DNA of 64,000 nt from G963667425 sp963667425 [NCBI: bacterium] (GTDB lineage: Bacteria; UBP6; UBA1177), in the NCBI GenBank assembly GCA_963667425.1, contig OY763407.1:124001-188000 (forward strand), written 5' to 3'. The notes beneath the pieces are model-generated. The model was not told the DNA's origin, searched no databases, and worked only from the letters and a program-made list of their open reading frames with translations. The position numbers and the translations under genes were made by a program. This document shows positions 1 through 64,000 of the stretch, in pieces (position 1 is the first letter of the stretch; each line of letters opens with the position of its first letter).

Positions 1-726
1 ATTCTTGAGTTTGGACATGAAACCGCCTCTTGTTCCTGAAAGTCCATCTTTAAAACTTTTAGGTTTTTCTACAAGAGCCTGAGCTTCTTCTTCACCTGAA
101 GGCTCAATATCAAGAATTTCTCCTTTTAAAATAACATCTATTTTTTCAGGTTCTTCTGTTTTTTCCTGTTTTTCCTTAATTTCAAAACTATCAATGGCGG
201 TATCAATAATTTTTTCTATTTCTATAGTTTTTTCTTCTTTTTTTATGAGCTTTGTTTCTGTATCTTTTAATAATTCTTTAGTTACGGCAGGTTCAGGAAG
301 AGATGCAGGCTTTTCTGTCAATACTTCTTCGTGCATTTCTTCTTCAGTTTTTTCAGAAGTTATAACTTCTTCTTTAAGAGGTTCTACTAAAACAGCTTCT
401 TTATTTAATGTTTCATCTGTTCTAATTTCTTCAGCTTTATGTTTTTCTTCCGCTCTTTCTTCTGCTATGGATACTGGAATTTTTTCCTTTATCTCATCTG
501 TCTTTTTTACTATATCTTCAATTTTGACTCTTTCATGAGAAAGGTCTTCCATCATAACAGGTTCAGATTCCTTATCTTTTTCTTCTGTTTTTTCTTTCTT
601 GGATTTTTTTTCTTCATCAGGGAGAAATATTGTTAAAAGAAGTAAAATAAAAAGAAATATTGGTATTACATAAAAGAATATCTCGCCATTTCTGAAATTT
701 TCAGTTATCCACGTTAAAAAATCCAT
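1..726 (-). CDS. ftsY: Signal recognition particle receptor FtsY, N-terminal part (runs off the left edge)
   Basis: The minus-strand frame is open from ATG at 726 to the window edge (242 residues). It starts with a membrane-prone segment (about residues 14-36), then a long Lys/Glu-rich acidic region, and ends with SFKDGLSGTRGGFMSKLKN. That last piece matches the start of the FtsY NG domain (K-x-GL-x-x-T-R-x-x-F-x-x-K-L). FtsY is the GTPase that docks SRP-ribosome complexes at the inner membrane; the GTPase domain lies outside the window. An AGGTGA ribosome-binding site precedes the ATG. ZipA has a similar TM-plus-acidic layout, but the terminal motif favours FtsY. The SRP RNA partner is at 19.5 kb. 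Confidence 0.88.
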   Translation of the reverse strand, partial: MDFLTWITENFRNGEIFFYVIPIFLFILLLLTIFLPDEEKKSKKEKTEEKDKESEPVMMEDLSHERVKIEDIVKKTDEIKEKIPVSIAEERAEEKHKAEEIRTDETLNKEAVLVEPLKEEVITSEKTEEEMHEEVLTEKPASLPEPAVTKELLKDTETKLIKKEEKTIEIEKIIDTAIDSFEIKEKQEKTEEPEKIDVILKGEILDIEPSGEEEAQALVEKPKSFKDGLSGTRGGFMSKLKN

Positions 727-859
727 AACCAATCACCTGAATTAAGATAAAAAAACAACCTAATATGAATAATGTTCATAAATTTTAGGTATAATCACAC
801 ATTTATAAATCTGTACAAAGAATACCTAATGCACGCTAATATATTTTACCTTTATTTCT

Positions 860-888
860 TTGTCAAGGTGATAAGTTGTTTTTATATT
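860..888 (+). promoter_or_regulatory. Sigma70-type promoter for the LRR lipoprotein gene
   Basis: TTGTCA (860-865), a 17-nt spacer and TATATT (883-888) lie 48 nt before the ATG at 937. A TATAAT at 899-904 with a poor -35 is an alternative. Confidence 0.5.
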
Positions 889-936
889 GTTTTTTATATA
901 TAATCTTTGACAGTTTAACTTTTAAAAGGACTTTAC

Positions 937-2859
937 ATGAAGATGTTTATGTTTTTTTTGATGCTTTTGACAGCGTTACTTACAGCTTGTGATGACGGCT
1001 CTGATATTTCAGGAAAAAATGATATTGACCCTTCTGTAAATGATAATGATATTGTTAATCCTGATGAAGGTGAAAATGATGATGATGTAGCAGCCGTTCC
1101 TGTTAATATTCAGGATGAAAATTTTGATAAATGTATAAGAGCCAATGCTTTTAATTATCAGGGGCAGTTTACCGATCAGAATCTTAAAGAGATAGATACA
1201 CTAAGTTGTAGAAACTATGGAATAAAAAATATTTCAGGTATAGAGTATATGACAACTCTTAATGAAATAGATTTTACATCAAACGATATTGAAGACATTT
1301 CTCCGCTTTCTGAACTGACTAAACTAAAGTATCTGACTTTATCAGCCAATCCTATTAAAGATCTTACACCTCTTTTATCTGTGTCATCTTTGAAATATCT
1401 GACAATAAAAAACTGTGGTCTTACAGAAATTCCATCATTCTCTCCTCTTAAAAGACTCCTGACAGTTGATATTTCTCAAAACGAGCTATCCGATCTGAAC
1501 GGTTTTAAAGATGTTATGTTCCTTGAAGATTTAAATGCCGAATATAATAAACTGACTGATATATCCGGCGTTGCTGAGATCAATACGCTGCTTGAACTGA
1601 ATTTGAAATATAACTGTTTAAAAGATTTTTCTCCAATTATCAATCTGATTGACAAAGGGCTTGATTTTAAAGGACCAGCACTTCAGGATTCTTCAAGATG
1701 CAAAGAAAAATATGAAGTGACTTTTGCTGATGAACAATTTGCAAAATGTGTAAACAAGTCTCTTTCCATCTCAACAGAAACTCTTTATAATACCGATATC
1801 GAGAATATACAGACTTTAAGCTGTGCAAGACCTGCAGCTGATGAAGACGGTTACAGACCAGATCCGATAACAAATCTTTCAGGTATAGAGGAGCTTCCAC
1901 AGATAATGCTTCTTATTTTAAATCAAAATGCTGTAATAGATATTAAACCTCTGAAAAATCTGAAAAATCTGGAATACCTTTTTCTTTCTGAAATCAGAGA
2001 AGATCATGCTTATGAAGATCTTATTTATGATAAACTAATTGATATTTCGCCTCTGGCAGAAATCAAATTACTTAAAGTTCTTGATCTTTCAAATAATTCA
2101 ATATTTGATGTTTCTCCACTTTCCAATCTTGCAAGACTTCAGGAACTTGATTTAAGAAATAATTTTGAAGCACATGATATGGAAACAGAAATCTATAAGA
2201 AATTAAGCGACATTTCTCCTTTATCTAATTTAATAACGCTTAAATCTCTTGATATTTCAACAAATAACATTCAGGATCTCACTCCACTGAAAAATCTGAT
2301 TAATTTGGAAGAGCTAAGAATTGGAGTAAATAAAATGAGATGCCTTGTAGATGATGATAATGATGATACGACGGAATGCATTGTGTCATTATCAGATATT
2401 TCTCCGCTTACAGATCTTATCAATTTAAAAACTCTGAACATGTCTGATAATTCTATAAGTTCTCTAAAAGCTGTGTCTGGTATGACGAAAATGGAAGAAC
2501 TCTATTTTTCTACAAACAGAGTTAGCAATTTAAGTTCCTTATCAGGACTAATTAATCTTCAAATACTTGATATGTCTGATAACAATATTACTTCGATATC
2601 TGCTCTTGCAAACATGGTTGACATGACACATGTTGACTTTACAAAAAACAATGTTTCGTCCCTTGATGCACTCTCTAATATGTCTCAGTTGAATTTTCTA
2701 CAGGCAGGATGGAATGATATAAATTCCTTAGAACCTTTAAGAAATCTTTCAAATCTTTCTTATATTGATGTTTCAGGAAACTGTATTACCGACTTTTCTC
2801 CAGTTGAAAATGTTCTTACTGTCTTGAAAAATGAGCAAAGTAGCTCCAACTGTAATTAA
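937..2859 (+). CDS. Internalin-type leucine-rich-repeat lipoprotein
   Basis: 640 residues. The signal peptide ends in a lipobox (LLTAC, Cys18), followed by an Asp/Asn-rich linker to about residue 60, so a lipid-anchored surface or periplasmic protein is expected. The rest is 22-residue leucine-rich repeats of the internalin kind (L-x-x-L-x-x-L-x-L-x-x-N-x-I-x-D-I-S-P-L). The array is in two blocks, each opened by the same Cys-containing cap: DENFDKCIRAN near residue 67 and DEQFAKCVNKS near residue 265, each followed by a second Cys after about 30 residues. This suggests an ancient duplication. LRR proteins of this class bind proteins; the partner is unknown. An AAAGGA ribosome-binding site supports the ATG. 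It is monocistronic and faces away from ftsY. Confidence 0.85.
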   Translation: MKMFMFFLMLLTALLTACDDGSDISGKNDIDPSVNDNDIVNPDEGENDDDVAAVPVNIQDENFDKCIRANAFNYQGQFTDQNLKEIDTLSCRNYGIKNISGIEYMTTLNEIDFTSNDIEDISPLSELTKLKYLTLSANPIKDLTPLLSVSSLKYLTIKNCGLTEIPSFSPLKRLLTVDISQNELSDLNGFKDVMFLEDLNAEYNKLTDISGVAEINTLLELNLKYNCLKDFSPIINLIDKGLDFKGPALQDSSRCKEKYEVTFADEQFAKCVNKSLSISTETLYNTDIENIQTLSCARPAADEDGYRPDPITNLSGIEELPQIMLLILNQNAVIDIKPLKNLKNLEYLFLSEIREDHAYEDLIYDKLIDISPLAEIKLLKVLDLSNNSIFDVSPLSNLARLQELDLRNNFEAHDMETEIYKKLSDISPLSNLITLKSLDISTNNIQDLTPLKNLINLEELRIGVNKMRCLVDDDNDDTTECIVSLSDISPLTDLINLKTLNMSDNSISSLKAVSGMTKMEELYFSTNRVSNLSSLSGLINLQILDMSDNNITSISALANMVDMTHVDFTKNNVSSLDALSNMSQLNFLQAGWNDINSLEPLRNLSNLSYIDVSGNCITDFSPVENVLTVLKNEQSSSNCN

Positions 2860-3009
2860 CTTTTTCTTTTTAATGCTGTTTGTTTTTTTAATAAACAGTT
2901 GTGGTAAAGAGATAGATTTAAAACAAATTAAGATATTATTTCAGATATTTTGATATATTTATTACTGATGATTCAAGTTGATGTAGATGATAAATGAAAA
3001 AGTCTGAAT

Positions 3010-3714
3010 TTAATCAAAAGAGTAAACTTTAAGGTCATCAAACCATAGATCCGATTTCCAGTTTGCAAAGCTGAAATATTTATATCCGTCTTTTACAGAA
3101 AGTGGTTTGTCATCCCATCTGGCAAGAACTATTTTGTCATCAATAAAAAGATATAGTTTATTACTATCTTTAATGAATTTCATGGTGTGGATTTTGTCGG
3201 GGGTGAATTTTGTTTTTCTGTTTTCTGTTCTATTTACTTCATGTTCATGAAGTTTTGAGATAACAGAAATTTGTCCTTTCCATCCGCCTAAGATTGCTGT
3301 GTATCCGTCGCCATGATCGTGTCTCTTTCCATCACCCCATGCGTTTATCTTGCCGTCGAAGAAGGGCGTTTTACTCATTATTTTAAGTTCTATCATTCCA
3401 TTTTCAGGGAGTACCTTGTTTAGTACAAGGTTTTTGTTGTAAGCTTTCATGGAGTGAACCATGTTGTCTTTTATCTGCCAGTCTCCACCTTGAGATGTGT
3501 AATCTTTTCCCAGTTCTTCTCTGTTGAAATCATCGCTGAAGATTATATTGAGTTTTTTATCTTTAATGACAGATTCAATATTTTTCTCTGTGATATTCCA
3601 TATAAGACCGCTTTTAACTTTTTTGCCTTGTGTAAAGAATGTTTTTTCATCCTTTTTTTCAGTGCATCCTATTAAAAGGATAAACATTAGAGAAACAGCT
3701 GTAATTATTTTCAT
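3010..3714 (-). CDS. Lipoprotein with concanavalin A-like (LamG/DUF1080-type) fold, function unknown
   Basis: 234 residues. The signal peptide ends in LLIGC (Cys17). From about residue 55 the pattern IIFSDDFNREELG, then WQIKDNM, an Arg/His/Asp-rich stretch and a C-terminal SDLWFDDLKVYSF resembles jelly-roll lectin/glucanase domains such as DUF1080, where the end strand typically reads 'DDFKV'. No catalytic acid pair is evident to me, so sugar binding or a hydrolase role is only a possibility. The start is well supported by AGGAGGTTAAT directly before ATG. It is a single gene, divergent from the efflux operon. Confidence 0.65.
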   Translation of the reverse strand: MKIITAVSLMFILLIGCTEKKDEKTFFTQGKKVKSGLIWNITEKNIESVIKDKKLNIIFSDDFNREELGKDYTSQGGDWQIKDNMVHSMKAYNKNLVLNKVLPENGMIELKIMSKTPFFDGKINAWGDGKRHDHGDGYTAILGGWKGQISVISKLHEHEVNRTENRKTKFTPDKIHTMKFIKDSNKLYLFIDDKIVLARWDDKPLSVKDGYKYFSFANWKSDLWFDDLKVYSFD

Positions 3715-3874
3715 ATTAACCTCCTGTAAAAAACATTAGTTATATTAATTGAGGATAATTTAAAAGCAACTTAAGGAGAAATGTTGTCTGTATTATAAAA
3801 ATAAAGCTTGACTTTTTAAACTTCGGGAACAAAATAAACGTGATTGGTTTTTTAAGTTTACGAGGTTTTTAATC

Positions 3875-4471
3875 ATGGTAGAGAGTTTACAGGAAAAGAT
3901 ATTTAATGAGGCAAAAAAGCTTTTTTATGTTTACGGATTTAAACGGATAACAATGGATGAGATTGCAGTTGCATGCAAGATAAGTAAGAAGACTCTTTAT
4001 CAGATTTATCCTTCAAAGGAGCTTCTTATAAAGGAGTGCGTTGAAAAGATATCCTTTAGTAAAGTTGATGTTATTCATAGAACCATAGATTCAGGTGTTT
4101 CTGTTTCTCATGTTTTTAAATCTATGTTTGATATGTTTAGAAGTCTAAGTCATGATGTCTCTCAGGCTATGCTTAATGATATGCAGCTTATGCCTGAGAT
4201 GTGGAGCATGATAGAAGAGAGAAGGATGACAGTGTTTGAAAGGATGGGCGAGATTGTGGAAAGAGGTCAGCAGGATGGGAGTATAAAAAAAGAGCTCAAT
4301 ATTGACCTTTTTCTAAGGATTTATATGGGAATTTTGCAGAAATTTGTAACTCCTATGATGTTTTCAGAGATGAATGTAAGTCCTTCCGAGTTGATGAGTC
4401 AGCTTGAAATAGTTATATTTGAAGGAATACTGACAGATGAAGCAAGAAAAGAGGTGAATAAAGATGCGTAG
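3875..4471 (+). CDS. TetR-family transcriptional regulator of the adjacent efflux operon
   Basis: 198 residues. The N-terminal TetR helix-turn-helix is clear: an IFNEAKKLFYVYGF helix, ITMDEIAVACKISKKTLY as HTH, then a YPSKELL helix at about residues 45-52. The C-terminal ligand domain is variable, as usual. It is the first gene of a tightly packed operon; its end overlaps the HlyD gene by 8 nt. By analogy with CecR-YbhGFSR it most likely represses the operon and responds to an exported compound. An ACGAGG ribosome-binding site precedes the ATG. Confidence 0.88.
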   Translation: MVESLQEKIFNEAKKLFYVYGFKRITMDEIAVACKISKKTLYQIYPSKELLIKECVEKISFSKVDVIHRTIDSGVSVSHVFKSMFDMFRSLSHDVSQAMLNDMQLMPEMWSMIEERRMTVFERMGEIVERGQQDGSIKKELNIDLFLRIYMGILQKFVTPMMFSEMNVSPSELMSQLEIVIFEGILTDEARKEVNKDA

Positions 4472-5435
4472 AAGATTATTTATACTTTTCACACTGTCAC
4501 TCTTTGTTTTTATTTCATGTGAAAAGCAAGAATCATCAGTGCTTACTCTTTCCGGCACAGTCGAATCGAGAGATGTAAGGATTTCATCTCTTATTTCCGG
4601 CAGGATTGCTGAGATAAACTACGATGAAGGTGACGATATAAAGCAAGGTGAAGTTGTTGCCAAAATAGATTGCACTGATTATGAGCTTAAGCTTAAACAG
4701 GCTGAAACAATCATAAAAGGAGCAGTTGCTCAGCTTGCTCTTGTGAAAAAAGGGGCAAGAAGAGAAGATGTTTCAGCTGCAAAAGAGAGCAGAAATCAGG
4801 CTGAAATTGCCTACAATAAAGTTGAAAAGGATTTTAAAAGGTTTGAATCTCTCTATGAGAATTCAACAGTAAGCGAAAAGGATTTTGAGGATGTCAAGGC
4901 TAACCGTGACAGAGCCAGATCTCAGCTTGATCAGGCTAAACAGGTCTATTTAAAGCTTGCACGAGGCTCAAGAAAAGAGGAGATCGAGGCTGCTGAAGCT
5001 AACCTTGAGCAGGCTGAAGCTGCTAAAGCTATTCTTCTTAAAAAAGTTGATGACTGCATAATCAAAGCTCCATCTGACGGAACTGTTCTTGAGCGTCTGA
5101 CTGAGCCGGGTGAAGTTGTTGCAGCTGGAGCGCCTATTTTTGTTATGGGAAAGCTTGATACTGTGCGGATTCAGGCATTTGTCTCTGAAAAAGATCTTGG
5201 CTACATCAGAAACGGTGAATCTGTAGAAATAAAAAGCGATACTTATCCAGGTAAAATGTTCACAGGTAAAGTCGCTTTCATCTCTTCAGAAGCTGAATTT
5301 ACCCCTAAAACGATTCTTACTGAAGATGAAAGAGTGAAAACAGTATATGAATTTAAAGTCACAGCAGATAATAGAGATAAAATATTCAAGTCAGGGATGC
5401 CGGTTGATATTATTGTAGACAAAAAAAGGCAGTAA
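4464..5435 (+). CDS. HlyD-family membrane fusion lipoprotein (YbhG-like)
   Basis: 323 residues. The N-terminal signal ends in FISC (Cys19), so this adaptor is probably a lipoprotein rather than TM-anchored. A lipoyl-like half motif (SGRIAEINYDEGDDIKQGE, about residues 46-64) is followed by a long alpha-hairpin coiled coil (about 75-205), the second lipoyl half (IKAPSDGTVLERLTEPGE) and a beta-barrel domain. This is the order of periplasmic adaptors that join an inner-membrane ABC transporter to an outer-membrane channel. AGAGGTG precedes the ATG. Two bases separate it from the next gene. No TolC homologue lies nearby. Confidence 0.9.
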   Translation: MRRRLFILFTLSLFVFISCEKQESSVLTLSGTVESRDVRISSLISGRIAEINYDEGDDIKQGEVVAKIDCTDYELKLKQAETIIKGAVAQLALVKKGARREDVSAAKESRNQAEIAYNKVEKDFKRFESLYENSTVSEKDFEDVKANRDRARSQLDQAKQVYLKLARGSRKEEIEAAEANLEQAEAAKAILLKKVDDCIIKAPSDGTVLERLTEPGEVVAAGAPIFVMGKLDTVRIQAFVSEKDLGYIRNGESVEIKSDTYPGKMFTGKVAFISSEAEFTPKTILTEDERVKTVYEFKVTADNRDKIFKSGMPVDIIVDKKRQ

Positions 5436-5437
5436 CA

Positions 5438-6352
5438 ATGAGCGCAATGCTGAATGCTAATAAAATAGAATTCTTCTATGGCGACAAGAAAGTCCTTGAT
5501 AACATAAATATCAATATAGAAAAGGGGAAAATATTTGGTCTCATAGGTCCTGATGGAGCTGGTAAAACTACGCTTATAAGAGTTTTCTGCACGCTTTTAA
5601 AGCCTTTTTCAGGTTCGTGCATGGTTGCAGATCTTAGCACTGTCACTTCAAAGGCAAAGGTTGTTCGAAAAATAGGTTATCTGTCACAGCGTTTTTCACT
5701 TTACGGTGATATGACAGTAGATGAAAACATCAACTTCTTTGCAGATATTCACAAAGTTAAGAACTATGAGGAGAAAAAGAATAAACTGCTTACCGACATG
5801 GGGATGATACGATTTAAAAAGAGGCTTGCAGCAGCATTGTCAGGCGGAATGAAGCAGAAACTGGCTCTTGCATGTACCCTGATTCACACTCCTGACATAG
5901 TTTTTCTTGATGAACCTACCAATGGTGTTGATCCTGTTGCTCGAAGAGAGTTCTGGGAGATTATTAAAACAGTTGCCAAAGATGGTGTCACGATCGTTAT
6001 ATCAACTCCATACATTGATGAAGCTGAAAAGTGTGATGAAATAGCATTCATGAACAGAGGAAAAATAGTTACATCTGGAACACCAAAAGATTTGAGGAAC
6101 AGTTACAGAGAGACACTTTTTGAATTTATGGCAGCTGACCTCTATAAATTAAAAGATATTCTTGAATCTGAGGATGATATTTCATCAGTGCAGATATTTG
6201 GAAACACTCTTCATGCGTCACTTTCAGAAAAGAAAGACCACGAACTTTTTTTTCAGGATATAAAAAAGCATTGCACAAACGACTTAAACATAAGAAAAAT
6301 ATCACCAACACTTGAAGATGTTTTTATAAAACTACTTGAAAATGAGGCATAA
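5438..6352 (+). CDS. ABC transporter ATP-binding protein (first half of a YbhF-like pair)
   Basis: 304 residues with Walker A GPDGAGKTT (about 37-45), signature LSGGMKQK (about 137-144), Walker B VFLDEPT and a degenerate D-loop/H-loop (TPYIDEAE, with Tyr where the switch His usually sits). The C-terminal extension of about 80 residues is typical of drug-export ATPases. In E. coli YbhF the two ATPase modules are one polypeptide; here they are two adjacent genes. The substituted H-loop suggests this module may be the non-catalytic partner of a heterodimer, which is inference. Confidence 0.9.
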   Translation: MSAMLNANKIEFFYGDKKVLDNININIEKGKIFGLIGPDGAGKTTLIRVFCTLLKPFSGSCMVADLSTVTSKAKVVRKIGYLSQRFSLYGDMTVDENINFFADIHKVKNYEEKKNKLLTDMGMIRFKKRLAAALSGGMKQKLALACTLIHTPDIVFLDEPTNGVDPVARREFWEIIKTVAKDGVTIVISTPYIDEAEKCDEIAFMNRGKIVTSGTPKDLRNSYRETLFEFMAADLYKLKDILESEDDISSVQIFGNTLHASLSEKKDHELFFQDIKKHCTNDLNIRKISPTLEDVFIKLLENEA

Positions 6353-6353
6353 A

Positions 6354-7121
6354 ATGGCTGAAACATCAAAATCCATAGAAGTTAAAGCTCTTGAAAAGGA
6401 TTATGGCAGTTTCAGAGCTGTAAAATCTGTCTCTTTTGATGTTTTTAAAGGTGAAATCTACGGATTTTTAGGTGCAAACGGAGCAGGCAAATCAACAACT
6501 ATAAAAATGCTATGCGGACTTCTTGAGCCGACATCAGGCATGGCAAATGTTGCAGGTTTTGACGTAATAAAAAAACCAGAAGAAGTAAAAAGACATATAG
6601 GTTACATGTGTCAGAAATATTCTCTCTATCAGGAATTTACGCCATTTGAAAACTTAAAGTTCTTTGGCGGCATTTACGGACTAAAAGGGCAGCAATTAAC
6701 AAAAAGGGTAAACGAAATCATAGATATGTTTGATCTTTCATCTCTTGCAGATTCACCGTCAGGATTAATACCAAGAGGCTATCAGCAAAGGCTGTCACTT
6801 GGATGTTCGATAATACACAAACCTGAAATAATATTCCTCGATGAACCGACAGCAGGAGTTGATCCGCTTCAAAGGCGTAACTTCTGGAATATTATCAACC
6901 AGTTTTCAAGAGAAGGGACAACAATATTTGTCACGACACACTTTCTTGACGAAGCCGAGTTCTGTAACCGCATCTCTTTCATTGTTGACGGAAATATCGT
7001 TGCCGAAGATACTCCGAGAGTGCTTAAAGAAAACCTTAAAAAGAGATGGAGCGATAAAACAAGAGAACCTAATCTGGAAGATGTATTTATAGATCTGGCG
7101 GAGGCAAACCGTGAGCCTTAA
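6354..7121 (+). CDS. ABC transporter ATP-binding protein (second half of a YbhF-like pair)
   Basis: 255 residues from the ATG at 6354, chosen because GAGG sits 6 nt upstream; in-frame TTG 6336 and ATG 6342 fall inside the previous gene. Walker A is GANGAGKST, Walker B IIFLDEPT, and the switch histidine is present (VTTHFLDEAE). The signature is unusual: IPRGYQQRLSL instead of LSGGQ, the form known for the second module of YbhF-type exporters. Together with the preceding ATPase it would form the asymmetric nucleotide-binding pair of the exporter. The last 11 nt overlap the permease gene. Confidence 0.9.
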   Translation: MAETSKSIEVKALEKDYGSFRAVKSVSFDVFKGEIYGFLGANGAGKSTTIKMLCGLLEPTSGMANVAGFDVIKKPEEVKRHIGYMCQKYSLYQEFTPFENLKFFGGIYGLKGQQLTKRVNEIIDMFDLSSLADSPSGLIPRGYQQRLSLGCSIIHKPEIIFLDEPTAGVDPLQRRNFWNIINQFSREGTTIFVTTHFLDEAEFCNRISFIVDGNIVAEDTPRVLKENLKKRWSDKTREPNLEDVFIDLAEANREP

Positions 7122-8235
7122 ATCAGTAATAAAAAAAGAGATCATACAGATAAAAAGAGACACAAGAACACTCCTTATGCTTATCTTGACACCTGCAATG
7201 CTGCTTCTCTTTTTCGGTTATATACTTTCATTTGATGTAAAAGAGATAAAAACAGGAGTGCTTGATCTCGATTCATCGCTTGAATCACAAAAGTTCATAA
7301 CATCATTCACCTCAGGAGAGTACTTCACACCCCAAAAAAGGCTTATAAAAAGGGATGAGATAGACAAGCTTTTAGATGAAGGAAGGGTAGGGATAGCAAT
7401 AGTTATTCCTGAAGGGTTTGGAAAAGATATTTCTTCAGGTAAAAACGGAAATATTCAGATAATAATAGACGGAGCAGACGGCAGAAAAGGTTCAATCATC
7501 GAAAGCTATATAACCGCAGCAGTTCAGAGATATTCAGAGAAAATAAGAGCAGAATATATGCGTAGCAGAAACATAAAAAGTGTTGCGGCTGTAAACCTTA
7601 AACCGCGAATATGGTTTAACCCAGAGCTTAAATCAACACTGTTCCTCATTGCAGGACTTATTGTTTTTATCCTCATGATAACAGGAGCAATATCAACATC
7701 ACTTTCAGTCGTAAGAGAAAGAGAAACAGGAACAATGGAACAGCTTCTTGTTTCACCGCTATCATCAACAACTGTAATTGTCGGCAAAACCATTCCATAC
7801 CTCTTTATCTCAGTAATATCCACAGCCATCATTCTTGTTGTAGGGCAGATAGCATTTGGAATCGAGATAAAAGGGTCGTTCCTTCTTCTTGCAGTCTCTA
7901 CAACGCTGTTTATACTTTCCGCACTTGCGCAAGGCATACTCATAAGCACACTGACGTCATCACAGCAGATGGCATTTTTCATGGCAGCGCTCTCAAGCAT
8001 ACTTCCAGCACTTCTCCTTTCAGGATTCATCTTTCCAATATCAGGAATGCCCAAAGTTATACAGCTAATTACCAGAGTTGTCCCTGCAAGATACTTTGTT
8101 GACCTTCTAAGAGGTGTACTTATGAGAGGTTCAGACATACGATCGGGCATTGATAACCTCTCTGCGCTTGCTCTCTTTTCTTTTATAATGCTTTCGCTGT
8201 CTGCAATAAGATTAAAAAAGGTAAAGTTGGTGTAA
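7111..8235 (+). CDS. ABC-2 type permease (YbhS-like)
   Basis: 374 residues. TM1 (about 22-42) is followed by a large extracytoplasmic domain and five C-terminal TM helices, with the characteristic VVRERETGTMEQLLVSP amphipathic motif of ABC-2 permeases at about residue 198. The GTG start is preceded by GGAGG and lies within the end of the ATPase gene, implying translational coupling. It is expected to pair with the next permease in an inner-membrane heterodimer for drug or lipophilic cation export. Confidence 0.9.
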   Translation: MSLKSVIKKEIIQIKRDTRTLLMLILTPAMLLLFFGYILSFDVKEIKTGVLDLDSSLESQKFITSFTSGEYFTPQKRLIKRDEIDKLLDEGRVGIAIVIPEGFGKDISSGKNGNIQIIIDGADGRKGSIIESYITAAVQRYSEKIRAEYMRSRNIKSVAAVNLKPRIWFNPELKSTLFLIAGLIVFILMITGAISTSLSVVRERETGTMEQLLVSPLSSTTVIVGKTIPYLFISVISTAIILVVGQIAFGIEIKGSFLLLAVSTTLFILSALAQGILISTLTSSQQMAFFMAALSSILPALLLSGFIFPISGMPKVIQLITRVVPARYFVDLLRGVLMRGSDIRSGIDNLSALALFSFIMLSLSAIRLKKVKLV

Positions 8236-8236
8236 A

Positions 8237-9346
8237 ATGTTAAAATTTATGATATGGAAAGAGTTTCTGCAACTTAGAAGAGACAGGAAAATGTTCTTTA
8301 TACTGTTTCTTGCGCCGCTTCTTCAGCTGATAGTGCTTGGTTTTGCCGCGAACTTTGATGTTACAGAAATAAAAACAGCAGTCTATGACAGCGACAACAC
8401 CATAGAAAGTAGAAATTACCTTTCTCACTACTTCTCAGGAGGATACTTTAAACGGACAGAAAACCTTAAAAACATGAAACAAATAGACAAACTGCTTGAA
8501 TCAGGCAAAGCAGAAACAGCAATAGTAATAAAAAAAGGATTTCAGAAAAATATACTCTCAGGAAAAAGCGGTGAAGTTGAAATAATAATAAACGGAAGCG
8601 ACATAAACTCAGCCACGCAGACACTAAGCTACGCATCAAGAATAACAGCAAACTATAACATTGCAAAAATCAAAGCAATGCACAGAGATGCAAACAACCT
8701 GCCGGGGATTACACTAAACCAGAGAATCCTCTACAACCAGCAGCTCAAAACAAGAAACTTCATGGTTCCGGCAATCATGGGACTAATACTTATGATAATC
8801 ACAACAATGCTCACCTCCATGGCAATAGTTAGAGAAAAAGAGATAGGAACAATCGAGCAGCTTATCGTCACACCAATAGACAAAAAGAGAATACTTGCAG
8901 GTAAAATAGTACCCTTCATGCTGATAGGCTTTATCGACGTCATAGTAATAAGCACTGCCGCAGTCTTGCTATTTAAAGTACCGCTAAAAGGAGACCTGTT
9001 TCTCCTTGCACTATCCGCAGGACTCTTTTTATTTAACACACTTGGACTCGGACTCTTCGTCTCAACAGTTTCATCAACGCAGCAGCAGGCAATGATGGCG
9101 GTAATATTCTTTATAATAATGCCTTTTATCTACCTCTCAGGATTTGTCTTCCCAATAGACAACATGCCCGAAACATTTCAGTACATTGCAAACGTAATAC
9201 CGCTGACACATTTTCTCATACTTGTACGTGGAATATTTCTAAAAGGCTCAACATTTAGCGAAGTATGGATAAACCTGCTTGCACTCTTTATAACAGGGTT
9301 TGTAATATTTGTCACAAGCGTGAAAAGGTTTAAGAAGAGTGTGTAA
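8237..9346 (+). CDS. ABC-2 type permease (YbhR-like)
   Basis: 369 residues, paralogous to the preceding gene (both begin with a basic 'W/K-E-F/I-x-Q-L/I-x-R-D' segment and share the 'REKEIGTIEQLIVTP' motif). Same topology: TM1, an extracytoplasmic domain of about 140 residues, then five TM helices. It starts one base after the previous stop codon and is the last gene of the efflux operon. The stop is 13 nt from the end of a convergent gene and I see no terminator hairpin in between. Confidence 0.9.
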   Translation: MLKFMIWKEFLQLRRDRKMFFILFLAPLLQLIVLGFAANFDVTEIKTAVYDSDNTIESRNYLSHYFSGGYFKRTENLKNMKQIDKLLESGKAETAIVIKKGFQKNILSGKSGEVEIIINGSDINSATQTLSYASRITANYNIAKIKAMHRDANNLPGITLNQRILYNQQLKTRNFMVPAIMGLILMIITTMLTSMAIVREKEIGTIEQLIVTPIDKKRILAGKIVPFMLIGFIDVIVISTAAVLLFKVPLKGDLFLLALSAGLFLFNTLGLGLFVSTVSSTQQQAMMAVIFFIIMPFIYLSGFVFPIDNMPETFQYIANVIPLTHFLILVRGIFLKGSTFSEVWINLLALFITGFVIFVTSVKRFKKSV

Positions 9347-9359
9347 TCCTGCTTTTACT

Positions 9360-9830
9360 TTATCTCTCTTTTTCTAATATTCCAAGCGCGGTACATTCAC
9401 ATTCAGGGTTACAGCATCCGGGATTAAAAGGGAAAATAGCGCAGTGAGCTATCCTTCCATCACTGTGAATGACATCTGAAACCATAGGATAATTTAAAGG
9501 AAATCCGCATTTAGCGCATTTTCTGTCACCGCATGTCTGGCAAAACCACGGATGATGTCCATTCATAAACTCTTTTTCCACAGCTCTTAAAGCAGACTCA
9601 TCCCAGACATCTTTTCCCCATACGACAGCATAACAGTCTGTCTTATCGCCAAGTCTGATTTTCTTTGAATGATCTTTTCTTACTTTGCAGTCTGTACCTT
9701 GAATAAGTGAAATACCTTTACTTTTCTGTGCAACAATTCGGTAGCCTCCTATTTCTTCAATCTTTTTGTTGCAGAAAATACATCTTTCAGATGGTAACAG
9801 GTTTTTGTTGAGATCGAGAACGTTACTCAT
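9360..9830 (-). CDS. Cys-rich putative metal-binding protein of unknown function
   Basis: 156 residues; I do not recognise the family. Cys17-x2-Cys20 opens the protein. Cys97-x2-Cys100-x4-Cys105-x2-Cys108 looks like a rubredoxin-like/zinc-ribbon knuckle set, and His129-Cys130, Cys139-Cys140, Cys144 and Cys146 close it. Twelve of the residues are arranged as likely metal ligands, suggesting two zinc sites. No signal peptide, so probably cytoplasmic. CGGAG precedes the ATG. It stands alone on the minus strand, convergent to the ABC operon and about 120 nt upstream of the 3' end of the nuclease operon. Confidence 0.6.
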   Translation of the reverse strand: MSNVLDLNKNLLPSERCIFCNKKIEEIGGYRIVAQKSKGISLIQGTDCKVRKDHSKKIRLGDKTDCYAVVWGKDVWDESALRAVEKEFMNGHHPWFCQTCGDRKCAKCGFPLNYPMVSDVIHSDGRIAHCAIFPFNPGCCNPECECTALGILEKER

Positions 9831-9951
9831 GATAATCTCCGTTTAGCTGTTTAAAATAACGCCCGCAAGCTGGAGAGCAAATCGGCGTAAAATCATTATA
9901 GCACATTTAAAGGAAAATATATATTTCGATGAAACTTTTCTATGAAACTGA

Positions 9952-10551
9952 TTATAGAGCCAATATTTCTGCCAACTTCTCTTTTGTGAGAACTTCTTTA
10001 ATGTCTTTAACTATCATTTCCAGCAGCTTATCGTCTTCAGTTTCGTCATTTAGAGCGGTCGGCATTTCATGAAATGTCATCATTGTACAGTCTTTATATG
10101 GAATATTCTCTGGCTTAAAAGTTGTTCCAATTATTTCATCAAGCTTTGGTTTCATTTTCATGGTTGGCCCTCTATCTCTAAGTATATAAGAAAAGAGTCC
10201 AGGCTTGTTGTTATATTTATTGATCTCAAAACCAAAGCACCACTTATGTTTTTTTGCCTGCTCAAGAGTTTTGCCAAAAAATAATAGCTGATGCCAGATT
10301 TTGTTTCTATCATGATTTCTTTTATAATATTCAACATTGTTTTGCTTAAAATAGTTTATGAGCTCTTTAGAGAGTTGATCAGAAAATTCCCAAAAATAGT
10401 TTGTTGCAGATGCAACAACACAATCAAATTTCTTTTTCCAGCCAGCTTCTGTTCCATATTGAATGTCATCATAGTTGTCAAGTTCCAGTATAGTTTCCAT
10501 TGTGTCAAAATTTTTCATATAAAAAATAAAGCTTTTTGCCATTTTACCCAT
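9952..10551 (-). CDS. Unknown protein, third gene of the PDDEXK_4 operon
   Basis: 199 residues from the ATG at 10551, which follows AGGAGA; a TTG six bases upstream is too close to that site. The gene overlaps the nuclease gene by 8 nt, so coupling is likely. It is a soluble, aromatic- and Lys-rich protein with no motif I recognise (notable stretches: NYFWEFSDQL, HKWCFGFEINKY). PDDEXK_4 proteins often carry an extra C-terminal domain of similar size, so this may be that domain encoded separately; this is inference. Confidence 0.6.
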   Translation of the reverse strand: MGKMAKSFIFYMKNFDTMETILELDNYDDIQYGTEAGWKKKFDCVVASATNYFWEFSDQLSKELINYFKQNNVEYYKRNHDRNKIWHQLLFFGKTLEQAKKHKWCFGFEINKYNNKPGLFSYILRDRGPTMKMKPKLDEIIGTTFKPENIPYKDCTMMTFHEMPTALNDETEDDKLLEMIVKDIKEVLTKEKLAEILAL

Positions 10552-11356
10552 GATCAATGTCTCCTATATATTTAAAGCATCTTATGTTGTAGCTGCTTGA
10601 TTCATAATATCTGATGTTATACAGATCTTTTAACAATGAAGCTGTATAGAGTCTAAGTGCTTCATATCCTTCAGGCTGATTTCCTTTATACTCTTTTAAA
10701 ATAGAGAGCAGACGTACCGCAATTTCTTTCCATGATACTGACTGCCATTTATTTTTATTATCAGTTTTTCCCTGAATACCGTCAAGAGTCAGGAAAATAA
10801 AGTTACAGTTTTTTCTGCCACAATACTCTTTATCATACCGTTCAAGCTGGTTTTTACCTTCTGATGAGTTTATTTTTGCTTCAATTATAACTGTAAAACT
10901 TTTGTTGTTGTCTAATCTTCCTTTAATTTTAATATCAACCCTGTTCTTTTTGTTTTCCTGATCAGATAATTCTGTCTCAACAGAGTAGTCTGTTACCTCG
11001 TTCTTTAATTTAAAAAGAGGTACAAGGCTTTTAAACAGAGAGTCTTTAAAACCATGGCTGTTTTTTTTGTCTAAAAACCATCCAAGTGTTTTTGTGTAGT
11101 GAAGCTCATCATATTCCTTTCCAAAGATTTCAAAAAGAGAAAACGGCGCAAAGATAGGATTTTCAGGGAATTTAGTCTTTTCTTTGATAAGTTTATCTTT
11201 AATATGTTTTTCTGTACGTGTTAAAACCTTTTGAATAGTTTTGAAATCTTCTTCAGATACCGTTGTGTTCCGTTTTACACATGTCTGATATACCATATCA
11301 AGTTCTTTTAAAAACGGTTTTGTTAAGCGCATGATTCCCTCATTGTTGAAGTTCAT
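10544..11356 (-). CDS. PD-(D/E)XK nuclease superfamily protein (PDDEXK_4 type)
   Basis: 270 residues. The family signature is readable: Glu84 in a helix ending ELHYTKTLGWFLD, a downstream HGFKDSLF, Asp141 in NRVDIKIKG, Glu159-x-Lys161 in VIIEAKI, and Gln170-L-x-x-Y. These are the PD-(D/E)XK catalytic residues (E...D...ExK, then Q/Y), so the active site looks intact and a metal-dependent DNA or RNA cleavage activity is expected. Members of this family are common in defence islands and mobile DNA. AAGGA precedes the ATG at 11356. It overlaps the upstream gene by 17 nt and the downstream one by 8 nt, so the three form one operon. Confidence 0.78.
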   Translation of the reverse strand: MNFNNEGIMRLTKPFLKELDMVYQTCVKRNTTVSEEDFKTIQKVLTRTEKHIKDKLIKEKTKFPENPIFAPFSLFEIFGKEYDELHYTKTLGWFLDKKNSHGFKDSLFKSLVPLFKLKNEVTDYSVETELSDQENKKNRVDIKIKGRLDNNKSFTVIIEAKINSSEGKNQLERYDKEYCGRKNCNFIFLTLDGIQGKTDNKNKWQSVSWKEIAVRLLSILKEYKGNQPEGYEALRLYTASLLKDLYNIRYYESSSYNIRCFKYIGDIDHG

Positions 11357-11735
11357 TCTTATCCTTCCTGCTGCTCATTAAAACAATACAGCCGTACTGT
11401 TCTTCATTAGTCGTGCAGTTTCCCCATCTAAATATCCAATCGATCTTTTCAATAAAAATGTCCACGATTGCTACAAGCTCATTCATATCCGGCTTCTTAC
11501 CGTAAAAAAAGAGAAGCAGTCCATCCGGTTTTCTTTCAGGAGCATCTTTAATTGCATTATCAAACGCCCTTTTAAGAGAGTCTGCTTTTCCTGAAGCGGC
11601 ATAGTAGATAGTGCCTTTTTCCTGAAGTTCGTTAAGATCTTCTTCTGAAACCTGAAGAAACATCCTTTTGCCTTGAAAACTTTTAAACAGAGCAATGGTT
11701 TCTTCTATTTGTTTTGTGTCTGCTTTAAATGTCAT
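11340..11735 (-). CDS. Unknown small protein, first gene of the PDDEXK_4 operon
   Basis: 131 residues from the ATG at 11735, chosen because TTGGAGA lies 6-8 nt before it; the frame stays open to 11879 without another good start. It is a soluble alpha/beta protein with no recognised domain. IYYAASGKADSLKRAFDNA and PDGLLLFFYGKKPDMNEL are the most structured-looking parts. A promoter lies at 11778-11806. Its 3' end overlaps the nuclease gene by 17 nt, so the stoichiometry of the two proteins is probably linked. It could be a partner or regulator of the nuclease (inference). Confidence 0.62.
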   Translation of the reverse strand: MTFKADTKQIEETIALFKSFQGKRMFLQVSEEDLNELQEKGTIYYAASGKADSLKRAFDNAIKDAPERKPDGLLLFFYGKKPDMNELVAIVDIFIEKIDWIFRWGNCTTNEEQYGCIVLMSSRKDKNELQQ

Positions 11736-11777
11736 TGCGTTCTCCAATTGCCTGATAATAATGTGCCTTGTTAAGTT

Positions 11778-11806
11778 ACTATAACAAAGTAGGGGTAGTC
11801 TTGCAA
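11778..11806 (-). promoter_or_regulatory. Promoter of the PDDEXK_4 operon
   Basis: On the minus strand TTGCAA (11806-11801), a 17-nt spacer and TATAGT (11783-11778) precede the ATG at 11735 by about 42 nt. Confidence 0.45.
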
Positions 11807-11852
11807 TCTTTTTGTTGACAAACTGGAAGACAGCAAATTCATACAAATCATG

Positions 11853-12066
11853 CACCTTCCAGAGCTGGAAAGCTATCACTTGGGATAAATAAGCCGTTTT
11901 CCGAAACGGGAAACCATATAATTCAGACTAAAACGGTCATTTGTTACGTGTGCAAATCACTATATTTGCTTAAATAAGATACCTTCCACGCCTGGAAACC
12001 CATCATTTTGAGCAAATTATAGACCTTTCACGTGTGGGAACCTGTCACTTTGTGTCAGAATATGTA
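11853..12066. repeat. Array of five degenerate 42-43 bp repeats with palindromic cores
   Basis: This fills most of the 424-nt intergenic stretch. Five units start at about 11855, 11897, 11939, 11982 and 12024 (steps of 42, 42, 43 and 42). Each has an inverted core of the type TTCCA-N4-TGGAA (best at 11857-11870 and 11984-11997), followed by a second block like TATCACTTT, then GCAAAT and ATAAG. The units are too divergent for a CRISPR array and lack unique spacers. A step of 42 bp equals four DNA turns, so all cores face the same side. A related three-unit array precedes the paralogous gene at 14339. Confidence 0.7.
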
Positions 12067-12096
12067 TGTATATTAAAAAGAATTACATATCTAAAA

Positions 12097-12124
12097 TTGA
12101 CAAACAATATTTTTATTCTATATA
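12097..12124 (+). promoter_or_regulatory. Promoter of the first SBBP lipoprotein gene
   Basis: TTGACA (12097-12102), a 16-nt spacer and TATATA (12119-12124; the run also allows an 18-nt spacer). It lies 31 nt downstream of the last array unit and 36 nt upstream of the ATG at 12160. Confidence 0.6.
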
Positions 12125-12159
12125 TAGATAAGTAAAAACTTATATTTCGGGAGGGAAGA

Positions 12160-14085
12160 ATGAGGTGTTTATTAATTTTATTTGTTCTGATACTGACGGC
12201 AGTAGGCTGTGATGACAGTTCGGTGTCTAAAACAGATAATGATAGCTATCTGCAGGACAAAGATACTGATGTAATAGCGGATACGGAAGCAGATGAAGAC
12301 ATTGCTGTTGATGAAGATTATAACGAAGATTCTGATATTACTGCTGACGAGGATTCTGATGAAGATACCGGCTGTATAGAAAATGACATAAAAACCGAAG
12401 ATTGCGGTTATAACCAGAATGGAAAGCAGTCTTATACATGTACCAATGGTAAGTGGGAAGTTAGCGGAGAGTGCAATGATCCTGATGAATTTCTGAACGG
12501 GAATACTCAGTCAGAGACAGAAAGCTGTGGCTTAAATAATAATGGTACAAAACTTTTTAACTGTAGTGATGGAACGTGGGTCTTAGATAGCTGCAATGAT
12601 CCAGATGAATGTGCAAATAGTGCAGATAAAACTGAAACCTGCGGATTTAATGGTAATGGTTCACAGTCATATATATGTACCAATGGTAAGTGGGAAGTTA
12701 GCGGAGAATGCAATGATCCTGATGAATGTCTGAACGGAAGCACACAGCCTGGAACAGAAATTTGTGGATTAAATAATAATGGAACAGAGCTTTATACATG
12801 CAGTAATGGGGCGTGGGTATTAGGGTGTAACGATCCTGATGAATGTATAGACAAATCAACCAAAACCGAAGCTGGAATATTTTCAACATGTGAAAGCGGT
12901 CACTGGAAGGTTATAAGAAAAACTATTCTTTTGGGAACTACTGATGATGATTCTGCTGAATCCATAGCAGTTGATAGTGCTGGTAATGTTTATATAGCAG
13001 GTTTTACCTATGGAGCACTTGATGGAGTGAATGCAGGATCTGCCGATGCTTTTGTAATAAAGCTTAATTCAGATGGTGAAATTCAATGGGTAAAACAGAT
13101 TGGAAGTTCAGGTACAGATTATTGCACTTCTTTAGCTATAGATAAAAGCGGTAATATTTATATAGCAGGTTATACAACTGGCGATTTTGATGGGACAAAT
13201 GCAGGAAAAAACGATATTTTTGTAATAAAAATTGATTCTGAAGGGAATATACTTTGGAAAAAACAGATTGGAAGTTCCGGTGAAGAGTATTGTGAGTCTC
13301 TAGCTATAGATGAAAATAGTAATATTTATATAGCAGGTTATACATATGGCGTGCTTGATGGAACAAATGCAGGAGCTGCCGATGCTTTTGTAATAAAACT
13401 TAATTCAAGCGGAGAAACTCAGTGGACAAAACAGTTTGGCGGTTCAGTGTATGAAGGTATTTTATCTATAGCAGTTGACATTAGTGGTAATATTTATGCT
13501 CTTGGTGATACAGCCGGCAGTTTTTTTGGAACAAATCTTGGGCATTTTGATGTTTTTATAATGAAGCTTGATTCAGATGGTAATATCACTTTGAAAAAAC
13601 AGTTTGGAACTTCAGGAAGTGAATTTTCATCTTCTCTGGTTTTGGATGCATCCGGTAATATATATGTTACTGGTTATACCTCCGGCAATTTTGGCGGAAC
13701 AAATAGTGGAGATTATGACGTGTTTGTGAAAAAGTTTGATTCAACAGGTGTGTCTCAGTGGACAAAACAATTTGGAACTTCAGATTATGATTCTGGTTAT
13801 TCAATAAATCTGGATAGTTCAGATAATATATATATCACAGGTTTTACAATGGGCGACTTTTTTGGAACAAATGCCGGAAAAGATGATATCTTTTTCCTTA
13901 AGCTTTATAGCTCAGGAAACATTTCAGAAAGTTTACAGTTAGGAACGGCTGGAAATGATAGAGGTCGAGGTATTGCAGTAAGTAACGGCAATATATATGT
14001 AACAGGTTATACAGAGGGATCTATTGATAATTCAATATATTTAGGGTACAAGGATATATTCCTTTCAATAATTCCGACTGAATAA
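12160..14085 (+). CDS. SBBP beta-propeller lipoprotein with Cys-rich repeats
   Basis: 641 residues. The signal peptide ends in AVGC (Cys17), followed by an Asp/Glu/Thr linker to about residue 75. Then come about five Cys-rich repeats of some 40 residues (C-G-x-N-x-N-G-x-x-x-Y-x-C-x-N-G-x-W and CNDPDEC, about 80-245), resembling EGF-like or disulfide modules. From about residue 265 there are seven or eight SBBP repeats (GNIYIAGYT, then DAFVIKL and GxxxWTKQ/G) expected to close a beta-propeller. It is probably exposed on the outer membrane and acts in binding or adhesion (inference). GGGAGGG precedes the ATG. It is paralogous to the gene at 14339. Confidence 0.88.
   Translation: MRCLLILFVLILTAVGCDDSSVSKTDNDSYLQDKDTDVIADTEADEDIAVDEDYNEDSDITADEDSDEDTGCIENDIKTEDCGYNQNGKQSYTCTNGKWEVSGECNDPDEFLNGNTQSETESCGLNNNGTKLFNCSDGTWVLDSCNDPDECANSADKTETCGFNGNGSQSYICTNGKWEVSGECNDPDECLNGSTQPGTEICGLNNNGTELYTCSNGAWVLGCNDPDECIDKSTKTEAGIFSTCESGHWKVIRKTILLGTTDDDSAESIAVDSAGNVYIAGFTYGALDGVNAGSADAFVIKLNSDGEIQWVKQIGSSGTDYCTSLAIDKSGNIYIAGYTTGDFDGTNAGKNDIFVIKIDSEGNILWKKQIGSSGEEYCESLAIDENSNIYIAGYTYGVLDGTNAGAADAFVIKLNSSGETQWTKQFGGSVYEGILSIAVDISGNIYALGDTAGSFFGTNLGHFDVFIMKLDSDGNITLKKQFGTSGSEFSSSLVLDASGNIYVTGYTSGNFGGTNSGDYDVFVKKFDSTGVSQWTKQFGTSDYDSGYSINLDSSDNIYITGFTMGDFFGTNAGKDDIFFLKLYSSGNISESLQLGTAGNDRGRGIAVSNGNIYVTGYTEGSIDNSIYLGYKDIFLSIIPTE
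12438..12736 (+). repeat. Near-identical 62-bp direct repeats 237 bp apart inside the SBBP gene
   Basis: The stretch starting at 12438 (encoding CTNGKWEVSGECNDPDE) recurs at 12675 with only a few mismatches. The offset of 237 bp is exactly 79 codons, so gain or loss of one unit keeps the frame. Confidence 0.75.
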
Positions 14086-14106
14086 ATTAGCTGAACCATC
14101 TTTTTA

Positions 14107-14235
14107 TATTTCAACTAAAAGAAATCACTTGCACAAAACAAAACAATGTCATTTCAACATTATGGAATTTATCACTTTACGCAAATGATTAGCCTGCCAC
14201 GCGGTGGAAACCTTTGTTTTGTTGTCAATATTTCA
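14107..14235. repeat. Second array: three degenerate 43-bp repeats related to those at 11853-12066
   Basis: Units start at about 14107, 14150 and 14193 (steps of 43). The middle and last units read CATTTCAACATTATGGAA with TATCACTTTACGCAAAT, and CCTGCCACGCGGTGGAAACC, matching the consensus of the first array. The array sits between the two SBBP genes, upstream of the promoter of the second. Confidence 0.65.
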
Positions 14236-14276
14236 GTTTTACACATTTTTCCTAATAAACAGATTTGTCTAAAAGG

Positions 14277-14306
14277 TTGACATATGGTATTGCAATTATG
14301 TATATT
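14277..14306 (+). promoter_or_regulatory. Promoter of the second SBBP lipoprotein gene
   Basis: TTGACA (14277-14282), an 18-nt spacer and TATATT (14301-14306), 33 nt before the GTG start at 14339. It lies about one helical turn further from the array than in the paralogous gene. Confidence 0.6.
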
Positions 14307-14338
14307 CAACTGCTGTTAATAACAAATTGGAGGGTTTG

Positions 14339-15871
14339 GTGAAGTATTTAATGATTTTATTTTTGTTTATCTTTTTGTTTATTGGCTGTGATGACAGTTC
14401 TACAAGTAAAAGTGATGGTGATGCTTATTTGCCTGATGCTGATGAAATAACAGATACAGAAACAGATGAAGAAAATGATGCTGATGAAGTTACTGATACT
14501 GAAAATGATACTGAAAATGATGTCGACGAAGTTGTTGACATGGAAACTGATATCGAAAATGATGCTGATGAGGTAGTTGATATAGAGGCTGATGAAGATC
14601 AGTTTGTTCCTGAGTGCAGTGAAGGGGAGCAGAAGGTAGGTACTGGTATCGTTTCCAAATGTGTTGACAGCAGATGGAATGTTGTAAGAAAAACTGTTCA
14701 GTTTGGAACTGAAGAAACTGATGTTGCAAATTCTTCGGCTATTGATAATGCCGGTAATATTTATATCGCAGGAACTACTGGTGGTGATCTTTACTCTGCA
14801 AAAGGTGGTTTGGCAGATATTTTTCTTACGAAATATGATGCTGCCGGCAATAAGCTTTGGGGTAAGCAGATTGGAAACGGAGCAAGTGAACATGCTTTTT
14901 TTGTAGCTGTTGATTCTACCGGTAATATTTATGTTGCAGCTGATGCGGGTGATGCCGAATCTTCTCTTTACGGGCCAATAGTTGGAAGATTTGATGTTGT
15001 TTTAATTAAATTTGATTCTGATGGTAATGAATTGTGGGCTAAACAGGCGGGCTCTGCTAATATAGATTATCCTGTTGCAATAACTGTCGATTCTAATGAT
15101 AATGTTTATGTGGCAGGAGATACGTATGCTGATCTTTATGGTGAAAACCTTGGGAGTATTGATTATTTTATCGTGAAGTATGATTCAGCCGGTAATGAGC
15201 TTTGGGCTAAACATTTTGGAACTGCTTATGCTGATTATGTAAAATCGATTGCCTCTGACAGCCAGGGTAATATTTATGTTACAGGAAATACTACTGCTAA
15301 CGATGGATATAAAAACCGTGCTGTAGATTATGATGCTTTTATTGTAAAATATGATTCAAATGGAAACAAGGTATGGGGAGAAATGATAGGGCTTGCGGAT
15401 AGTAATGAATCTGCTAACGTTGTAAATGTTGATGATAGTGATAATGTTTATATTTCAGGTTCAACTACCGGCAGTATTTTTGCCGTAAATGCCGGAGAAT
15501 CTGATATTTTGTTTATAAAATATGATGCTGGTGGCAATAACGTTTTTGCAAAACAGTTTGGTACATGGAAATCGGAAACTGTAACTTCGTTTGACTTTGC
15601 TTCGAATAACACTTTCTATTTTACTGGTACTGCAAATATTATTGCATCACAGAGTTCGATTCATGGTTTCTTCCTTGCTGAATTTGATGTTACAGATGAT
15701 TCCTTTACTCCACTTGAATTTTCTGTTGATTGTGATGATGTTTCATCTTTATCGGTTTCTGCCGGAAGTAATGGAAATATCTATCTTACTGGTGCTATAG
15801 ATGGAACAATTGACAGTTCTGTTTCTTATGGAGATGTTGACGCATTTCTTTCAGTAATTTATCCTGAGTAA
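14339..15871 (+). CDS. SBBP beta-propeller lipoprotein, paralogue lacking the Cys-rich repeats
   Basis: 510 residues from GTG 14339, chosen because GGAGGG (14329-14334) lies 4 nt upstream; a TTG at 14327 overlaps that site. The signal peptide ends in LFIGC, immediately followed by DDSSTSKSDGD, nearly the same as the 12160 protein (DDSSVSKTDND). A long Asp/Glu linker with repeated ENDADEV units leads to one Cys pair and the SRWNVVRKTVQFG junction shared with the paralogue. About seven SBBP repeats follow (NIYVAGDT/GNELWAKQ type). Outer-surface beta-propeller; ligand unknown. The shared leader, junction and promoter architecture show that the two genes are tandem duplicates. Confidence 0.86.
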   Translation: MKYLMILFLFIFLFIGCDDSSTSKSDGDAYLPDADEITDTETDEENDADEVTDTENDTENDVDEVVDMETDIENDADEVVDIEADEDQFVPECSEGEQKVGTGIVSKCVDSRWNVVRKTVQFGTEETDVANSSAIDNAGNIYIAGTTGGDLYSAKGGLADIFLTKYDAAGNKLWGKQIGNGASEHAFFVAVDSTGNIYVAADAGDAESSLYGPIVGRFDVVLIKFDSDGNELWAKQAGSANIDYPVAITVDSNDNVYVAGDTYADLYGENLGSIDYFIVKYDSAGNELWAKHFGTAYADYVKSIASDSQGNIYVTGNTTANDGYKNRAVDYDAFIVKYDSNGNKVWGEMIGLADSNESANVVNVDDSDNVYISGSTTGSIFAVNAGESDILFIKYDAGGNNVFAKQFGTWKSETVTSFDFASNNTFYFTGTANIIASQSSIHGFFLAEFDVTDDSFTPLEFSVDCDDVSSLSVSAGSNGNIYLTGAIDGTIDSSVSYGDVDAFLSVIYPE

Positions 15872-15954
15872 TCTTATCTTTAATTTGTCTTGGCAGCAGA
15901 ACATCTATAAATAAAGTGTCTTATAATTAATAAAATTGTTTATGTAATCAAAAT

Positions 15955-15983
15955 TTGACAACAGCTTTATGGTTTCTTATATT
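15955..15983 (+). promoter_or_regulatory. Orphan promoter in front of an SBBP gene remnant
   Basis: TTGACA (15955-15960), exactly 17 nt, TATATT (15978-15983): a near-consensus promoter with no intact gene after it. The remnant at 16019 follows. Confidence 0.5.
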
Positions 15984-16018
15984 TCCCGTTGGCTGATTAG
16001 TTTACATTGTTTGAAGAG

Positions 16019-16081
16019 GGTACATTTTTTATTTGTAAGACTGGACGCTGGCAGATAGTAAGAAAAACTTTTCATAACTGG
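16019..16081 (+). pseudogene. Remnant of a third SBBP-family lipoprotein gene
   Basis: The frame from 16019 reads GTFFICKTGRWQIVRKTFHN. It aligns with the linker-to-propeller junction of the two complete paralogues (GIFSTCESGHWKVIRKTILL and IVSKCVDSRWNVVRKTVQF): the Cys, Trp and (V/I)RKT are all kept. The signal peptide, linker and propeller are missing; the frame runs straight into the 3' end of the convergent protease gene. This is best explained as a leftover of a third tandem copy. Confidence 0.6.
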
Positions 16082-16091
16082 AAGCTGCTCT

Positions 16092-18302
16092 TTATTTATC
16101 AAATCCTACGAAGGTTATGTCGCTTCCTGCATTTGATGGTGCTGTAAAGGTTCCGTTTGAATGTACATATACTGCTCCGCCACCTCTTAGATTGACTGAT
16201 GTTCCTGTATAATACGGAATTGTTATGTCAAAATCGCTTTCGCCCTGAAATCCGTATGCTCCTGAGCTTCTCTGAAGCTGTAAAGCTATTCTAAAATCAC
16301 GCATTACCGATTTAAGCCCAGCTCCGCCGTGTGCTTTTATTGCGTTATCAACTGCTATATAGCTGTTATGTGTGTCTTCTATTATTTCTTTGAATATGGA
16401 ACCTGATGGATCAAATCTGAGTCTTACATACTGAAAGAACATGTATGTCATTGAGTAGTCTGAATATACTTTGTCGTAGTCGCTATAATCCCAGTAAAGG
16501 AAAGAGTTTCCATTTTGCGTGTACTGATCCTGTTCCAGATATGCTATCCATGCTGATAGTGCTCCGTGGTACATGTGTTCGGATGACATTGCAAGTCCTT
16601 CATCTATCCATCTGTATGGAAGATCTGATGATTCATAGTCTCCTTCTTCAAGTACATTTCTGTTGGAGTGAACAAGGTGTTGAAATTCGTGTGCCATTGT
16701 GCCGAACATTTCGGATGCGGCCTGTGATTTATCTATATAGAGCATGTCTCTTTCATTTGAATATGGATATTCTTGTCTGGAATAGAAATCTCCTGAGCTG
16801 AAATATCCTGCTGCATAGCCTCCAAGGTCTGTTATGAAAAGGGCTATTTTCCCATCATTGTTTACATCTGATGCAGGATAGAAATGTGTTGTAACCATTG
16901 GATAGATATTGTCTGCAAATTCATTGGCCACTTCCTGAGCGCTTAAACCGGCATTAGAAAGAGAGAAGTTTGCTGGTGTCATATCGGACCATATTTCGCA
17001 TAGAGAGTTTGTATATACAAGATAGGCTGTTTTAGTATAGTAGTTGGAATTATCGTAATCATACATGTAGAAAGAGGCTGTTTCTCCGATTGCAGGAGGT
17101 GTCACTCTTTTATTTATGATTTTTGATGGTCTGCCAAGTCCTTTGGGTAAGAGTGGCATCGGATTTATTTTAGGCTGCATGAAGTTGCTGCCGACATTTT
17201 CATCCCGCATTCTGCTTAATGCAGTTTGAGGAATTGTTCCACTGCTTTCAGGTGTTTCCCCGTCAAACGAAGAGTTTAATATGAGAACTGAGTTGCCTGA
17301 ATACTCTGGACCTACAGTGTCTATTGAGCTATCTTCAGCTATGCATTCACCGTAGTCACATATTTTTCCGCTTAATGCGCAGTCTTCACCATCAATCCAT
17401 GTTTCACTTGAGCATGTTGTAACGACTGTTCCATTACAGGATTTCTCACCGTCACTGCATAGAAGAGTATTTTTTTCTGAATAGTTGAATATTGCTTTTC
17501 CATAGGCTATTGCTTCAAGACATTTATAATCTTTTGCAACTGAATCATAGTTTAAAACAAGTATAAATGCAGAGTTGTTTTTACCAACTTCCACTGTTCC
17601 TGAAATGTTTTTATCGACGTATGAGACAACTACTGTCTCACCAATTGAGTTGTTGATTATATCAAAAGAATTCATAATTATATAGCCGTTATTTTCGTAA
17701 GCGTAGCTGACTGCACCGCTCTGGCCAAAAGATGTGTCTGCAAATTCACCTGAATATACTCCTGAATAAACAAAATCAGGATTTTGTGAATTTTCGCTAA
17801 CTATCATATTAAATGTTGAAGCGTAAATATCTCCGTAAGGTGACGTCGCTTCACCTCCTACTGGATCACATATATCAAAGTTAGGTGGAATAACTGCATC
17901 AGATGGTTTATTGGAAGGATGGTATAAAAGCAGATCTCCTGAGATAGTTGCAACTGAGCTGTCTGAATCTGAAGGGCAGACGGAATAATCATATCCTGAA
18001 CAGTCCGCTTTACATGGAGCTACGCCTGAAGTTGTGCATGCAGTAAAGTTTCCATCACAAATTTCACCATAATCAACAGTCCCGTTTCTGCAAAGGCTTT
18101 GGCTATCATCATCAGGAATAAGCTCATCTTCATCTGTGAGCGGATTATCATCATTTATGTCTGTATCAACTATGGCTGTATCTTCATCTGTTTCCGTCAC
18201 TTTATCAGAATCTGTGACAGTAGAGACCCTTCTTGATGTATCATCACATGAAACAACAGCAATAAAAAGCATTATCAGCACCGGAACGCCCCATAATTTC
18301 AT
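16092..18302 (-). CDS. Secreted HExxH zinc metalloprotease lipoprotein
   Basis: 736 residues from the ATG at 18302; the SD GGGGGT lies just before it and a GTG upstream is inside that SD. The signal ends in AVVSC (Cys19), then a Thr/Asp/Glu-rich linker. A Cys-rich block (NGTVDYGEICDG...CKADCSGYDYSVC, about 75-105) resembles the disulfide repeats common in myxobacterial secreted proteins. The catalytic motif is MAHEFQHLVH at about 536-545, with RWIDEGLAMSSEH downstream supplying the third ligand, as in M30 (hyicolysin-like) peptidases. A beta-rich C-terminus follows. Probably an extracellular or surface protease. Confidence 0.82.
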   Translation of the reverse strand: MKLWGVPVLIMLFIAVVSCDDTSRRVSTVTDSDKVTETDEDTAIVDTDINDDNPLTDEDELIPDDDSQSLCRNGTVDYGEICDGNFTACTTSGVAPCKADCSGYDYSVCPSDSDSSVATISGDLLLYHPSNKPSDAVIPPNFDICDPVGGEATSPYGDIYASTFNMIVSENSQNPDFVYSGVYSGEFADTSFGQSGAVSYAYENNGYIIMNSFDIINNSIGETVVVSYVDKNISGTVEVGKNNSAFILVLNYDSVAKDYKCLEAIAYGKAIFNYSEKNTLLCSDGEKSCNGTVVTTCSSETWIDGEDCALSGKICDYGECIAEDSSIDTVGPEYSGNSVLILNSSFDGETPESSGTIPQTALSRMRDENVGSNFMQPKINPMPLLPKGLGRPSKIINKRVTPPAIGETASFYMYDYDNSNYYTKTAYLVYTNSLCEIWSDMTPANFSLSNAGLSAQEVANEFADNIYPMVTTHFYPASDVNNDGKIALFITDLGGYAAGYFSSGDFYSRQEYPYSNERDMLYIDKSQAASEMFGTMAHEFQHLVHSNRNVLEEGDYESSDLPYRWIDEGLAMSSEHMYHGALSAWIAYLEQDQYTQNGNSFLYWDYSDYDKVYSDYSMTYMFFQYVRLRFDPSGSIFKEIIEDTHNSYIAVDNAIKAHGGAGLKSVMRDFRIALQLQRSSGAYGFQGESDFDITIPYYTGTSVNLRGGGAVYVHSNGTFTAPSNAGSDITFVGFDK

Positions 18303-18337
18303 AAATACCCCCACATAGAAAAAAGTTACTTCTAGGA

Positions 18338-18365
18338 ATTCTAATAATTAGATAATTTTTGTCAA
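18338..18365 (-). promoter_or_regulatory. Promoter of the metalloprotease gene
   Basis: Minus strand: TTGACA (18365-18360), 16-nt spacer, TAGAAT (18343-18338), 35 nt before the ATG at 18302. Confidence 0.55.
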
Positions 18366-18448
18366 AGGATAATATCATATATAAATGATAAAAATCTTTA
18401 ATCATAATAAAGACAACCGCATTACAGTTAAAAAATTAAAAAAAAAAT

Positions 18449-18479
18449 TTGACATTCATTTATTTTTAAGGATTATAAC
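18449..18479 (+). promoter_or_regulatory. Promoter of the tRNA-tadA-SRP RNA operon
   Basis: TTGACA (18449-18454) and TATAAC (18474-18479; TTATAA at 18473 gives an 18-nt spacer) lie about 40 nt before the first tRNA. The bases just after the -10 turn GC-rich, as in stable-RNA promoters. Confidence 0.5.
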
Positions 18480-18520
18480 GCCTGCGGTTCTTTTAGAATT
18501 TATTTTGTACGCGTTTTCGC

Positions 18521-18608
18521 GGAGGAGTGGCCGAGTGGTTGAAGGCGGCGGTCTTGAAAACCGTTGATGTGCAAGCATCCGTGGGTTCGAATCCTACCTC
18601 CTCCGCCA
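18521..18608 (+). tRNA. tRNA-Ser(UGA)
   Basis: Class II tRNA with a 7-bp acceptor (GGAGGAG/CTCCTCC), anticodon loop CTTGAAA, a long variable arm, T-loop GGTTCGAATCC, discriminator G and encoded CCA. Confidence 0.95.
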
Positions 18609-18637
18609 TTTTTTTTTGTTTTTTCTGAATCGAGTAC

Positions 18638-18727
18638 GGAGAGGTGACCGAGTGGCCGAAGGTGCTCGCCTGCTAAGCGAGTATGGGGGAAACTCCATCG
18701 AGGGTTCGAATCCCTCCTTCTCCGCCA
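18638..18727 (+). tRNA. tRNA-Ser(GCU)
   Basis: Class II tRNA: acceptor GGAGAGG/CTTCTCC, anticodon stem-loop CTCGC-CTGCTAA-GCGAG, a long variable arm, discriminator G and encoded CCA. Confidence 0.95.
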
Positions 18728-18732
18728 CTATT

Positions 18733-18809
18733 GCACCCATAGCTCAATTGGATAGAGCGTCTGACTACGAATCAGGAGGTTGGAGGTTCGAGCCCTCCTG
18801 GGTGTACCA
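18733..18809 (+). tRNA. tRNA-Arg(ACG), substrate of TadA
   Basis: 77 nt with acceptor GCACCCA/TGGGTGT, anticodon loop CTACGAA (anticodon ACG), T-loop GGTTCGAGCC and encoded CCA. A34 of this tRNA is the base that TadA converts to inosine. The tadA start codon begins 3 nt after the CCA. Confidence 0.95.
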
Positions 18810-18812
18810 GCC

Positions 18813-19268
18813 ATGACAGATGTTTTTTATATGAAAAAAGCTCTTGAATTGGCGGATCTTGCTTTTTTAAGAGGAGAGGTTCCTGTAGGAGCTCTCGTGG
18901 TCTTTGATAATAGAGTTGTCGGAAGAGGATATAACAAGAGAGAAACGTTACAGTCTCCACTTTTACATGCCGAGATTGAAGCTATAAAAGAAGCTTCTGA
19001 AGAACTTGGAACATGGCGGTTGGAAAACTGTACTTTATATGTGACTCTTGAACCTTGTATCATGTGTTCCGGTGCTATTCTGCAAAGTAGAATACCCAAT
19101 GTCGTGTTTGGAGCTTTTGATCCTAAAGCTGGTGCCGTTAATTCACTTTTCACACTTCTTAATGATTCCAGATTAAATCACAGATGTAGTGTGACCAGTG
19201 GAATTCTTGAAGAAGAGTGCAGCGAGATCCTTACCAGATTTTTCAGGAACATAAGAAAAAAAAGGTAA
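18813..19268 (+). CDS. tadA: tRNA-specific adenosine-34 deaminase
   Basis: 151 residues from the ATG at 18813; the in-frame TTG at 18780 lies inside the tRNA gene. The zinc-dependent deaminase motifs are complete: HAEIEAI (His and catalytic Glu) and LEPCIMCSGA (PCxxC). The length is usual for TadA. It makes inosine at the wobble position of tRNA-Arg(ACG), which lets that one tRNA read CGU, CGC and CGA. The ATG is 3 nt after the CCA end of tRNA-Arg(ACG), so the only SD-like bases (GGGTG) belong to the tRNA acceptor stem. The stop is 1 nt before the next tRNA-Ser. The gene is therefore embedded in a tRNA operon containing its own substrate. Confidence 0.96.
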   Translation: MTDVFYMKKALELADLAFLRGEVPVGALVVFDNRVVGRGYNKRETLQSPLLHAEIEAIKEASEELGTWRLENCTLYVTLEPCIMCSGAILQSRIPNVVFGAFDPKAGAVNSLFTLLNDSRLNHRCSVTSGILEEECSEILTRFFRNIRKKR

Positions 19269-19269
19269 C

Positions 19270-19361
19270 GGAGAGATGGCCGAGTGGTCGAAGGCGCTTG
19301 ACTCGAAATCAAGTGTACTCTGAAGAGGGTACCAAGGGTTCGAATCCCTTTCTCTCCTCCA
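19270..19361 (+). tRNA. tRNA-Ser(CGA) with an apparent U73 discriminator
   Basis: Class II tRNA: acceptor GGAGAGA/TCTCTCC, anticodon stem-loop CTTGA-CTCGAAA-TCAAG, a long variable arm, and a CCA encoded at 19359-19361. The base before CCA is T; the other three tRNA-Ser in the cluster have G there. Confidence 0.94.
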
Positions 19362-19391
19362 TTACTTCCGATAGTTCTCGTTTTTTTGTGC

Positions 19392-19485
19392 GGAGAGGTG
19401 TCCGAGCTGGCTGAAGGAGCACGATTGGAAATCGTGTGTAGTGGCAAAACCGCTACCGAGGGTTCGAATCCCTCCTTCTCCGCCA
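19392..19485 (+). tRNA. tRNA-Ser(GGA)
   Basis: Class II tRNA: acceptor GGAGAGG/CTTCTCC, anticodon stem-loop CACGA-TTGGAAA-TCGTG, a long variable arm (GTAGTGG...CCGCTAC), discriminator G and encoded CCA. Confidence 0.95.
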
Positions 19486-19498
19486 TTTTTTTTATTAT

Positions 19499-19591
19499 GG
19501 TCGGGAGCTGTACAATAAACCCCGCAAATCCCGTCAGGTCTGGAAGGAAGCAGCGGTAGTGGAAAGTTTATGTGTTGCAGTTTACCCGGCC
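19499..19591 (+). ncRNA. ffs: Signal recognition particle 4.5S RNA (small bacterial SRP RNA)
   Basis: About 93 nt that closes with GGTCGGG/CCCGGCC. The apical domain carries the universally conserved GTCAGGTCTGGAAGGAAGCAG, with the GGAA tetraloop and the Ffh-binding internal loop. It is the compact form without an Alu domain. It lies 13 nt after tRNA-Ser(GGA) and ends in TCTTTTTTT (19592-19600), which would serve as a terminator for the whole RNA operon. Its receptor gene ftsY is at the left edge of the window. Confidence 0.95.
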
Positions 19592-19662
19592 TCTTTTTTT
19601 GCCTATTTTTTATCATTACATATAATTTTCAAGTTTATTATCTCTATGATGAGGAAAAGAAT

Positions 19663-20478
19663 ATGATTCAATGGCTATCAGGTTTTCATCCTGTTTTACA
19701 GGCACTCTTTGCAACTCTTTTCACATGGGGAGTAACTGCTCTTGGTGCTTCAGTAGTTTTTGGAACAGCCAACGTAAGCAGAAAAGTTCTGGATGCAATG
19801 CTTGGTTTTGCAGCAGGCGTTATGATTGCCGCAAGTTTCTGGTCGCTCCTTTCACCTGGAATTGAGCTTGCCGAAAGTATGGGTTTTAATCCGTGGCTGA
19901 TGGCTGCTGCCGGTTTTATGAGTGGCGGAATTGCTCTTCGTCTTGCCGATAAACTTCTTCCACATATTCATCCCGGTAATGACCTTTCTCATACTGATGG
20001 TCCTAAATCTTCATGGAAACGTTCAACACTTCTGGTTGTTGCAATAACTCTTCACAATATTCCTGAAGGACTTGCTGTAGGTGTAGCTTTTGGAGCTGTT
20101 GGCTCAGGTTTGGAAACTGCTTCAATGGGAGGTGCACTTGCTCTTGCGATGGGAATAGGTATACAGAATTTTCCTGAAGGTGCAGCAGTTTCACTTCCAC
20201 TTAGAAGAGAAGGCCTCAGCAGATGGAAAAGCTTTCTTATTGGTCAATATTCAGGAATGGTTGAGCCTGTTGCCGGCGTTATTGGCGCAGCTTTTGTAAT
20301 GTATATGCAGAGCATACTCCCTTTTGCACTATGTTTTGCGGCTGGAGCAATGATATTTGTTGTGGTTGAAGAACTTATTCCTGAATCCCAGAGTAATGAA
20401 AAAAATATTGATGTTTCAACTATGGCAACGATGATTGGATTCACTGTTATGATGATACTTGACGTCGCTTTAGGATAA
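19663..20478 (+). CDS. ZIP-family metal transporter (ZupT/GufA-like)
   Basis: 271 residues from the ATG at 19663 (GATGAGG upstream); the longer frame starts inside the SRP RNA. Eight TM helices are visible. The metal-site motifs are present: HNIPEGLAVG in TM4 and QNFPEGAAVSLPL in TM5, with a His-containing cytoplasmic loop (LLPHIHPGND) before TM4. ZIP proteins import Zn2+ (and Fe2+/Mn2+) into the cytoplasm. The sequence is close to the GufA branch. It is a single gene downstream of the RNA operon with no clear promoter of its own. Confidence 0.92.
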   Translation: MIQWLSGFHPVLQALFATLFTWGVTALGASVVFGTANVSRKVLDAMLGFAAGVMIAASFWSLLSPGIELAESMGFNPWLMAAAGFMSGGIALRLADKLLPHIHPGNDLSHTDGPKSSWKRSTLLVVAITLHNIPEGLAVGVAFGAVGSGLETASMGGALALAMGIGIQNFPEGAAVSLPLRREGLSRWKSFLIGQYSGMVEPVAGVIGAAFVMYMQSILPFALCFAAGAMIFVVVEELIPESQSNEKNIDVSTMATMIGFTVMMILDVALG

Positions 20479-20530
20479 TACAGAGCTATAAATCAAACTT
20501 ATCAATATATTAAAAATTGTATTTAGTTTG

Positions 20531-20565
20531 CTCTCCTGTAAAATGGCATTGAGCTTTCAGGGGAG
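20531..20565 (+). promoter_or_regulatory. Hairpin masking the ribosome-binding site of the RhuM-Fic gene
   Basis: CTCTCCTG (20531-20538) can pair with CAGGGGAG (20558-20565) over 8 bp with one G.U pair and a 19-nt loop. The 3' arm contains the Shine-Dalgarno GGGGAG for the TTG start at 20572. Confidence 0.4.
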
Positions 20566-20571
20566 TAGATT

Positions 20572-21462
20572 TTGCAAAGCAATATAATCCTCTACACAAC
20601 AGAGGACGGCAAAACAGCGGTTGATGTTAAACTTGATAATGAAACTGTCTGGTTGACACAAAAACAACTCATAGAACTTTTTCAGATAACTAAACAGAAT
20701 GTCAGTTTGCATATAAATAATATATTTAAAGAAGGAGAACTTGATCAACAATCAGTTGTCAAGGATTACTTGACTACTGGATCTGATGGCAAAAATTATA
20801 ATGTTAAACACTACAACCTTGATGTTATAATTTCCGTTGGATATCGTGTAAAATCCAAGCGTGGTACTCAGTTTCGTATATGGGCTAACAGTGTTTTGAA
20901 AGAATATCTGATAAAAGGGTATGCCGTTAATCAGAAACGACTTGAGGAGCTGCATCAAACCATAAAACTTCTTGAAAACACTATTGCTTATAAACAGATA
21001 GAGTTTGATCAGGCAAAAGAACTTGTAAAAGTTATCAGTGACTTTTCCTATGGTTTGTCACTTCTTGATGGCTATGACCATCAATCAGTTGAAATATCAG
21101 ATACTACAAAAGGAGAATGCTATCAGCTTAAGTATAGGGAAGTTCGGAAGTTAGTTGACGAAATGACAAAAGAATTTAACACTGGACTTTTCGGACACGA
21201 AAAAGATGAAGGCTTCAAAGGGGCTCTCGGAAATATTTATCAGACATTTGGAGGAGAAGAACTTTATCCAAGCATTGAGGAAAAGGCTGCAAATCTACTC
21301 TACTTTATTGTGAAAGACCATGCTTTTTCTGATGGCAACAAAAGAATTGCCGCTGCAACATTTCTCTATTTTCTTGATAAGAATAGGCTTCTTTACAAGA
21401 CAGATGGTTCTAAACGTATTCCAGATAATACCCTTGTAGCTGTGACTCTCATGATTGCTTAA
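20572..21462 (+). CDS. RhuM-Fic/Doc fusion protein, C-terminus cut by an in-frame stop
   Basis: 296 residues, TTG start preceded by AGGGGAG. The N-terminal half is the RhuM 'virulence protein' domain (VWLTQKQLIELFQITKQNVSLHINNI), a KilA-N/Bro-like DNA-binding module. The C-terminal half is Fic/Doc with an HAFSDGNKR active-site motif. Fic enzymes transfer AMP or phosphate to target proteins, and RhuM-Fic genes are found on mobile elements. The family normally ends '...LVALTLLIAESKP...NLIN'. Here TAA (21460-21462) replaces the Glu codon, yet the same frame continues with a well-matched tail (SQPQENN...VVNLINKRN) to TGA at 21526-21528. The active-site motif lies before the stop, so activity may or may not survive. 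Confidence 0.82.
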   Translation: MQSNIILYTTEDGKTAVDVKLDNETVWLTQKQLIELFQITKQNVSLHINNIFKEGELDQQSVVKDYLTTGSDGKNYNVKHYNLDVIISVGYRVKSKRGTQFRIWANSVLKEYLIKGYAVNQKRLEELHQTIKLLENTIAYKQIEFDQAKELVKVISDFSYGLSLLDGYDHQSVEISDTTKGECYQLKYREVRKLVDEMTKEFNTGLFGHEKDEGFKGALGNIYQTFGGEELYPSIEEKAANLLYFIVKDHAFSDGNKRIAAATFLYFLDKNRLLYKTDGSKRIPDNTLVAVTLMIA

Positions 21463-21672
21463 TCCCAACCTCAGGAAAACAATATTATTGTAAAAATAGT
21501 GGTTAATTTGATAAATAAACGGAATTGAAAAAACCTTAGCCAAACATTTACAAGAAATAAAAGCATGTTTTGCAAATTTCACTCCGTAATCCATCTGTTT
21601 TAACTTGTAAATTTATTTTTATTTAACCTCGTTTCTGTTAAAATGCACCGTTTTTAATGCTATGGAGAATCA

Positions 21673-24600
21673 ATGGCAGGTTTTACAGTATATCAAAGTA
21701 CAAAACTTGAACTTTTAAGTAAAAAATTTGCTCAGACTATAAAGAAAAAAAAGAAATTTCCGCTTGCTAAAGATCATATTCTCATCAACAGTGCCGGCAT
21801 GCAGAAGTGGCTTTCACTTGAGGTGACATCTGAAAACAGTATATTTACATCAGCTTCATTTCTGTTTCCAGAACAGCTTACAACTCTTCTTTATGAGTCA
21901 ATATCAGGAGAAAAAAGAAAAGCGTCTCCTTTTAATGCCGAATCTCTTAAATGGTCTATTTTAGAGATTTTCTCGAATCCTGAGAAGTTCAGTTCAGCTA
22001 AATATTTTAATAAATATACTGAAAATGATTCTGTCAAAACAGCTCAGCTAAGCATTAAAATAGCCGATCTTTTTGATCAGTATACTATTTTCAGACCTAA
22101 AATGATCGAAAGATGGGAAAAAGATGAGCTTTTTTATAAAAACGATAAAAACGAAAAATATCAGTCTGAGCTCTGGCGGGAAGTAAAGAAAAAATCTGGT
22201 TCTGCTTTTATGGATAGAAGCAGACTTTTAAGATATATTGCAGAAAATATTGAAAAAGCGGCAGAAGATGGAAAAATACCGTTTGAAACGCTTTATGTTT
22301 TCGGCGTTTCAATTCTCCCACCTTACTATGTCGAACTTCTTAAAATAATTTCAAAACATATTTCTGTTGAAGCTTTTCTTTTAAATCCTTCAAATGAATA
22401 CTGGGGAGATGCCTTTTCAGATAAAGAGAAATTAAAAAAAGGAATTGAGGAAAGAAGCAATAAACTTCTTGAAAATATGGGAATGGCAGGAAGATATTTT
22501 TTTGATTCAATTGCCGAGCTTGAATCTTCAGGAGATATTCTTGTTTCTGAAAATATTGAAAAAGAAACTATTCTTACTGCTATTCAGAAAGATATTCAAT
22601 CTTTTACTGAAACTATTGCTGAAGAAAAGATTTCGGATGATTCCATAAAATTTATTTCGTGTCCGGGTCCTATGAGAGAAATGGAAATAGCTTTCAATCA
22701 CCTTCTTAAAAATATTGAAAGTGGTATGAAACCTCATGAAATAGCTGTTATGGCTCCAGATATTTCTGTTTATGCACCTTATATCGATGCCGTTTTTGGA
22801 ACATGTGAATCAAAACTCACAATCCCATATACTATAGCTGATCTTTCACCGCAGAATGAGAGCGGTATCACAAAAATATTTCTTTCCATCTGTGACATTG
22901 CTGAAAGAGATTTTTTACCTGAAGAAATCATAAATATATTTGAAAATATTAATGTACTCTCAGCTTTTAAAGTTAAGGAAAAAGATGTTCATATACTTCG
23001 TGAATGGATTAAATCATCAGGAATAAGAAGAAATGAAAATCCTGATATATCAGAAATTTCAGGAACATGGGAAACGGGAATAAAAAGGATGCTTCTGGGG
23101 TATGCCTTTGATGATACTGACTATAAAATTGAACCTTCATTTTTTCCGTATGACCAGATTGAAGGACTTCAGGCATCTGTTTTAGGTTCCTTTTTAGATT
23201 TTTATGAAACGTTTACCGATTTCAGAAAAAGAACTTTGGTAAAAAAAGAGCTTTCACAATGGATAGATATTTTAAATGCACTTATAGAAAAAATATTTGT
23301 AAAAAATGATGAAACGCTCAGAGAAATAAACTATCTTGAAACCATGCTTGCATCTTTTGCTTTTGAAGCTGAAACTTCCGGTTTTAACTCTTTCATTTCT
23401 TTTAGTTCACTAAAAGAGTTTATAAAAAAATATACGTCTGCCGAAAGCTCAGGTTCAGGTTTCATTTCAGGTGGAGTTACTTTCTGCTCTATGAAACCGC
23501 TTAGAGCTATCCCTTTTAAAATGATTTATCTGATTGGAATTAACAGCGATTCTTTTCCAAGAAAACAGCACAAACCTACTTTTGACATTATATCATCACA
23601 TCCTGAAAAAGGTGACAGGAATTCAAGAGAAAGCGACAGATACCTTTTTCTTGAAACTATTATGTCAGCAAGAGAAAAGCTTTACATAAGTTACAAAGGA
23701 ATAAATGTAAACAATGGTACTGTTTCTCTTCCATCTCCTCTTGCCGAAGAGTTAAAAGACTGCATAAGCGAAAAATATTCTAAAGAAGAGTTAAAAATTA
23801 CAGAAACACATCCGCTTCAGCCGTTTGACAAAAAGTATTTCATAAAAACATCTTCACTTTTTACATATTTTGAAGAAAACTGGCCTGCTTCTGAAAAAAA
23901 AGAAAGAAAGGATACAATAATTAAAGAAATTCCTGACGATCTTAAAAATATAAATGCAGAAACTTTTGCTGATATGTTTGCAGATCCTGCCAAATTCTTT
24001 TTATGTTCAAGACTTGGAATCAAAAAAGATTATGAGGAAAAACCTTTTCCTAAATATGAAATATTTAAAATGGATTCACTTGATACATATTCTCTTAAAC
24101 AGGGTTTTTTGGATAGAATATCAAAAGGTCATACAATAAATACTCTTTATGGTAAACTCAAACTTGATTCAAAAATTCCTTACGGAGCTTTGGGAAAAAC
24201 TGTTGTAAAGAAGACATTTGAATCAATGAGCCTCATGCTTGACACACTTGTAAGATATCAGAGTGGAACAAAAAACAAAATTAAACTAAACAATATTCTG
24301 CTTGGTAATGGTGAAAATATAACTGTTTCAGGTTTTATTGATAATATTTATGAAACCGGTCTTGTGACGGGAAGACCTGCAAAAGCACCAAAAGAAAAAG
24401 ATATAATTAAATTGTGGATATACCATCTTCTTGCAAACTATGAAAAAGAGATGCGGAGTTTTTTCATATCAGAAGAAAAAGTAGTTTCGTTTAAATCTTT
24501 AACAAAATCCGAGGCTGCTTATGAGCTTAATAATCTGGCCTCACTTTATATTGAAGGATGCAGAGATTATCTTCTTTTTCATCCCAAATATTCAGGAATT

Positions 24601-24864
24601 GCGGCAAAAGAGCTTGTAATATTTAAAAAGGACAATGAATCGGCTTTAAATGCTATCGAAAAGAGCTCACAGTTTTTGAGAGATTATGAAAAGGAATTTG
24701 CATGGGAAAGAGTAAAAAAAGAGAAAGAACTTTTTGAAAGTTCTTTTTCAAGTTCTCTTTTCCTTTCAACTGCACAAATCATATATAAACCGCTCATTGA
24801 AAGAGTAACACTTTTTGACATAAAAAAAGGAGAAGAAGAAAAAGCATGGAAACTTTTTCAGTAA
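21673..24864 (+). CDS. recC: RecBCD enzyme subunit RecC
   Basis: 1063 residues, close to the E. coli length. The N-terminus (TVYQSTKLELLSKKFA...HILINSAGMQKWLSLEV) is typical of RecC, as are IEAFLLNPSNEYWGD-type and FCSMKPLRAIPFKMIYLIGINSDSFPR motifs in the middle. RecC is a catalytically dead helicase-nuclease fold that recognises Chi and splits the duplex. GGAG precedes the ATG. The last 19 nt overlap recB. It functions with RecB in double-strand break repair and degradation of linear foreign DNA. Confidence 0.93.
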   Translation: MAGFTVYQSTKLELLSKKFAQTIKKKKKFPLAKDHILINSAGMQKWLSLEVTSENSIFTSASFLFPEQLTTLLYESISGEKRKASPFNAESLKWSILEIFSNPEKFSSAKYFNKYTENDSVKTAQLSIKIADLFDQYTIFRPKMIERWEKDELFYKNDKNEKYQSELWREVKKKSGSAFMDRSRLLRYIAENIEKAAEDGKIPFETLYVFGVSILPPYYVELLKIISKHISVEAFLLNPSNEYWGDAFSDKEKLKKGIEERSNKLLENMGMAGRYFFDSIAELESSGDILVSENIEKETILTAIQKDIQSFTETIAEEKISDDSIKFISCPGPMREMEIAFNHLLKNIESGMKPHEIAVMAPDISVYAPYIDAVFGTCESKLTIPYTIADLSPQNESGITKIFLSICDIAERDFLPEEIINIFENINVLSAFKVKEKDVHILREWIKSSGIRRNENPDISEISGTWETGIKRMLLGYAFDDTDYKIEPSFFPYDQIEGLQASVLGSFLDFYETFTDFRKRTLVKKELSQWIDILNALIEKIFVKNDETLREINYLETMLASFAFEAETSGFNSFISFSSLKEFIKKYTSAESSGSGFISGGVTFCSMKPLRAIPFKMIYLIGINSDSFPRKQHKPTFDIISSHPEKGDRNSRESDRYLFLETIMSAREKLYISYKGINVNNGTVSLPSPLAEELKDCISEKYSKEELKITETHPLQPFDKKYFIKTSSLFTYFEENWPASEKKERKDTIIKEIPDDLKNINAETFADMFADPAKFFLCSRLGIKKDYEEKPFPKYEIFKMDSLDTYSLKQGFLDRISKGHTINTLYGKLKLDSKIPYGALGKTVVKKTFESMSLMLDTLVRYQSGTKNKIKLNNILLGNGENITVSGFIDNIYETGLVTGRPAKAPKEKDIIKLWIYHLLANYEKEMRSFFISEEKVVSFKSLTKSEAAYELNNLASLYIEGCRDYLLFHPKYSGIAAKELVIFKKDNESALNAIEKSSQFLRDYEKEFAWERVKKEKELFESSFSSSLFLSTAQIIYKPLIERVTLFDIKKGEEEKAWKLFQ

Positions 24865-27800
24865 AAGAGATTAAACTGGAAGGTAAAAATCTTATTGAAG
24901 CAAGTGCAGGAACAGGTAAAACATTTTCCATTGCACTCCTTTTCGTCAGAATGATACTTGAAGGACATCCGGCATCTGAAATAGTTGTTGTAACATTTAC
25001 AAAAGCAGCGACAGAAGAGCTTAAAAGCAGAATAACCTCCTTTTTGAAAGATGCACATGCAATTCTTACCGGAAAATCTTCAGAAAAAGGGATATTAAGT
25101 GAAATAGTTTTAACAGGTAACAGAAAAAACAACCTTAAAAAAATCAAAAAAGCACTTCTTCAGGCAGATGAAATTCCGATATTTACAATTCATGGATTTT
25201 GCCACAAACTTGTTGTAGAAAATTCATTTGAATGTTCAATCCCTTTTGATATTAATTTTGAAGGAGAAGAAGAAAATTTCATTGAACAGGCTTTTGCTAC
25301 ATTCTGGAGAGAAACGTTCTATAACAGGAAAGCAACTGAATTCTTATCAAAAGCTGACATTTCAGAACTTTATGATAAAACATTTTCAGTTGTAAGAAAT
25401 TATCCTTATGGTGCTCCTGATGTAATTGTCAGAAACAACATTGAAAATAATAATTTAAGCTGGGAAAAAGAGCAGATAAATCTTTTTGAAAGCTCAAATG
25501 AACCTTATGACCCTTCTGAGGATTTCAAAATAATCACATATAGAGCAATTTCTGAAATGCCGTCAAGAATTGCAGAAATAAAAAGAAAAAACAACACTCT
25601 TACATACAATGATCTTATTCTTACAGTCTATAACACGCTAAAAACATCAAAAGGAAAAGAGCTTATAAAATCAGTACGAGAAAAATACTCGGCGCTTATG
25701 GTTGATGAATTTCAGGATACGGATGAAACTCAGCTTTTTATTTTTTCATCACTTTTTGCAGACAAAAAATTTCCGATATTTTATATAGGCGATCCGAAAC
25801 AGGCAGTCTATTCTTTCAGAAATGCAGACATTTTTGCATATATAAAAGCGGCTCACGATTCATCAATTCCTGAAGATAAAAAATTTACAATGAATGTAAA
25901 TTACCGTTCATCGCAAAATGTGCTAAATGGGATAGAGACTATATTTACAGAAACTCCAAACCCTTTTATTTACAGTGAAATCAACTTCATTAAAGTTAAA
26001 AGCGGAGTTAAAGATCTAAACATAATAGAAAAAAATGGAAATCATGAACAAGGATTGGAATTAAGATATTTCAAACGTGAAAACATTCCTGATAAATACT
26101 TTTCAAAACTAAGAACATGGACAAAATATGGGGCATTTTTAAATAAAAGCTCTTTTCAGGAACTTGTAAAAAAAGATATTGTAAATGAAATAATAAGGCT
26201 GATAAACCCTGAAAACGGATTTGCTATTGATGGTAAACCCATTGTGACATCTAATATTTCAATCTTAGTGCGAAATGGATACACTGGATCTGATTACCTT
26301 GAAGCACTCAGATCAAAAAATATTCCGGCTGTTCTCTACAGTGAAAAATCTGTACTTGAAACCGAAGCTGCTGAAGATATAACATTTTTCATAAAAGCAG
26401 TAATAGAGGCAAAGCCCGCAGCGGTAAAAAGGTTTCTCATCACTCCTTTAGGCGGAATGGATGAAGCTTCAATTATGGCAATGGAAATAGAAAATTCAAA
26501 ACTTGAAAGTGAACTTATAGATTTTCAGAGGTATAGAGAAATCTGGCTTAAAAGCGGTTTTATGAAAATGTTTTTTATTTTCATGAGAGAAAAAGGAATC
26601 AAAAAAAGATTCCTGCAAAAAGAAAACGGTGAAAGAGCGCTCACAGATTACATACATATAGCTGAAATACTTCATAAAAAAGAGAGTGAAGAAAATAAAG
26701 GGATAGAAGAAATGCTCTCTTTTATTATTCAGAAAGGTGAAACAGTTTCCCGTGAAGAAAAACAGTTAAGACTTGAAACTGAAGAATCAGGCGTAAAAAT
26801 AATAACTATGCACAAAAGCAAAGGGCTTGAATTTGAAATAGTTTTTGCACCAGATCTTGCAATACCGCAAAGAGCGACAGTAGCAGAAAACAGCCCGATA
26901 ACATATCATAAAGATAGAAAAACATACTTTACACCATTTGCCGACAAAGAGAGCATTGCTTTAAAAGATGAAGAACTCACAGCAGAAGAGATAAGGCTTG
27001 CATATGTTGCAATGACAAGAGCATCTGTAAAGCTCTATCTTCATTTTGGAATAATTGCTAATGGACAAACATCTCCACTGTTTAGAATCCTTTTTGGTAA
27101 CAATGACATAGAAACGATACAGACACTTGATGAACATAAGCTCTCACTTAAGTTTGATATACTTGCAGAAAAATCTGACTCGGTAAAAACTTCTGTAATA
27201 GATCCGTCTGAAAATCTTGATGCTATATCAAAAAATGAACAACTTAACGAACAGGAATCAAAAACTGCGCTTATTTTTAATGGTAAAATAGAAAAAGAGG
27301 TTTCAATCACAAGCTTTTCAGCTCTTTCAAAAAATATTTCAACAACATGGCATGACCAGCCTGGAAATGATCAGTTTATTGAAGATGAGCAGAAAGATGA
27401 TGAAGAAAAAACAGCAGAACCACCATCAGGAATATTTCTTTTTCCCAAAGGTCCTAAACCTGGAACAGCACTTCACGAAATATTTGAAAATATTGAGTTT
27501 GGTGAAAAAGAGATAACAGATATTGTTGAAAATACTTTAAAAAAATATTCACTTCTCGACACAGAAAAAGAAGAGCGTATAAAAGCAGTTGTTGAAACTG
27601 TTAAGACCATTCTTGAAAAGCAACTTACAGATGAAAACATAGTACTTTCAGAACTCTCTGGAAACGAAATATCAAAAGAGCTTGAATTTTATTTTAAAAC
27701 AGAAAACAGAAATCCTAATGATATTTCAGAAATAATAAACAGAAACGGAATTCCATGCGAAGTCAATGGAAGAGAACTAAAAGGATTTATGCATGGATTC

Positions 27801-28121
27801 ATTGATCTTGTATTTACAAAAAATGGCAAATACTACATAGTTGACTGGAAATCAAACTATCTTGGTGAAAATGAAACCTTCTACACAAGATCAAAAATTG
27901 AAGAAAACATGGCTGTTCACAACTACCATTTGCAGTATCTCATATATACACTTGCGCTTAACAGATACTTAGCTAAAGAAATAGAAAATTACAGCTATGA
28001 TACTAATTTTGGAGGAGTTCTATACATTTTCATAAGAGGAGTCAACACAAAAAACGATAATGGAATCTTCTTCACAAAACCAAAAAAAGAGCTCATTGAA
28101 GAGCTGGACGAGATTGTTTAG
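24846..28121 (+). CDS. recB: RecBCD enzyme subunit RecB (helicase-nuclease)
   Basis: 1091 residues. Superfamily 1A helicase motifs are present: Walker A EASAGTGKTFS (about 18-28), VVTFTKAATEEL (motif Ia), LMVDEFQDTD (motif II), FYIGDPKQAVYSFR (III), MNVNYRSSQNVL (IV), IITMHKSKGLEF (V) and AYVAMTRA (VI). The C-terminal nuclease has GFIDLVF...YYIVDWKSN, the D-D-K catalytic set. It is slightly shorter than E. coli RecB (1180). It is coupled to recC by overlap. No recD follows; the next gene is a MarR regulator. Confidence 0.95.
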   Translation: METFSVKEIKLEGKNLIEASAGTGKTFSIALLFVRMILEGHPASEIVVVTFTKAATEELKSRITSFLKDAHAILTGKSSEKGILSEIVLTGNRKNNLKKIKKALLQADEIPIFTIHGFCHKLVVENSFECSIPFDINFEGEEENFIEQAFATFWRETFYNRKATEFLSKADISELYDKTFSVVRNYPYGAPDVIVRNNIENNNLSWEKEQINLFESSNEPYDPSEDFKIITYRAISEMPSRIAEIKRKNNTLTYNDLILTVYNTLKTSKGKELIKSVREKYSALMVDEFQDTDETQLFIFSSLFADKKFPIFYIGDPKQAVYSFRNADIFAYIKAAHDSSIPEDKKFTMNVNYRSSQNVLNGIETIFTETPNPFIYSEINFIKVKSGVKDLNIIEKNGNHEQGLELRYFKRENIPDKYFSKLRTWTKYGAFLNKSSFQELVKKDIVNEIIRLINPENGFAIDGKPIVTSNISILVRNGYTGSDYLEALRSKNIPAVLYSEKSVLETEAAEDITFFIKAVIEAKPAAVKRFLITPLGGMDEASIMAMEIENSKLESELIDFQRYREIWLKSGFMKMFFIFMREKGIKKRFLQKENGERALTDYIHIAEILHKKESEENKGIEEMLSFIIQKGETVSREEKQLRLETEESGVKIITMHKSKGLEFEIVFAPDLAIPQRATVAENSPITYHKDRKTYFTPFADKESIALKDEELTAEEIRLAYVAMTRASVKLYLHFGIIANGQTSPLFRILFGNNDIETIQTLDEHKLSLKFDILAEKSDSVKTSVIDPSENLDAISKNEQLNEQESKTALIFNGKIEKEVSITSFSALSKNISTTWHDQPGNDQFIEDEQKDDEEKTAEPPSGIFLFPKGPKPGTALHEIFENIEFGEKEITDIVENTLKKYSLLDTEKEERIKAVVETVKTILEKQLTDENIVLSELSGNEISKELEFYFKTENRNPNDISEIINRNGIPCEVNGRELKGFMHGFIDLVFTKNGKYYIVDWKSNYLGENETFYTRSKIEENMAVHNYHLQYLIYTLALNRYLAKEIENYSYDTNFGGVLYIFIRGVNTKNDNGIFFTKPKKELIEELDEIV

Positions 28122-28205
28122 GAAATAAAAGATACTTTTAAATATATTCATTAAAATAAATTTTGACTATAAATTAGATTTTATTTCTACAAACTAAAAA
28201 AACGC

Positions 28206-28234
28206 TTGACAAAAGTGTTAGGTTTACATACACT
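28206..28234 (+). promoter_or_regulatory. marR promoter with overlapping palindromic operator
   Basis: TTGACA (28206-28211), 17-nt spacer, TACACT (28229-28234). An inverted repeat AGTGT-N11-ACACT (28214-28234) fills the spacer and covers the -10. The ATG of marR is at 28242, about where transcription should start. A matching 19-bp site lies at 28772. Confidence 0.62.
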
Positions 28235-28241
28235 CTTTTTT

Positions 28242-28718
28242 ATGAAAAAGTATGAGACTTTTAAAAAATTCAAAAATGTTGCTCGTTTGTGGCTGGAGGT
28301 TGAGCGTAAGCCACACGATTTTGGTGATGGCAATATAGTTTATCATTCTGAAGTTTTTCTGCTTTTCAATCTCAACGAAACTAACGGATTAAGTGTTACA
28401 GAACTTGCCGGAATAATGAACATGACAAAAGGAACTGTTTCTGAACTATTAAAAAAACTTGATAAAAAAGGTCTGATCATAAAAAAGACTGCTCCTGAGA
28501 ATGCATCTAAAATGATTGTTACTATATCAGAAAAAGGAAAAGATATTTTACAAAGGCATGATGCAATACATGACAGCCTTGAGTTAAATTTCAGAAAATA
28601 TTATGATTCTATTCCTGACGATAAGATTGAATTTTTAAATGATTTTTTCACCAACTTTGAATTCTTTCTCAAAGAGATAAATAAGAGTTCTTCAGGAAAA
28701 ATAATAAAAGAAAAATAA
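28242..28718 (+). CDS. MarR-family transcriptional regulator
   Basis: 158 residues from the ATG at 28242. The winged helix is clear: LSVTELAGIMNMTKGTVSELLKKLDKKGLIIKK, then the wing (SKMIVTISEKGKDIL). MarR proteins bind palindromes as dimers and release them on binding a phenolic or CoA-type ligand. A TTG at 28206 would lengthen the frame but is the first triplet of the -35 hexamer. The ATG is only 7 nt after the -10, with no SD, so the mRNA is probably leaderless. Paired operators suggest it represses itself and the following activase gene. Confidence 0.87.
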   Translation: MKKYETFKKFKNVARLWLEVERKPHDFGDGNIVYHSEVFLLFNLNETNGLSVTELAGIMNMTKGTVSELLKKLDKKGLIIKKTAPENASKMIVTISEKGKDILQRHDAIHDSLELNFRKYYDSIPDDKIEFLNDFFTNFEFFLKEINKSSSGKIIKEK

Positions 28719-28771
28719 AACATGAACACTTTTCAACTAACCTATTCTCTGTTTACTTTGTTTTGCGTAAA

Positions 28772-28810
28772 GTGTTCGGCATCCAAACACAATAATTTAT
28801 CCATTATAAT
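28772..28810 (+). promoter_or_regulatory. MarR-type operator and promoter of the activase gene
   Basis: GTGTT-N9-AACAC (28772-28790) is identical at 14 of 19 positions to the site in the marR promoter (28215-28233). It overlaps the expected -35 region of a perfect -10 TATAAT (28805-28810), so a bound repressor would block RNA polymerase. Confidence 0.55.
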
Positions 28811-28832
28811 AACATATATTTAGGAGTAATTT

Positions 28833-31800
28833 ATGTACAGTCTCGGAATTGATATCGGTTATTCATCGATAAAAACGGTTTTAATCAGTAATGAGAAGAA
28901 AATATTATTTTCTTCGTATGTGCTTCATAAAGGTGATATAAAACATCATCTTTCATCTATTTTTGACAAGCTGAAACACGAATTTGGAGAGAATAACATT
29001 GTTTTCGGAATGGCAACAGGGAGTGGAAGCAGATTTCTTACCAGAGATAATAGGATTGACTCTTTAAATGAGATTACTGCAACTATTGAAGGTGTGTTGG
29101 CTCAGGGTTTTACTGTTGGTTCTATTATTGATATTGGTGGTCAGAATGGCCGATTTATGACTAATTTCAAAAAAGATGATAAATCAGGAACAGAAGTTTC
29201 AATAAATTCAGATTGTTCATCTGGTACAGGTTCTTTCCTTGAAGAACAGATGTCTCGTTTAGGTTTAAGTATTGAAGATTACTCATCCTATGTAGAAAAA
29301 TCATCTAATATCCCAAGAATTGCAGGTCGTTGCAGTGTTTTTGCCAAAACAGATATTACACATCATCAACAGGAAGGTGTTTCAACTGAAGATATTTTGC
29401 TTGGTCTTGCTTACGCTGTTGTAAGAAACTATAAGGGAAGCGTTGTTAAAAATCTCTCTTTAAATAAACCTGTTTTCTTTGCAGGTGGTGTTTCTAAGAA
29501 TGCAGGAATTATAAAAGCATTAAAAGATGTCATGAAGTTTGATTCTAAAGATCTTATAGTTATTGAGGATTCTATTTATATGACAGCTCTGGGAGCTGCC
29601 TGCACTGCTTTAGATAAGGACAAAAAGATAAATATAAATCTTCTGCTGTCAGAAATAGAAAACAATGATATTTCAATTTTACAAAATGATGACTCACCTT
29701 TACGTCCGCTAATTTTATCTGTCGTGAATGATAATATCCCAAACTTACATAATCTGGAAAAAAGCTATCAATTCAACTCTGAAGAACCTCTGTTTCTTGG
29801 GGTGGATATAGGTTCAACAAGCACAAATCTTGTCCTGATGAATCAAAAGGGAACAATAGTCTCTTATAAATATATAAAAACTCTCGGGCAGCCTATGACA
29901 GCAATTAAAAAGGCAATGAAAGAGCTCTCTTTTGAAATTAACTCTGAAATCAATATAGCAGGTGTCGGGATAACCGGATCAGGAAGATATATGATTGGAA
30001 AATATATTGGAGCAGACGTTATTAAAGATGAAATAACAGCTCAGGCAACGGCCACTCTATTTATTGATAAAGATGTTGATACAATATTTGAAATAGGAGG
30101 TCAGGATTCCAAATATATAAAACTTGAACAGGGAGCTGTTACAGATTTTCAGATGAATAAAATTTGTGCGGCAGGAACAGGCTCGTTTATTGAAGAACAG
30201 TCAAAAAAATTCAATATCCCGATATCTGATTTTGGAGATATTGCACTTAAAGGAAATGCTCCGTCAAATCTTGGAGAAAGATGCACTGTTTTTATAGAAA
30301 CAAATATTTCTGCTGCTATTGGCGCAGGTGTAGAAATAAAAAATATTGCTGCCGGACTCTGCTATTCTATTGCCAAAAATTATCTGTATAGAGTTGTAGG
30401 ACAGAAACCAATTGGCAAAAAAATCTTTTTTCAGGGAGGATTGGGATTTAATAAAGGGGTGTTAAGTGCTTTTAGACTCTTAACTGGAAAAGAGATCGTT
30501 CTTCCTCCTTTTTTTAGTGTAACGGGTGCATATGGCGCAGCTTTGATTGCAAAAGATGAGGTAAAAACGAAAAGCCAGTTTAAAGGATTTAATTACCAAT
30601 ATGAATCCGATTTCATAGAAAATTATAAAAACAGTTTAAATTCTAAAGCTTCTGATTTTGACAAACAAACTCATGAACTCATCTTTAAAAATTATACTCC
30701 TCAACTTGATGAAAATAAAAAAACAATTGGCATTCCAAGAACACTCTTCACGTATGGTATGTTTTCCATGTTTTATGCTCTATTTCATGAACTTGGTTTT
30801 AATGTAATACTTTCAGATGCTACAAATGAAAAGACAATTGAACTTGGTCAGCAGTATGCCCTTGACGAAACCTGCTTTCCAATAAAACTGATAACCGGTC
30901 ATGTTGCTGAACTGGTAAAGAAGAAGGTTGATTACATCTTTTTTCCTGATCTTTATTCTGTGGATCATCCTGGTTCATTAAGCAGGAAAAATTATGGTTG
31001 TCCTTATATGCAGATGGCTTTTAAAATTATGCATCAGGCAATGAAGCTTGACCAGACAAAAATAGAAATTTTATCTCCAACTATAGCTTTTAGTCAGGGA
31101 AAAGAATTTATGGCAAGCAGTTTTTTTAAACTTGGAAAAAAACTTCAGAAAAGTGAATCTGAAATCATGAAAGCTATGCAGGCCAGTATGAAAGCTTATG
31201 CACAATTTGAAAAAGATATGGAAAATTATAGCAGGAAAGAGCAGGCAAAAATAAAAAAAGGAGAAAAAGTATTTGTTCTTATATCAAAAATATATGGTAT
31301 TGCAGATCCTATGCTTAATATGGGCATTCCTGATAAACTTAAAGAGCTGGGTTATAAAGTTCTGCCTTTTTATGCAATGCCTGAAAATAATCTCTCAAAA
31401 CAATATCCTAACATGTACTGGCCTTTTGGACAGCATATTATTGAACCTGCGGATCTTATAAAAAGCGATCCTGATCTATTTGCAATTTTACTGACTCACC
31501 ACGGTTGTGGCCCTGATTCTATAACTTCTCATTTTGTAAAGGATATAATGGATAAAAAACAATATCTGCATATTGAAGTTGATGAACACTCTTCCAGCGT
31601 AGGAATAATAACAAGAATTGAAGCATTTATAAACAGTATAAACGCAGGCAGTCATGTTAAAACATTAGAAAATGAAACTGGCGAGGTTAATGTAGTTTGT
31701 GAAACTGATAGAGAGGAAGTAATCTATATACCAAACCTATTTCCTTATTCTCAAATTATAAAAGAACTTTTTAAACAGAAGAAGTATAAAATAGAAATTC

Positions 31801-32792
31801 TTGATAAAACAGACAGAAATTCTATTGATCTTGGAAGAGAGTTTACAATAACACAGGAATATCTCTCTTTAATTGCATTAATAGGTGATGTTTTCACTTC
31901 TTTAAAGAAAAAAGCTGCCAATGAAAATATCAAAATTGTCATTCCTCAAAACGAAGGTGCAGAAACCGATGGTCTGTATGGAGAAATTATTAAATTAAAG
32001 CTTAAAGAAAAAGAATATCAAAACATCTCCGTGATTTCGCCATTTATTGAAGATTTTATAGAAAAAGATGAAAACTATTTTAATAGTTTTATGTTAGCTT
32101 TGATATCAGGTGATTTAATTCTTGCATCACCAAAAGAAAACCAGATAAAACATCTTAACGAAATCATACTAGAAATAACAAAAGACACTTTCAACTTTGA
32201 TTATTTAAAGAAAAAAGCCGGTGAAATATATAATGAAATAGCAATTAAAGAATACAAAAAAAGTGTTATGGCTGTTGGAGAAATATATATTGTATATAAC
32301 GATTTTTTAAATAACAATACATTTTCCATGCTTGAAAAAGAGAGCATAAGAACTTTGCATCAGCCTTTAAGTGAACTGCTCTGGTTTTTCTGGAAAGATT
32401 ACCAGAATCTCAATAGTTTAGAAGTTAAAGAAGCTTCTGTTACAAATATTAACCAACTTGAAAACGAGATAAATGAAATATCAGAGATACTCTCAATCTT
32501 TTCTCCTTTTGAAAAGAATCTGAATCTCCTAATAAAGAATGCTGATAAGGTCGCCAAATATTATTCAGGCGGTTTTGGTCGCTACAGAATAGCAAAAGTA
32601 TTAAGTCATTCACTTAAAACAGATGGTTTTATAACAGTTTCATCGCTTTATGAAAACAGTGGAGTTACAATGGATATTATTCGAAAAGGGTTGAATTTTG
32701 AAGGAAGCAAACCTGTTTTAAACTTAAGGTTTGACGGTAATCAAAATGAAAACAACAATATCAAAACAGACTCTTTTATTTGTTACTTGTAA
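28833..32792 (+). CDS. Large 2-hydroxyacyl-CoA dehydratase activase (BadF/HgdC-type, two ATPase domains)
   Basis: 1319 residues. There are two ASKHA ATPase domains in tandem (about 1-260 and 318-580), each with a DIG(Y/S)S phosphate-1 motif. Their Fe-S cysteines are Cys128 (DCSSGTGSF) and Cys167 (GRCSVF) in the first domain, and Cys445 (ICAAGTGSF) and Cys484 (ERCTVF) in the second. A DUF2229-type domain (about 640-870, GIPRTLFTYGMFSMFYALFH) and an HgdB-like C-terminal part follow. In the glutamyl/benzoyl-CoA systems the activase uses ATP and a [4Fe-4S] cluster at a dimer interface for low-potential electron transfer. This long single-chain form is common in anaerobes but its substrate is unknown. 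TTTAGGAG precedes the ATG. Confidence 0.88.
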   Translation: MYSLGIDIGYSSIKTVLISNEKKILFSSYVLHKGDIKHHLSSIFDKLKHEFGENNIVFGMATGSGSRFLTRDNRIDSLNEITATIEGVLAQGFTVGSIIDIGGQNGRFMTNFKKDDKSGTEVSINSDCSSGTGSFLEEQMSRLGLSIEDYSSYVEKSSNIPRIAGRCSVFAKTDITHHQQEGVSTEDILLGLAYAVVRNYKGSVVKNLSLNKPVFFAGGVSKNAGIIKALKDVMKFDSKDLIVIEDSIYMTALGAACTALDKDKKININLLLSEIENNDISILQNDDSPLRPLILSVVNDNIPNLHNLEKSYQFNSEEPLFLGVDIGSTSTNLVLMNQKGTIVSYKYIKTLGQPMTAIKKAMKELSFEINSEINIAGVGITGSGRYMIGKYIGADVIKDEITAQATATLFIDKDVDTIFEIGGQDSKYIKLEQGAVTDFQMNKICAAGTGSFIEEQSKKFNIPISDFGDIALKGNAPSNLGERCTVFIETNISAAIGAGVEIKNIAAGLCYSIAKNYLYRVVGQKPIGKKIFFQGGLGFNKGVLSAFRLLTGKEIVLPPFFSVTGAYGAALIAKDEVKTKSQFKGFNYQYESDFIENYKNSLNSKASDFDKQTHELIFKNYTPQLDENKKTIGIPRTLFTYGMFSMFYALFHELGFNVILSDATNEKTIELGQQYALDETCFPIKLITGHVAELVKKKVDYIFFPDLYSVDHPGSLSRKNYGCPYMQMAFKIMHQAMKLDQTKIEILSPTIAFSQGKEFMASSFFKLGKKLQKSESEIMKAMQASMKAYAQFEKDMENYSRKEQAKIKKGEKVFVLISKIYGIADPMLNMGIPDKLKELGYKVLPFYAMPENNLSKQYPNMYWPFGQHIIEPADLIKSDPDLFAILLTHHGCGPDSITSHFVKDIMDKKQYLHIEVDEHSSSVGIITRIEAFINSINAGSHVKTLENETGEVNVVCETDREEVIYIPNLFPYSQIIKELFKQKKYKIEILDKTDRNSIDLGREFTITQEYLSLIALIGDVFTSLKKKAANENIKIVIPQNEGAETDGLYGEIIKLKLKEKEYQNISVISPFIEDFIEKDENYFNSFMLALISGDLILASPKENQIKHLNEIILEITKDTFNFDYLKKKAGEIYNEIAIKEYKKSVMAVGEIYIVYNDFLNNNTFSMLEKESIRTLHQPLSELLWFFWKDYQNLNSLEVKEASVTNINQLENEINEISEILSIFSPFEKNLNLLIKNADKVAKYYSGGFGRYRIAKVLSHSLKTDGFITVSSLYENSGVTMDIIRKGLNFEGSKPVLNLRFDGNQNENNNIKTDSFICYL

Positions 32793-32809
32793 TTTATGGA
32801 GACAAAAAG

Positions 32810-33406
32810 ATGGAAAACCAGATATATCTGAAAAACAGTTGTAAGAATCACAAACACAATGGACCAAGCAGCTTTAGAATGAATAATGAAAAAACGGTTT
32901 TTGAAAAGCTTGATCTTAAAGAAGGAGAAAATTTTCTGGATCTTGGATGCGGTTGTGGTGATTACTCTTTTTATGCATCAGAAATAGTTAAAGAAAAAGG
33001 AAAAATTTTTGCATTTGACAGTAATATAAAAACTATAGCCAACCTAAATAATGAAATAAAAGAAAGGAAAACAACAAATATCTTAGCAGAAGTTTGCGAT
33101 ATTAGAAAAGCAATTCCTCTTGAGAGTAAATCCATTGATGTTTGCCTCATATCAACTGTTCTTCACATTTTTCCAGAATTAACAAATGAAAAAGTCTTAT
33201 TCCTTGAACTAGTTAGAATATTAAAGGCAGACGGAAAACTTCATATAATAGAGTGCGGCTTTAGCAATTTTTCCTTTGGACCGCCAAGAGAAATGAGAGT
33301 TTCTCCCCAAGATATTGAAATGATTCTGGAAAAATATGGATTTATAAAAAGTACTTTTATAGATCTTGGATTTAATTATATGATATCGTTTTCTTTAAAA
33401 GACTAG
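32810..33406 (+). CDS. Class I SAM-dependent methyltransferase
   Basis: 198 residues from the ATG at 32810 (GGAGAC upstream); a longer frame begins inside the previous gene. Motif I is FLDLGCGCGDYSFYA (about 44-58), followed by an acidic strand-2 end (IFAFDSN), a motif III-like DVCLISTVLH and LKADGKLHIIE. This is the UbiE/Methyltransf_11 pattern. The substrate cannot be told. It starts 17 nt after the activase stop, so the two are probably cotranscribed under MarR control. Confidence 0.85.
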   Translation: MENQIYLKNSCKNHKHNGPSSFRMNNEKTVFEKLDLKEGENFLDLGCGCGDYSFYASEIVKEKGKIFAFDSNIKTIANLNNEIKERKTTNILAEVCDIRKAIPLESKSIDVCLISTVLHIFPELTNEKVLFLELVRILKADGKLHIIECGFSNFSFGPPREMRVSPQDIEMILEKYGFIKSTFIDLGFNYMISFSLKD

Positions 33407-33439
33407 GTAAGCGAGTTATGTTAAAGAAAAAGAATTGAT

Positions 33440-35308
33440 TTACTTCATATAGAGAACGCCTTCTTCACACCATGAAATCATAATGTCAAAAACTTCGGCT
33501 TTATATTCTTCCGAAACAGCTTCTGCGACATCTTTTGCCGTTGCTGAACCATTTTTCTTTATGTATGCAAGCACTTCAGCTTCAGCATCTGATATTGTCT
33601 GGGTTATAACTTCGCCCTCTATTCTGTAAACGATTGCAAAAAGATTGTCTTTATCGGCATCGGTAACGTAATCTTTTATTTTTATGTAACCTGCATTTAT
33701 AACATCTTCTATGTCATAAGTGAAACGTCTAAAGAAAACACTCTTATTGATTGATATTTCAGTGTTTTCATCTATTGTGTTTATTTGATATGGGAGGGTA
33801 ACAATGTCTTCTTCAGGAGTCATTAATGCACTTGTATAATAGGCATTATGATAGAGCATATCTTCAACAAGAGGGTAAAGTTTTTTCTTTTGAAAACGAT
33901 CGGCAAGGTTTTCAAAAAACTCAAGAACTTTTTCAAAAAGGAATATAAAATCTGTTTCTTCAGAAAATTTACAATCGATTTTTCTTATCCATTTGTTCCA
34001 GCGTTCTATAATCTCACTGCATCTCTGTTCATAAGCTTCCGCAATAACGGTGAAGATAGAAACAAGTCTTCCTTTGTTATATATAAGGTCAATTCCTTCA
34101 GCCATTTCGTCAATTTTTTCCATTTCTCTTTTGGAAAAACCGGGAGAAGTCTGAAGTCTATATGGAAAAGAATGTTCTGCAACATAATCAAGTTCCCTTG
34201 TTCTGTTGTGTATTCTTGTTCCTGGGAAAAGTGAAAGTCTGCTTAAATTTATTTCTATCGGCCATAGTGAGAATGCTTTGTCAATATCTTCAAGAACATT
34301 GTCATATGTGGTTTTAGGTAATCCTGCAATTATGTCTATCGAGAACGGTAATTCAGGAAAATTATTTATATATCTTATGTTTGCGACTGTTGTTTCAATA
34401 TTTAATGAAGTTCTTATATTTTCAAGAGTCTTTCTGTTAAATGTGTTTATACCGAAATAAAGATATACATTCATCTGAGAGAGCATTTCTATTTCTTCTT
34501 TTGTAAGAATATCCGGTCTGACCTGTATATCAATTCTGGCATCTGGAAGAAGTTCGTTGATCATTTCAAGAATTCTTTGAACATGCTGATGTGAAAGATT
34601 AAATATCGGAGCACCGAGTATCACCTGTCTTACACCTTTTTCTCTAAAGAAATCAAGCTCTTCTTTCAGGTAATTAAAACCATGATATCTGACTTTATTC
34701 ATATGAGAAAAATCAACACAGAAATCACATCTGAAAAGACATCCTCTTGAAACTTCCCAGAAAACAGCAGTATCACTTGTAACTTCAATTAAACCTGAAA
34801 GGTAAGGAGAAGGTATCATATCCAGATTATCTATAACGCGTTCTTCTCCGAAAATAATTGTCTTTAAATTATCATCTCTATAAACAACACCTGGAACCCT
34901 AAGATCAGATGTTTCTGAAGTTAAAGCTTCTGCAAGTTCATAAACTGCAAGTTCAGGCTCGTCCTGAATTATGAACATTATCTTTTTTCTTAAATAATCC
35001 TCAGGAAACATGAATGAATCATGACCCCACAAACCTGCGATTGATTTAAACTTTTCACTTAGCTTATTTATTACAGAAAATGTATAGTTCAGATTCCAGT
35101 TATTTAGTCTGAAAAGAACTATTCCATAATCTCCGTTTTCAAGCACTTGTGCAGATGTTTCATCGGAATCTGTCATAAACAGATTTAATATTTCAACAGA
35201 ATGTTTTCCACCACTTCTTGATTCTGTAAATGTTTTAATAGTTAAAACGTGATATTCAGAAAACTTTTCAACTCTTGACTTACTGATATTGACAACAGCA
35301 ATACGCAT
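33440..35308 (-). CDS. B12-binding-domain radical SAM protein (DUF4080-like)
   Basis: 622 residues. The N-terminal 150 residues resemble a degenerate B12-binding Rossmann domain. The radical SAM cluster is Cys190-x3-Cys194-x2-Cys197 (SRGCLFRCDFC), followed by a complete barrel (IDIIAGLPKTTYDNV). After about residue 420 a DUF4080-like extension follows, and the last 60 residues (AEVLAYIKKNGSATAKDVAEAV) look like a small winged helix. Substrate unknown; the architecture matches proteins annotated as B12-binding radical SAM in anaerobes. CGGAGG precedes the ATG. A strong terminator stem ends only about 14 nt before this start. Confidence 0.83.
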   Translation of the reverse strand: MRIAVVNISKSRVEKFSEYHVLTIKTFTESRSGGKHSVEILNLFMTDSDETSAQVLENGDYGIVLFRLNNWNLNYTFSVINKLSEKFKSIAGLWGHDSFMFPEDYLRKKIMFIIQDEPELAVYELAEALTSETSDLRVPGVVYRDDNLKTIIFGEERVIDNLDMIPSPYLSGLIEVTSDTAVFWEVSRGCLFRCDFCVDFSHMNKVRYHGFNYLKEELDFFREKGVRQVILGAPIFNLSHQHVQRILEMINELLPDARIDIQVRPDILTKEEIEMLSQMNVYLYFGINTFNRKTLENIRTSLNIETTVANIRYINNFPELPFSIDIIAGLPKTTYDNVLEDIDKAFSLWPIEINLSRLSLFPGTRIHNRTRELDYVAEHSFPYRLQTSPGFSKREMEKIDEMAEGIDLIYNKGRLVSIFTVIAEAYEQRCSEIIERWNKWIRKIDCKFSEETDFIFLFEKVLEFFENLADRFQKKKLYPLVEDMLYHNAYYTSALMTPEEDIVTLPYQINTIDENTEISINKSVFFRRFTYDIEDVINAGYIKIKDYVTDADKDNLFAIVYRIEGEVITQTISDAEAEVLAYIKKNGSATAKDVAEAVSEEYKAEVFDIMISWCEEGVLYMK

Positions 35309-35322
35309 TCGATTCGCCTCCG

Positions 35323-35356
35323 AAAAATCCCTTTCTGCTAAAAAACAGAAAGGGAT
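35323..35356 (-). terminator. Rho-independent terminator after the HEAT lipoprotein gene, possibly an attenuator
   Basis: A perfect 11-bp stem, ATCCCTTTCTG/CAGAAAGGGAT (35356-35346 with 35337-35327), has an 8-nt loop and is followed on the minus strand by TTTTT. It sits between two minus-strand genes, with the SD of the downstream gene directly after the T-run. Confidence 0.85.
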
Positions 35357-35383
35357 CTAAAAATACTTAATTTTTTAATGGAA

Positions 35384-37312
35384 CTATTTGTTAAGTGATT
35401 CTAAGTAGCTTAAGATAGCATCATATTCTTTCATAGCTGAAGCATATTCAACCTTGTCGCCCTCTGCTTTATCAGCTTTGCTGAGAGGTTCAACATAAGC
35501 TTTTGATTCTGTTTTAAGAAGAGCTATTGCTATTGCATTTCTTACATAAGGTTCCTTATGAAGAAGAATTGCAGATATCTGAGAAGCATATTTATCCATT
35601 CCGCCATTGAATGCAATTGTATAAACAGCTTTTTCAACAATAGCAGGTTCTTTATCATTAAGTTTGCCTGCATAACAGTCAAGGTTATCACCACATTCCT
35701 CCACAGCTGCCATTCTCTTTATGAATTTTTCCATAAGAGCGACAGATCTTCCTGTAGAATCATAGTTAGGATCCATAACTGACTGAGCTTTAACTTTCTT
35801 ATCAAGATCTTCAGGTTTAATTTCAGCTTTTTCTTTCTTAAGAATCTCTTCTTTAGCTTTTGTTTCAACTTTTTCTATATATTTTTTACCTTCATCTACA
35901 AAAGACTGTGCAATCTTTACAAAATTAGCTGCATCATCCTTGTTTGTAACTATTCTTGAATATGCATCTGCTGCCCATATTTTAGGCTCATAGAAGTATA
36001 TAATATCATTCATAACATCATATTCAGATATAGTCTTATCTTCAACAGCTTTAAGAAGATAAGGAAGAGCTTTTGCATCACCGAGAATTCCAAGAGCTTC
36101 TGCACCTTTCATTCTGATACTTACTTCCTGACCTCTTTTTGCAAGCTGAGCCTGTTTTTTCGCTTCTTTGGAATCATCATCAGATTTTGCAAGTTTGAGA
36201 GCGAAATCACTACTTACCATTTTAAGAAGTGTGTCAGTTGCTTTTAAGTCACCCATTTTTGCAAGCTGAATTGAAAGATGCTCTGTAAGGAATGGTTGTT
36301 TTTCCTCTTTTTTAAGCTGTGCTTCAAGTTCTGCAATAAGCTCATCAACAGCTGATTTACTTCTGATGTCTGCAAGAATTATAGATGTTTTAAGTTTTGT
36401 TGTTGTATCTATAGAAGCTATTGTTGCTTCCCACTGTGCATGTTCAGCGCATTCAGCTTTTTTAACTGCTTCAGCATCGAGTTCATGTGTTCCTTTTTTA
36501 AGATACATAGGACATTTTGCCTTTGTAGCTCTGTATTTATTGTCATCCTGAAGCTCATTAACAGAAGGATTTTTTCCCTCATATGCTGAAAGAAGTTCTT
36601 TTTCAGAATATTTTCCAAGTTTGATAAGAGCTTTTCTTGCCTGTGGGAAGAGACTGAAACCTTTTTCTTCATAAAAAAGTGCTGCAACAAGAGGTTTTAC
36701 CGCCTGAGGATCACCAAAGTTTCCAAGAATTCCGGCTATATTGTATTTTGTACCGAAATCTTCTTTTTTGTCCTGCATAGTCTTAATTATTACAGGAACA
36801 AGTCTTTTCGCATCATTAGGCATTTCTGCAAGAGCCATAACAGCAGCAGATTTTGCAACTGATTCAGGTTTTTCTCTCATTCCTTCTGCGATCTGCTCAG
36901 GAGTCTGAACCTGATTGAGTATTTTTTCAAGTATAGGAATACCGGCAGGATCTTTCATAAGACCTATAGAATGGCCTATACTTTCTAAAGTTTTAAGATT
37001 TCTTACGCTTGGTGTTTTAAGACACTCATCTGCTATCTCTGCAATTCTTGGAATTGCCTGAGGATAGTTTATCTGTCCAACGGCCATAATTGCGATTCCT
37101 ATATCAGGAGTCTTATCAAGTTTAAGAAGCTTTTCTGCCACCTTTTCCTTGTTAACAATTTTGTTTTCATTACTTAACTGAATAAGCCTCTGAATAGCGA
37201 ACTGTCTGGAGTCCTTAGGATAAACTTGCCTTAAGTACTCATCCTCTGGATTACAGGATACAATAAGACCTGCTGTAAATAAAAACAGAAGAAAAATAAC
37301 GCCTTTTCTCAT
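35384..37312 (-). CDS. HEAT-repeat lipoprotein
   Basis: 642 residues. The signal peptide ends in IVSC (Cys20). The rest is alpha-helical, with repeated HEAT/PBS-lyase-like units: GIAIMAVGQINYPQAIPRI, AEALGILGDAKALPYLLKA, and near the end EPYVRNAIAIALLKT. Such solenoids scaffold protein complexes; here it would be in the periplasm or at the outer membrane. A Lys/Glu-rich helical section at about 470-520 breaks the array. AGAGG precedes the ATG. Its transcript ends at the terminator at 35323-35356. Confidence 0.82.
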   Translation of the reverse strand: MRKGVIFLLFLFTAGLIVSCNPEDEYLRQVYPKDSRQFAIQRLIQLSNENKIVNKEKVAEKLLKLDKTPDIGIAIMAVGQINYPQAIPRIAEIADECLKTPSVRNLKTLESIGHSIGLMKDPAGIPILEKILNQVQTPEQIAEGMREKPESVAKSAAVMALAEMPNDAKRLVPVIIKTMQDKKEDFGTKYNIAGILGNFGDPQAVKPLVAALFYEEKGFSLFPQARKALIKLGKYSEKELLSAYEGKNPSVNELQDDNKYRATKAKCPMYLKKGTHELDAEAVKKAECAEHAQWEATIASIDTTTKLKTSIILADIRSKSAVDELIAELEAQLKKEEKQPFLTEHLSIQLAKMGDLKATDTLLKMVSSDFALKLAKSDDDSKEAKKQAQLAKRGQEVSIRMKGAEALGILGDAKALPYLLKAVEDKTISEYDVMNDIIYFYEPKIWAADAYSRIVTNKDDAANFVKIAQSFVDEGKKYIEKVETKAKEEILKKEKAEIKPEDLDKKVKAQSVMDPNYDSTGRSVALMEKFIKRMAAVEECGDNLDCYAGKLNDKEPAIVEKAVYTIAFNGGMDKYASQISAILLHKEPYVRNAIAIALLKTESKAYVEPLSKADKAEGDKVEYASAMKEYDAILSYLESLNK

Positions 37313-37431
37313 GACCGAAACCTCTTTAATGTTGTAAAATCATAAAAATAACCAAAACATTTGCCTAAAATCTATCAGAAAATTATAAAATATCAATTTT
37401 TTGTAGTAAAAATATAAATTGTTACGAATAT

Positions 37432-37460
37432 TTGACAACTCTTTTCATAGCAGGCAGAAT
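37432..37460 (+). promoter_or_regulatory. Promoter of the radical SAM activase-like gene
   Basis: TTGACA (37432-37437), 17-nt spacer, CAGAAT (37455-37460), 35 nt before the ATG at 37495. The TTG that would extend the frame upstream is this -35 hexamer. Confidence 0.45.
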
Positions 37461-37494
37461 TAATCTGTTTATTATTATCTTTCACGGTGTTTTT

Positions 37495-38196
37495 ATGCTT
37501 ATTTTTTCAGGCTTTAAAGGAACGACTTTGGTCGATTTTCCAGGTAAAATTGCTTCTCTTCTTTACCTTTCAGGCTGCAATATGAGGTGTCCTTACTGTC
37601 ACAACGGTGTACTTGTAAATAATGAATCAGAAGAGGTTTTCAGCGAACCAACAGTTCTTGCCCTTTTAGAAAAACGTAAGACTTTTATAGACGGAGTTGC
37701 CATAACAGGTGGAGAACCTCTTCTTCATACAGAACTTAAAGAGTTTTTAATAAAACTTAAAGCTATGAATTTAAAAATCAAAATTGATACAAACGGGCTT
37801 TTACCGGAAAGAATTGAAGATATTTTTGAATATGTTGACTATTTTGCAATGGACTTAAAAACTGTTCCTTTAAAATATGCACTTGCCGGAGTTACGTGGA
37901 CTAATGAAAAGATTGAGGAAACGCTTAAACGGTCTATTAAACTAATATCCCGTAAAGATTCCGAGTTCAGAACAACATTGTATCCTCCCTTTGTTAATTC
38001 TATTGATGAAATCACAGAGATGATTAAGCTTTTACCCGAAAATTCGAAATATGTAATTCAGCGTTTCATTCCTGATAATGCGATGGATGAAACGGCAAGG
38101 AACAATCCTGGATTTACCAAGGATGAATTTAATTATTTTGTAAATGAAGTAAAAAAGAGGTTTCCTGAAAGATTTATAGATTCCAGAGGCGGTTAA
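37495..38196 (+). CDS. Anaerobic ribonucleotide reductase activating protein-like radical SAM enzyme
   Basis: 233 residues from the ATG at 37495. The N-terminus (MLIFSGFKGTTLVDFPGKIA) matches the NrdG2/PflA-like family, with the radical SAM cysteines at Cys28-x3-Cys32-x2-Cys35 (SGCNMRCPYCHN) and the ITGGEPLLH motif. These enzymes generate the glycyl radical in class III ribonucleotide reductase or related glycyl-radical enzymes under anoxic conditions. No nrdD gene lies in the window, so the partner is unknown. The stop codon abuts the end of convergent pilT with no gap. Confidence 0.87.
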   Translation: MLIFSGFKGTTLVDFPGKIASLLYLSGCNMRCPYCHNGVLVNNESEEVFSEPTVLALLEKRKTFIDGVAITGGEPLLHTELKEFLIKLKAMNLKIKIDTNGLLPERIEDIFEYVDYFAMDLKTVPLKYALAGVTWTNEKIEETLKRSIKLISRKDSEFRTTLYPPFVNSIDEITEMIKLLPENSKYVIQRFIPDNAMDETARNNPGFTKDEFNYFVNEVKKRFPERFIDSRGG

Positions 38197-39627
38197 TTAC
38201 AACGCAACTCCGGAATGTCTTAAAGTATTTTTTAAATCATCCTTATCCATCGATTTACTTAAAGCTTCATCAGCAGAAACAATTCTTTGAAGTACAAGTT
38301 CAGACAATGCCTGATTTAAAAGCTTCATCCCTTTACCTTTTGAAGACTGCATTATTGCAGGAATCTGGAATGTTTTACCTTCTCTTATCAGGTTGGCAAC
38401 CGCAATATTTGTAAAAAGTATTTCATGAGCAGCAACTCTGCCTCCTTCGAGTTTTTTGCAAAGCATCTGGGAAATTACTCCGCTTAAAGCATCTGCAAGC
38501 ATTGTTCTTATCTGTGACTGCTGATCTGCAGGAAACTGATCTATTATTCTGTCGATTGTTCCGACAGCTGTTGAAGTATGAAGAGTTCCCATCACAAGAT
38601 GCCCGGTAACAGCCATTTCAACAGCAATTGAGATCGTTTCAAGATCTCTGAGTTCCCCAACAAGAATAACATCGGGATCTTCTCTAAGTGCAGCTCTAAG
38701 TGCAGATTTAAAAGTTTTTGTATGATTTGAAACTTCTCTCTGGTTAACGAGAGATTTTTTGTTCATGTGTACAAATTCGATAGGATCTTCAACTGTTATT
38801 ATGTGTTTTTTATAGTTTTCATTTATGTAATCAATAAGAGCTGCAAGAGTCGTCGATTTTCCGCTTCCTGTAGGCCCGGTGACTAGAATAAGACCTTTAG
38901 GGAGATCACATAAAGATAAAACATCTTTTGATATTCCAAGTTTGGATGCTGATATTATTTCTGCTGGTATTTTTCTTATTACAGCACCTATACCTCTGTA
39001 ATCTCTGAAAATATTAATTCTAAACCTTGCAAGTCCTTTAATTTCATAAGCAAAATCAGTATCATAAATCTGTTCAAATTCAGCTATGTTTTTTTTAGGA
39101 GTTATTTTTTTTAACTCACTGTAAAGAAAATCCTCTGTAAGCTCCGGCATCTGATTTCTTGTTATCATATCACCATCAATTCTCATTATCGGAACGCATC
39201 CGGTAGAAATATGAAGATCTGAAGCATTCAAACGAACCATTTCCTTAAGCATAAAACTAATTGAAGAACTTTCCTTATTGTTGTAGTTTACTGGTTCTTT
39301 ATCTTCAGTAAGCATAAATGGTTTTGAGTTTTGAATATTTTCCTTCAACGCAGCTTCATACTGCTCTGGGATCGTGGTAAAAATTATTCTGCTGTTTTCT
39401 AAAATAACTGTAAAATGCTTTCCGTTCATAAGAATTTCTTTTCTATTTTTGAAAACATCGGAAAGTTCTTTTTTTATTATGCTTATTTCATCATTTGATA
39501 GTTCTTTTGAAGTAACTTCTCTTCTGGAACCGTTTTTGTACACTGCCGGAGGTTTTCCACTTTCAAGAACAAGTTCGTCTCCGGCTGTTTTTATTGTAGC
39601 AAAAAGAAGTCTTTCTACATTTGTCAT
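38197..39627 (-). CDS. pilT: PilT-family twitching motility ATPase with an extra N-terminal domain
   Basis: 476 residues, about 120 longer than PilT. The standard PilT part begins near residue 122 (ISFMLKEMVRLNASDLHIS). Walker A is GPTGSGKST (251-259), with Walker B DPDVILVGELRD and the HTSTAVGTIDRIIDQFP His box. The first 85 residues (AGDELVLESGKPPAVYKNG) look like a decayed second copy of the PilT N-terminal PAS-like domain (compare ASDLHISTGCVPIMRIDG). PilT powers retraction of type IV pili. The start overlaps the preceding gene as ATGA. No other pilus gene is nearby. Confidence 0.88.
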   Translation of the reverse strand: MTNVERLLFATIKTAGDELVLESGKPPAVYKNGSRREVTSKELSNDEISIIKKELSDVFKNRKEILMNGKHFTVILENSRIIFTTIPEQYEAALKENIQNSKPFMLTEDKEPVNYNNKESSSISFMLKEMVRLNASDLHISTGCVPIMRIDGDMITRNQMPELTEDFLYSELKKITPKKNIAEFEQIYDTDFAYEIKGLARFRINIFRDYRGIGAVIRKIPAEIISASKLGISKDVLSLCDLPKGLILVTGPTGSGKSTTLAALIDYINENYKKHIITVEDPIEFVHMNKKSLVNQREVSNHTKTFKSALRAALREDPDVILVGELRDLETISIAVEMAVTGHLVMGTLHTSTAVGTIDRIIDQFPADQQSQIRTMLADALSGVISQMLCKKLEGGRVAAHEILFTNIAVANLIREGKTFQIPAIMQSSKGKGMKLLNQALSELVLQRIVSADEALSKSMDKDDLKNTLRHSGVAL

Positions 39628-40076
39628 AATTCTTTAACCGTTTTTATAAGTTTTCTGTTTACATAGAATTTCCTTTTTTCAGAATAAAAAGGGACAAAAA
39701 GTTCTTTACAGTTTAAAGTATCTGCAAGACGTGACCTGTAGAATTCGTTCTCATTCACAAAATCAAACTCTTTTTCTATGTCATTCACAAAATCTATGAT
39801 AATTCTTGAAGCAGGCAGGTAATCATCCTGAAATTCAGATGAAACATAAAGAATACTCTCTTTATTTATAAGAAGGAAATCATTGGTTTTATCATTTTCA
39901 AAAGGGAGAAAAGATTTATCTGAATTAAGAAACTCATCCAAGGTCTCTTCGCCGGTTTTATGTGCCGAGAATTTACTTAAAAAAACAGTAAAACTATCTT
40001 CCGAAAAGCCTTTGTTATTAATTAAAGCAAGCCTGATGCTCTTTTTGTTTTTAGGGATTTTAAGATCATTCTGCAT
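39624..40076 (-). CDS. Unknown protein upstream of pilT
   Basis: 150 residues; family not recognised. No signal peptide or TM segment, so cytoplasmic. It is mixed alpha/beta (IRLALINNKGFS, SRIIIDFVNDIEKEF), Lys/Glu/Asp-rich. It overlaps the lipoprotein gene by 11 nt and pilT by 4 nt (ATGA), so it is made together with both. A regulator or partner of the ATPase is possible, but only context supports that. Confidence 0.6.
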   Translation of the reverse strand: MQNDLKIPKNKKSIRLALINNKGFSEDSFTVFLSKFSAHKTGEETLDEFLNSDKSFLPFENDKTNDFLLINKESILYVSSEFQDDYLPASRIIIDFVNDIEKEFDFVNENEFYRSRLADTLNCKELFVPFYSEKRKFYVNRKLIKTVKEL

Positions 40077-40878
40077 TTGAGAAATCGATATAAAAAAAGT
40101 AAAAATCCTCAGCTTTTATACTGGAATCAACCATATCGGAAGTTAACTCTCTGCTTGCTTTTAGATAAACAGTATAGTACTCGGCGTCGGCAGTAAATGC
40201 AACAGTATCCGTATTTATACCTGATTCATAAATATTAAAGAAAAGGCTATCCGTATAACTGGTTTCACTTGAAGGAGAATAAACATACCAGTGAAAATCC
40301 ACGTTATCATCACTATCTGTTCCGGCATTTACTTCAATATTAATATTTTCTTTATCAAGAGTTATTTCAGTACCTTTATCAACCTGGTAAATTGGTGTAC
40401 CGCCTGAAATATCCTTCCATGCGGCAAGCTGAATTGAATTAATTGAAAGAGTTTTTATATTATAAGAATCTGCTATAGTTTTATTAGCTATTCTTATTTT
40501 CTTAAATCCGCTCTGGCTTTCAAGCTCAACATTGACATCAATGTCCAGATATCCTTTTGATAAAAAGAGAGATGCCGCATCTGAACCTAAAAGCTCTGTC
40601 ATATCTTCAGGAACAGTTATAGTAAAAGATTCTCCATATTTTACAATGGCAGTTCTATTTCCAAGCCTCCATAGAACATCACTTCCTGCAACATTAGCAG
40701 CAAGCACATCAAAAACTATAGTTTCTCCAGGAGTAACAACAGTTTTATCACTTTTTACTGAAAGAATTCTGTTACCTGAAAGATCATTTAAACTATGAAG
40801 TTCATTTTCATCATAACTGCATGAAGAAAAAAGAATTGCTATGCAGAAAAATAAAATAGCTGTAGTATATCTTTTCAT
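40066..40878 (-). CDS. Lipoprotein of unknown function, partner of the TonB-dependent receptor
   Basis: 270 residues. The signal peptide ends in FSSC (Cys20). The mature part is beta-rich, with Ig-like strand patterns (VTPGETIVFDVLAANVAGSDVLWRL; VDFHWYVYSP), suggesting two Ig/PKD-like domains. It starts 9 nt after the receptor gene with a GGAGGAAAG site. Outer-membrane lipoproteins encoded next to TonB receptors commonly help capture the ligand; that role is inferred from position. Confidence 0.68.
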   Translation of the reverse strand: MKRYTTAILFFCIAILFSSCSYDENELHSLNDLSGNRILSVKSDKTVVTPGETIVFDVLAANVAGSDVLWRLGNRTAIVKYGESFTITVPEDMTELLGSDAASLFLSKGYLDIDVNVELESQSGFKKIRIANKTIADSYNIKTLSINSIQLAAWKDISGGTPIYQVDKGTEITLDKENINIEVNAGTDSDDNVDFHWYVYSPSSETSYTDSLFFNIYESGINTDTVAFTADAEYYTVYLKASRELTSDMVDSSIKAEDFYFFYIDFSNAE

Positions 40879-40887
40879 TCTTTCCTC

Positions 40888-43440
40888 CTACAGATTAAAA
40901 GCGATACCAATAGTTGCCATAAAAGGAACCATTGTTACTGTCGCAGATTCCGAATAATCCACTCCATAAATTTTGCCTAAAGAATTTTTGTGCCAGAAAC
41001 CGTAAACACCATTAAATTTTCCATAGGCATCTATTGAGAATTTATTCATAAAGAATCTTCTGGTAACTTTTAAATTAAGTTCATGAACAGCATCCAGTCT
41101 TTCTCCTGTCGGAGAAACATAATATGGAATATATGAATCACTGTCCGAGTTATAACGTGCATAATCTATTTCAGAAGTTGGCGTTCCTGATCTGTATATA
41201 AAATCCAGATTTAATATCCATTCCTTAACAGGCGTTATTTCCACCATAGTTTTAAAAGCATGAGGTACTTCACCATAAGCAGGTCTTTCATCCGCACCAT
41301 CATGATCTGTTACTCTGCTTCTTGTAAACTGATATGCAGCAAGTATTTTTGCCTTGTCTTTCAGTGAAATACCGGCGGATAGCTCAAAGCCTGTTGACCA
41401 TCCTTCTCCAAGATTTGAATAATATGACGGGTTATCTTCATTGGCAGATATCAGGTTGTAAAGCTTTGAATAAAAAACATTGGCACTGAATGTTAAAATA
41501 TTAAATGTTCCATCAATTCCTACAGATGTCTGAAAAGCATATTCAGGTTCCAGATTCGCTGTGCCAAATGGCTCAAGAGACTGATATAGCGGTGCAAGTT
41601 TTGTATATAAACCAGTTCCGGCATTAAGTCTGATATCCTTTATGAATTCCCACAAAGCGGTAATTCTTGGATTAATATTACCAATGCCATACTGAGAATT
41701 ATATCCATCTATAAGATAGGAAAAACCAGGTTTAAGAAAAAGATTGAATTCTTTAAAGTAAATTTCATCCGTTACATATAGCGAAGCTCTTAAATAACCG
41801 TTATCTTTTGATTTTTCAATATCTTCCTCATATTTTCTTGAGAAACCCCAGCTTATATCAGGAAGTGAATATGATGATGAAGCCAGTTCAAAACTGCCGA
41901 TATCAATATTAAGTCCTGCATTAATAGTATGCATGTCATTAAGAAAATATTTTGCTTCGTTCTTTAACTCCATATAATTTCTTTTATATTCAGGTTTTGC
42001 ACTCTCCGTTCCGACATTTGCGGCAAAATTTTCTGAAGCGAAAAGAGGCATGATTTTAAACTGAAACTTCTCTTTTTTAAAGCCCCATTCAATACCCAGA
42101 TGAGAGAATTGAGATTTACTTCCAAAATTATCACTTAATCTGGCATATTCTTCATCTTCAATATTTAGCATTTTAAGCTTGTCAGCAAATGAAGCGGCAT
42201 AAACTAGAAGATAGGCGTTTTTTGAGAAATCATGTCTGAACATTCCGTAAAAGCCGGAAAAATCAGGATATGAAGTGTAGTTAAAATCCTTTTCATCTTC
42301 AAAAGCAGAAACTGCAAAATGATCAAGAGATGAAGATGTAAGTGAAACAATAAAAGAATCATTGTCATCTATTCTTGCAGAAATGGCAAGTTCTGATTTT
42401 ATAAAATCTATGTTTAAATGACCATGATTTTTCTCATCTGTCTGAGTAGCCGTAAATTCAGTCACACCACCGATACTGTTCGTATATTCGGAAGTGTATC
42501 CTCCATTTTTATGGGTATTCTGATTTAAAATAGAATTATCTATAAGCTGTGAAAATCCATAATAATGATAAAGGAAAGGCACTTTGTGTCCATTAAGATA
42601 CATTGCATCACCCGACACAACATTTCCGCCTCTGGAAAGATCTGAACCTGAAGGTCCGTAAGGGGAGTATGCTCTTATTTCTTCCTTTTTATATTGTGAA
42701 TTCGACGCTTTTTTTTCTGTCTCAATTACAGGTGCAGGTACAGTATTTTCAGGAATCACTGTTTCAACAGGTTTATTTTCCTCATTTTGAACTGTCGGCG
42801 TATTTTCTTTCTGAACATTCTCCTCTTTAACAACTTTACTTTTCAAAGCATCAAGAGAGTTTGTTCCATTTTGATTTTTTTCAACCGGTTGCAACGGTTT
42901 GGCTGGAACAACAGCATTCTGAACATTTTTATCATTATTTTCCGGTTTAGGAACAGCTGCGGGCAGAGTTTTTTCAGGCACTCTTTTCTCCAGTGAAGGA
43001 GGAATTACAAGTTTATTCTGTTTAACAGGTTCTACCTTGACAGGTTTTTTTTCTGCAACACTCTTTTTAACAGTATCTTTTTTTTGAGGCTGCATTTTTA
43101 CAGCCTTTTTATCAATAGCAGGAACAGCTTTCTTAAGCGGTTTTGTAATTTTCTTTACAGGCTTTGGAGACGGCGCTTTTTTAACTGGCGGCACAAGTGC
43201 AGGCTCTGCATTTTTAACTGAAGACTTTTCTGTTGCTTTTTTCTTCTCAACAGTTTTCTTTTCTTTTTTATTTTCTTTCTTTTCCTCTTTTTGCTCTTCT
43301 TTTTTCTGTTCCTCGTTCTTTTCTGATTTCTTTTTTTCTACAGAACCAATTTCTTCCGGCTCAAATTTTGTAGGAGCAGAAAAAAGAGAAAATGTGGAAA
43401 ACAAAATTATTATGAATAATAAAAAAGTAATTTTTCTCAT
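40888..43440 (-). CDS. TonB-dependent receptor with a long Lys/Pro-rich N-terminal extension
   Basis: 850 residues from the ATG at 43440 (GAGGAC upstream; a TTG in front overlaps that site). A signal peptide is followed by about 220 residues of Lys/Glu, then Lys/Pro/Val-rich low complexity (KKAPSPKPVKKITKP), looking like the periplasm-spanning part of TonB. A plug-like region follows (AMYLNGHKVPFLYHYYGFSQLIDNSIL...GGYTSEYTNSIGGV), and then a beta-barrel ending in a C-terminal aromatic (IGIAFNL). The 'NGHxVPFLYH' plug is typical of receptors in myxobacteria-like lineages. Substrate unknown. It is the first gene of a four-gene operon ending in pilT. Confidence 0.82.
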   Translation of the reverse strand: MRKITFLLFIIILFSTFSLFSAPTKFEPEEIGSVEKKKSEKNEEQKKEEQKEEKKENKKEKKTVEKKKATEKSSVKNAEPALVPPVKKAPSPKPVKKITKPLKKAVPAIDKKAVKMQPQKKDTVKKSVAEKKPVKVEPVKQNKLVIPPSLEKRVPEKTLPAAVPKPENNDKNVQNAVVPAKPLQPVEKNQNGTNSLDALKSKVVKEENVQKENTPTVQNEENKPVETVIPENTVPAPVIETEKKASNSQYKKEEIRAYSPYGPSGSDLSRGGNVVSGDAMYLNGHKVPFLYHYYGFSQLIDNSILNQNTHKNGGYTSEYTNSIGGVTEFTATQTDEKNHGHLNIDFIKSELAISARIDDNDSFIVSLTSSSLDHFAVSAFEDEKDFNYTSYPDFSGFYGMFRHDFSKNAYLLVYAASFADKLKMLNIEDEEYARLSDNFGSKSQFSHLGIEWGFKKEKFQFKIMPLFASENFAANVGTESAKPEYKRNYMELKNEAKYFLNDMHTINAGLNIDIGSFELASSSYSLPDISWGFSRKYEEDIEKSKDNGYLRASLYVTDEIYFKEFNLFLKPGFSYLIDGYNSQYGIGNINPRITALWEFIKDIRLNAGTGLYTKLAPLYQSLEPFGTANLEPEYAFQTSVGIDGTFNILTFSANVFYSKLYNLISANEDNPSYYSNLGEGWSTGFELSAGISLKDKAKILAAYQFTRSRVTDHDGADERPAYGEVPHAFKTMVEITPVKEWILNLDFIYRSGTPTSEIDYARYNSDSDSYIPYYVSPTGERLDAVHELNLKVTRRFFMNKFSIDAYGKFNGVYGFWHKNSLGKIYGVDYSESATVTMVPFMATIGIAFNL

Positions 43441-43538
43441 TAAGTCCTCGAACAGCAAGTTTCTTAAATTCAGAGAATAATAACATCATGGCAGGTTCAA
43501 GTCAAAAAAAGAGGCGTTAAGAATATCTCAAAACATCA

Positions 43539-44621
43539 TTACAGATTTTCTTTTTTCCCCGTTTTAAGAAGTTCATAGTGACAAAGCTTTATATTTTCCC
43601 CGTCCTGATCCCAGAGATGCATCGGACCGCCTTCACATAAAGACCATTCTGAACAGTGTTCGCAAAGCCCCTTCTTTTTCCATTTTCTATCTCTGTATAA
43701 TTCATACTTGTTTTCCCAAATATCGGTAAATGAATCATTAAAAACATTCCCCTGCCTGAAATCTCTTGAAATATTAGGACAAGCAAGAATATCTCCGTTT
43801 ACCATAATTCCACTTACATTGATTCCAGCCATACAGAAAAACTCTTTATTTCTTATACCGTTTTCAAATTCACAACCTAAATATCCTGAATCTGCATATG
43901 TAACTTTTATTTTCTTTCTATCCCTGAACTCAGCTATTTTATCGCAAAGATGCGCAAACTGCTTTGGTGTAAGAAAAAGTTCTTGATTTAAAGGGGCTCT
44001 GCCAATAGGTTCAATTATTGTAAGTCTCCATTTTTTTAAACCAAGAGCAACCACAAGATCATATATTTCATCAAGTTCATCAATATTCCTCTGATTTACA
44101 CAGGTAATAACGTCCATGGCACGCCAGAAAGGATTTTGAACCAGCATGGAAATTGCGTTGACAACTCTTTTAAAACTTCTTGGATTTCCTCTAAGCCAGT
44201 TATGACTTTTTTCAAGACCATCAAGACTGAAAGTTATGCTGTGAAGTCCGGCCTGATGAGCATTTTTCACAGCATCCTTGTCCCATGCCATTCCATTTGA
44301 AACCATTCCCCACGGAAATTCAAGGTCATAAATAGCTCTTCCAAGTTTCCACAAGCCAGGATAAACAAGAGGTTCTCCACCAGAAAGAACAACTGTTATT
44401 TTTTTGCTGTCATATTTACTTTTTATTTCTTTAAGAACTTCAAGTATTTTTTCAGCAGGCAGATCCTTTACACCTGTTGCCTTGACACAATCACTACCAC
44501 AGTGAAGACATTCAAGATTACATCTGTGAGTAAGTTCAAAAAAAATATATTTCAGTTCATGAAGCTTTTTTTCATAACGATGTTTTAAAGGAATAAAAGT
44601 TCTCTGTAATTTTGTCTGCAT
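43539..44621 (-). CDS. Radical SAM/SPASM protein (rSAM/lipoprotein-system type)
   Basis: 360 residues from the ATG at 44621 (AGGAGC upstream). The radical SAM cluster is Cys34-x3-Cys38-x2-Cys41 (THRCNLECLHC), followed by GSDC, a mark of the family described as 'rSAM/lipoprotein system' (TIGR04133) as I recall it. The C-terminal SPASM cysteines are visible: CMAGINVSGIMVNGDILACPN and LCEHCSEWSLCEGG. SPASM enzymes modify peptides or oxidise protein side chains. No obvious precursor peptide lies nearby. Confidence 0.82.
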   Translation of the reverse strand: MQTKLQRTFIPLKHRYEKKLHELKYIFFELTHRCNLECLHCGSDCVKATGVKDLPAEKILEVLKEIKSKYDSKKITVVLSGGEPLVYPGLWKLGRAIYDLEFPWGMVSNGMAWDKDAVKNAHQAGLHSITFSLDGLEKSHNWLRGNPRSFKRVVNAISMLVQNPFWRAMDVITCVNQRNIDELDEIYDLVVALGLKKWRLTIIEPIGRAPLNQELFLTPKQFAHLCDKIAEFRDRKKIKVTYADSGYLGCEFENGIRNKEFFCMAGINVSGIMVNGDILACPNISRDFRQGNVFNDSFTDIWENKYELYRDRKWKKKGLCEHCSEWSLCEGGPMHLWDQDGENIKLCHYELLKTGKKENL

Positions 44622-44856
44622 AATGAGCTCCTGAATATAAATCTTTTTTAGCCAATCAAGTATATACAACTACATCTTTGTGTCAAAAAGTTTACAAAAA
44701 AAATCATGCATTTATAAAAAGCTCAAATTACAGCATAAAAATCTGATATCTTTTCCTAACAAAAATAAAACATTTTTTCAAAATCGGACACTTTTTTTTT
44801 GACTTGCAAAAGGTTTTGAATGAAACTGTTCCAGATTTTTACTTTCGGAGGAAAAA

Positions 44857-46254
44857 ATGTTTAAAGCTTTGCTCAATTACTTCGCAGAATTCAAGATTCT
44901 GAAAACAGTCAGTAAGGATTTCTGGCTGGCAAACCTTATCCAGCTTTTTGATGGACTTGCCTATTTCTCTATGATTATTGTTCTTTCAATGTATCTCACA
45001 GACAATGTAGGTTTCAGTGATATGGAAACAGGTATGTGGCAGGGAGTTTTCTTTCTGTTCATAACTGCATTTATGTTTGCAGTAGGATCTATATGTGATG
45101 TTTTGGGTATAAAAAAGTCTTTATATCTTGGAATTGGAATTCTTGGAATATCAAGACTTGCGCTTGCAGTAGCACCTCTTTTTCTCGAAGGAAAAATGCT
45201 TGTTGCAGCTGTTATAGCATCTCTTGTTGCAATGGCACTCGGAACATCAACAATGGCTCCTGTTGTAACTGCGGCAGTAAGAAGATTCACAAGCAAACAG
45301 AATCGTGGAACAGGCTTTAATATGTATTATCTTATAATGAACATTGGAGCTATTTTTGCAGGATTTGCTGTTACAGACGGTCTTAGAAAAACTTTCGGAA
45401 CTATAAACGGCAACCTTGCTATTTTAGCTTTCGGATTTATTTGTGCAGTAATAACTCTTTTAATAACATTCTTTATAAATGAAGACAATTATGCTGAACC
45501 GGATGAAAAAATAGTAAATACCGGAGAATTAAAAAGACCACTTAAAATATTTAGTGAAGTATGGAAAGAAAAACCATTCCAGCTGCTTACACTTTTCCTC
45601 ATTCTTACACTCGGAGTCCGTCTTGTTTTTACACACCAGTCAATGGTTATGCCTAAATACTATCTAAGAACAATGTTCAACGATTTTAACCTTGGAGCAT
45701 ACAATTCTCTTAATCCACTTATAATCGTTGTGGGACTTATTGTTATTATTCCTATTATAAATAAATTTGATGTACTCAAGCTTATTATTGTCGGTATGTT
45801 TGTATCTGCATTTTCTCTTCTCTTTATGGCACTCCCAATCGAATGGACACTTGCAATTCCTGGAATTGACAACTTAAATCAGGCATACACATTTATTTTC
45901 GTTGCACAAATTCTTGTTTTTGCTATTGGTGAGCTTATTTTCTCCCCAAGATTTACCGAATACACAGCATCTGTAGCGCCTGCAGATAAAGTTGCTTCAT
46001 ACATGGCGCTGTCTGCTCTTCCAATGTTTATAGCAAGACCAATAAACGGATTTGTAAGCGGTATTTTAATCTCAAATTACAGTTATGATGGAATAAGAGC
46101 AAAAATAGATGCAGGTTCTCTTGCATATAACCAGACACCTGAATTTATGTGGATGATATATTTCGGGCTGGCGTTACTAAGTCCTCTTCTTGTTGTCATA
46201 TTCAAGAAAAAACTTTCCGTTTCAGCTGTATCTCAACCATCAGAAGAGCACTAG
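44857..46254 (+). CDS. MFS transporter
   Basis: 465 residues with about 12 TM helices. The MFS layout is clear: WLANLIQLFDGLAYFSMIIVLSMYL (TM1), GSICDVLGIKKSLYLG (motif A-like loop), MGTSTMAPVVTAAVRRF and a long central loop (EDNYAEPDEK). The N-terminal sequence is reminiscent of POT/PTR peptide transporters, but the ExxERFxYY motif is absent, so the substrate is unknown. TTCGGAGGAA precedes the ATG. It is 10 nt from the ankyrin gene and probably cotranscribed with it. Confidence 0.82.
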   Translation: MFKALLNYFAEFKILKTVSKDFWLANLIQLFDGLAYFSMIIVLSMYLTDNVGFSDMETGMWQGVFFLFITAFMFAVGSICDVLGIKKSLYLGIGILGISRLALAVAPLFLEGKMLVAAVIASLVAMALGTSTMAPVVTAAVRRFTSKQNRGTGFNMYYLIMNIGAIFAGFAVTDGLRKTFGTINGNLAILAFGFICAVITLLITFFINEDNYAEPDEKIVNTGELKRPLKIFSEVWKEKPFQLLTLFLILTLGVRLVFTHQSMVMPKYYLRTMFNDFNLGAYNSLNPLIIVVGLIVIIPIINKFDVLKLIIVGMFVSAFSLLFMALPIEWTLAIPGIDNLNQAYTFIFVAQILVFAIGELIFSPRFTEYTASVAPADKVASYMALSALPMFIARPINGFVSGILISNYSYDGIRAKIDAGSLAYNQTPEFMWMIYFGLALLSPLLVVIFKKKLSVSAVSQPSEEH

Positions 46255-46264
46255 GGAGGCAACT

Positions 46265-46909
46265 ATGAATAGAAAATACAAAATGATTATCGTTGATGCA
46301 ATGATACTTTTTGCAATAAGCGGTGTAATTGCCGCCGCAATGCTCCTTACACAAAGATTAATTCAGGGAAAAAGCAGTCTTGAAAATCTTATGATAACAA
46401 CCATTATACAAAGCAATAAAGAAAAAACAGAAGCTGCTTATAATGAAAACAAAGAACTCATCAATCAGGCTGATGAAAATGGCAGAACACCTCTTATGTG
46501 GGTCGCATACATAAATTTCAGAGATGACAATAACAGAAAGTCAACAGAAGAAAAAAGAGTTGGCATAGCCAAATTTCTCATTGAAAAAGGTGCTGATATA
46601 AAAGCTGTTGACAATGACAAATGGAGTACTCTCCACTGGGCAGCATGGTCTGGTTTACCGGCAATTGCAGAAGAACTTATTAACGCCGGAATTGAAATGT
46701 CTGGAGCAGATAAAGATGGAAATACACCTCTTATGCTTGCATCAATAAGAGGAAATGCTGATGTTGCAAAAATTCTTGTTGAAAAAGGAGCCGATAAAAC
46801 ACTCAAAAACAAAAACGGCAAAACAGCTCTTGAACTTGCTACTGAGAATAAAGCAGCCTACAAAGAAAAAGCAACATCTTATGATGAAATAATATCCATT
46901 CTTCAATAA
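46265..46909 (+). CDS. Membrane-anchored ankyrin-repeat protein
   Basis: 214 residues from the ATG at 46265 (AGGGAGG upstream). An N-terminal TM helix (about 8-27, MIIVDAMILFAISGVIAAAML) is followed by three or four ankyrin repeats (ADENGRTPLMWVAYI, NDKWSTLHWAAWSGLPAIAEELI, DKDGNTPLMLASIRGNADVAKIL, NKNGKTALELA). It probably displays a protein-binding solenoid in the periplasm. Its location directly after the MFS gene suggests a joint function. Confidence 0.82.
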   Translation: MNRKYKMIIVDAMILFAISGVIAAAMLLTQRLIQGKSSLENLMITTIIQSNKEKTEAAYNENKELINQADENGRTPLMWVAYINFRDDNNRKSTEEKRVGIAKFLIEKGADIKAVDNDKWSTLHWAAWSGLPAIAEELINAGIEMSGADKDGNTPLMLASIRGNADVAKILVEKGADKTLKNKNGKTALELATENKAAYKEKATSYDEIISILQ

Positions 46910-46947
46910 AACACATATAAAATCTTGCTTTTCAATTTATAAAAAAC

Positions 46948-46975
46948 TTGATACACGTTTTTTTTTCTCTAGAAT
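46948..46975 (+). promoter_or_regulatory. Promoter of the small Cys-rich lipoprotein gene
   Basis: TTGATA (46948-46953), 16-nt spacer, TAGAAT (46970-46975), about 40 nt before the ATG at 47016. Confidence 0.5.
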
Positions 46976-47015
46976 AACTGCAGGAGTTTGTTTAACCCTT
47001 TAAAAGGAGTCCTTT

Positions 47016-47390
47016 ATGAAGTACATTATTGTTTTATTGTCTGTAATGTTAATGCTTTTATCATGTGGCGGTGAAGATTCGGATAACGAAAATACTGACG
47101 GTACAACCCCTGAAAATTTTGAAAAGTATACCAAAGAGATTTCAACAGCTATGTGTAATAAAATGTTCAACTGTGAAGAAGCTGGTGATGCTGAAAGCTT
47201 TTACGGTTCTTTTGATGCATGTGTGGAATCATTTATGGTCCGCTTTGATCCAAGTGCATGCAAAGCAATAAACGAAACAGCTGTAAACGATTGCGTTTCA
47301 TGTACGAATGACACTCCATGTTCCGAATATTATGCAGACGAATTTGATGGATGTGATGAATACTGCAATGACAGCCTTTGCATTAACTAA
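47016..47390 (+). CDS. Small Cys-rich lipoprotein
   Basis: 124 residues. The signal peptide ends in LLSC (Cys17), then a short Asp/Glu/Asn linker. The mature part has ten cysteines (for example MCNKMFNCEE, DACVESF, DPSACKAI, CVSCTNDTPCSEY, CDEYCNDSLC), expected to form disulfides in the periplasm or at the surface. The 'xxC-x4-C' start of the domain with a later 'ACxxAI' resembles small Cys-rich lipoproteins common in Myxococcota. Function unknown. AAGGAG precedes the ATG. Confidence 0.75.
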   Translation: MKYIIVLLSVMLMLLSCGGEDSDNENTDGTTPENFEKYTKEISTAMCNKMFNCEEAGDAESFYGSFDACVESFMVRFDPSACKAINETAVNDCVSCTNDTPCSEYYADEFDGCDEYCNDSLCIN

Positions 47391-47424
47391 ATAAGTTAAA
47401 TTTACATTTATTTTTTATCCTCAA

Positions 47425-47452
47425 TTTACTTTTAATCTTTAATTACTATACT
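47425..47452 (+). promoter_or_regulatory. Promoter of the HD-hydrolase gene
   Basis: TTTACT (47425-47430), 16-nt spacer, TATACT (47447-47452), 35 nt before the ATG at 47488. Confidence 0.42.
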
Positions 47453-47487
47453 TTACACAGTTAATTTGTTTTATGGAGGTAAAACAC

Positions 47488-48288
47488 ATGGTTTCTCCTA
47501 AAGAAAAAGCTTTAGATAATAAACTTTTAAAAATGCTTGATGGTATTCCTCTTCAGGTTGCCGAAATGATAATAACTGATCCTGAAGTAAAAGCTCTTCA
47601 GGATTATGCAAATACAGTATCAATAAGAAGGCTCAACTACAATGATCACGGACCTGTTCATATGCTTCAGGTTGCAGTTAATGCAATCAAAATGATAAAT
47701 GTTCTTACAGAGTCAGGAGTTAAACTTAATCTCGAAAAAGAGGAAATAGGAACAGTTGAAGAAAGCAAAGTCGCAGTAATAATGGCAGCTCTTTTACATG
47801 ATGTCGGAATGACCGTTGGAAGACAGAATCATGAGCGAAACGGGCTGTTATTTGCACTTCCGATAATAGACAAAGTTCTCTCAGCTGTTTATTCTGATGA
47901 CATAACAAAGAAAGTAATACTTCGTTCAATGGCAATTGAGGGAATTTCAGGTCATATGGGAACTCAGAAAATACATTCTCTTGAAGCAGGAACAATACTT
48001 GTTGCTGATGGCTGTGACATGAAAAAGGGAAGAGCAAGAATTCCGATAATGATAAACGACTCGCCTAAGGTTGGTGATATTCATCAGTATTCCGCAGCGG
48101 CAATTGAAGATGTAAGAATTTTAAAAGGTGAAGAAAGACCAATTAAAATAGAAATAGAAATGAATGCTTCGGTTGGTTTTCATCAGGTTGAGGAAGTTCT
48201 TCTTACAAAAATAGCAGCAAGTCCGCTTAAAGAATATATCGAGCTTTATGCATGGGTTACAGGAAGGGATGTAAAACAGTACTTATAG
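47488..48288 (+). CDS. HD-domain metal-dependent phosphohydrolase
   Basis: 266 residues from the ATG at 47488 (GGAGGT 7 nt upstream; an ATG at 47473 overlaps that site). HD superfamily ligands are visible: NDHGPVHMLQV (first His), MAALLHDVGMTVGRQNHERNG (the HD pair and a following His) and LVADGCDMKKGRARI (C-terminal Asp). Such proteins hydrolyse phosphate esters or cyclic nucleotides; the substrate is unknown. Single gene, convergent with the kinase gene. Confidence 0.85.
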   Translation: MVSPKEKALDNKLLKMLDGIPLQVAEMIITDPEVKALQDYANTVSIRRLNYNDHGPVHMLQVAVNAIKMINVLTESGVKLNLEKEEIGTVEESKVAVIMAALLHDVGMTVGRQNHERNGLLFALPIIDKVLSAVYSDDITKKVILRSMAIEGISGHMGTQKIHSLEAGTILVADGCDMKKGRARIPIMINDSPKVGDIHQYSAAAIEDVRILKGEERPIKIEIEMNASVGFHQVEEVLLTKIAASPLKEYIELYAWVTGRDVKQYL

Positions 48289-48303
48289 AGACCTTAAAAA
48301 CTA

Positions 48304-49977
48304 TCAGTATTTAAAAACCGAATCACCGATAAATTCACGTATTATAGAATTTCTTGGCACAGATTTAAACTCATCATCCATTGATTTAAAGAAAGAAAGA
48401 AATTTAAGCAGTCTCTTTGCTTCAATATATGCAACAGAATCTTCAGGAATAGCTTTTAAAAGAGGTTCCGCATATGACTTAAGGAAAGAAAATTCATAAA
48501 CAAGTGAAGTATTAAACATAATATCTGCCTGTTCCTGGAATGGGAAAATATTTTTTTCTTCACCTCTTCTTACAGAAGCCCATCTTAAAAGAGTTTTTTC
48601 AGCTGAATAACCTCTGAACTGAGAATCTCGTACAATTCTTCTGAGCAATCTGTTGTCGGTTGTAGGAATTCTGTTATGAGTATCAATATTAAGCTGAGTT
48701 AAAGCACTGACATAAACCTTATAAATATTTCTTTGGGGAATATGAGGATAAAGTTCAGGATTGAGTCCGTGAATACCTTCAACAAGCAGTATCTGATTTT
48801 CTTCCAGACGAAGTTTTTTCCCGCTTTTTAAGCTTTTTCCACTTGCAAAATCATATCTTGGAAGCTCAACTTCCTTACCATTCATCAAATCTATCACATT
48901 TTGACTGAAAAGTTCTGTATCTATTGCCTTAATAGACTCAAAATCATGCTTCCCATCTTCATCAAGCGGTGTTTTTTCCCTGTCAATGAAGTAATCATCA
49001 AGAGAAATAAGGAAAGGTTTAAAACCATTTATTCTAAGCTCTATCTCAAGCCTTTTCGCAGTTGTTGTTTTTCCTGAGCTGCTTGGTCCTGCAATTGAAA
49101 CGACTTTTATAGCTTCTCTTCTTCTTGCAATTTCATCTGCAATGACAGCAAGTTTCTTCTCATGAAGAGCCTCGGCAATAAGAATCGTCTCTCTTCCACG
49201 TCCTTCACTTAATGCCATACCAAGTTTACCGCAATCTTCAAGCTCCATAATATCAAGCCAGCGATTATTTTCTTCAATAATGCTGAAAAATTTCGGACTA
49301 TCCTTAAAAGCCGGAAGAGATAAAGGATCAAATTCGTCAGGTACAAGCAAAATAATACCATGTTTATAATAATTAAGCTTAAATTTGTGTATTAAACCGG
49401 TTGACGGAGCAAGATAACCGAAAAAGTAATCTTTCATCCCATCAAGAGTATGAATACTTGAATCTTCGGATTCTCTTATTGAAAAAAGTCTTGCTCTGTC
49501 GTAAAGACCTTCTTCCTCAAAAATCTTTATTGCATCTTTAGTATGAATTCTTTCTCTTTTTATAGGCATATTTTTGGCGATAATCTCATGCATTCTATTT
49601 TCTATAGCTTCAACTTCCTCAGCTCTTATCCAGCTTAATCCGCTAAAATGACAGAAAAAACCGTTACCAATTGAATATTCAATATGAAGATCAGCATGAG
49701 GAAAAATATCTTTTGCCGCTTTTACCAGAATGAAGGAAATTGTTCTGATGAAAATCCTCCGACCGTCTCTATCCCTGCATGTTAAAAATTTAAGATTGCC
49801 GCCATTCTTTATTTCACTATCAAGAGAGACAATTTTGTTATTCATTGCCGCACCGAGAATTGGAAGATCGTACATTGTCCGATATTCCGAAATAAGTGAA
49901 TTAAAAGTAGTCCCTTCAGCTAATTCAAGTTCCTTTACATTGGAAGGAGAAATTTCAAGAGTGACTTTAAGTACCAT
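48304..49977 (-). CDS. TGS-domain nucleoside (uridine-type) kinase
   Basis: 557 residues from the ATG at 49977 (AAGGAG upstream). The N-terminal TGS domain (about 1-60) is followed by a region like the ThrRS second domain (about 70-200) and a C-terminal P-loop kinase with Walker A SIAGPSSSGKTTTAKRL (about 280-296) and a lid region. This is the 'uridine kinase-like, ThrRS-N fusion' family found in Thermotoga and many anaerobes, expected to phosphorylate a nucleoside. The role of the tRNA-synthetase-like part is not established. Confidence 0.87.
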   Translation of the reverse strand: MVLKVTLEISPSNVKELELAEGTTFNSLISEYRTMYDLPILGAAMNNKIVSLDSEIKNGGNLKFLTCRDRDGRRIFIRTISFILVKAAKDIFPHADLHIEYSIGNGFFCHFSGLSWIRAEEVEAIENRMHEIIAKNMPIKRERIHTKDAIKIFEEEGLYDRARLFSIRESEDSSIHTLDGMKDYFFGYLAPSTGLIHKFKLNYYKHGIILLVPDEFDPLSLPAFKDSPKFFSIIEENNRWLDIMELEDCGKLGMALSEGRGRETILIAEALHEKKLAVIADEIARRREAIKVVSIAGPSSSGKTTTAKRLEIELRINGFKPFLISLDDYFIDREKTPLDEDGKHDFESIKAIDTELFSQNVIDLMNGKEVELPRYDFASGKSLKSGKKLRLEENQILLVEGIHGLNPELYPHIPQRNIYKVYVSALTQLNIDTHNRIPTTDNRLLRRIVRDSQFRGYSAEKTLLRWASVRRGEEKNIFPFQEQADIMFNTSLVYEFSFLKSYAEPLLKAIPEDSVAYIEAKRLLKFLSFFKSMDDEFKSVPRNSIIREFIGDSVFKY

Positions 49978-50079
49978 ATAAACTCCTTTTTTAACACCAT
50001 AAAAAGATCTGTACATTAAAGATAATTAAAAACAAGATTAAAGTCAAAAAGAATAAATGATGAAAGAAATTGTTTTACT

Positions 50080-51732
50080 TCAAACTCCGGAAACATCCTT
50101 TCTGCTTTTCTTAATAAGACCGATACCTTCAATCGTCATAAGAACTGCAAGGACAATAAGTATAAAAGAAAGAGAGCCAAGCAGTATTGAATTTTTTACT
50201 ACAAAAAAATCATACACAAGCCAGCAAAGTGCTGTGGCAGTCGAAATAAGCATAAAAATCGTTGCCCATAAAGTATATTTAATACTTTTACCCCTTGAAT
50301 AAAGCCATGCAGTCACAGTTATAAGAGCAAGAGCGGCAACAAGCTGATTTGCAGCACCGAAGAGAGGCCACACAGCCTTCCATGAATCGGTAACACCAAG
50401 AAGAAAAGCCGGAATAACAGGAAGAATTGTAAGAAAATATTTATTTTTACCTACACTACCCATTTTTTCACCAATCATTTCTCCAGTTATAAACCTTGTA
50501 AGCCTTACACAAGTATCAAGAGTTGTCATAATAAAAACATTTACAACAACAATGCCGATAACCGAACCAAGCCTGGTGCCAAAAATAAAATATGTAAGCT
50601 TACCGAAACCATTACCAAAAACTGCAAGAGCACCGCCATCACGAAGAATTTGATGAAGAGAACCCTGATCAGTTCCCCATGAAAGAGCTCCGGCTGCAAT
50701 AATAACACAAATAATACCTATAATAGTTTCTGTAAGCATTCCGCCATAAGCAATCGGTAATGCATCTTTTTCCTTATTTATCTGTTTGGAAGTAGTACCT
50801 CCGGCGACAAGACTATGAAAACCTGATACAGCACCACAGGCAATAATAATAAAAATAAAAGGAATCATCGGTCCGTTCTTTTCACTTGAAAAAGAAGTCA
50901 CAACAGGGCCGGTCATATCAGGATGAACAACAAAAACACCTATTCCCGCCAAAATTACAGCTATAACAAGAACCCAGCTTGAAATATAATCTCTCGGCTG
51001 AAGAAGAATCCACACAGGAGTTACTGAAGCAACAATACCATAAAGCATCAGTAAAGAAAACCACAGGACATAAAGTGATTCAGGATTCATATCTATATTT
51101 ACCGGATAAACAAAACCGCCCCAGATAAGACCAATAAGAGCAGCAATAGCAAAAATAGTATTAAGCCATAAAGGGAGAATATTCTTTTTATTAAGAATAC
51201 CGAAAATTATGGCAAGAGGAATAAGCATAAAAGTCGGAATAACAAGTTCAGGCTGACTTATCATCGCTTTTGCAGCAAGATTGGCAAAAACGGCAACAAC
51301 AAGAATAAGAGTAAACCATACAAAGATAAGAAACAGCATTCTTGCCTTCATACTGACACATTTTCCCGTAGTATCGGCAACAGAAGCACCGCCATTACGC
51401 TCAGACATCATAAGAACAAGATAATCATGAACAGCACCAATAAAAACACCGGCAAATAAAAGCCACAAAACAGCCGGACCCCATCCGAAAATAGAAACGG
51501 CAACAATAGGGCCGACAATTGGACCGGCACCCGCAATAGATGAAAAATGATGCCCGAAAAGAACCATCTTAGGAGCCGGACAGTAATCTATTCCATCCGC
51601 TTTTGTATAAGCCGGAGTCTGCTGTTCATCCAAAGGTTCAATAAGTCTGCGCTCTATTCTCCTTTTGCCATACCATAGATAGGCAAAAACAAGCCATGCA
51701 GCAGAAAAAAGAAAAATCACAAGACTGTTCAT
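50080..51732 (-). CDS. cstA: CstA-type peptide/pyruvate transporter (carbon starvation protein)
   Basis: 550 residues with about 14-16 TM helices. It contains the CstA signature segments FGHHFSSIAGAGPIVGP and GVFIGAVHDYLVLMMSERNGG, and the later GFHSLVAGGTTSKQ. CstA imports peptides and in some bacteria pyruvate during carbon limitation. It is the shorter form (550 versus about 700 residues in E. coli), as in many anaerobes. GGGAG precedes the ATG. It stands alone, 63 nt upstream (in coordinates) of the kinase start. Confidence 0.92.
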   Translation of the reverse strand: MNSLVIFLFSAAWLVFAYLWYGKRRIERRLIEPLDEQQTPAYTKADGIDYCPAPKMVLFGHHFSSIAGAGPIVGPIVAVSIFGWGPAVLWLLFAGVFIGAVHDYLVLMMSERNGGASVADTTGKCVSMKARMLFLIFVWFTLILVVAVFANLAAKAMISQPELVIPTFMLIPLAIIFGILNKKNILPLWLNTIFAIAALIGLIWGGFVYPVNIDMNPESLYVLWFSLLMLYGIVASVTPVWILLQPRDYISSWVLVIAVILAGIGVFVVHPDMTGPVVTSFSSEKNGPMIPFIFIIIACGAVSGFHSLVAGGTTSKQINKEKDALPIAYGGMLTETIIGIICVIIAAGALSWGTDQGSLHQILRDGGALAVFGNGFGKLTYFIFGTRLGSVIGIVVVNVFIMTTLDTCVRLTRFITGEMIGEKMGSVGKNKYFLTILPVIPAFLLGVTDSWKAVWPLFGAANQLVAALALITVTAWLYSRGKSIKYTLWATIFMLISTATALCWLVYDFFVVKNSILLGSLSFILIVLAVLMTIEGIGLIKKSRKDVSGV

Positions 51733-51820
51733 ATTATTTTCTCCCTTTTTATAACAAAACAGAGAAACTATAGCACTCAGGGAAATCGAATTAAAGATTT
51801 TTTAGGATATTTACAAAGAA

Positions 51821-52885
51821 TTATTTATCTGGCAGAGTTACTGCATTTATAAGATAGTTGCGGGAAAAGAAAAGCGAAGCTATATAACCTAAAGTAAGCG
51901 CAATTAAAAGAGAATTAAGATTTATGAAATTAAAATTCAACACAACGATCTCAAAAACATAAGAAACAAAAAGAAGAGAATCTTCCCAAAAAGACGTTGG
52001 CAGAATATTTTTGATTTTATATTCCAGAAATATAATAAAAACAAACCCTGATAGCAGTGGATATGAAAAACTCATAAGAAAAGAAGGCAAAGTAAAATAC
52101 GAAATCACATTAACAGTGATAGCGGATATAAAAAAAACAGAAAGGAAAATCTTTGTAAACCTAAATTTATTAAAAATCGTTACAAGATAAAAAAAGGCGA
52201 TGAAATTCACAAAGAAATAAAAGCCGAAGCCACCAATTACAAAAGCAAAAGGGAACTTCAGTAAAGACTCATTCTCGTCAATAATAAAGTGATGTGAAAA
52301 GCTCAAAGGAGCATCAAGAAAACCGGAGCTGTAAGAGAGAAGTCCAATAAAAAAAAGGGAAAAGAGAACTTTTGTAAGTTTCGTAGGCTCTTTTTTATTT
52401 ACATTTGAAAACCAGTAGTTAAACCTTCTCTGCTCAATCTCATATTTTAGATTTTGAGAATTGAAATTTCTAATCTTTGAATAGCCGATAGCATTTCGAA
52501 TAAACGGTATAACTATAAAAAAAATCGTCCCTGCAATAAAAAGATCAATCTTAAAAGAAAATTTATGATCTGTAAGATACTGCACACCTTCACAAAGCAG
52601 AAAAAAACCAAAAACAGCACTTCTTGCAATAAAACTTACATCTATATGCTCTTTCTTTTTCTTATTAAAGCCTTCAATATCTTTAATATTCTCTCCAAAA
52701 AGCCTAAAGTCGTCATCTTCCTTTCTTTTGATCCATTGAATAGAATCAATATTTTCCGTTCTATACTTCTCAAACTGGTCTTCATCAGAAAATTCTACAA
52801 GTTTATCAGATCCTGACCTGACAATTCCATACTCACTTTTTGTATCGAATCGCGGTCTTTCAAATTCATTCTCCCATATTCTCAT
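51821..52885 (-). CDS. Polytopic membrane protein of unknown function, perhaps rhomboid-like without catalytic residues
   Basis: 354 residues from the ATG at 52885 (weak GGTGAT upstream; other starts at 52891 and 52894 are possible). About 110 cytosolic residues come first (WENEFERPRF, GIVRSGSDKLVEFSDEDQFEKY), then about eight TM helices. The spacing of helices and the order 'FPFAFVIGGFGFYFFVNFIAFFYLV ... PSFLMSFSYPLLSG' recall rhomboid proteases, but the GxSG serine and the catalytic histidine are missing. This is a weak structural guess. Confidence 0.6.
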   Translation of the reverse strand: MRIWENEFERPRFDTKSEYGIVRSGSDKLVEFSDEDQFEKYRTENIDSIQWIKRKEDDDFRLFGENIKDIEGFNKKKKEHIDVSFIARSAVFGFFLLCEGVQYLTDHKFSFKIDLFIAGTIFFIVIPFIRNAIGYSKIRNFNSQNLKYEIEQRRFNYWFSNVNKKEPTKLTKVLFSLFFIGLLSYSSGFLDAPLSFSHHFIIDENESLLKFPFAFVIGGFGFYFFVNFIAFFYLVTIFNKFRFTKIFLSVFFISAITVNVISYFTLPSFLMSFSYPLLSGFVFIIFLEYKIKNILPTSFWEDSLLFVSYVFEIVVLNFNFINLNSLLIALTLGYIASLFFSRNYLINAVTLPDK

Positions 52886-52985
52886 AAACATCACCAGTCA
52901 ATTTGCTTTTAAACACTATAATATTAAAAATCCAAATAAAATATGCAAATTTCTTTTTATATAAAGCTGCCGGGAATCAAAAAAG

Positions 52986-53014
52986 TTGAAAAAAAAGCAT
53001 ATAGACATTAATAT
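52986..53014 (+). promoter_or_regulatory. Promoter of the mglB-mglA operon
   Basis: TTGAAA (52986-52991), 17-nt spacer, TAATAT (53009-53014), about 20 nt before the ATG at 53035. Confidence 0.4.
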
Positions 53015-53034
53015 TAGGCTGTTTGGAGGAACCT

Positions 53035-53481
53035 ATGAAATTATTTGCCAAATCATCCCCTTTTTTAAGGGAGATTAAGGCTATAGACAAAGTTGATACC
53101 GTAATTATTTTCAATCCAGCCAATGGTGGAATATATTTCTCGGAAACATCTGATGACATTGAGCTTGATACTATAGGTTCACTTACATCAGGAATCGTTT
53201 CGGCTGCTTCACTTTCAACAAATGAAAGTGATACGCCGGTTCAGTGGATATATTTCGGAAGTGAAACCCAAAGAACAGCCCTGCTAAGAATAAATGATGC
53301 CTTTTTTATGATGTTTTCAGGTAAATCAGACTTCATGCCTGGACTCATAAAGTATAAAATCGAGCTCTTCATGGAAGATATTCTCAAAGATATAAAAGAA
53401 TTCGAGACAAATAAAAACACAGCCTCCTTTAATGACGGCGAGCTTGAAAACCAGATAGATGCAATGTGGGGAGATAAATAA
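53035..53481 (+). CDS. Roadblock/LC7-domain protein, MglB-like GAP
   Basis: 148 residues from the ATG at 53035 (GGAGGAACCT upstream; a TTG at 53023 overlaps that site). The roadblock fold is recognisable: VDTVIIFNPANGGIYFSE, DTIGSLTSGIVSAAS (compare DTTSLASLTAGNVAAM in Myxococcus MglB) and a C-terminal strand-helix with a basic surface. MglB is the GTPase-activating protein and pole marker for MglA. It lies directly before mglA with no gap, the same order as in Myxococcus. Confidence 0.8.
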   Translation: MKLFAKSSPFLREIKAIDKVDTVIIFNPANGGIYFSETSDDIELDTIGSLTSGIVSAASLSTNESDTPVQWIYFGSETQRTALLRINDAFFMMFSGKSDFMPGLIKYKIELFMEDILKDIKEFETNKNTASFNDGELENQIDAMWGDK

Positions 53482-54060
53482 ATGGTTTTCATAAACAGTA
53501 TAGGCAAGGAGATAAATCTTAAAATCGTTTACTGCGGCGCAGGTCTTGGCGGTAAAACGACTAACATAGAATATATACACAACAACAGTCCGGCAAATAG
53601 AAGAGGCAGACTTATTTCACTGAAGACAGACACTGAAAGAACGCTCTTTTTTGACTTCATGCCTATAGACATCTGCAAAATAAAAGGAATGGATCTGAAA
53701 GTTCATCTCTATTCAGTTCCGGGACAAATCTTTTATGATGCATCGAGAAGATTAATACTCAGGGGAACAGACGGAGTAGTCTTTGTTGTAGACTCTCAGC
53801 CAATCAGAATGGATGCAAACATTGAAAGCTTTGAAAACATGAAAAAAAACCTGCTGATGAACGGAATCTCCCTTGCAGGAACACCACTTATCATACAATA
53901 CAACAAACTGGACATTCCGGGCGCAATGCCTGTTGAGAAAATGAGAGAAATATTTAATCCTGCCGGTCGCTATAAAGATATTGAAGCTTCAGCAAAAACA
54001 GGACGCGGAGTATTTGAGACATTCAGAGAAATAGTTAAAGCTACCGCCAGGAAATTGTAA
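53482..54060 (+). CDS. mglA: Ras-like polarity GTPase MglA
   Basis: 192 residues, nearly collinear with Myxococcus MglA. P-loop GAGLGGKTT (19-27), switch I region LISLKTDTERTLFFDFMP, switch II VPGQIFYDASRRLIL, base-recognition IQYNKLD and a late SAKTG. MglA-GTP defines the leading pole and controls type IV pilus and gliding machines. It keeps the family's atypical TVPGQ/SVPGQ switch. The ATG starts immediately after the mglB-like stop. The next gene starts 5-23 nt after its stop. Confidence 0.93.
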   Translation: MVFINSIGKEINLKIVYCGAGLGGKTTNIEYIHNNSPANRRGRLISLKTDTERTLFFDFMPIDICKIKGMDLKVHLYSVPGQIFYDASRRLILRGTDGVVFVVDSQPIRMDANIESFENMKKNLLMNGISLAGTPLIIQYNKLDIPGAMPVEKMREIFNPAGRYKDIEASAKTGRGVFETFREIVKATARKL

Positions 54061-54082
54061 ACAAATGTATTCGGAGGCAAAT

Positions 54083-55594
54083 TTGCGCGATAAAAAAATA
54101 CTTCTTTTCGATACCAGCATAACAATGGCAAGAGCTTTTGAAATAGCTCTCAAAAATTCAGGATATCAGGTAAGAAGAACAATGGATCCCGAAGAAATCC
54201 TCATTGAAATGATGATATTCCGCCCCGAAATAATCATTCTGGAAAAAAAATCTCTAAGAGAAGAACTAAAAACAGAAATAGAAAAGAAAAGCAGAAACAT
54301 AATATACTCCGCAAAATCGGCAGATGTTGACGGAACTGAAAGATATGTAATATCCAGACCATTTAACACAGATGAACTTCTAAGAATAGTTGAAAATCTT
54401 TTTAATCAGAAAAACAATACAGAAGCAACAGTGCGGGAAGAAGCCGAAACATTTATAGAAGAATTCATAGAAGAAGAACCTGTAATTATAGAAAATCCGA
54501 CAGTTGAAGAACTAAAGCCAGAACCTGCATTTTCGGAAAAAGATCTGGGCGATATTGAAGAAGATGTTGAAGACTTCGGAGCGATAGAAATCAACAATAA
54601 ACCAGAACCATCTCTCACCAAGAAAGAACCGTCGGCACCAATGCTTCTTGATGAGCAGTTTGAAGAAATCGAAGAAGAGATAAAAGAGGAAATACAGGAA
54701 ATACAGGAAGAAGAACCAAAAGAATCAATCCTGGTTGACGATTTTGTAAAACCGAGACACCAGCTTGAAAGCGAAATCTCAAAAATGAACAAAATTGAAG
54801 AAATCAAAGGAGCTGATGCGGAAGATGAAATATTCAGCATGGTAATGAAAGACCTTGATTCATTCACAAAAAGCGAAGAAGTTGTCTACAACAAGGAATA
54901 CACTCAGGAACAGACTCTTGAAGAAAACGAAGAAGAGGAAAAACAGCTGGCACCTGAGAAAACAGAAAAAGAAGAAATTGATTCCCTCATCGAAGACATA
55001 TCATCCTCATCTGAAATCATATCAGACAGCATAATTGAGGAAAATCAGGAAGAAGAATCGGAAAAAACACCTGAAATCAGTGAAATTAAAGAAGAACCTC
55101 AAATAAAAGAAGATCTTTTTGACATAACAGACAGCATAAAAGAGCTGGAAGCATCATTTGAAGAATCATTTTCTGAAGAAATGCCGGAACAGGAAGAAGA
55201 ATACTCAGAAAAAGAAGAAAAACCGGAAGAAATTATTAAACAGATAGAAGAACCACAGCAGAAGACAGACATAAAAAAAGAGACCACCATTACAAAATCG
55301 ACCATTCTTGAAATCAGCGACATGGATCTTCTCGACCTTACAAAAACAAACATCGACATTAAAATAGAAGATACAGAAAACAAAAGACTTGACCGCCTTG
55401 AACAAATACTCACCGGAGCAGACAAACAGAAAGAAGAAAAACAGAAAACAATAGCAGTAACCAGAGAAGAAATAAGAACCATGATCAAGGAAGAACTAGG
55501 TCAGATAATGAGAGAATACTTCTGGGAAGAAGCATCAGCCATAGTAAAAGAAGCCGTAGAAAACAAAATAAAAGAACTGGCAACTGATGAATAA
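54083..55594 (+). CDS. Receiver-like protein with a long acidic linker, candidate MglA effector
   Basis: 503 residues from the TTG at 54083, chosen because GGAGG (54073-54077) lies 5 nt upstream; the in-frame ATG at 54065 lacks an SD. Residues 1-110 form a receiver-like domain (KKILLFDTSITMARAFEIALKNSGYQVRRT...RPEIIILEKK) that lacks the usual paired acidic residues and phosphoacceptor Asp. A Glu-rich disordered stretch of about 320 residues follows. The C-terminal helix (MIKEELGQIMREYFWEEASAIVKEAVENKI) resembles the end of FrzS-like/response-regulator proteins in deltaproteobacteria. The mglBA context suggests a polarity effector. Confidence 0.72.
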   Translation: MRDKKILLFDTSITMARAFEIALKNSGYQVRRTMDPEEILIEMMIFRPEIIILEKKSLREELKTEIEKKSRNIIYSAKSADVDGTERYVISRPFNTDELLRIVENLFNQKNNTEATVREEAETFIEEFIEEEPVIIENPTVEELKPEPAFSEKDLGDIEEDVEDFGAIEINNKPEPSLTKKEPSAPMLLDEQFEEIEEEIKEEIQEIQEEEPKESILVDDFVKPRHQLESEISKMNKIEEIKGADAEDEIFSMVMKDLDSFTKSEEVVYNKEYTQEQTLEENEEEEKQLAPEKTEKEEIDSLIEDISSSSEIISDSIIEENQEEESEKTPEISEIKEEPQIKEDLFDITDSIKELEASFEESFSEEMPEQEEEYSEKEEKPEEIIKQIEEPQQKTDIKKETTITKSTILEISDMDLLDLTKTNIDIKIEDTENKRLDRLEQILTGADKQKEEKQKTIAVTREEIRTMIKEELGQIMREYFWEEASAIVKEAVENKIKELATDE

Positions 55595-56054
55595 CTCAAA
55601 AAGAATAATATCATTTGACATCGGAACCAAAACAATAGGAATAGCCGTAACAGATCCACTCTGGATATTTGCAAAACCACTTACAACAGTAAGAAGAAAC
55701 CCGTCAATTCACGATGACCTTCAGAAAATAGCCGAAACATACTTCACAGAATATCCGCCGGCAGCCTTTGTTGTAGGATTGCCTCTGTATCCTGATGGAA
55801 ACGAATGCAAAATAACACCGATAGCAAAAGGAACAGCAAATGCTCTCAGAAAAAAATACCCGGAGATACCTGTTTTTATGGAAGAAGAACAGTATTCGAC
55901 CGTAACAGCATTTGAAAACCTAAATATAATTAAAAAAAAGAATTACCGTGATGAAAAAGAAGCAGGCAAAATAGACGCCGAAGCCGCAGCGGTAATACTT
56001 GAATACTTTATGCAGCGAAAAGAGTTTCAGGAACTCAGAGAAAAAACTATTTAA
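55587..56054 (+). CDS. ruvX: YqgF/RuvX-family pre-16S rRNA nuclease or Holliday junction resolvase
   Basis: 155 residues; its start overlaps the previous gene by 8 nt. RNase H-like motifs are present: SFDIGTKTIGIAVTD, FVVGLPLYPDGNE, EEEQYSTVTAFENL (in place of DERLST) and KIDAEAAAVILEYFM. In E. coli YqgF finishes 16S rRNA 5' maturation. The first acid of the DER motif is replaced by Glu, which keeps a carboxylate. It closes the mgl operon, but any link with motility is probably incidental. Confidence 0.85.
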   Translation: MNNSKRIISFDIGTKTIGIAVTDPLWIFAKPLTTVRRNPSIHDDLQKIAETYFTEYPPAAFVVGLPLYPDGNECKITPIAKGTANALRKKYPEIPVFMEEEQYSTVTAFENLNIIKKKNYRDEKEAGKIDAEAAAVILEYFMQRKEFQELREKTI

Positions 56055-56064
56055 GTCTGCCAGA

Positions 56065-56271
56065 TCAAATAATCAGCATAGATTCGTGCCATACGACAAC
56101 GAAAAACATAACAATAGAAGCATAAACCCCAATTACAGAGAGAAAAAAACCGATTGCAATTAAAATTTGAATAGGAAAAAAAGAAAAATATAGAAATAAA
56201 AGTTTCAAAACACCATATCCGAAATAAAAATAAATTGATTTCTCAAAAATAAAGTCATAAATTAAATACAT
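56065..56271 (-). CDS. Possible small membrane protein
   Basis: 68 residues with two strongly hydrophobic segments (GVLKLLFLYFSFFPIQILIAIGFF; VYASIVMFFVVVWHE). It has no Shine-Dalgarno and the composition could arise by chance in AT-rich sequence. It is the only plausible gene in the 56055-56853 stretch. Unrecognised. Confidence 0.3.
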   Translation of the reverse strand: MYLIYDFIFEKSIYFYFGYGVLKLLFLYFSFFPIQILIAIGFFLSVIGVYASIVMFFVVVWHESMLII

Positions 56272-56377
56272 AAAGGCTAAATAAAATGAAAGCTGATGCT
56301 CATTGATAAAAGAAAAATAAATAAACGGAAAAATCTATCTGTAAAATAGATTAAGAAGAAAGCAAAAGCAGTTTTGA

Positions 56378-56790
56378 AGTAAGTGACAGCTCTCTGGAAA
56401 TAAGTGATAAAACTCTGGAAACAGGTAATGAGTGATAAAAAGCTCATGAAAAAAAACTTTAAGCATCTATTTTAAAGAAGCGAGCAAAGTAAAAAAACCT
56501 ATGAAAGCCATTATTGCTTAAAAGTTAAACACAATTAATAAAAATTCAGCCGCAAACATAAAAAAGTCAGTCGTGATAGGTAAAAAGTTAATCGCAATTG
56601 TTCTTGCAAAGGTATTTATTGGCATTTGGAAACAGGTGATGAGCCTGAAAAAGCCTGTGAAAAAAAACTTGAAGCACACCATTAACAGAAAGGAAGCCGA
56701 TAAAATAAGAAAAGAAAAGCATCAGATGAAAAAAGTTGAACGTCAGAACATAAAAGTTGGTTATGAAACAGAAAAAGTTAAACGTTAACA
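56378..56790. repeat. Degenerate repeat zone in the 56055-56853 intergenic stretch
   Basis: CTCTGGAAA occurs at 56392 and 56413, and AAGTGA at 56381 and 56402, both exactly 21 bp apart. A diverged 60-bp direct repeat (TGGAAACAGGT(A/G)ATGAG...GAAAAAAAACTT(T/G)AAGCA) lies at about 56416 and 56627. Further on, AAAAAGTT(A/G)A(A/T)CG-type units recur up to 56790. No intact gene is seen; a 71-codon frame at 56573 is probably not real. It looks like an eroded repeat-containing gene or repeat island. Confidence 0.45.
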
Positions 56791-56853
56791 CTCCGAGGAA
56801 AGCCGTGAAATAAAAATAAAAGCCATATTATTAACCGAAAAAGAGGTAAACCG

Positions 56854-57240
56854 ATGACAACAGAAGAATTAAAACAGGAAACAGAAGCAAAAACCATCCA
56901 GAATTCAACAAACTACAAATCAATCAAAGAAAAGCTGGTAAGCTGGAAACTTATGCTGGACAATGCCGTAAGTGACAACACAATCCTGCAGGCATTAACT
57001 AAAAGAAACCTTACAAAAGAAAAGCTGGAAGAAAAAAGAGAATACTGTCAGAAAGTGATAAATCTGAACCTTAAACAGGAAACGGAATACGGTGAAAAAT
57101 TAAGTGCATACGACGATTATCAGAAACTCAGAGAAAAACTCAGAGAGGATTTTTACGAATATAAAACACTTGGCAAAATAGTATTTGAAGAAGATGAAAC
57201 AAGAAATGATCCCCTGTGGTATTTCCGGACAGTAAGTTAA
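56854..57240 (+). CDS. Unknown helical protein whose 3' end is formed by an IS terminal repeat
   Basis: 128 codons after AGAGGTAAACCG. The protein is strongly helical and Lys/Glu-rich, unrecognised. The last three codons and the stop (TVS-stop) are encoded by the terminal inverted repeat of the IS at 57227, so the original C-terminus was replaced when the element inserted. No continuation of this protein is found on the other side of the IS, where a different gene fragment lies. Probably non-functional or altered. Confidence 0.55.
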   Translation: MTTEELKQETEAKTIQNSTNYKSIKEKLVSWKLMLDNAVSDNTILQALTKRNLTKEKLEEKREYCQKVINLNLKQETEYGEKLSAYDDYQKLREKLREDFYEYKTLGKIVFEEDETRNDPLWYFRTVS

Positions 57241-58016
57241 GCACATTCACCAACCCTTTTATAATAGTAACATTTTTCGAACTGCTCCGGTGAGGAATAG
57301 TTCAAATACGAATGCAATCTTTTTCTGTTATAAAACATCTCTATGAATTCAAAAACAGCTCTTTTTGCAGAATTCCTGCTTATAAACCTGAAACAGTGAA
57401 GCTGTTCAACTTTAAGTGTGTGAAAAAATGATTCCGCAACGGCATTGTCATAACAGTTGCCTTTTCCGCTCATGCTCTGAACTGCCTTGACTGATTTCAG
57501 AAGATTCCTGAATTCAATGCTGCAGTACTGTGAACCTCTGTCCGAATGAAATATCAGACCTGGCAGCGGATTCCGTTTCCTTAACGCCATTCTGAATGCT
57601 TCGATGACCAGTGCTTTTTTTATCCTGTCGCTCATCGCCCATCCGACAACTCTTCTTGAAAAAAGATCAATAACCACAGCTACATAAAGCCACCCTTCAT
57701 TTGTCCGAACATAGGTGATATCTCCCACCCACACTTTATCCGGGGCTTCTGTCCTGAAATTCTGATCAAGAAGATTGTCCGCCACAGGATTATCATGTTC
57801 AGAATCTGTCGTTACTTTGAATTTTCTTCGTGCTTTAGCAACAAGACTTTGTTCTTTCATAAGCCGTCTTGTGCGGCAGCTTCCAATATTAAATCCGTTA
57901 TTTTTCAATTCTCTGACAATCCTTGCAACTCCGTAAGTCTCTTTTGAATCTTTAAATTTAGACCTGATTACTGCCCTCTTTTTTACGGTCACTTTCTTTC
58001 CGCTTAAGCCATTCAT
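57237..58016 (-). CDS. IS3-family transposase OrfB (integrase core), frameshifted
   Basis: 259 residues of the OrfB part: an HTH_21 region (YGVARIVRELKNNGF), then the rve integrase core with D (VWVGDITYVRT), D (FHSDRGSQY) and E (NAVAESFFHTLKVE), so the DDE triad is intact. The proper N-terminus lies in another frame: after a -1 shift at the A7G slippery run (58137-58130) the frame reads HLLRKVDCFRI...SGYYEWLKRKESDRKK. It then stops at 57958 unless a second shift occurs at an A6 run (57984-57979). Removing one A there would restore the full OrfAB. This copy is therefore probably disabled. Confidence 0.82.
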   Translation of the reverse strand: MNGLSGKKVTVKKRAVIRSKFKDSKETYGVARIVRELKNNGFNIGSCRTRRLMKEQSLVAKARRKFKVTTDSEHDNPVADNLLDQNFRTEAPDKVWVGDITYVRTNEGWLYVAVVIDLFSRRVVGWAMSDRIKKALVIEAFRMALRKRNPLPGLIFHSDRGSQYCSIEFRNLLKSVKAVQSMSGKGNCYDNAVAESFFHTLKVEQLHCFRFISRNSAKRAVFEFIEMFYNRKRLHSYLNYSSPEQFEKCYYYKRVGECA

Positions 58017-58103
58017 AGTAACCTGAACTGCTTACACCAAGATAATCGGCCATCTCCAATAGACTATATTTACTATGCAGTTCCATCATTATTCTAAAAC
58101 AAT

Positions 58104-58403
58104 CTACTTTTCTAAGGAGATGGCCATTGCTTTTTTTAATATGTCTCTCTCCATCTCAAGATGACGAATCTTTTTCTTCAGTTCAGAAATCTCTTTCTCG
58201 AAATCACTTCCGTAAACCTTTATTCCGTTACCCTGAAATACACTCTCTCCTTTTGATTCATACTCTATCTTCCAGTCCCTCAATGTGTAGTAATTCAGAC
58301 CAAGTGACTCTGATACTTCACGGATTGAACGTCCTTCCTCAATGATCATCTTTACTACCGAAATCTTAAATTCCCTGTCATAACAATTCCTGTTTCTAAC
58401 CAT
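58104..58403 (-). CDS. IS3-family transposase OrfA
   Basis: 99 residues with the HTH_Tnp_1 domain (YDREFKISVVKMIIEEGRSIREVSESLGLNYYTLRDW) and a C-terminal leucine zipper-like coiled coil (DFEKEISELKKKIRHLEMERDILKKA). GGAGG precedes the ATG. OrfA binds the IS ends; fused to OrfB by -1 frameshifting at the A7G run near its 3' end it normally gives the transposase. Confidence 0.88.
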   Translation of the reverse strand: MVRNRNCYDREFKISVVKMIIEEGRSIREVSESLGLNYYTLRDWKIEYESKGESVFQGNGIKVYGSDFEKEISELKKKIRHLEMERDILKKAMAISLEK

Positions 58404-58462
58404 TTTAAGCCTCCTTTACAGCTTCTTCTACATTAGTGTAATTTGGCTTAACTTACTGTCCA

Positions 58463-58938
58463 CTTTTTCCTATAGGGTTCATGGTAAGAAACATCCTATA
58501 GTTATAATTTATGATTCACAGAATATAAACGATATTACAAAGCTTGTGAAAATAAGAATATATATAATCCAGAAATTGGTTAATTTAACTATGGAAAATT
58601 TTAAAAAAAATTTAAATGAAATAGAAGATGGGTCATACAATAAAGAATTGATTGAAGACAATGAAGAAAAACCTGATTTGGTAGAAAAATTAAAAGAAAT
58701 TTCTAATGAAAAACTTTTTAAGTCTAAAGATATTGTTTCTTTAGAGCTTACAGGACATTCTGTTCTTACAGGATTATTAGATTATTACATAAAATTTGTA
58801 TTTACTAGTAATAAGAGTTATAAAAAAAGAGCAGAAAGATTAATTTCTGGAAGTGTTATTAGAGCTGCATGTAATGAGAGCACCGTTAAAACGTTTGAAG
58901 ATTTAAGTGATTATTATAAACTTGCTATAGCCCCCTAA
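58463..58938 (+). pseudogene. dgt: Remnant of a dGTP triphosphohydrolase gene trapped between two IS elements
   Basis: One open frame runs from the right end of IS 1 to the left end of IS 2 (about 155 codons, no own start). KKHPIVIIYDS fits the 'RHPLxFLVEAADD' segment of dGTPases. IRIYIIQKLVNLTMENF, EDGSYNKELI, LVEKLKEISNEKLFKSKDIVSLEL and TGHSVLTGLLDYYIKFV follow the C-terminal helices of that family. The HD-motif N-terminus is absent, material between the first two blocks seems lost, and the end after YYKLAIA is cut by IS 2. It cannot be active. Confidence 0.6.
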
Positions 58939-58952
58939 AAACTATACAGAAA

Positions 58953-59849
58953 TCAAGCAGTAACTTTCCCAATATTTTTTCCAGTTTTTTCATAATATCT
59001 GCTCATAACATCTGACGGTGTTCTGTAACCGCATCCCTTATGAGGTCTCTCCTCGTTATAAAACTCTGTCAAGGCTCTTATCACTTTGTCCAGCTCACTG
59101 AAACTTTCAAAACCCTCTCTTTTTACTATAAATCTCTGCAGTATGCTGTGAAAACATTCCACGTATCCATTTTCCTGCGGCGTTCTGACGTGACAGAACT
59201 CATGTTTCATATTTATTGTCTTTTCTATAAAGTCCGCCATATCTTTTGATATAAACTGGCTTCCGTTATCGCTCCTAAGCATTATATCTCTGGGATTTCC
59301 GTAAAGTATAATCACTTTTCTCAGCATATCTATCACATCTTCTTTCCTTATACTTCCTGATAATCTGTATGACAGCAGTTTCCAGCTGTAACAGTCTATC
59401 AGGTTAAGCATATAATAGTGTCTCTGCTCGCCTTTTACATATATGTACTTTATGTCTATCTCTATCTTTTCAAACGGACGGCTGACGTTTACTTTCCAGC
59501 TTCCAACTCTTTGACGATTCTCTGCTTTTTCTCTGATGCGTTTCTGAAGATAACCCGCTTCTTTCATAAGACGGTATACTTTCTTGCGGTTGATTATTAT
59601 TCCATATCTGTTTCTCAGTATGTGGCAGATCTTTATATAGCCATAATCTGCAAACTGATGATTTATTATGCTTTCTATTTTTGAAACCACTTCTTCGTTA
59701 AGAATCCTGTTCCCTTCACAGTTTATTGAAAACAGTGACGGTTTTCTGCCTGCTTTACCTTCTTTATTCCTGTAATTATATGTGGATAGCGGGATATCAA
59801 GCTTACTGCACATTGCTTTTCTGCCTCTTTTAAAACTGTATTTATTCAC
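58953..59849 (-). CDS. IS3-family transposase OrfB (integrase core)
   Basis: 298 residues: HTH_21 (DYGYIKICHILRNRYGI), then the rve core with D (KIEIDIKYIYV), D (MLRSDNGSQF) and E (ENGYVECFHS), a full DDE triad. The GTG start overlaps the orfA stop by one base (TAGTG), which suggests termination-reinitiation rather than the -1 frameshift used by IS 1. The gene is uninterrupted, so this element may still be mobile. Confidence 0.9.
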   Translation of the reverse strand: MNKYSFKRGRKAMCSKLDIPLSTYNYRNKEGKAGRKPSLFSINCEGNRILNEEVVSKIESIINHQFADYGYIKICHILRNRYGIIINRKKVYRLMKEAGYLQKRIREKAENRQRVGSWKVNVSRPFEKIEIDIKYIYVKGEQRHYYMLNLIDCYSWKLLSYRLSGSIRKEDVIDMLRKVIILYGNPRDIMLRSDNGSQFISKDMADFIEKTINMKHEFCHVRTPQENGYVECFHSILQRFIVKREGFESFSELDKVIRALTEFYNEERPHKGCGYRTPSDVMSRYYEKTGKNIGKVTA

Positions 59850-60172
59850 TAACTCCCTCTTTTCTTCGGATGTGAACTCTTTTTTTTTATCAGTTCAAGC
59901 TGTGCCGCAATCAGTACTTCTTTCTCAGCAAGCAGTTTCTTAAGTATACGATTTTCCTTCTCAAGTCCTTTTATATCTTTAACTTCAGCGATTCTTCCGG
60001 CTTTCATGGGAAGTAATCCTGCTATCCCTTCAGCTTCGTACTTCTCTTTCCACACATAATAGGTCGTAGGATCCACTCCGTGTCTTTCACATGTTTTTAC
60101 AACACCGTGCTCTTCCGCTTCTTTCAGTATCAGAAACTTTTCTTCCGCACTGTAACGTTTCCGCTGCACCAT
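59849..60172 (-). CDS. IS3-family transposase OrfA
   Basis: 107 residues from the ATG at 60172 (GGAGGAAAG upstream); the longer frame reaches into the terminal repeat. Helix-turn-helix (YSAEEKFLILKEAEEHGVVKTCERHGVDPTTYYVWKEKYEA) and a leucine-rich coiled coil (LEKENRILKKLLAEKEVLIAA) are typical of OrfA. It is followed by orfB in an overlapping TAGTG. Confidence 0.88.
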   Translation of the reverse strand: MVQRKRYSAEEKFLILKEAEEHGVVKTCERHGVDPTTYYVWKEKYEAEGIAGLLPMKAGRIAEVKDIKGLEKENRILKKLLAEKEVLIAAQLELIKKKSSHPKKRGS

Positions 60173-60257
60173 CTTTCCTCCTCTTTTATTGGGAAAGTTT
60201 AACTGTTTCTTTTGTACAGTCAATTATGGGGCTAGAACAAGGTCTTCCATTTTTGTT

Positions 60258-61859
60258 ATGCCGTTATATTCTTTTTTTGATAATACTTTTGCCGAATATA
60301 AAGAAATATTTGAGAACTACCATTTCTTTGTATTTCTTTTTTTGGGGCTGATAGCTTTTTCATTAGGAGAGGAACTTCACATAGAGAGACTTCGGAATGT
60401 AGGTGTAAAAGCAAGTTTTATATGTCTTCTTCAGGCTTTTGCCACATGGCTGCTGCTTACTGTCGGTTTTTATTTTATTTTTGATTTTTCATTTATTCAT
60501 TCATGTATAATTGGAAGTATAGGGATAGCAACAGCACCGGCACTGATTTTTATACTTATGAATAAGCTTCATATTGAAGGTTCTCTTAAAAATATCTTAG
60601 CCAATATAGTTGTTTTAGATGATATTATAGAAGTTATTTTTTTCTCCCTTTTTCTTGGAATAGCTGTCGCTTTAAAAAAAGGCGGAAAAATAGCTGTTTT
60701 TAATATAACCGTTGAAGTCTTTGCAGAACTTTTGTTTGCAGCGCTAATTGGTGTCGCTATTTTCATAATATTAAAACTGGCATTAAGAAAAAGAGAGGTT
60801 TCAGACGATGACCATAATAAAGATGAGAGTTTTTTAAGTACAGTCCTTTCGGATCATCCTAAGCCTTCAGTTGAAATACTTCTTATAATGACAGGTGTTA
60901 TTGCGATTGGTATCGCAGGAGCAATAACTTTTCATCTTCCATTTCTTATTTCTGCTGTGGTAGCAGGTTTTCTTATTTCAAAGTATCATAGCCATGTCAT
61001 TTTTGATTCCATGAAAATAAAAAATGTCATGCCGGTTATGAACCTTTTTTTCTTTGCTCTCATAGGTGCCAATGTGCAGGTTGAAACTTTTAATAAAGAA
61101 AGTGTTGTTTTTGTTGCTGCTTATGTTGCTTTGAGAACTATGGGTAAATTTTTTGGTAACTGGATTGGCTGTATTGTTACAGAACAGGATCCTAAAATTA
61201 CAGCGGCACTACCTAAACTTATGTTGCCGCAGGCTGGAATGGCCGCTGTGGAAACAATTCTGGTTGCAACTATGCTGAAAGATAATTATGGTACTATTAT
61301 CTTTAATACGATAATTCCGGCTCTGGTGGTTTTTGAACTTGGCGGTGCGTGGCTTTCTGAAAAAACACTGCTTAAATGGAAATACTGGACAACAGGAGAA
61401 AGAGATGTTTTAAAGTACGGAAAAACTTCTGATCTGATTCCTTCGGAACTTGATTCTATTATTTCCGGAAGAGTTGTGGATATGGCTGCTTTAAATAGAG
61501 AACAGGCTCTTTTTGAGCTTGCAAGAGTTCTAGTTGAAGAAAATATTTTTAATGATGTTGAGCAGGTTATCCAACCGGTTATTGAAAGAGAAAAGCTGGC
61601 ATCAACTTCCATTGGAAGCGGTATAGCAATACCTCATTGTAGAAGCTCACTTGTTGATTCATCAATGGTTTGTGCAGGAATTTGTCGAACTCCAATAATG
61701 TGGAGTAAATCAGATAAAGAAAAAGTTGATACCATTTTTCTGATTGTTACACCTGAATCATATCCTGAGGAACACATTCGTGTTCTTAAAATAATTTCAG
61801 GAGCAATAACATCTGGAGTGGCAAAAAATTATTTGGTTGATAAAATCTACTCCAAATAA
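60258..61859 (+). CDS. CPA2 cation:proton antiporter fused to a PTS EIIA domain, 5'-truncated by IS 2
   Basis: 533 residues from the first ATG after the IS (60258). The first recognisable helix (FFVFLFLGLIAFSLGEELHIERLRNVG) corresponds to TM3 of KefB/NhaA-like CPA2 antiporters, so TM1 and TM2 (about 60 residues) are missing. The open frame runs back into the IS without another family start. NIVVLDDIIEV carries the conserved Asp pair of the ion site. The C-terminus (about 400-533) is an EIIA-Ntr/fructose type domain with its His in SIGSGIAIPHCR. There is no good SD before 60258. Function is doubtful unless the protein tolerates the loss; pseudogene status is likely. Confidence 0.72.
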   Translation: MPLYSFFDNTFAEYKEIFENYHFFVFLFLGLIAFSLGEELHIERLRNVGVKASFICLLQAFATWLLLTVGFYFIFDFSFIHSCIIGSIGIATAPALIFILMNKLHIEGSLKNILANIVVLDDIIEVIFFSLFLGIAVALKKGGKIAVFNITVEVFAELLFAALIGVAIFIILKLALRKREVSDDDHNKDESFLSTVLSDHPKPSVEILLIMTGVIAIGIAGAITFHLPFLISAVVAGFLISKYHSHVIFDSMKIKNVMPVMNLFFFALIGANVQVETFNKESVVFVAAYVALRTMGKFFGNWIGCIVTEQDPKITAALPKLMLPQAGMAAVETILVATMLKDNYGTIIFNTIIPALVVFELGGAWLSEKTLLKWKYWTTGERDVLKYGKTSDLIPSELDSIISGRVVDMAALNREQALFELARVLVEENIFNDVEQVIQPVIEREKLASTSIGSGIAIPHCRSSLVDSSMVCAGICRTPIMWSKSDKEKVDTIFLIVTPESYPEEHIRVLKIISGAITSGVAKNYLVDKIYSK

Positions 61860-61915
61860 CAATTTCCGAACACTTTCTACTGCTTTTATTTAATGTGGAT
61901 AAATGTCTTTTTTTG

Positions 61916-61943
61916 TTGACATTTGTTTTGGTTTACTTAAAAT
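61916..61943 (+). promoter_or_regulatory. Promoter of rpsA
   Basis: TTGACA (61916-61921), 16-nt spacer, TAAAAT (61938-61943), about 50 nt before the ATG at 61997. Confidence 0.55.
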
Positions 61944-61996
61944 CTCTCTGCCGTTTTTAGGTTGAAACGGTAAAAACGTATCAGGAGGTTTTTTGA

Positions 61997-63664
61997 ATGA
62001 TTAATGAAAATTTAGATTTTGGTGCTCTGCTTGAAGAGTATCTCCCTTCGGAGAAACAATTCTCCAGCGAAGAAATCATTAAGGGTGAAGTTAGACATGT
62101 AAGAAAAGATTTCGTTATTGTTAGCGTGGGAATGAAATCAGATGGCATAATTCCTGCTGCTGAATTTACTTCAGAAGAGCTTTCAACACTTAAAGCCGGA
62201 GATGAGGTTGAAGTTGTTGTTGATAGACTTGAAGATGATAACGGTCAGATTTGTCTTTCCAAAGAAAAAGCTGCAAAACTTATGGTTTGGACCGCTGTTG
62301 GTGAATCTTTCGAAAAAGGAAATCTTGTTACTGGAACTATTATTTCCAGAGTTAATGGAGGACTTGCTGTTGATATTGGTGTGAAGGCATTCCTTCCAAA
62401 TTCACAGGTTGCTTTAAGACCAATTAAAAACGTTGATGATCTTATTGGAAAAACCTTTGATTTCAAAGTTATCAAATATGACAGAAAGAAAGGTAATATC
62501 GTTATTTCCAGAAGAGATCTTCTTGAAAAGGAAAGAAACGAACTTAAGAATCAGACTCTTGAAAAACTTCAGGAGGGAGCAATTGTTAAAGGTCTCGTTA
62601 AAAACATTACTTATTACGGTGTTTTCGTTGATCTTGGCGGTATTGACGGTCTTCTTCACATTACAGATATGTCATGGGGCAGAGTAAATCATCCTTCTGA
62701 GATGTTTAAAATTGGTGATGAAGTAGAAGTAAAAGTTCTTAAATATGAAAGGGAATCTGAAAGAGTATCTCTTGGTCTCAAACAGATTTCAGATGATCCA
62801 TGGCAGCATGCAGCTGAAAAATACAGCGCAAACAAAGTTGTTGCCGGTAAAGTTGTTTCTCTTGAAGATTACGGCGCATTCATCGAACTTGAAAAAGGTA
62901 TCGAAGGTCTTATTCACATTTCTGAAATGTCATGGACAAGAAGAATTAAACATCCAAGCAAAATGGTTGCTATTGGTGATGAAGTTGAAGTTAAGATTCT
63001 TGAAATCGATGTTGAAAACAGACGTATCAGTCTTGGTATGAAACAGGTAGAGCCAAATCCATGGGAACTTCTTAAAGAGAAATATCCTGTGAACTCAAAA
63101 ATTAAAGGCGTTGTAAGAAATATTACAGATTTTGGTCTGTTTATTGGTGTTGAAGACGGTATTGACGGTCTTGTAAGAACATCCGATATAACATGGGACA
63201 GAAAGATTAAACATCCTTCAGAATACTACAATAAAGGCGATGAAGTAGAAGCTCTTGTTCTTAATATAGATTCTGAAAAACAGCGTTTTTCTCTTGGAAT
63301 CAAACAGCTTCTTGAAGATCCTTGGAAAGTATTTAAAGATTCATATAAAGTTGGATCTAAAATTGATGCTGAAGTTGTAAAAGTTGCTGATTTTGGTGTT
63401 TTTGTTAAACTTTTTGACTCTATAGAAGGTCTTGTTCATAAGTCAGAATTTGAAGATGAATCTGTACAGCTTGAAGAAGGTTCTACAATTTCTGTTTTCA
63501 TAAAGAGTATTTCTGACAGTGAAAGAAAAGTTTCTTTAAGTGTAAAAGAAGTTACAGAGAAAAAAGAAGAAGTTGAATCAGAATCCAATGTCGTTCCTGA
63601 GAAACTTGGTTCTCTCGGTGCTGCAATAAAGGCTGCTGAAGATAAAAAAGCTGAAGAAGAATAA
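61997..63664 (+). CDS. rpsA: 30S ribosomal protein S1
   Basis: 555 residues with six S1 (OB-fold) domains, each showing the G-x-V/I-x-x-I-x-x-G-A-F/V-V-D/E-L pattern and the recurring ISxxSWxRRIKHPSExxxxGDEVEVKVL stretch. Spacing is about 85 residues, matching E. coli S1 (557). The first two domains are the divergent ribosome-binding ones. S1 recruits mRNAs to the 30S subunit. AGGAGGT precedes the ATG. Monocistronic, closed by the terminator at 63678. Confidence 0.95.
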   Translation: MINENLDFGALLEEYLPSEKQFSSEEIIKGEVRHVRKDFVIVSVGMKSDGIIPAAEFTSEELSTLKAGDEVEVVVDRLEDDNGQICLSKEKAAKLMVWTAVGESFEKGNLVTGTIISRVNGGLAVDIGVKAFLPNSQVALRPIKNVDDLIGKTFDFKVIKYDRKKGNIVISRRDLLEKERNELKNQTLEKLQEGAIVKGLVKNITYYGVFVDLGGIDGLLHITDMSWGRVNHPSEMFKIGDEVEVKVLKYERESERVSLGLKQISDDPWQHAAEKYSANKVVAGKVVSLEDYGAFIELEKGIEGLIHISEMSWTRRIKHPSKMVAIGDEVEVKILEIDVENRRISLGMKQVEPNPWELLKEKYPVNSKIKGVVRNITDFGLFIGVEDGIDGLVRTSDITWDRKIKHPSEYYNKGDEVEALVLNIDSEKQRFSLGIKQLLEDPWKVFKDSYKVGSKIDAEVVKVADFGVFVKLFDSIEGLVHKSEFEDESVQLEEGSTISVFIKSISDSERKVSLSVKEVTEKKEEVESESNVVPEKLGSLGAAIKAAEDKKAEEE

Positions 63665-63677
63665 GTTTTTATTATGT

Positions 63678-63713
63678 GAAGGCCAAAGCATTTAGCTTTA
63701 GCCTTCATTTTTT
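63678..63713 (+). terminator. Rho-independent terminator of rpsA
   Basis: GAAGGC-c-AAAGC / GCTTT-a-GCCTTC (63678-63706) with a 5-nt loop and one internal mismatch, followed by ATTTTTT. Confidence 0.88.
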
Positions 63714-63820
63714 GGTTGTTTGGCAATATTCTGATATAAGAATATTAATTGATAAATCGCTCTTTCTATAAGTTTTCTGTGCCTGTCCCTTTGTTATAGG
63801 GTGAGCAGAAAGAGAAAGAG
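63712..63820 (+). promoter_or_regulatory. Promoter and structured leader of rpsB
   Basis: TTGGTT (63712-63717), 17-nt spacer, TATAAG (63735-63740). The leader that follows folds: CTCTTTCT (63760-63767) can pair with AGAAAGAG at 63807-63814 or with a second, overlapping copy at 63813-63820, and CCCT/AGGG (63787-63790/63798-63801) form an inner hairpin. This fits autoregulation by ribosomal protein S2, which is known for rpsB leaders in other bacteria. Confidence 0.5.
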
Positions 63821-63853
63821 TAAGTTTTTTAACAGGTGTTTAGGAGGAATAAA

Positions 63854-64000
63854 ATGCTTGATATTAGAGATTTACTTAAAGCTGGCGCACATTTTGGACA
63901 TCAGAGACAGAAATGGAATCCTAAAATGGCTCCATACATTTTTGCTGAAAGAAATGGAATCCATATAATAAATCTTCAGAAGACTATGACTCTCATTGCT
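63854..64000 (+). CDS. rpsB: 30S ribosomal protein S2, N-terminal part (runs off the right edge)
   Basis: The 49 visible residues begin [19 protein letters not shown], followed by [25 protein letters not shown]. This is the invariant S2 start (LLxAGxHFGHQxxxWNPKM). TAGGAGGAAT precedes the ATG. Confidence 0.96.

What the first reader, a model, noticed from the sequence alone, without database searches (positions are those of the whole stretch)
11853..14235. Helically phased palindromic repeat arrays in front of both SBBP lipoprotein genes
Five units upstream of the first gene (steps 42, 42, 43, 42) and three upstream of the second (steps 43, 43) share a core like TTCCACG-N-TGGAA followed by ATCACTTT..GCAAAT. 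A 42-bp step is four DNA turns, so a protein bound to each core would sit on one face. Both arrays end 30-45 nt before a good promoter, and the distance differs by about one turn between the paralogues. Nothing similar was seen before the other lipoprotein genes. This suggests a multi-site operator for an unknown regulator, or a site-specific recombination/phase-variation element.
Basis: partly seen in the sequence, partly recalled or inferred. Interest (0 to 1): 0.75.

Follow-up and report, generated by a model that had tools for sequence, protein, structure and literature searches.

The report
Phased palindrome array before lipoprotein gene
In front of one lipoprotein gene of an uncultured bacterium lies a real row of five worn 42-base repeats with a mirror-symmetric centre, best read as a docking strip for an unknown regulator and copied in part to the neighbouring sister gene; it was not found in the related genomes searched, so it looks like a local regulatory feature.

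Summary
The 424-nt gap before the first SBBP gene has a strong 42-nt period (score 48; best of 300 shuffles 21.4), with five units at steps 42, 43, 42, 42. The gap before the second gene has no significant period of its own (121 of 300 shuffles do as well). It is a colinear, diverged copy of the first, from unit 3 through promoter and signal peptide, so the two arrays are one event. Two of its three claimed units are supported; the third is not. The units keep mirror symmetry better than neutral decay predicts (P 0.0003-0.005), and the core arms vary less than the rest (8 of 50 against 56 of 160). I read it as a multi-site operator for a dimeric regulator, duplicated with its gene (0.55); a worn tandem repeat is the main rival. 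Searches of 28 same-phylum genomes and 56 automatically placed SBBP upstream regions gave no counterpart, with limited sensitivity. The window's own genome is not held, so the decisive scan could not be run.

The parts
11736..12159 (.). Intergenic region between a minus-strand gene (start probably ATG at 11735) and SBBP lipoprotein gene 1; holds array 1
   Evidence: Lag-42 score 48.0 against at most 21.4 in 300 shuffles
11852..11893 (+). Unit U1, core TTCCAGAGCTGGAA at 11857-11870
   Evidence: Leave-one-out: beaten by 0 positions
11894..11936 (+). Unit U2, anchor 11899 (GTTTTCCGAAACGGGAAAC); the weakest of array 1
   Evidence: Leave-one-out: beaten by 18 of 127,483, 141 or 567 of 127,482
11937..11978 (+). 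Unit U3, degenerate core, anchor 11942 (ATTTGTTACGTGTGCAAAT)
   Evidence: Leave-one-out: beaten by 107 of 127,483, 10 or 18 of 127,482
11979..12020 (+). Unit U4, core TTCCACGCCTGGAA at 11984-11997, then ATCATTTTGAGCAAAT
   Evidence: Leave-one-out: beaten by 0
12021..12062 (+). Unit U5, core TTTCACGTGTGGGAA at 12026-12040
   Evidence: Leave-one-out: beaten by 0
12097..12124 (+). Probable promoter of SBBP gene 1 (TTGACA, 16 nt, TATATA)
   Evidence: Sequence and colinear alignment with gene 2; not listed by the consensus scan
12160..14085 (+). SBBP beta-propeller lipoprotein gene 1, 641 aa
   Evidence: Pfam SBBP E 4.9e-52
14104..14146 (+). Claimed unit U6: not supported
   Evidence: Beaten by 18,335 of 127,482 with the array-1 profile; opposite a linker in the paralogue alignment; but 52% identity to U7 at lag 43
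14147..14189 (+). Unit U7, anchor 14153, diverged copy of U4 (ATCACTTTACGCAAATGAT conserved)
   Evidence: Array-1 profile: beaten by 11 of 127,482; U4U5 against U7U8 score 41, 0 of 1000 shuffles
14190..14232 (+). Unit U8, anchor 14196, diverged copy of U5 (CCACGCGGTGGAAACC)
   Evidence: Array-1 profile: beaten by 13 of 127,482; same alignment
14277..14306 (+). Probable promoter of SBBP gene 2 (TTGACA, 18 nt, TATATT; 11 of 12)
   Evidence: Consensus scan; alignment
14339..15871 (+). SBBP lipoprotein gene 2, about 510 aa; start GTG 14339 seems likelier than TTG 14327
   Evidence: Pfam SBBP E 1.4e-27 for the ORF from 14327; 36% identity to gene 1 over 422 positions

Best explanation
Array 1 is a lineage-specific cis-regulatory strip: five binding sites for a dimeric DNA-binding protein, spaced 42-43 bp (four helical turns), so that they lie on one face of the DNA between about 57 and 240 bp upstream of the -35 box of SBBP lipoprotein gene 1. 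The protein, not identified, would bind cooperatively and activate or silence the promoter. Gene and upstream strip were duplicated in tandem; the copy before gene 2 kept two recognisable sites and the promoter. Shown: the period, symmetry beyond neutral decay, and the colinear copy. Inferred: binding, cooperativity, the regulator and the direction of control.
For: Significant 42-nt period directly upstream of a likely promoter. Symmetry of the five units is highest at the core, first of 53 centres tested. Palindrome pairs of U1-U5 sum to 25 against 15.3 expected under neutral decay from their consensus (P 0.0003; best of three centres 26 against 18.4, P 0.001); with U4 or U1 as ancestor P is 0.002-0.005. 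Core arms carry 8 of 50 differences from consensus against 56 of 160 elsewhere (Fisher p 0.013). A profile of array 1 alone finds U7 and U8. The upstream DNA is still alignable between paralogues whose proteins are 36% identical. The two large indels between the copies are 11 and 12 nt, each near one turn. 11800-12066 has stops in all six frames.
Against: The core was chosen after it had been seen, so these P values are optimistic; the units are few and related by descent. By rotation the arms rank second, not first, of 42. No counterpart in 28 same-phylum genomes or in the SBBP upstream regions tested; sensitivity was limited, since the first look scored only 150 candidates in 27 of 28 genomes for R1 and in 14 of 28 for R2, and the best full-length ribosomal protein S1 match is 77% identical (80% in two partial matches). 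No regulator gene among the scanned neighbours; the one regulator found, a TetR type at 3875-4471, stands beside exporter genes. The second copy has lost significant periodicity.
Confidence: 0.55

Rival explanations
1. A worn intergenic tandem repeat: a 42-bp segment amplified once by slippage or unequal crossing-over and now decaying, without regulatory role; the 42-bp step is simply the length of the founding unit.
For: Tandem structure with units 36-67% identical; not found in relatives; the second copy has lost significant periodicity.
Against: Symmetry and arm conservation exceed neutral decay; the upstream stretch stays alignable between strongly diverged paralogues.
Confidence: 0.33
2. 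A site-specific recombination or phase-variation element that switches the lipoprotein genes.
For: Surface lipoproteins are frequent targets of such switches (recalled); repeats lie beside the promoter; three of the nine listed inverted pairs span a promoter.
Against: No recombinase among the 20 genes scanned; inverted pairs are fewer than in four control stretches; units too unlike for ready slippage.
Confidence: 0.04
3. A transcribed element: an RNA with repeated hairpins, or a decayed CRISPR-like array.
For: Some cores can form small hairpins (2 of 8 at z below -2); RNA fold z -1.84, 7 of 200 shuffles fold as well.
Against: Lies upstream of the likely promoter; no Rfam match there at gathering threshold; 6 of 8 unit hairpins no better than z -0.9; linkers as well as cores are similar, unlike spacers.
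Confidence: 0.05

Closest known systems
Multi-site operators and upstream activating regions with helically phased sites (lambda operators, MalT/CRP sites, Fis sites at rrn P1; all recalled, none fetched)
   Same: Several symmetric sites at whole-turn spacing upstream of a sigma-70-like promoter
   Different: Larger unit (42 bp, core plus looser linker), five copies, regulator unknown, seen at one locus only
Intergenic variable-number tandem repeats that modulate promoters (concept recalled; titles and abstract starts seen in the listing, no paper opened)
   Same: Head-to-tail units between genes, before a promoter
   Different: Units 36-67% identical, too diverged for ready copy-number switching, with conserved palindromes
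SBBP beta-propeller proteins (Pfam PF06739)
   Same: Both downstream genes match; matches to gene 1 in 8 of 8 relatives searched first
   Different: No such array in the 56 upstream regions tested in relatives, some of which are probably misplaced

Membership tests
Multi-site operator / upstream activating array | Several similar sites at regular spacing upstream of a promoter | tested here: met
   Five units at steps of 42-43, 0 of 300 shuffles; the promoter itself is a consensus match only
Multi-site operator / upstream activating array | Site sequence or symmetry under constraint | tested here: met
   Symmetry P 0.0003-0.005, arms p 0.013; post hoc
Multi-site operator / upstream activating array | Same site before other genes of a regulon, or conserved in relatives | tested here: not met
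   None elsewhere in the window or, at limited sensitivity, in 28 phylum genomes; own genome not held. I therefore say it works like an operator and do not file it as a member of a named system
Multi-site operator / upstream activating array | A protein binds the sites and changes transcription | not testable with these tools
   Needs bench work
Variable-number tandem repeat (contingency locus) | Near-identical units able to slip | tested here: not met
   Pairwise identity 36-67%; Tandem Repeats Finder lists no array there at minimum score 30
Invertible promoter / site-specific recombination | Inverted repeats around a switchable segment, with a recombinase | tested here: inconclusive
   Three of nine listed pairs span a promoter, with no excess over four control stretches; no recombinase among 20 genes scanned, others not scanned
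CRISPR array | Near-identical repeats separated by unrelated spacers | tested here: not met
   Linkers are similar too and repeats are diverged

The most novel reading that the evidence does not exclude
A dedicated regulator of an uncultured bacterial phylum assembles as a cooperative chain on one face of a five-site, 42-bp-phased operator to control SBBP lipoproteins, and helical phase was preserved by one-turn indels when the operator was duplicated with its gene.
Probability: 0.12. Interest if true: 0.5.

Novelty: new member of a known kind. Interest (0 to 1): 0.33.

Why it matters
If right, it is a first handle on how a poorly known, uncultured phylum controls SBBP lipoproteins, and a case where an operator array and its eroded paralogous copy can be compared within one locus. 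It also shows that 'the same array before both genes' was one event and not two.

Tried and rejected
Own-genome scan: not possible. First genome-contig scan, with the 740-aa lipoprotein: no relatives. Second, with the MglA-like GTPase: 23 loci, of which L001-L008 (62-65% identity) led to a phylum of 28 genomes.

Pattern search: hits at 11 places in 9 of 28 genomes; 7 of the 11 were printed in context and looked isolated, and R1 finds no unit in any of the 11 loci. Profile R1 (one unit): 19 of 28 genomes have something at E up to 10, best 0.03 per genome, chance level for 28 genomes. Profile R2 (two units): 16 of 28 genomes at E up to 10; the best, E 0.0016 in G013, lies inside a 430-aa ORF. 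Of 43 loci behind these searches, only the place in G024 shows a second R1 hit exactly one unit away (9.5 and 5.2 bits); it lies inside a 373-aa ORF, and its lag-42 period is reached by 37 of 100 shuffles. Both rejected as chance in coding DNA.

Viral contigs: three exact hits to a 22-nt pattern in contigs of 51-53% GC, no array around them; a second pattern none; no SBBP1 relative. Plasmids and phages: 3 and 8 records with short matches, E 0.1 or weaker. Plasmid SBBP proteins, below 60% identity, were not pursued.

SBBP upstream regions: 60 fetched, 4 dropped because the frame ran off the contig, 56 tested. Start codons were placed automatically; at least L077, L079, L089, L115, L118 and L130 look misplaced, so the useful number is nearer 50. 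Best lag 42 occurs in three (L079, L081, L116) and is reached by 2, 24 and 1 of 40 shuffles. Fourteen of 56 beat all 40 shuffles: in 13 the lag is a multiple of three in a largely open frame, and L131 has lag 25 in AT-rich DNA. None shows cores at 42-nt steps. R1 on 63 loci (8, 55 of the 60) gave no match.

Paper searches: nothing on such an array among the listed titles and abstract starts; no paper was opened, and only 15 of 56 and 12 of 119 papers were listed. A 21-bp half-period of two alternating palindromes was considered: symmetry near +27 is weak and lag 21 is not among the best lags. In first checks I used anchors one base off for U7 and U8; one search mends that.

Full report
What is there. 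Two SBBP beta-propeller lipoprotein genes stand in tandem (12160-14085 and about 14339-15871, plus strand; Pfam SBBP E 4.9e-52 and 1.4e-27). The 424-nt intergenic region before the first (11736-12159) carries five head-to-tail units of 42-43 nt, each with a core like TTCCACG-N-TGGAA followed by a looser block like ATCACTTT..GCAAAT. With one fixed anchor the steps are 42, 43, 42, 42.

Is it chance? Not the first array. Best-lag self-similarity is at 42 nt with score 48.0; none of 300 dinucleotide shuffles exceeds 21.4. Outside my list of ORFs only one stretch of the window, at 56 kb, scores higher. For the second region (14086-14326) the best lag is 18, lag 43 scores 12.6, and 121 of 300 shuffles do as well as the best. 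Leave-one-out profiles support U1, U4 and U5 strongly and U3 and U2 less. A profile of array 1 alone ranks U7 (beaten by 11 of 127,482 positions) and U8 (by 13) high, and rejects U6 (beaten by 18,335).

The second array is a copy. Local alignment of the two upstream regions scores 58 (0 of 1000 shuffles), and with the promoter part left out 42 (6 of 1000). U4-U5 against U7-U8 scores 41 (0 of 1000) and the promoter and leader part 36 (5 of 1000), whereas U1-U2 against U7-U8 (50 of 1000) and U1-U3 against U6 (156 of 1000) are weak. The global alignment runs colinearly from about U3 through the signal peptide, with an 11-nt insertion between array and promoter in gene 2 and a 12-nt deletion in the U3 region. 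Identities on it: U4 24 of 42, U5 20 of 42, promoter 20 of 30, signal-peptide part 43 of 62. The proteins are 36% identical over 422 positions. So the pair most likely arose by tandem duplication including upstream DNA, and the two arrays are one observation.

Evidence for function. Summed palindrome pairs are highest at the core, first of 53 centres. If the five units had decayed neutrally from their consensus, 15.3 pairs would be expected; 25 are seen (P 0.0003). With U4 or U1 as ancestor P is 0.002-0.005. Differences from consensus fall on the arms in 8 of 50 cells and elsewhere in 56 of 160 (Fisher p 0.013); by rotation the arms rank second of 42. These tests were designed after the core was known. 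The region 11800-12066 has stops in all six frames.

Relatives. The window's genome is not held. The nearest relatives found are 28 genomes of one phylum, reached through MglA-like loci. Ribosomal protein S1 is 73-77% identical in 20 genomes with near-full matches, 55-57% in three, up to 80% in partial matches, and G014 has only a weak match. Matches to SBBP gene 1 (several per gene) number 24-38 in G001 and G003-G006, 11 in G007, 8 in G008 and 3 in G002; at E up to 1e-15, 6 of 20 further genomes match. No convincing unit or pair of units was found in the 28 genomes by pattern or by two profiles; the two best candidates lie inside ORFs. The first look scored only 150 candidates in 27 of 28 genomes for R1 and in 14 of 28 for R2, so this is not exhaustive. 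None of the 56 SBBP upstream regions tested, of which at least six look misplaced, shows such an array. The array is therefore not widely conserved in a form that these searches recognise.

Mechanism. I favour a multi-site operator for a dimeric protein bound on one face of the DNA (0.55). Binding, cooperativity and direction of control are inferences. Indels of 11 and 12 nt between the copies fit a need to keep phase, but two events prove little. A worn tandem repeat without function is the main rival (0.33). A recombination or phase-variation element (0.04) has no positive support: no excess of inverted repeats over four control stretches and no recombinase among 20 genes scanned. A transcribed element (0.05) has little.

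Place among known things. Phased multi-site operators are a known kind (recalled). Recurrence or conservation of the site elsewhere was tested and not met, so I say it works like such an operator and claim no membership in a named system.

Noticed in passing
11340-11879: The minus-strand ORF listed here overlaps U1 only through an upstream GTG; the real start is probably ATG at 11735. The 131-aa protein has no Pfam match at E up to 1.
   Followed up: partly
14327-14341: SBBP gene 2 probably starts at GTG 14339 (after GGAGGG) and not at TTG 14327.
   Followed up: no
11800-12066: CAAAT/ATTTG occurs 6 times in 267 nt against about 0.8 expected from the window rate; a second motif may be involved.
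   Followed up: partly
10544-11356: PD-(D/E)XK nuclease (Pfam PDDEXK_4) with matches to PADLOC candidate PDC-S26.
   Followed up: partly
20572-21462: RhuM/Fic protein matching PADLOC candidate PDC-S23 nearly full length, E 2.9e-127.
   Followed up: partly
56098-56917: Strong 21/42-nt period without a long ORF (longest listed wholly inside it 71 aa); perhaps a broken coiled-coil gene.
   Followed up: partly
57237-59849: Two rve-type (integrase core) transposase genes.
   Followed up: no
18521-19594: Five tRNA genes and a small SRP RNA gene around a cytidine-deaminase-like (TadA-like) gene.
   Followed up: no
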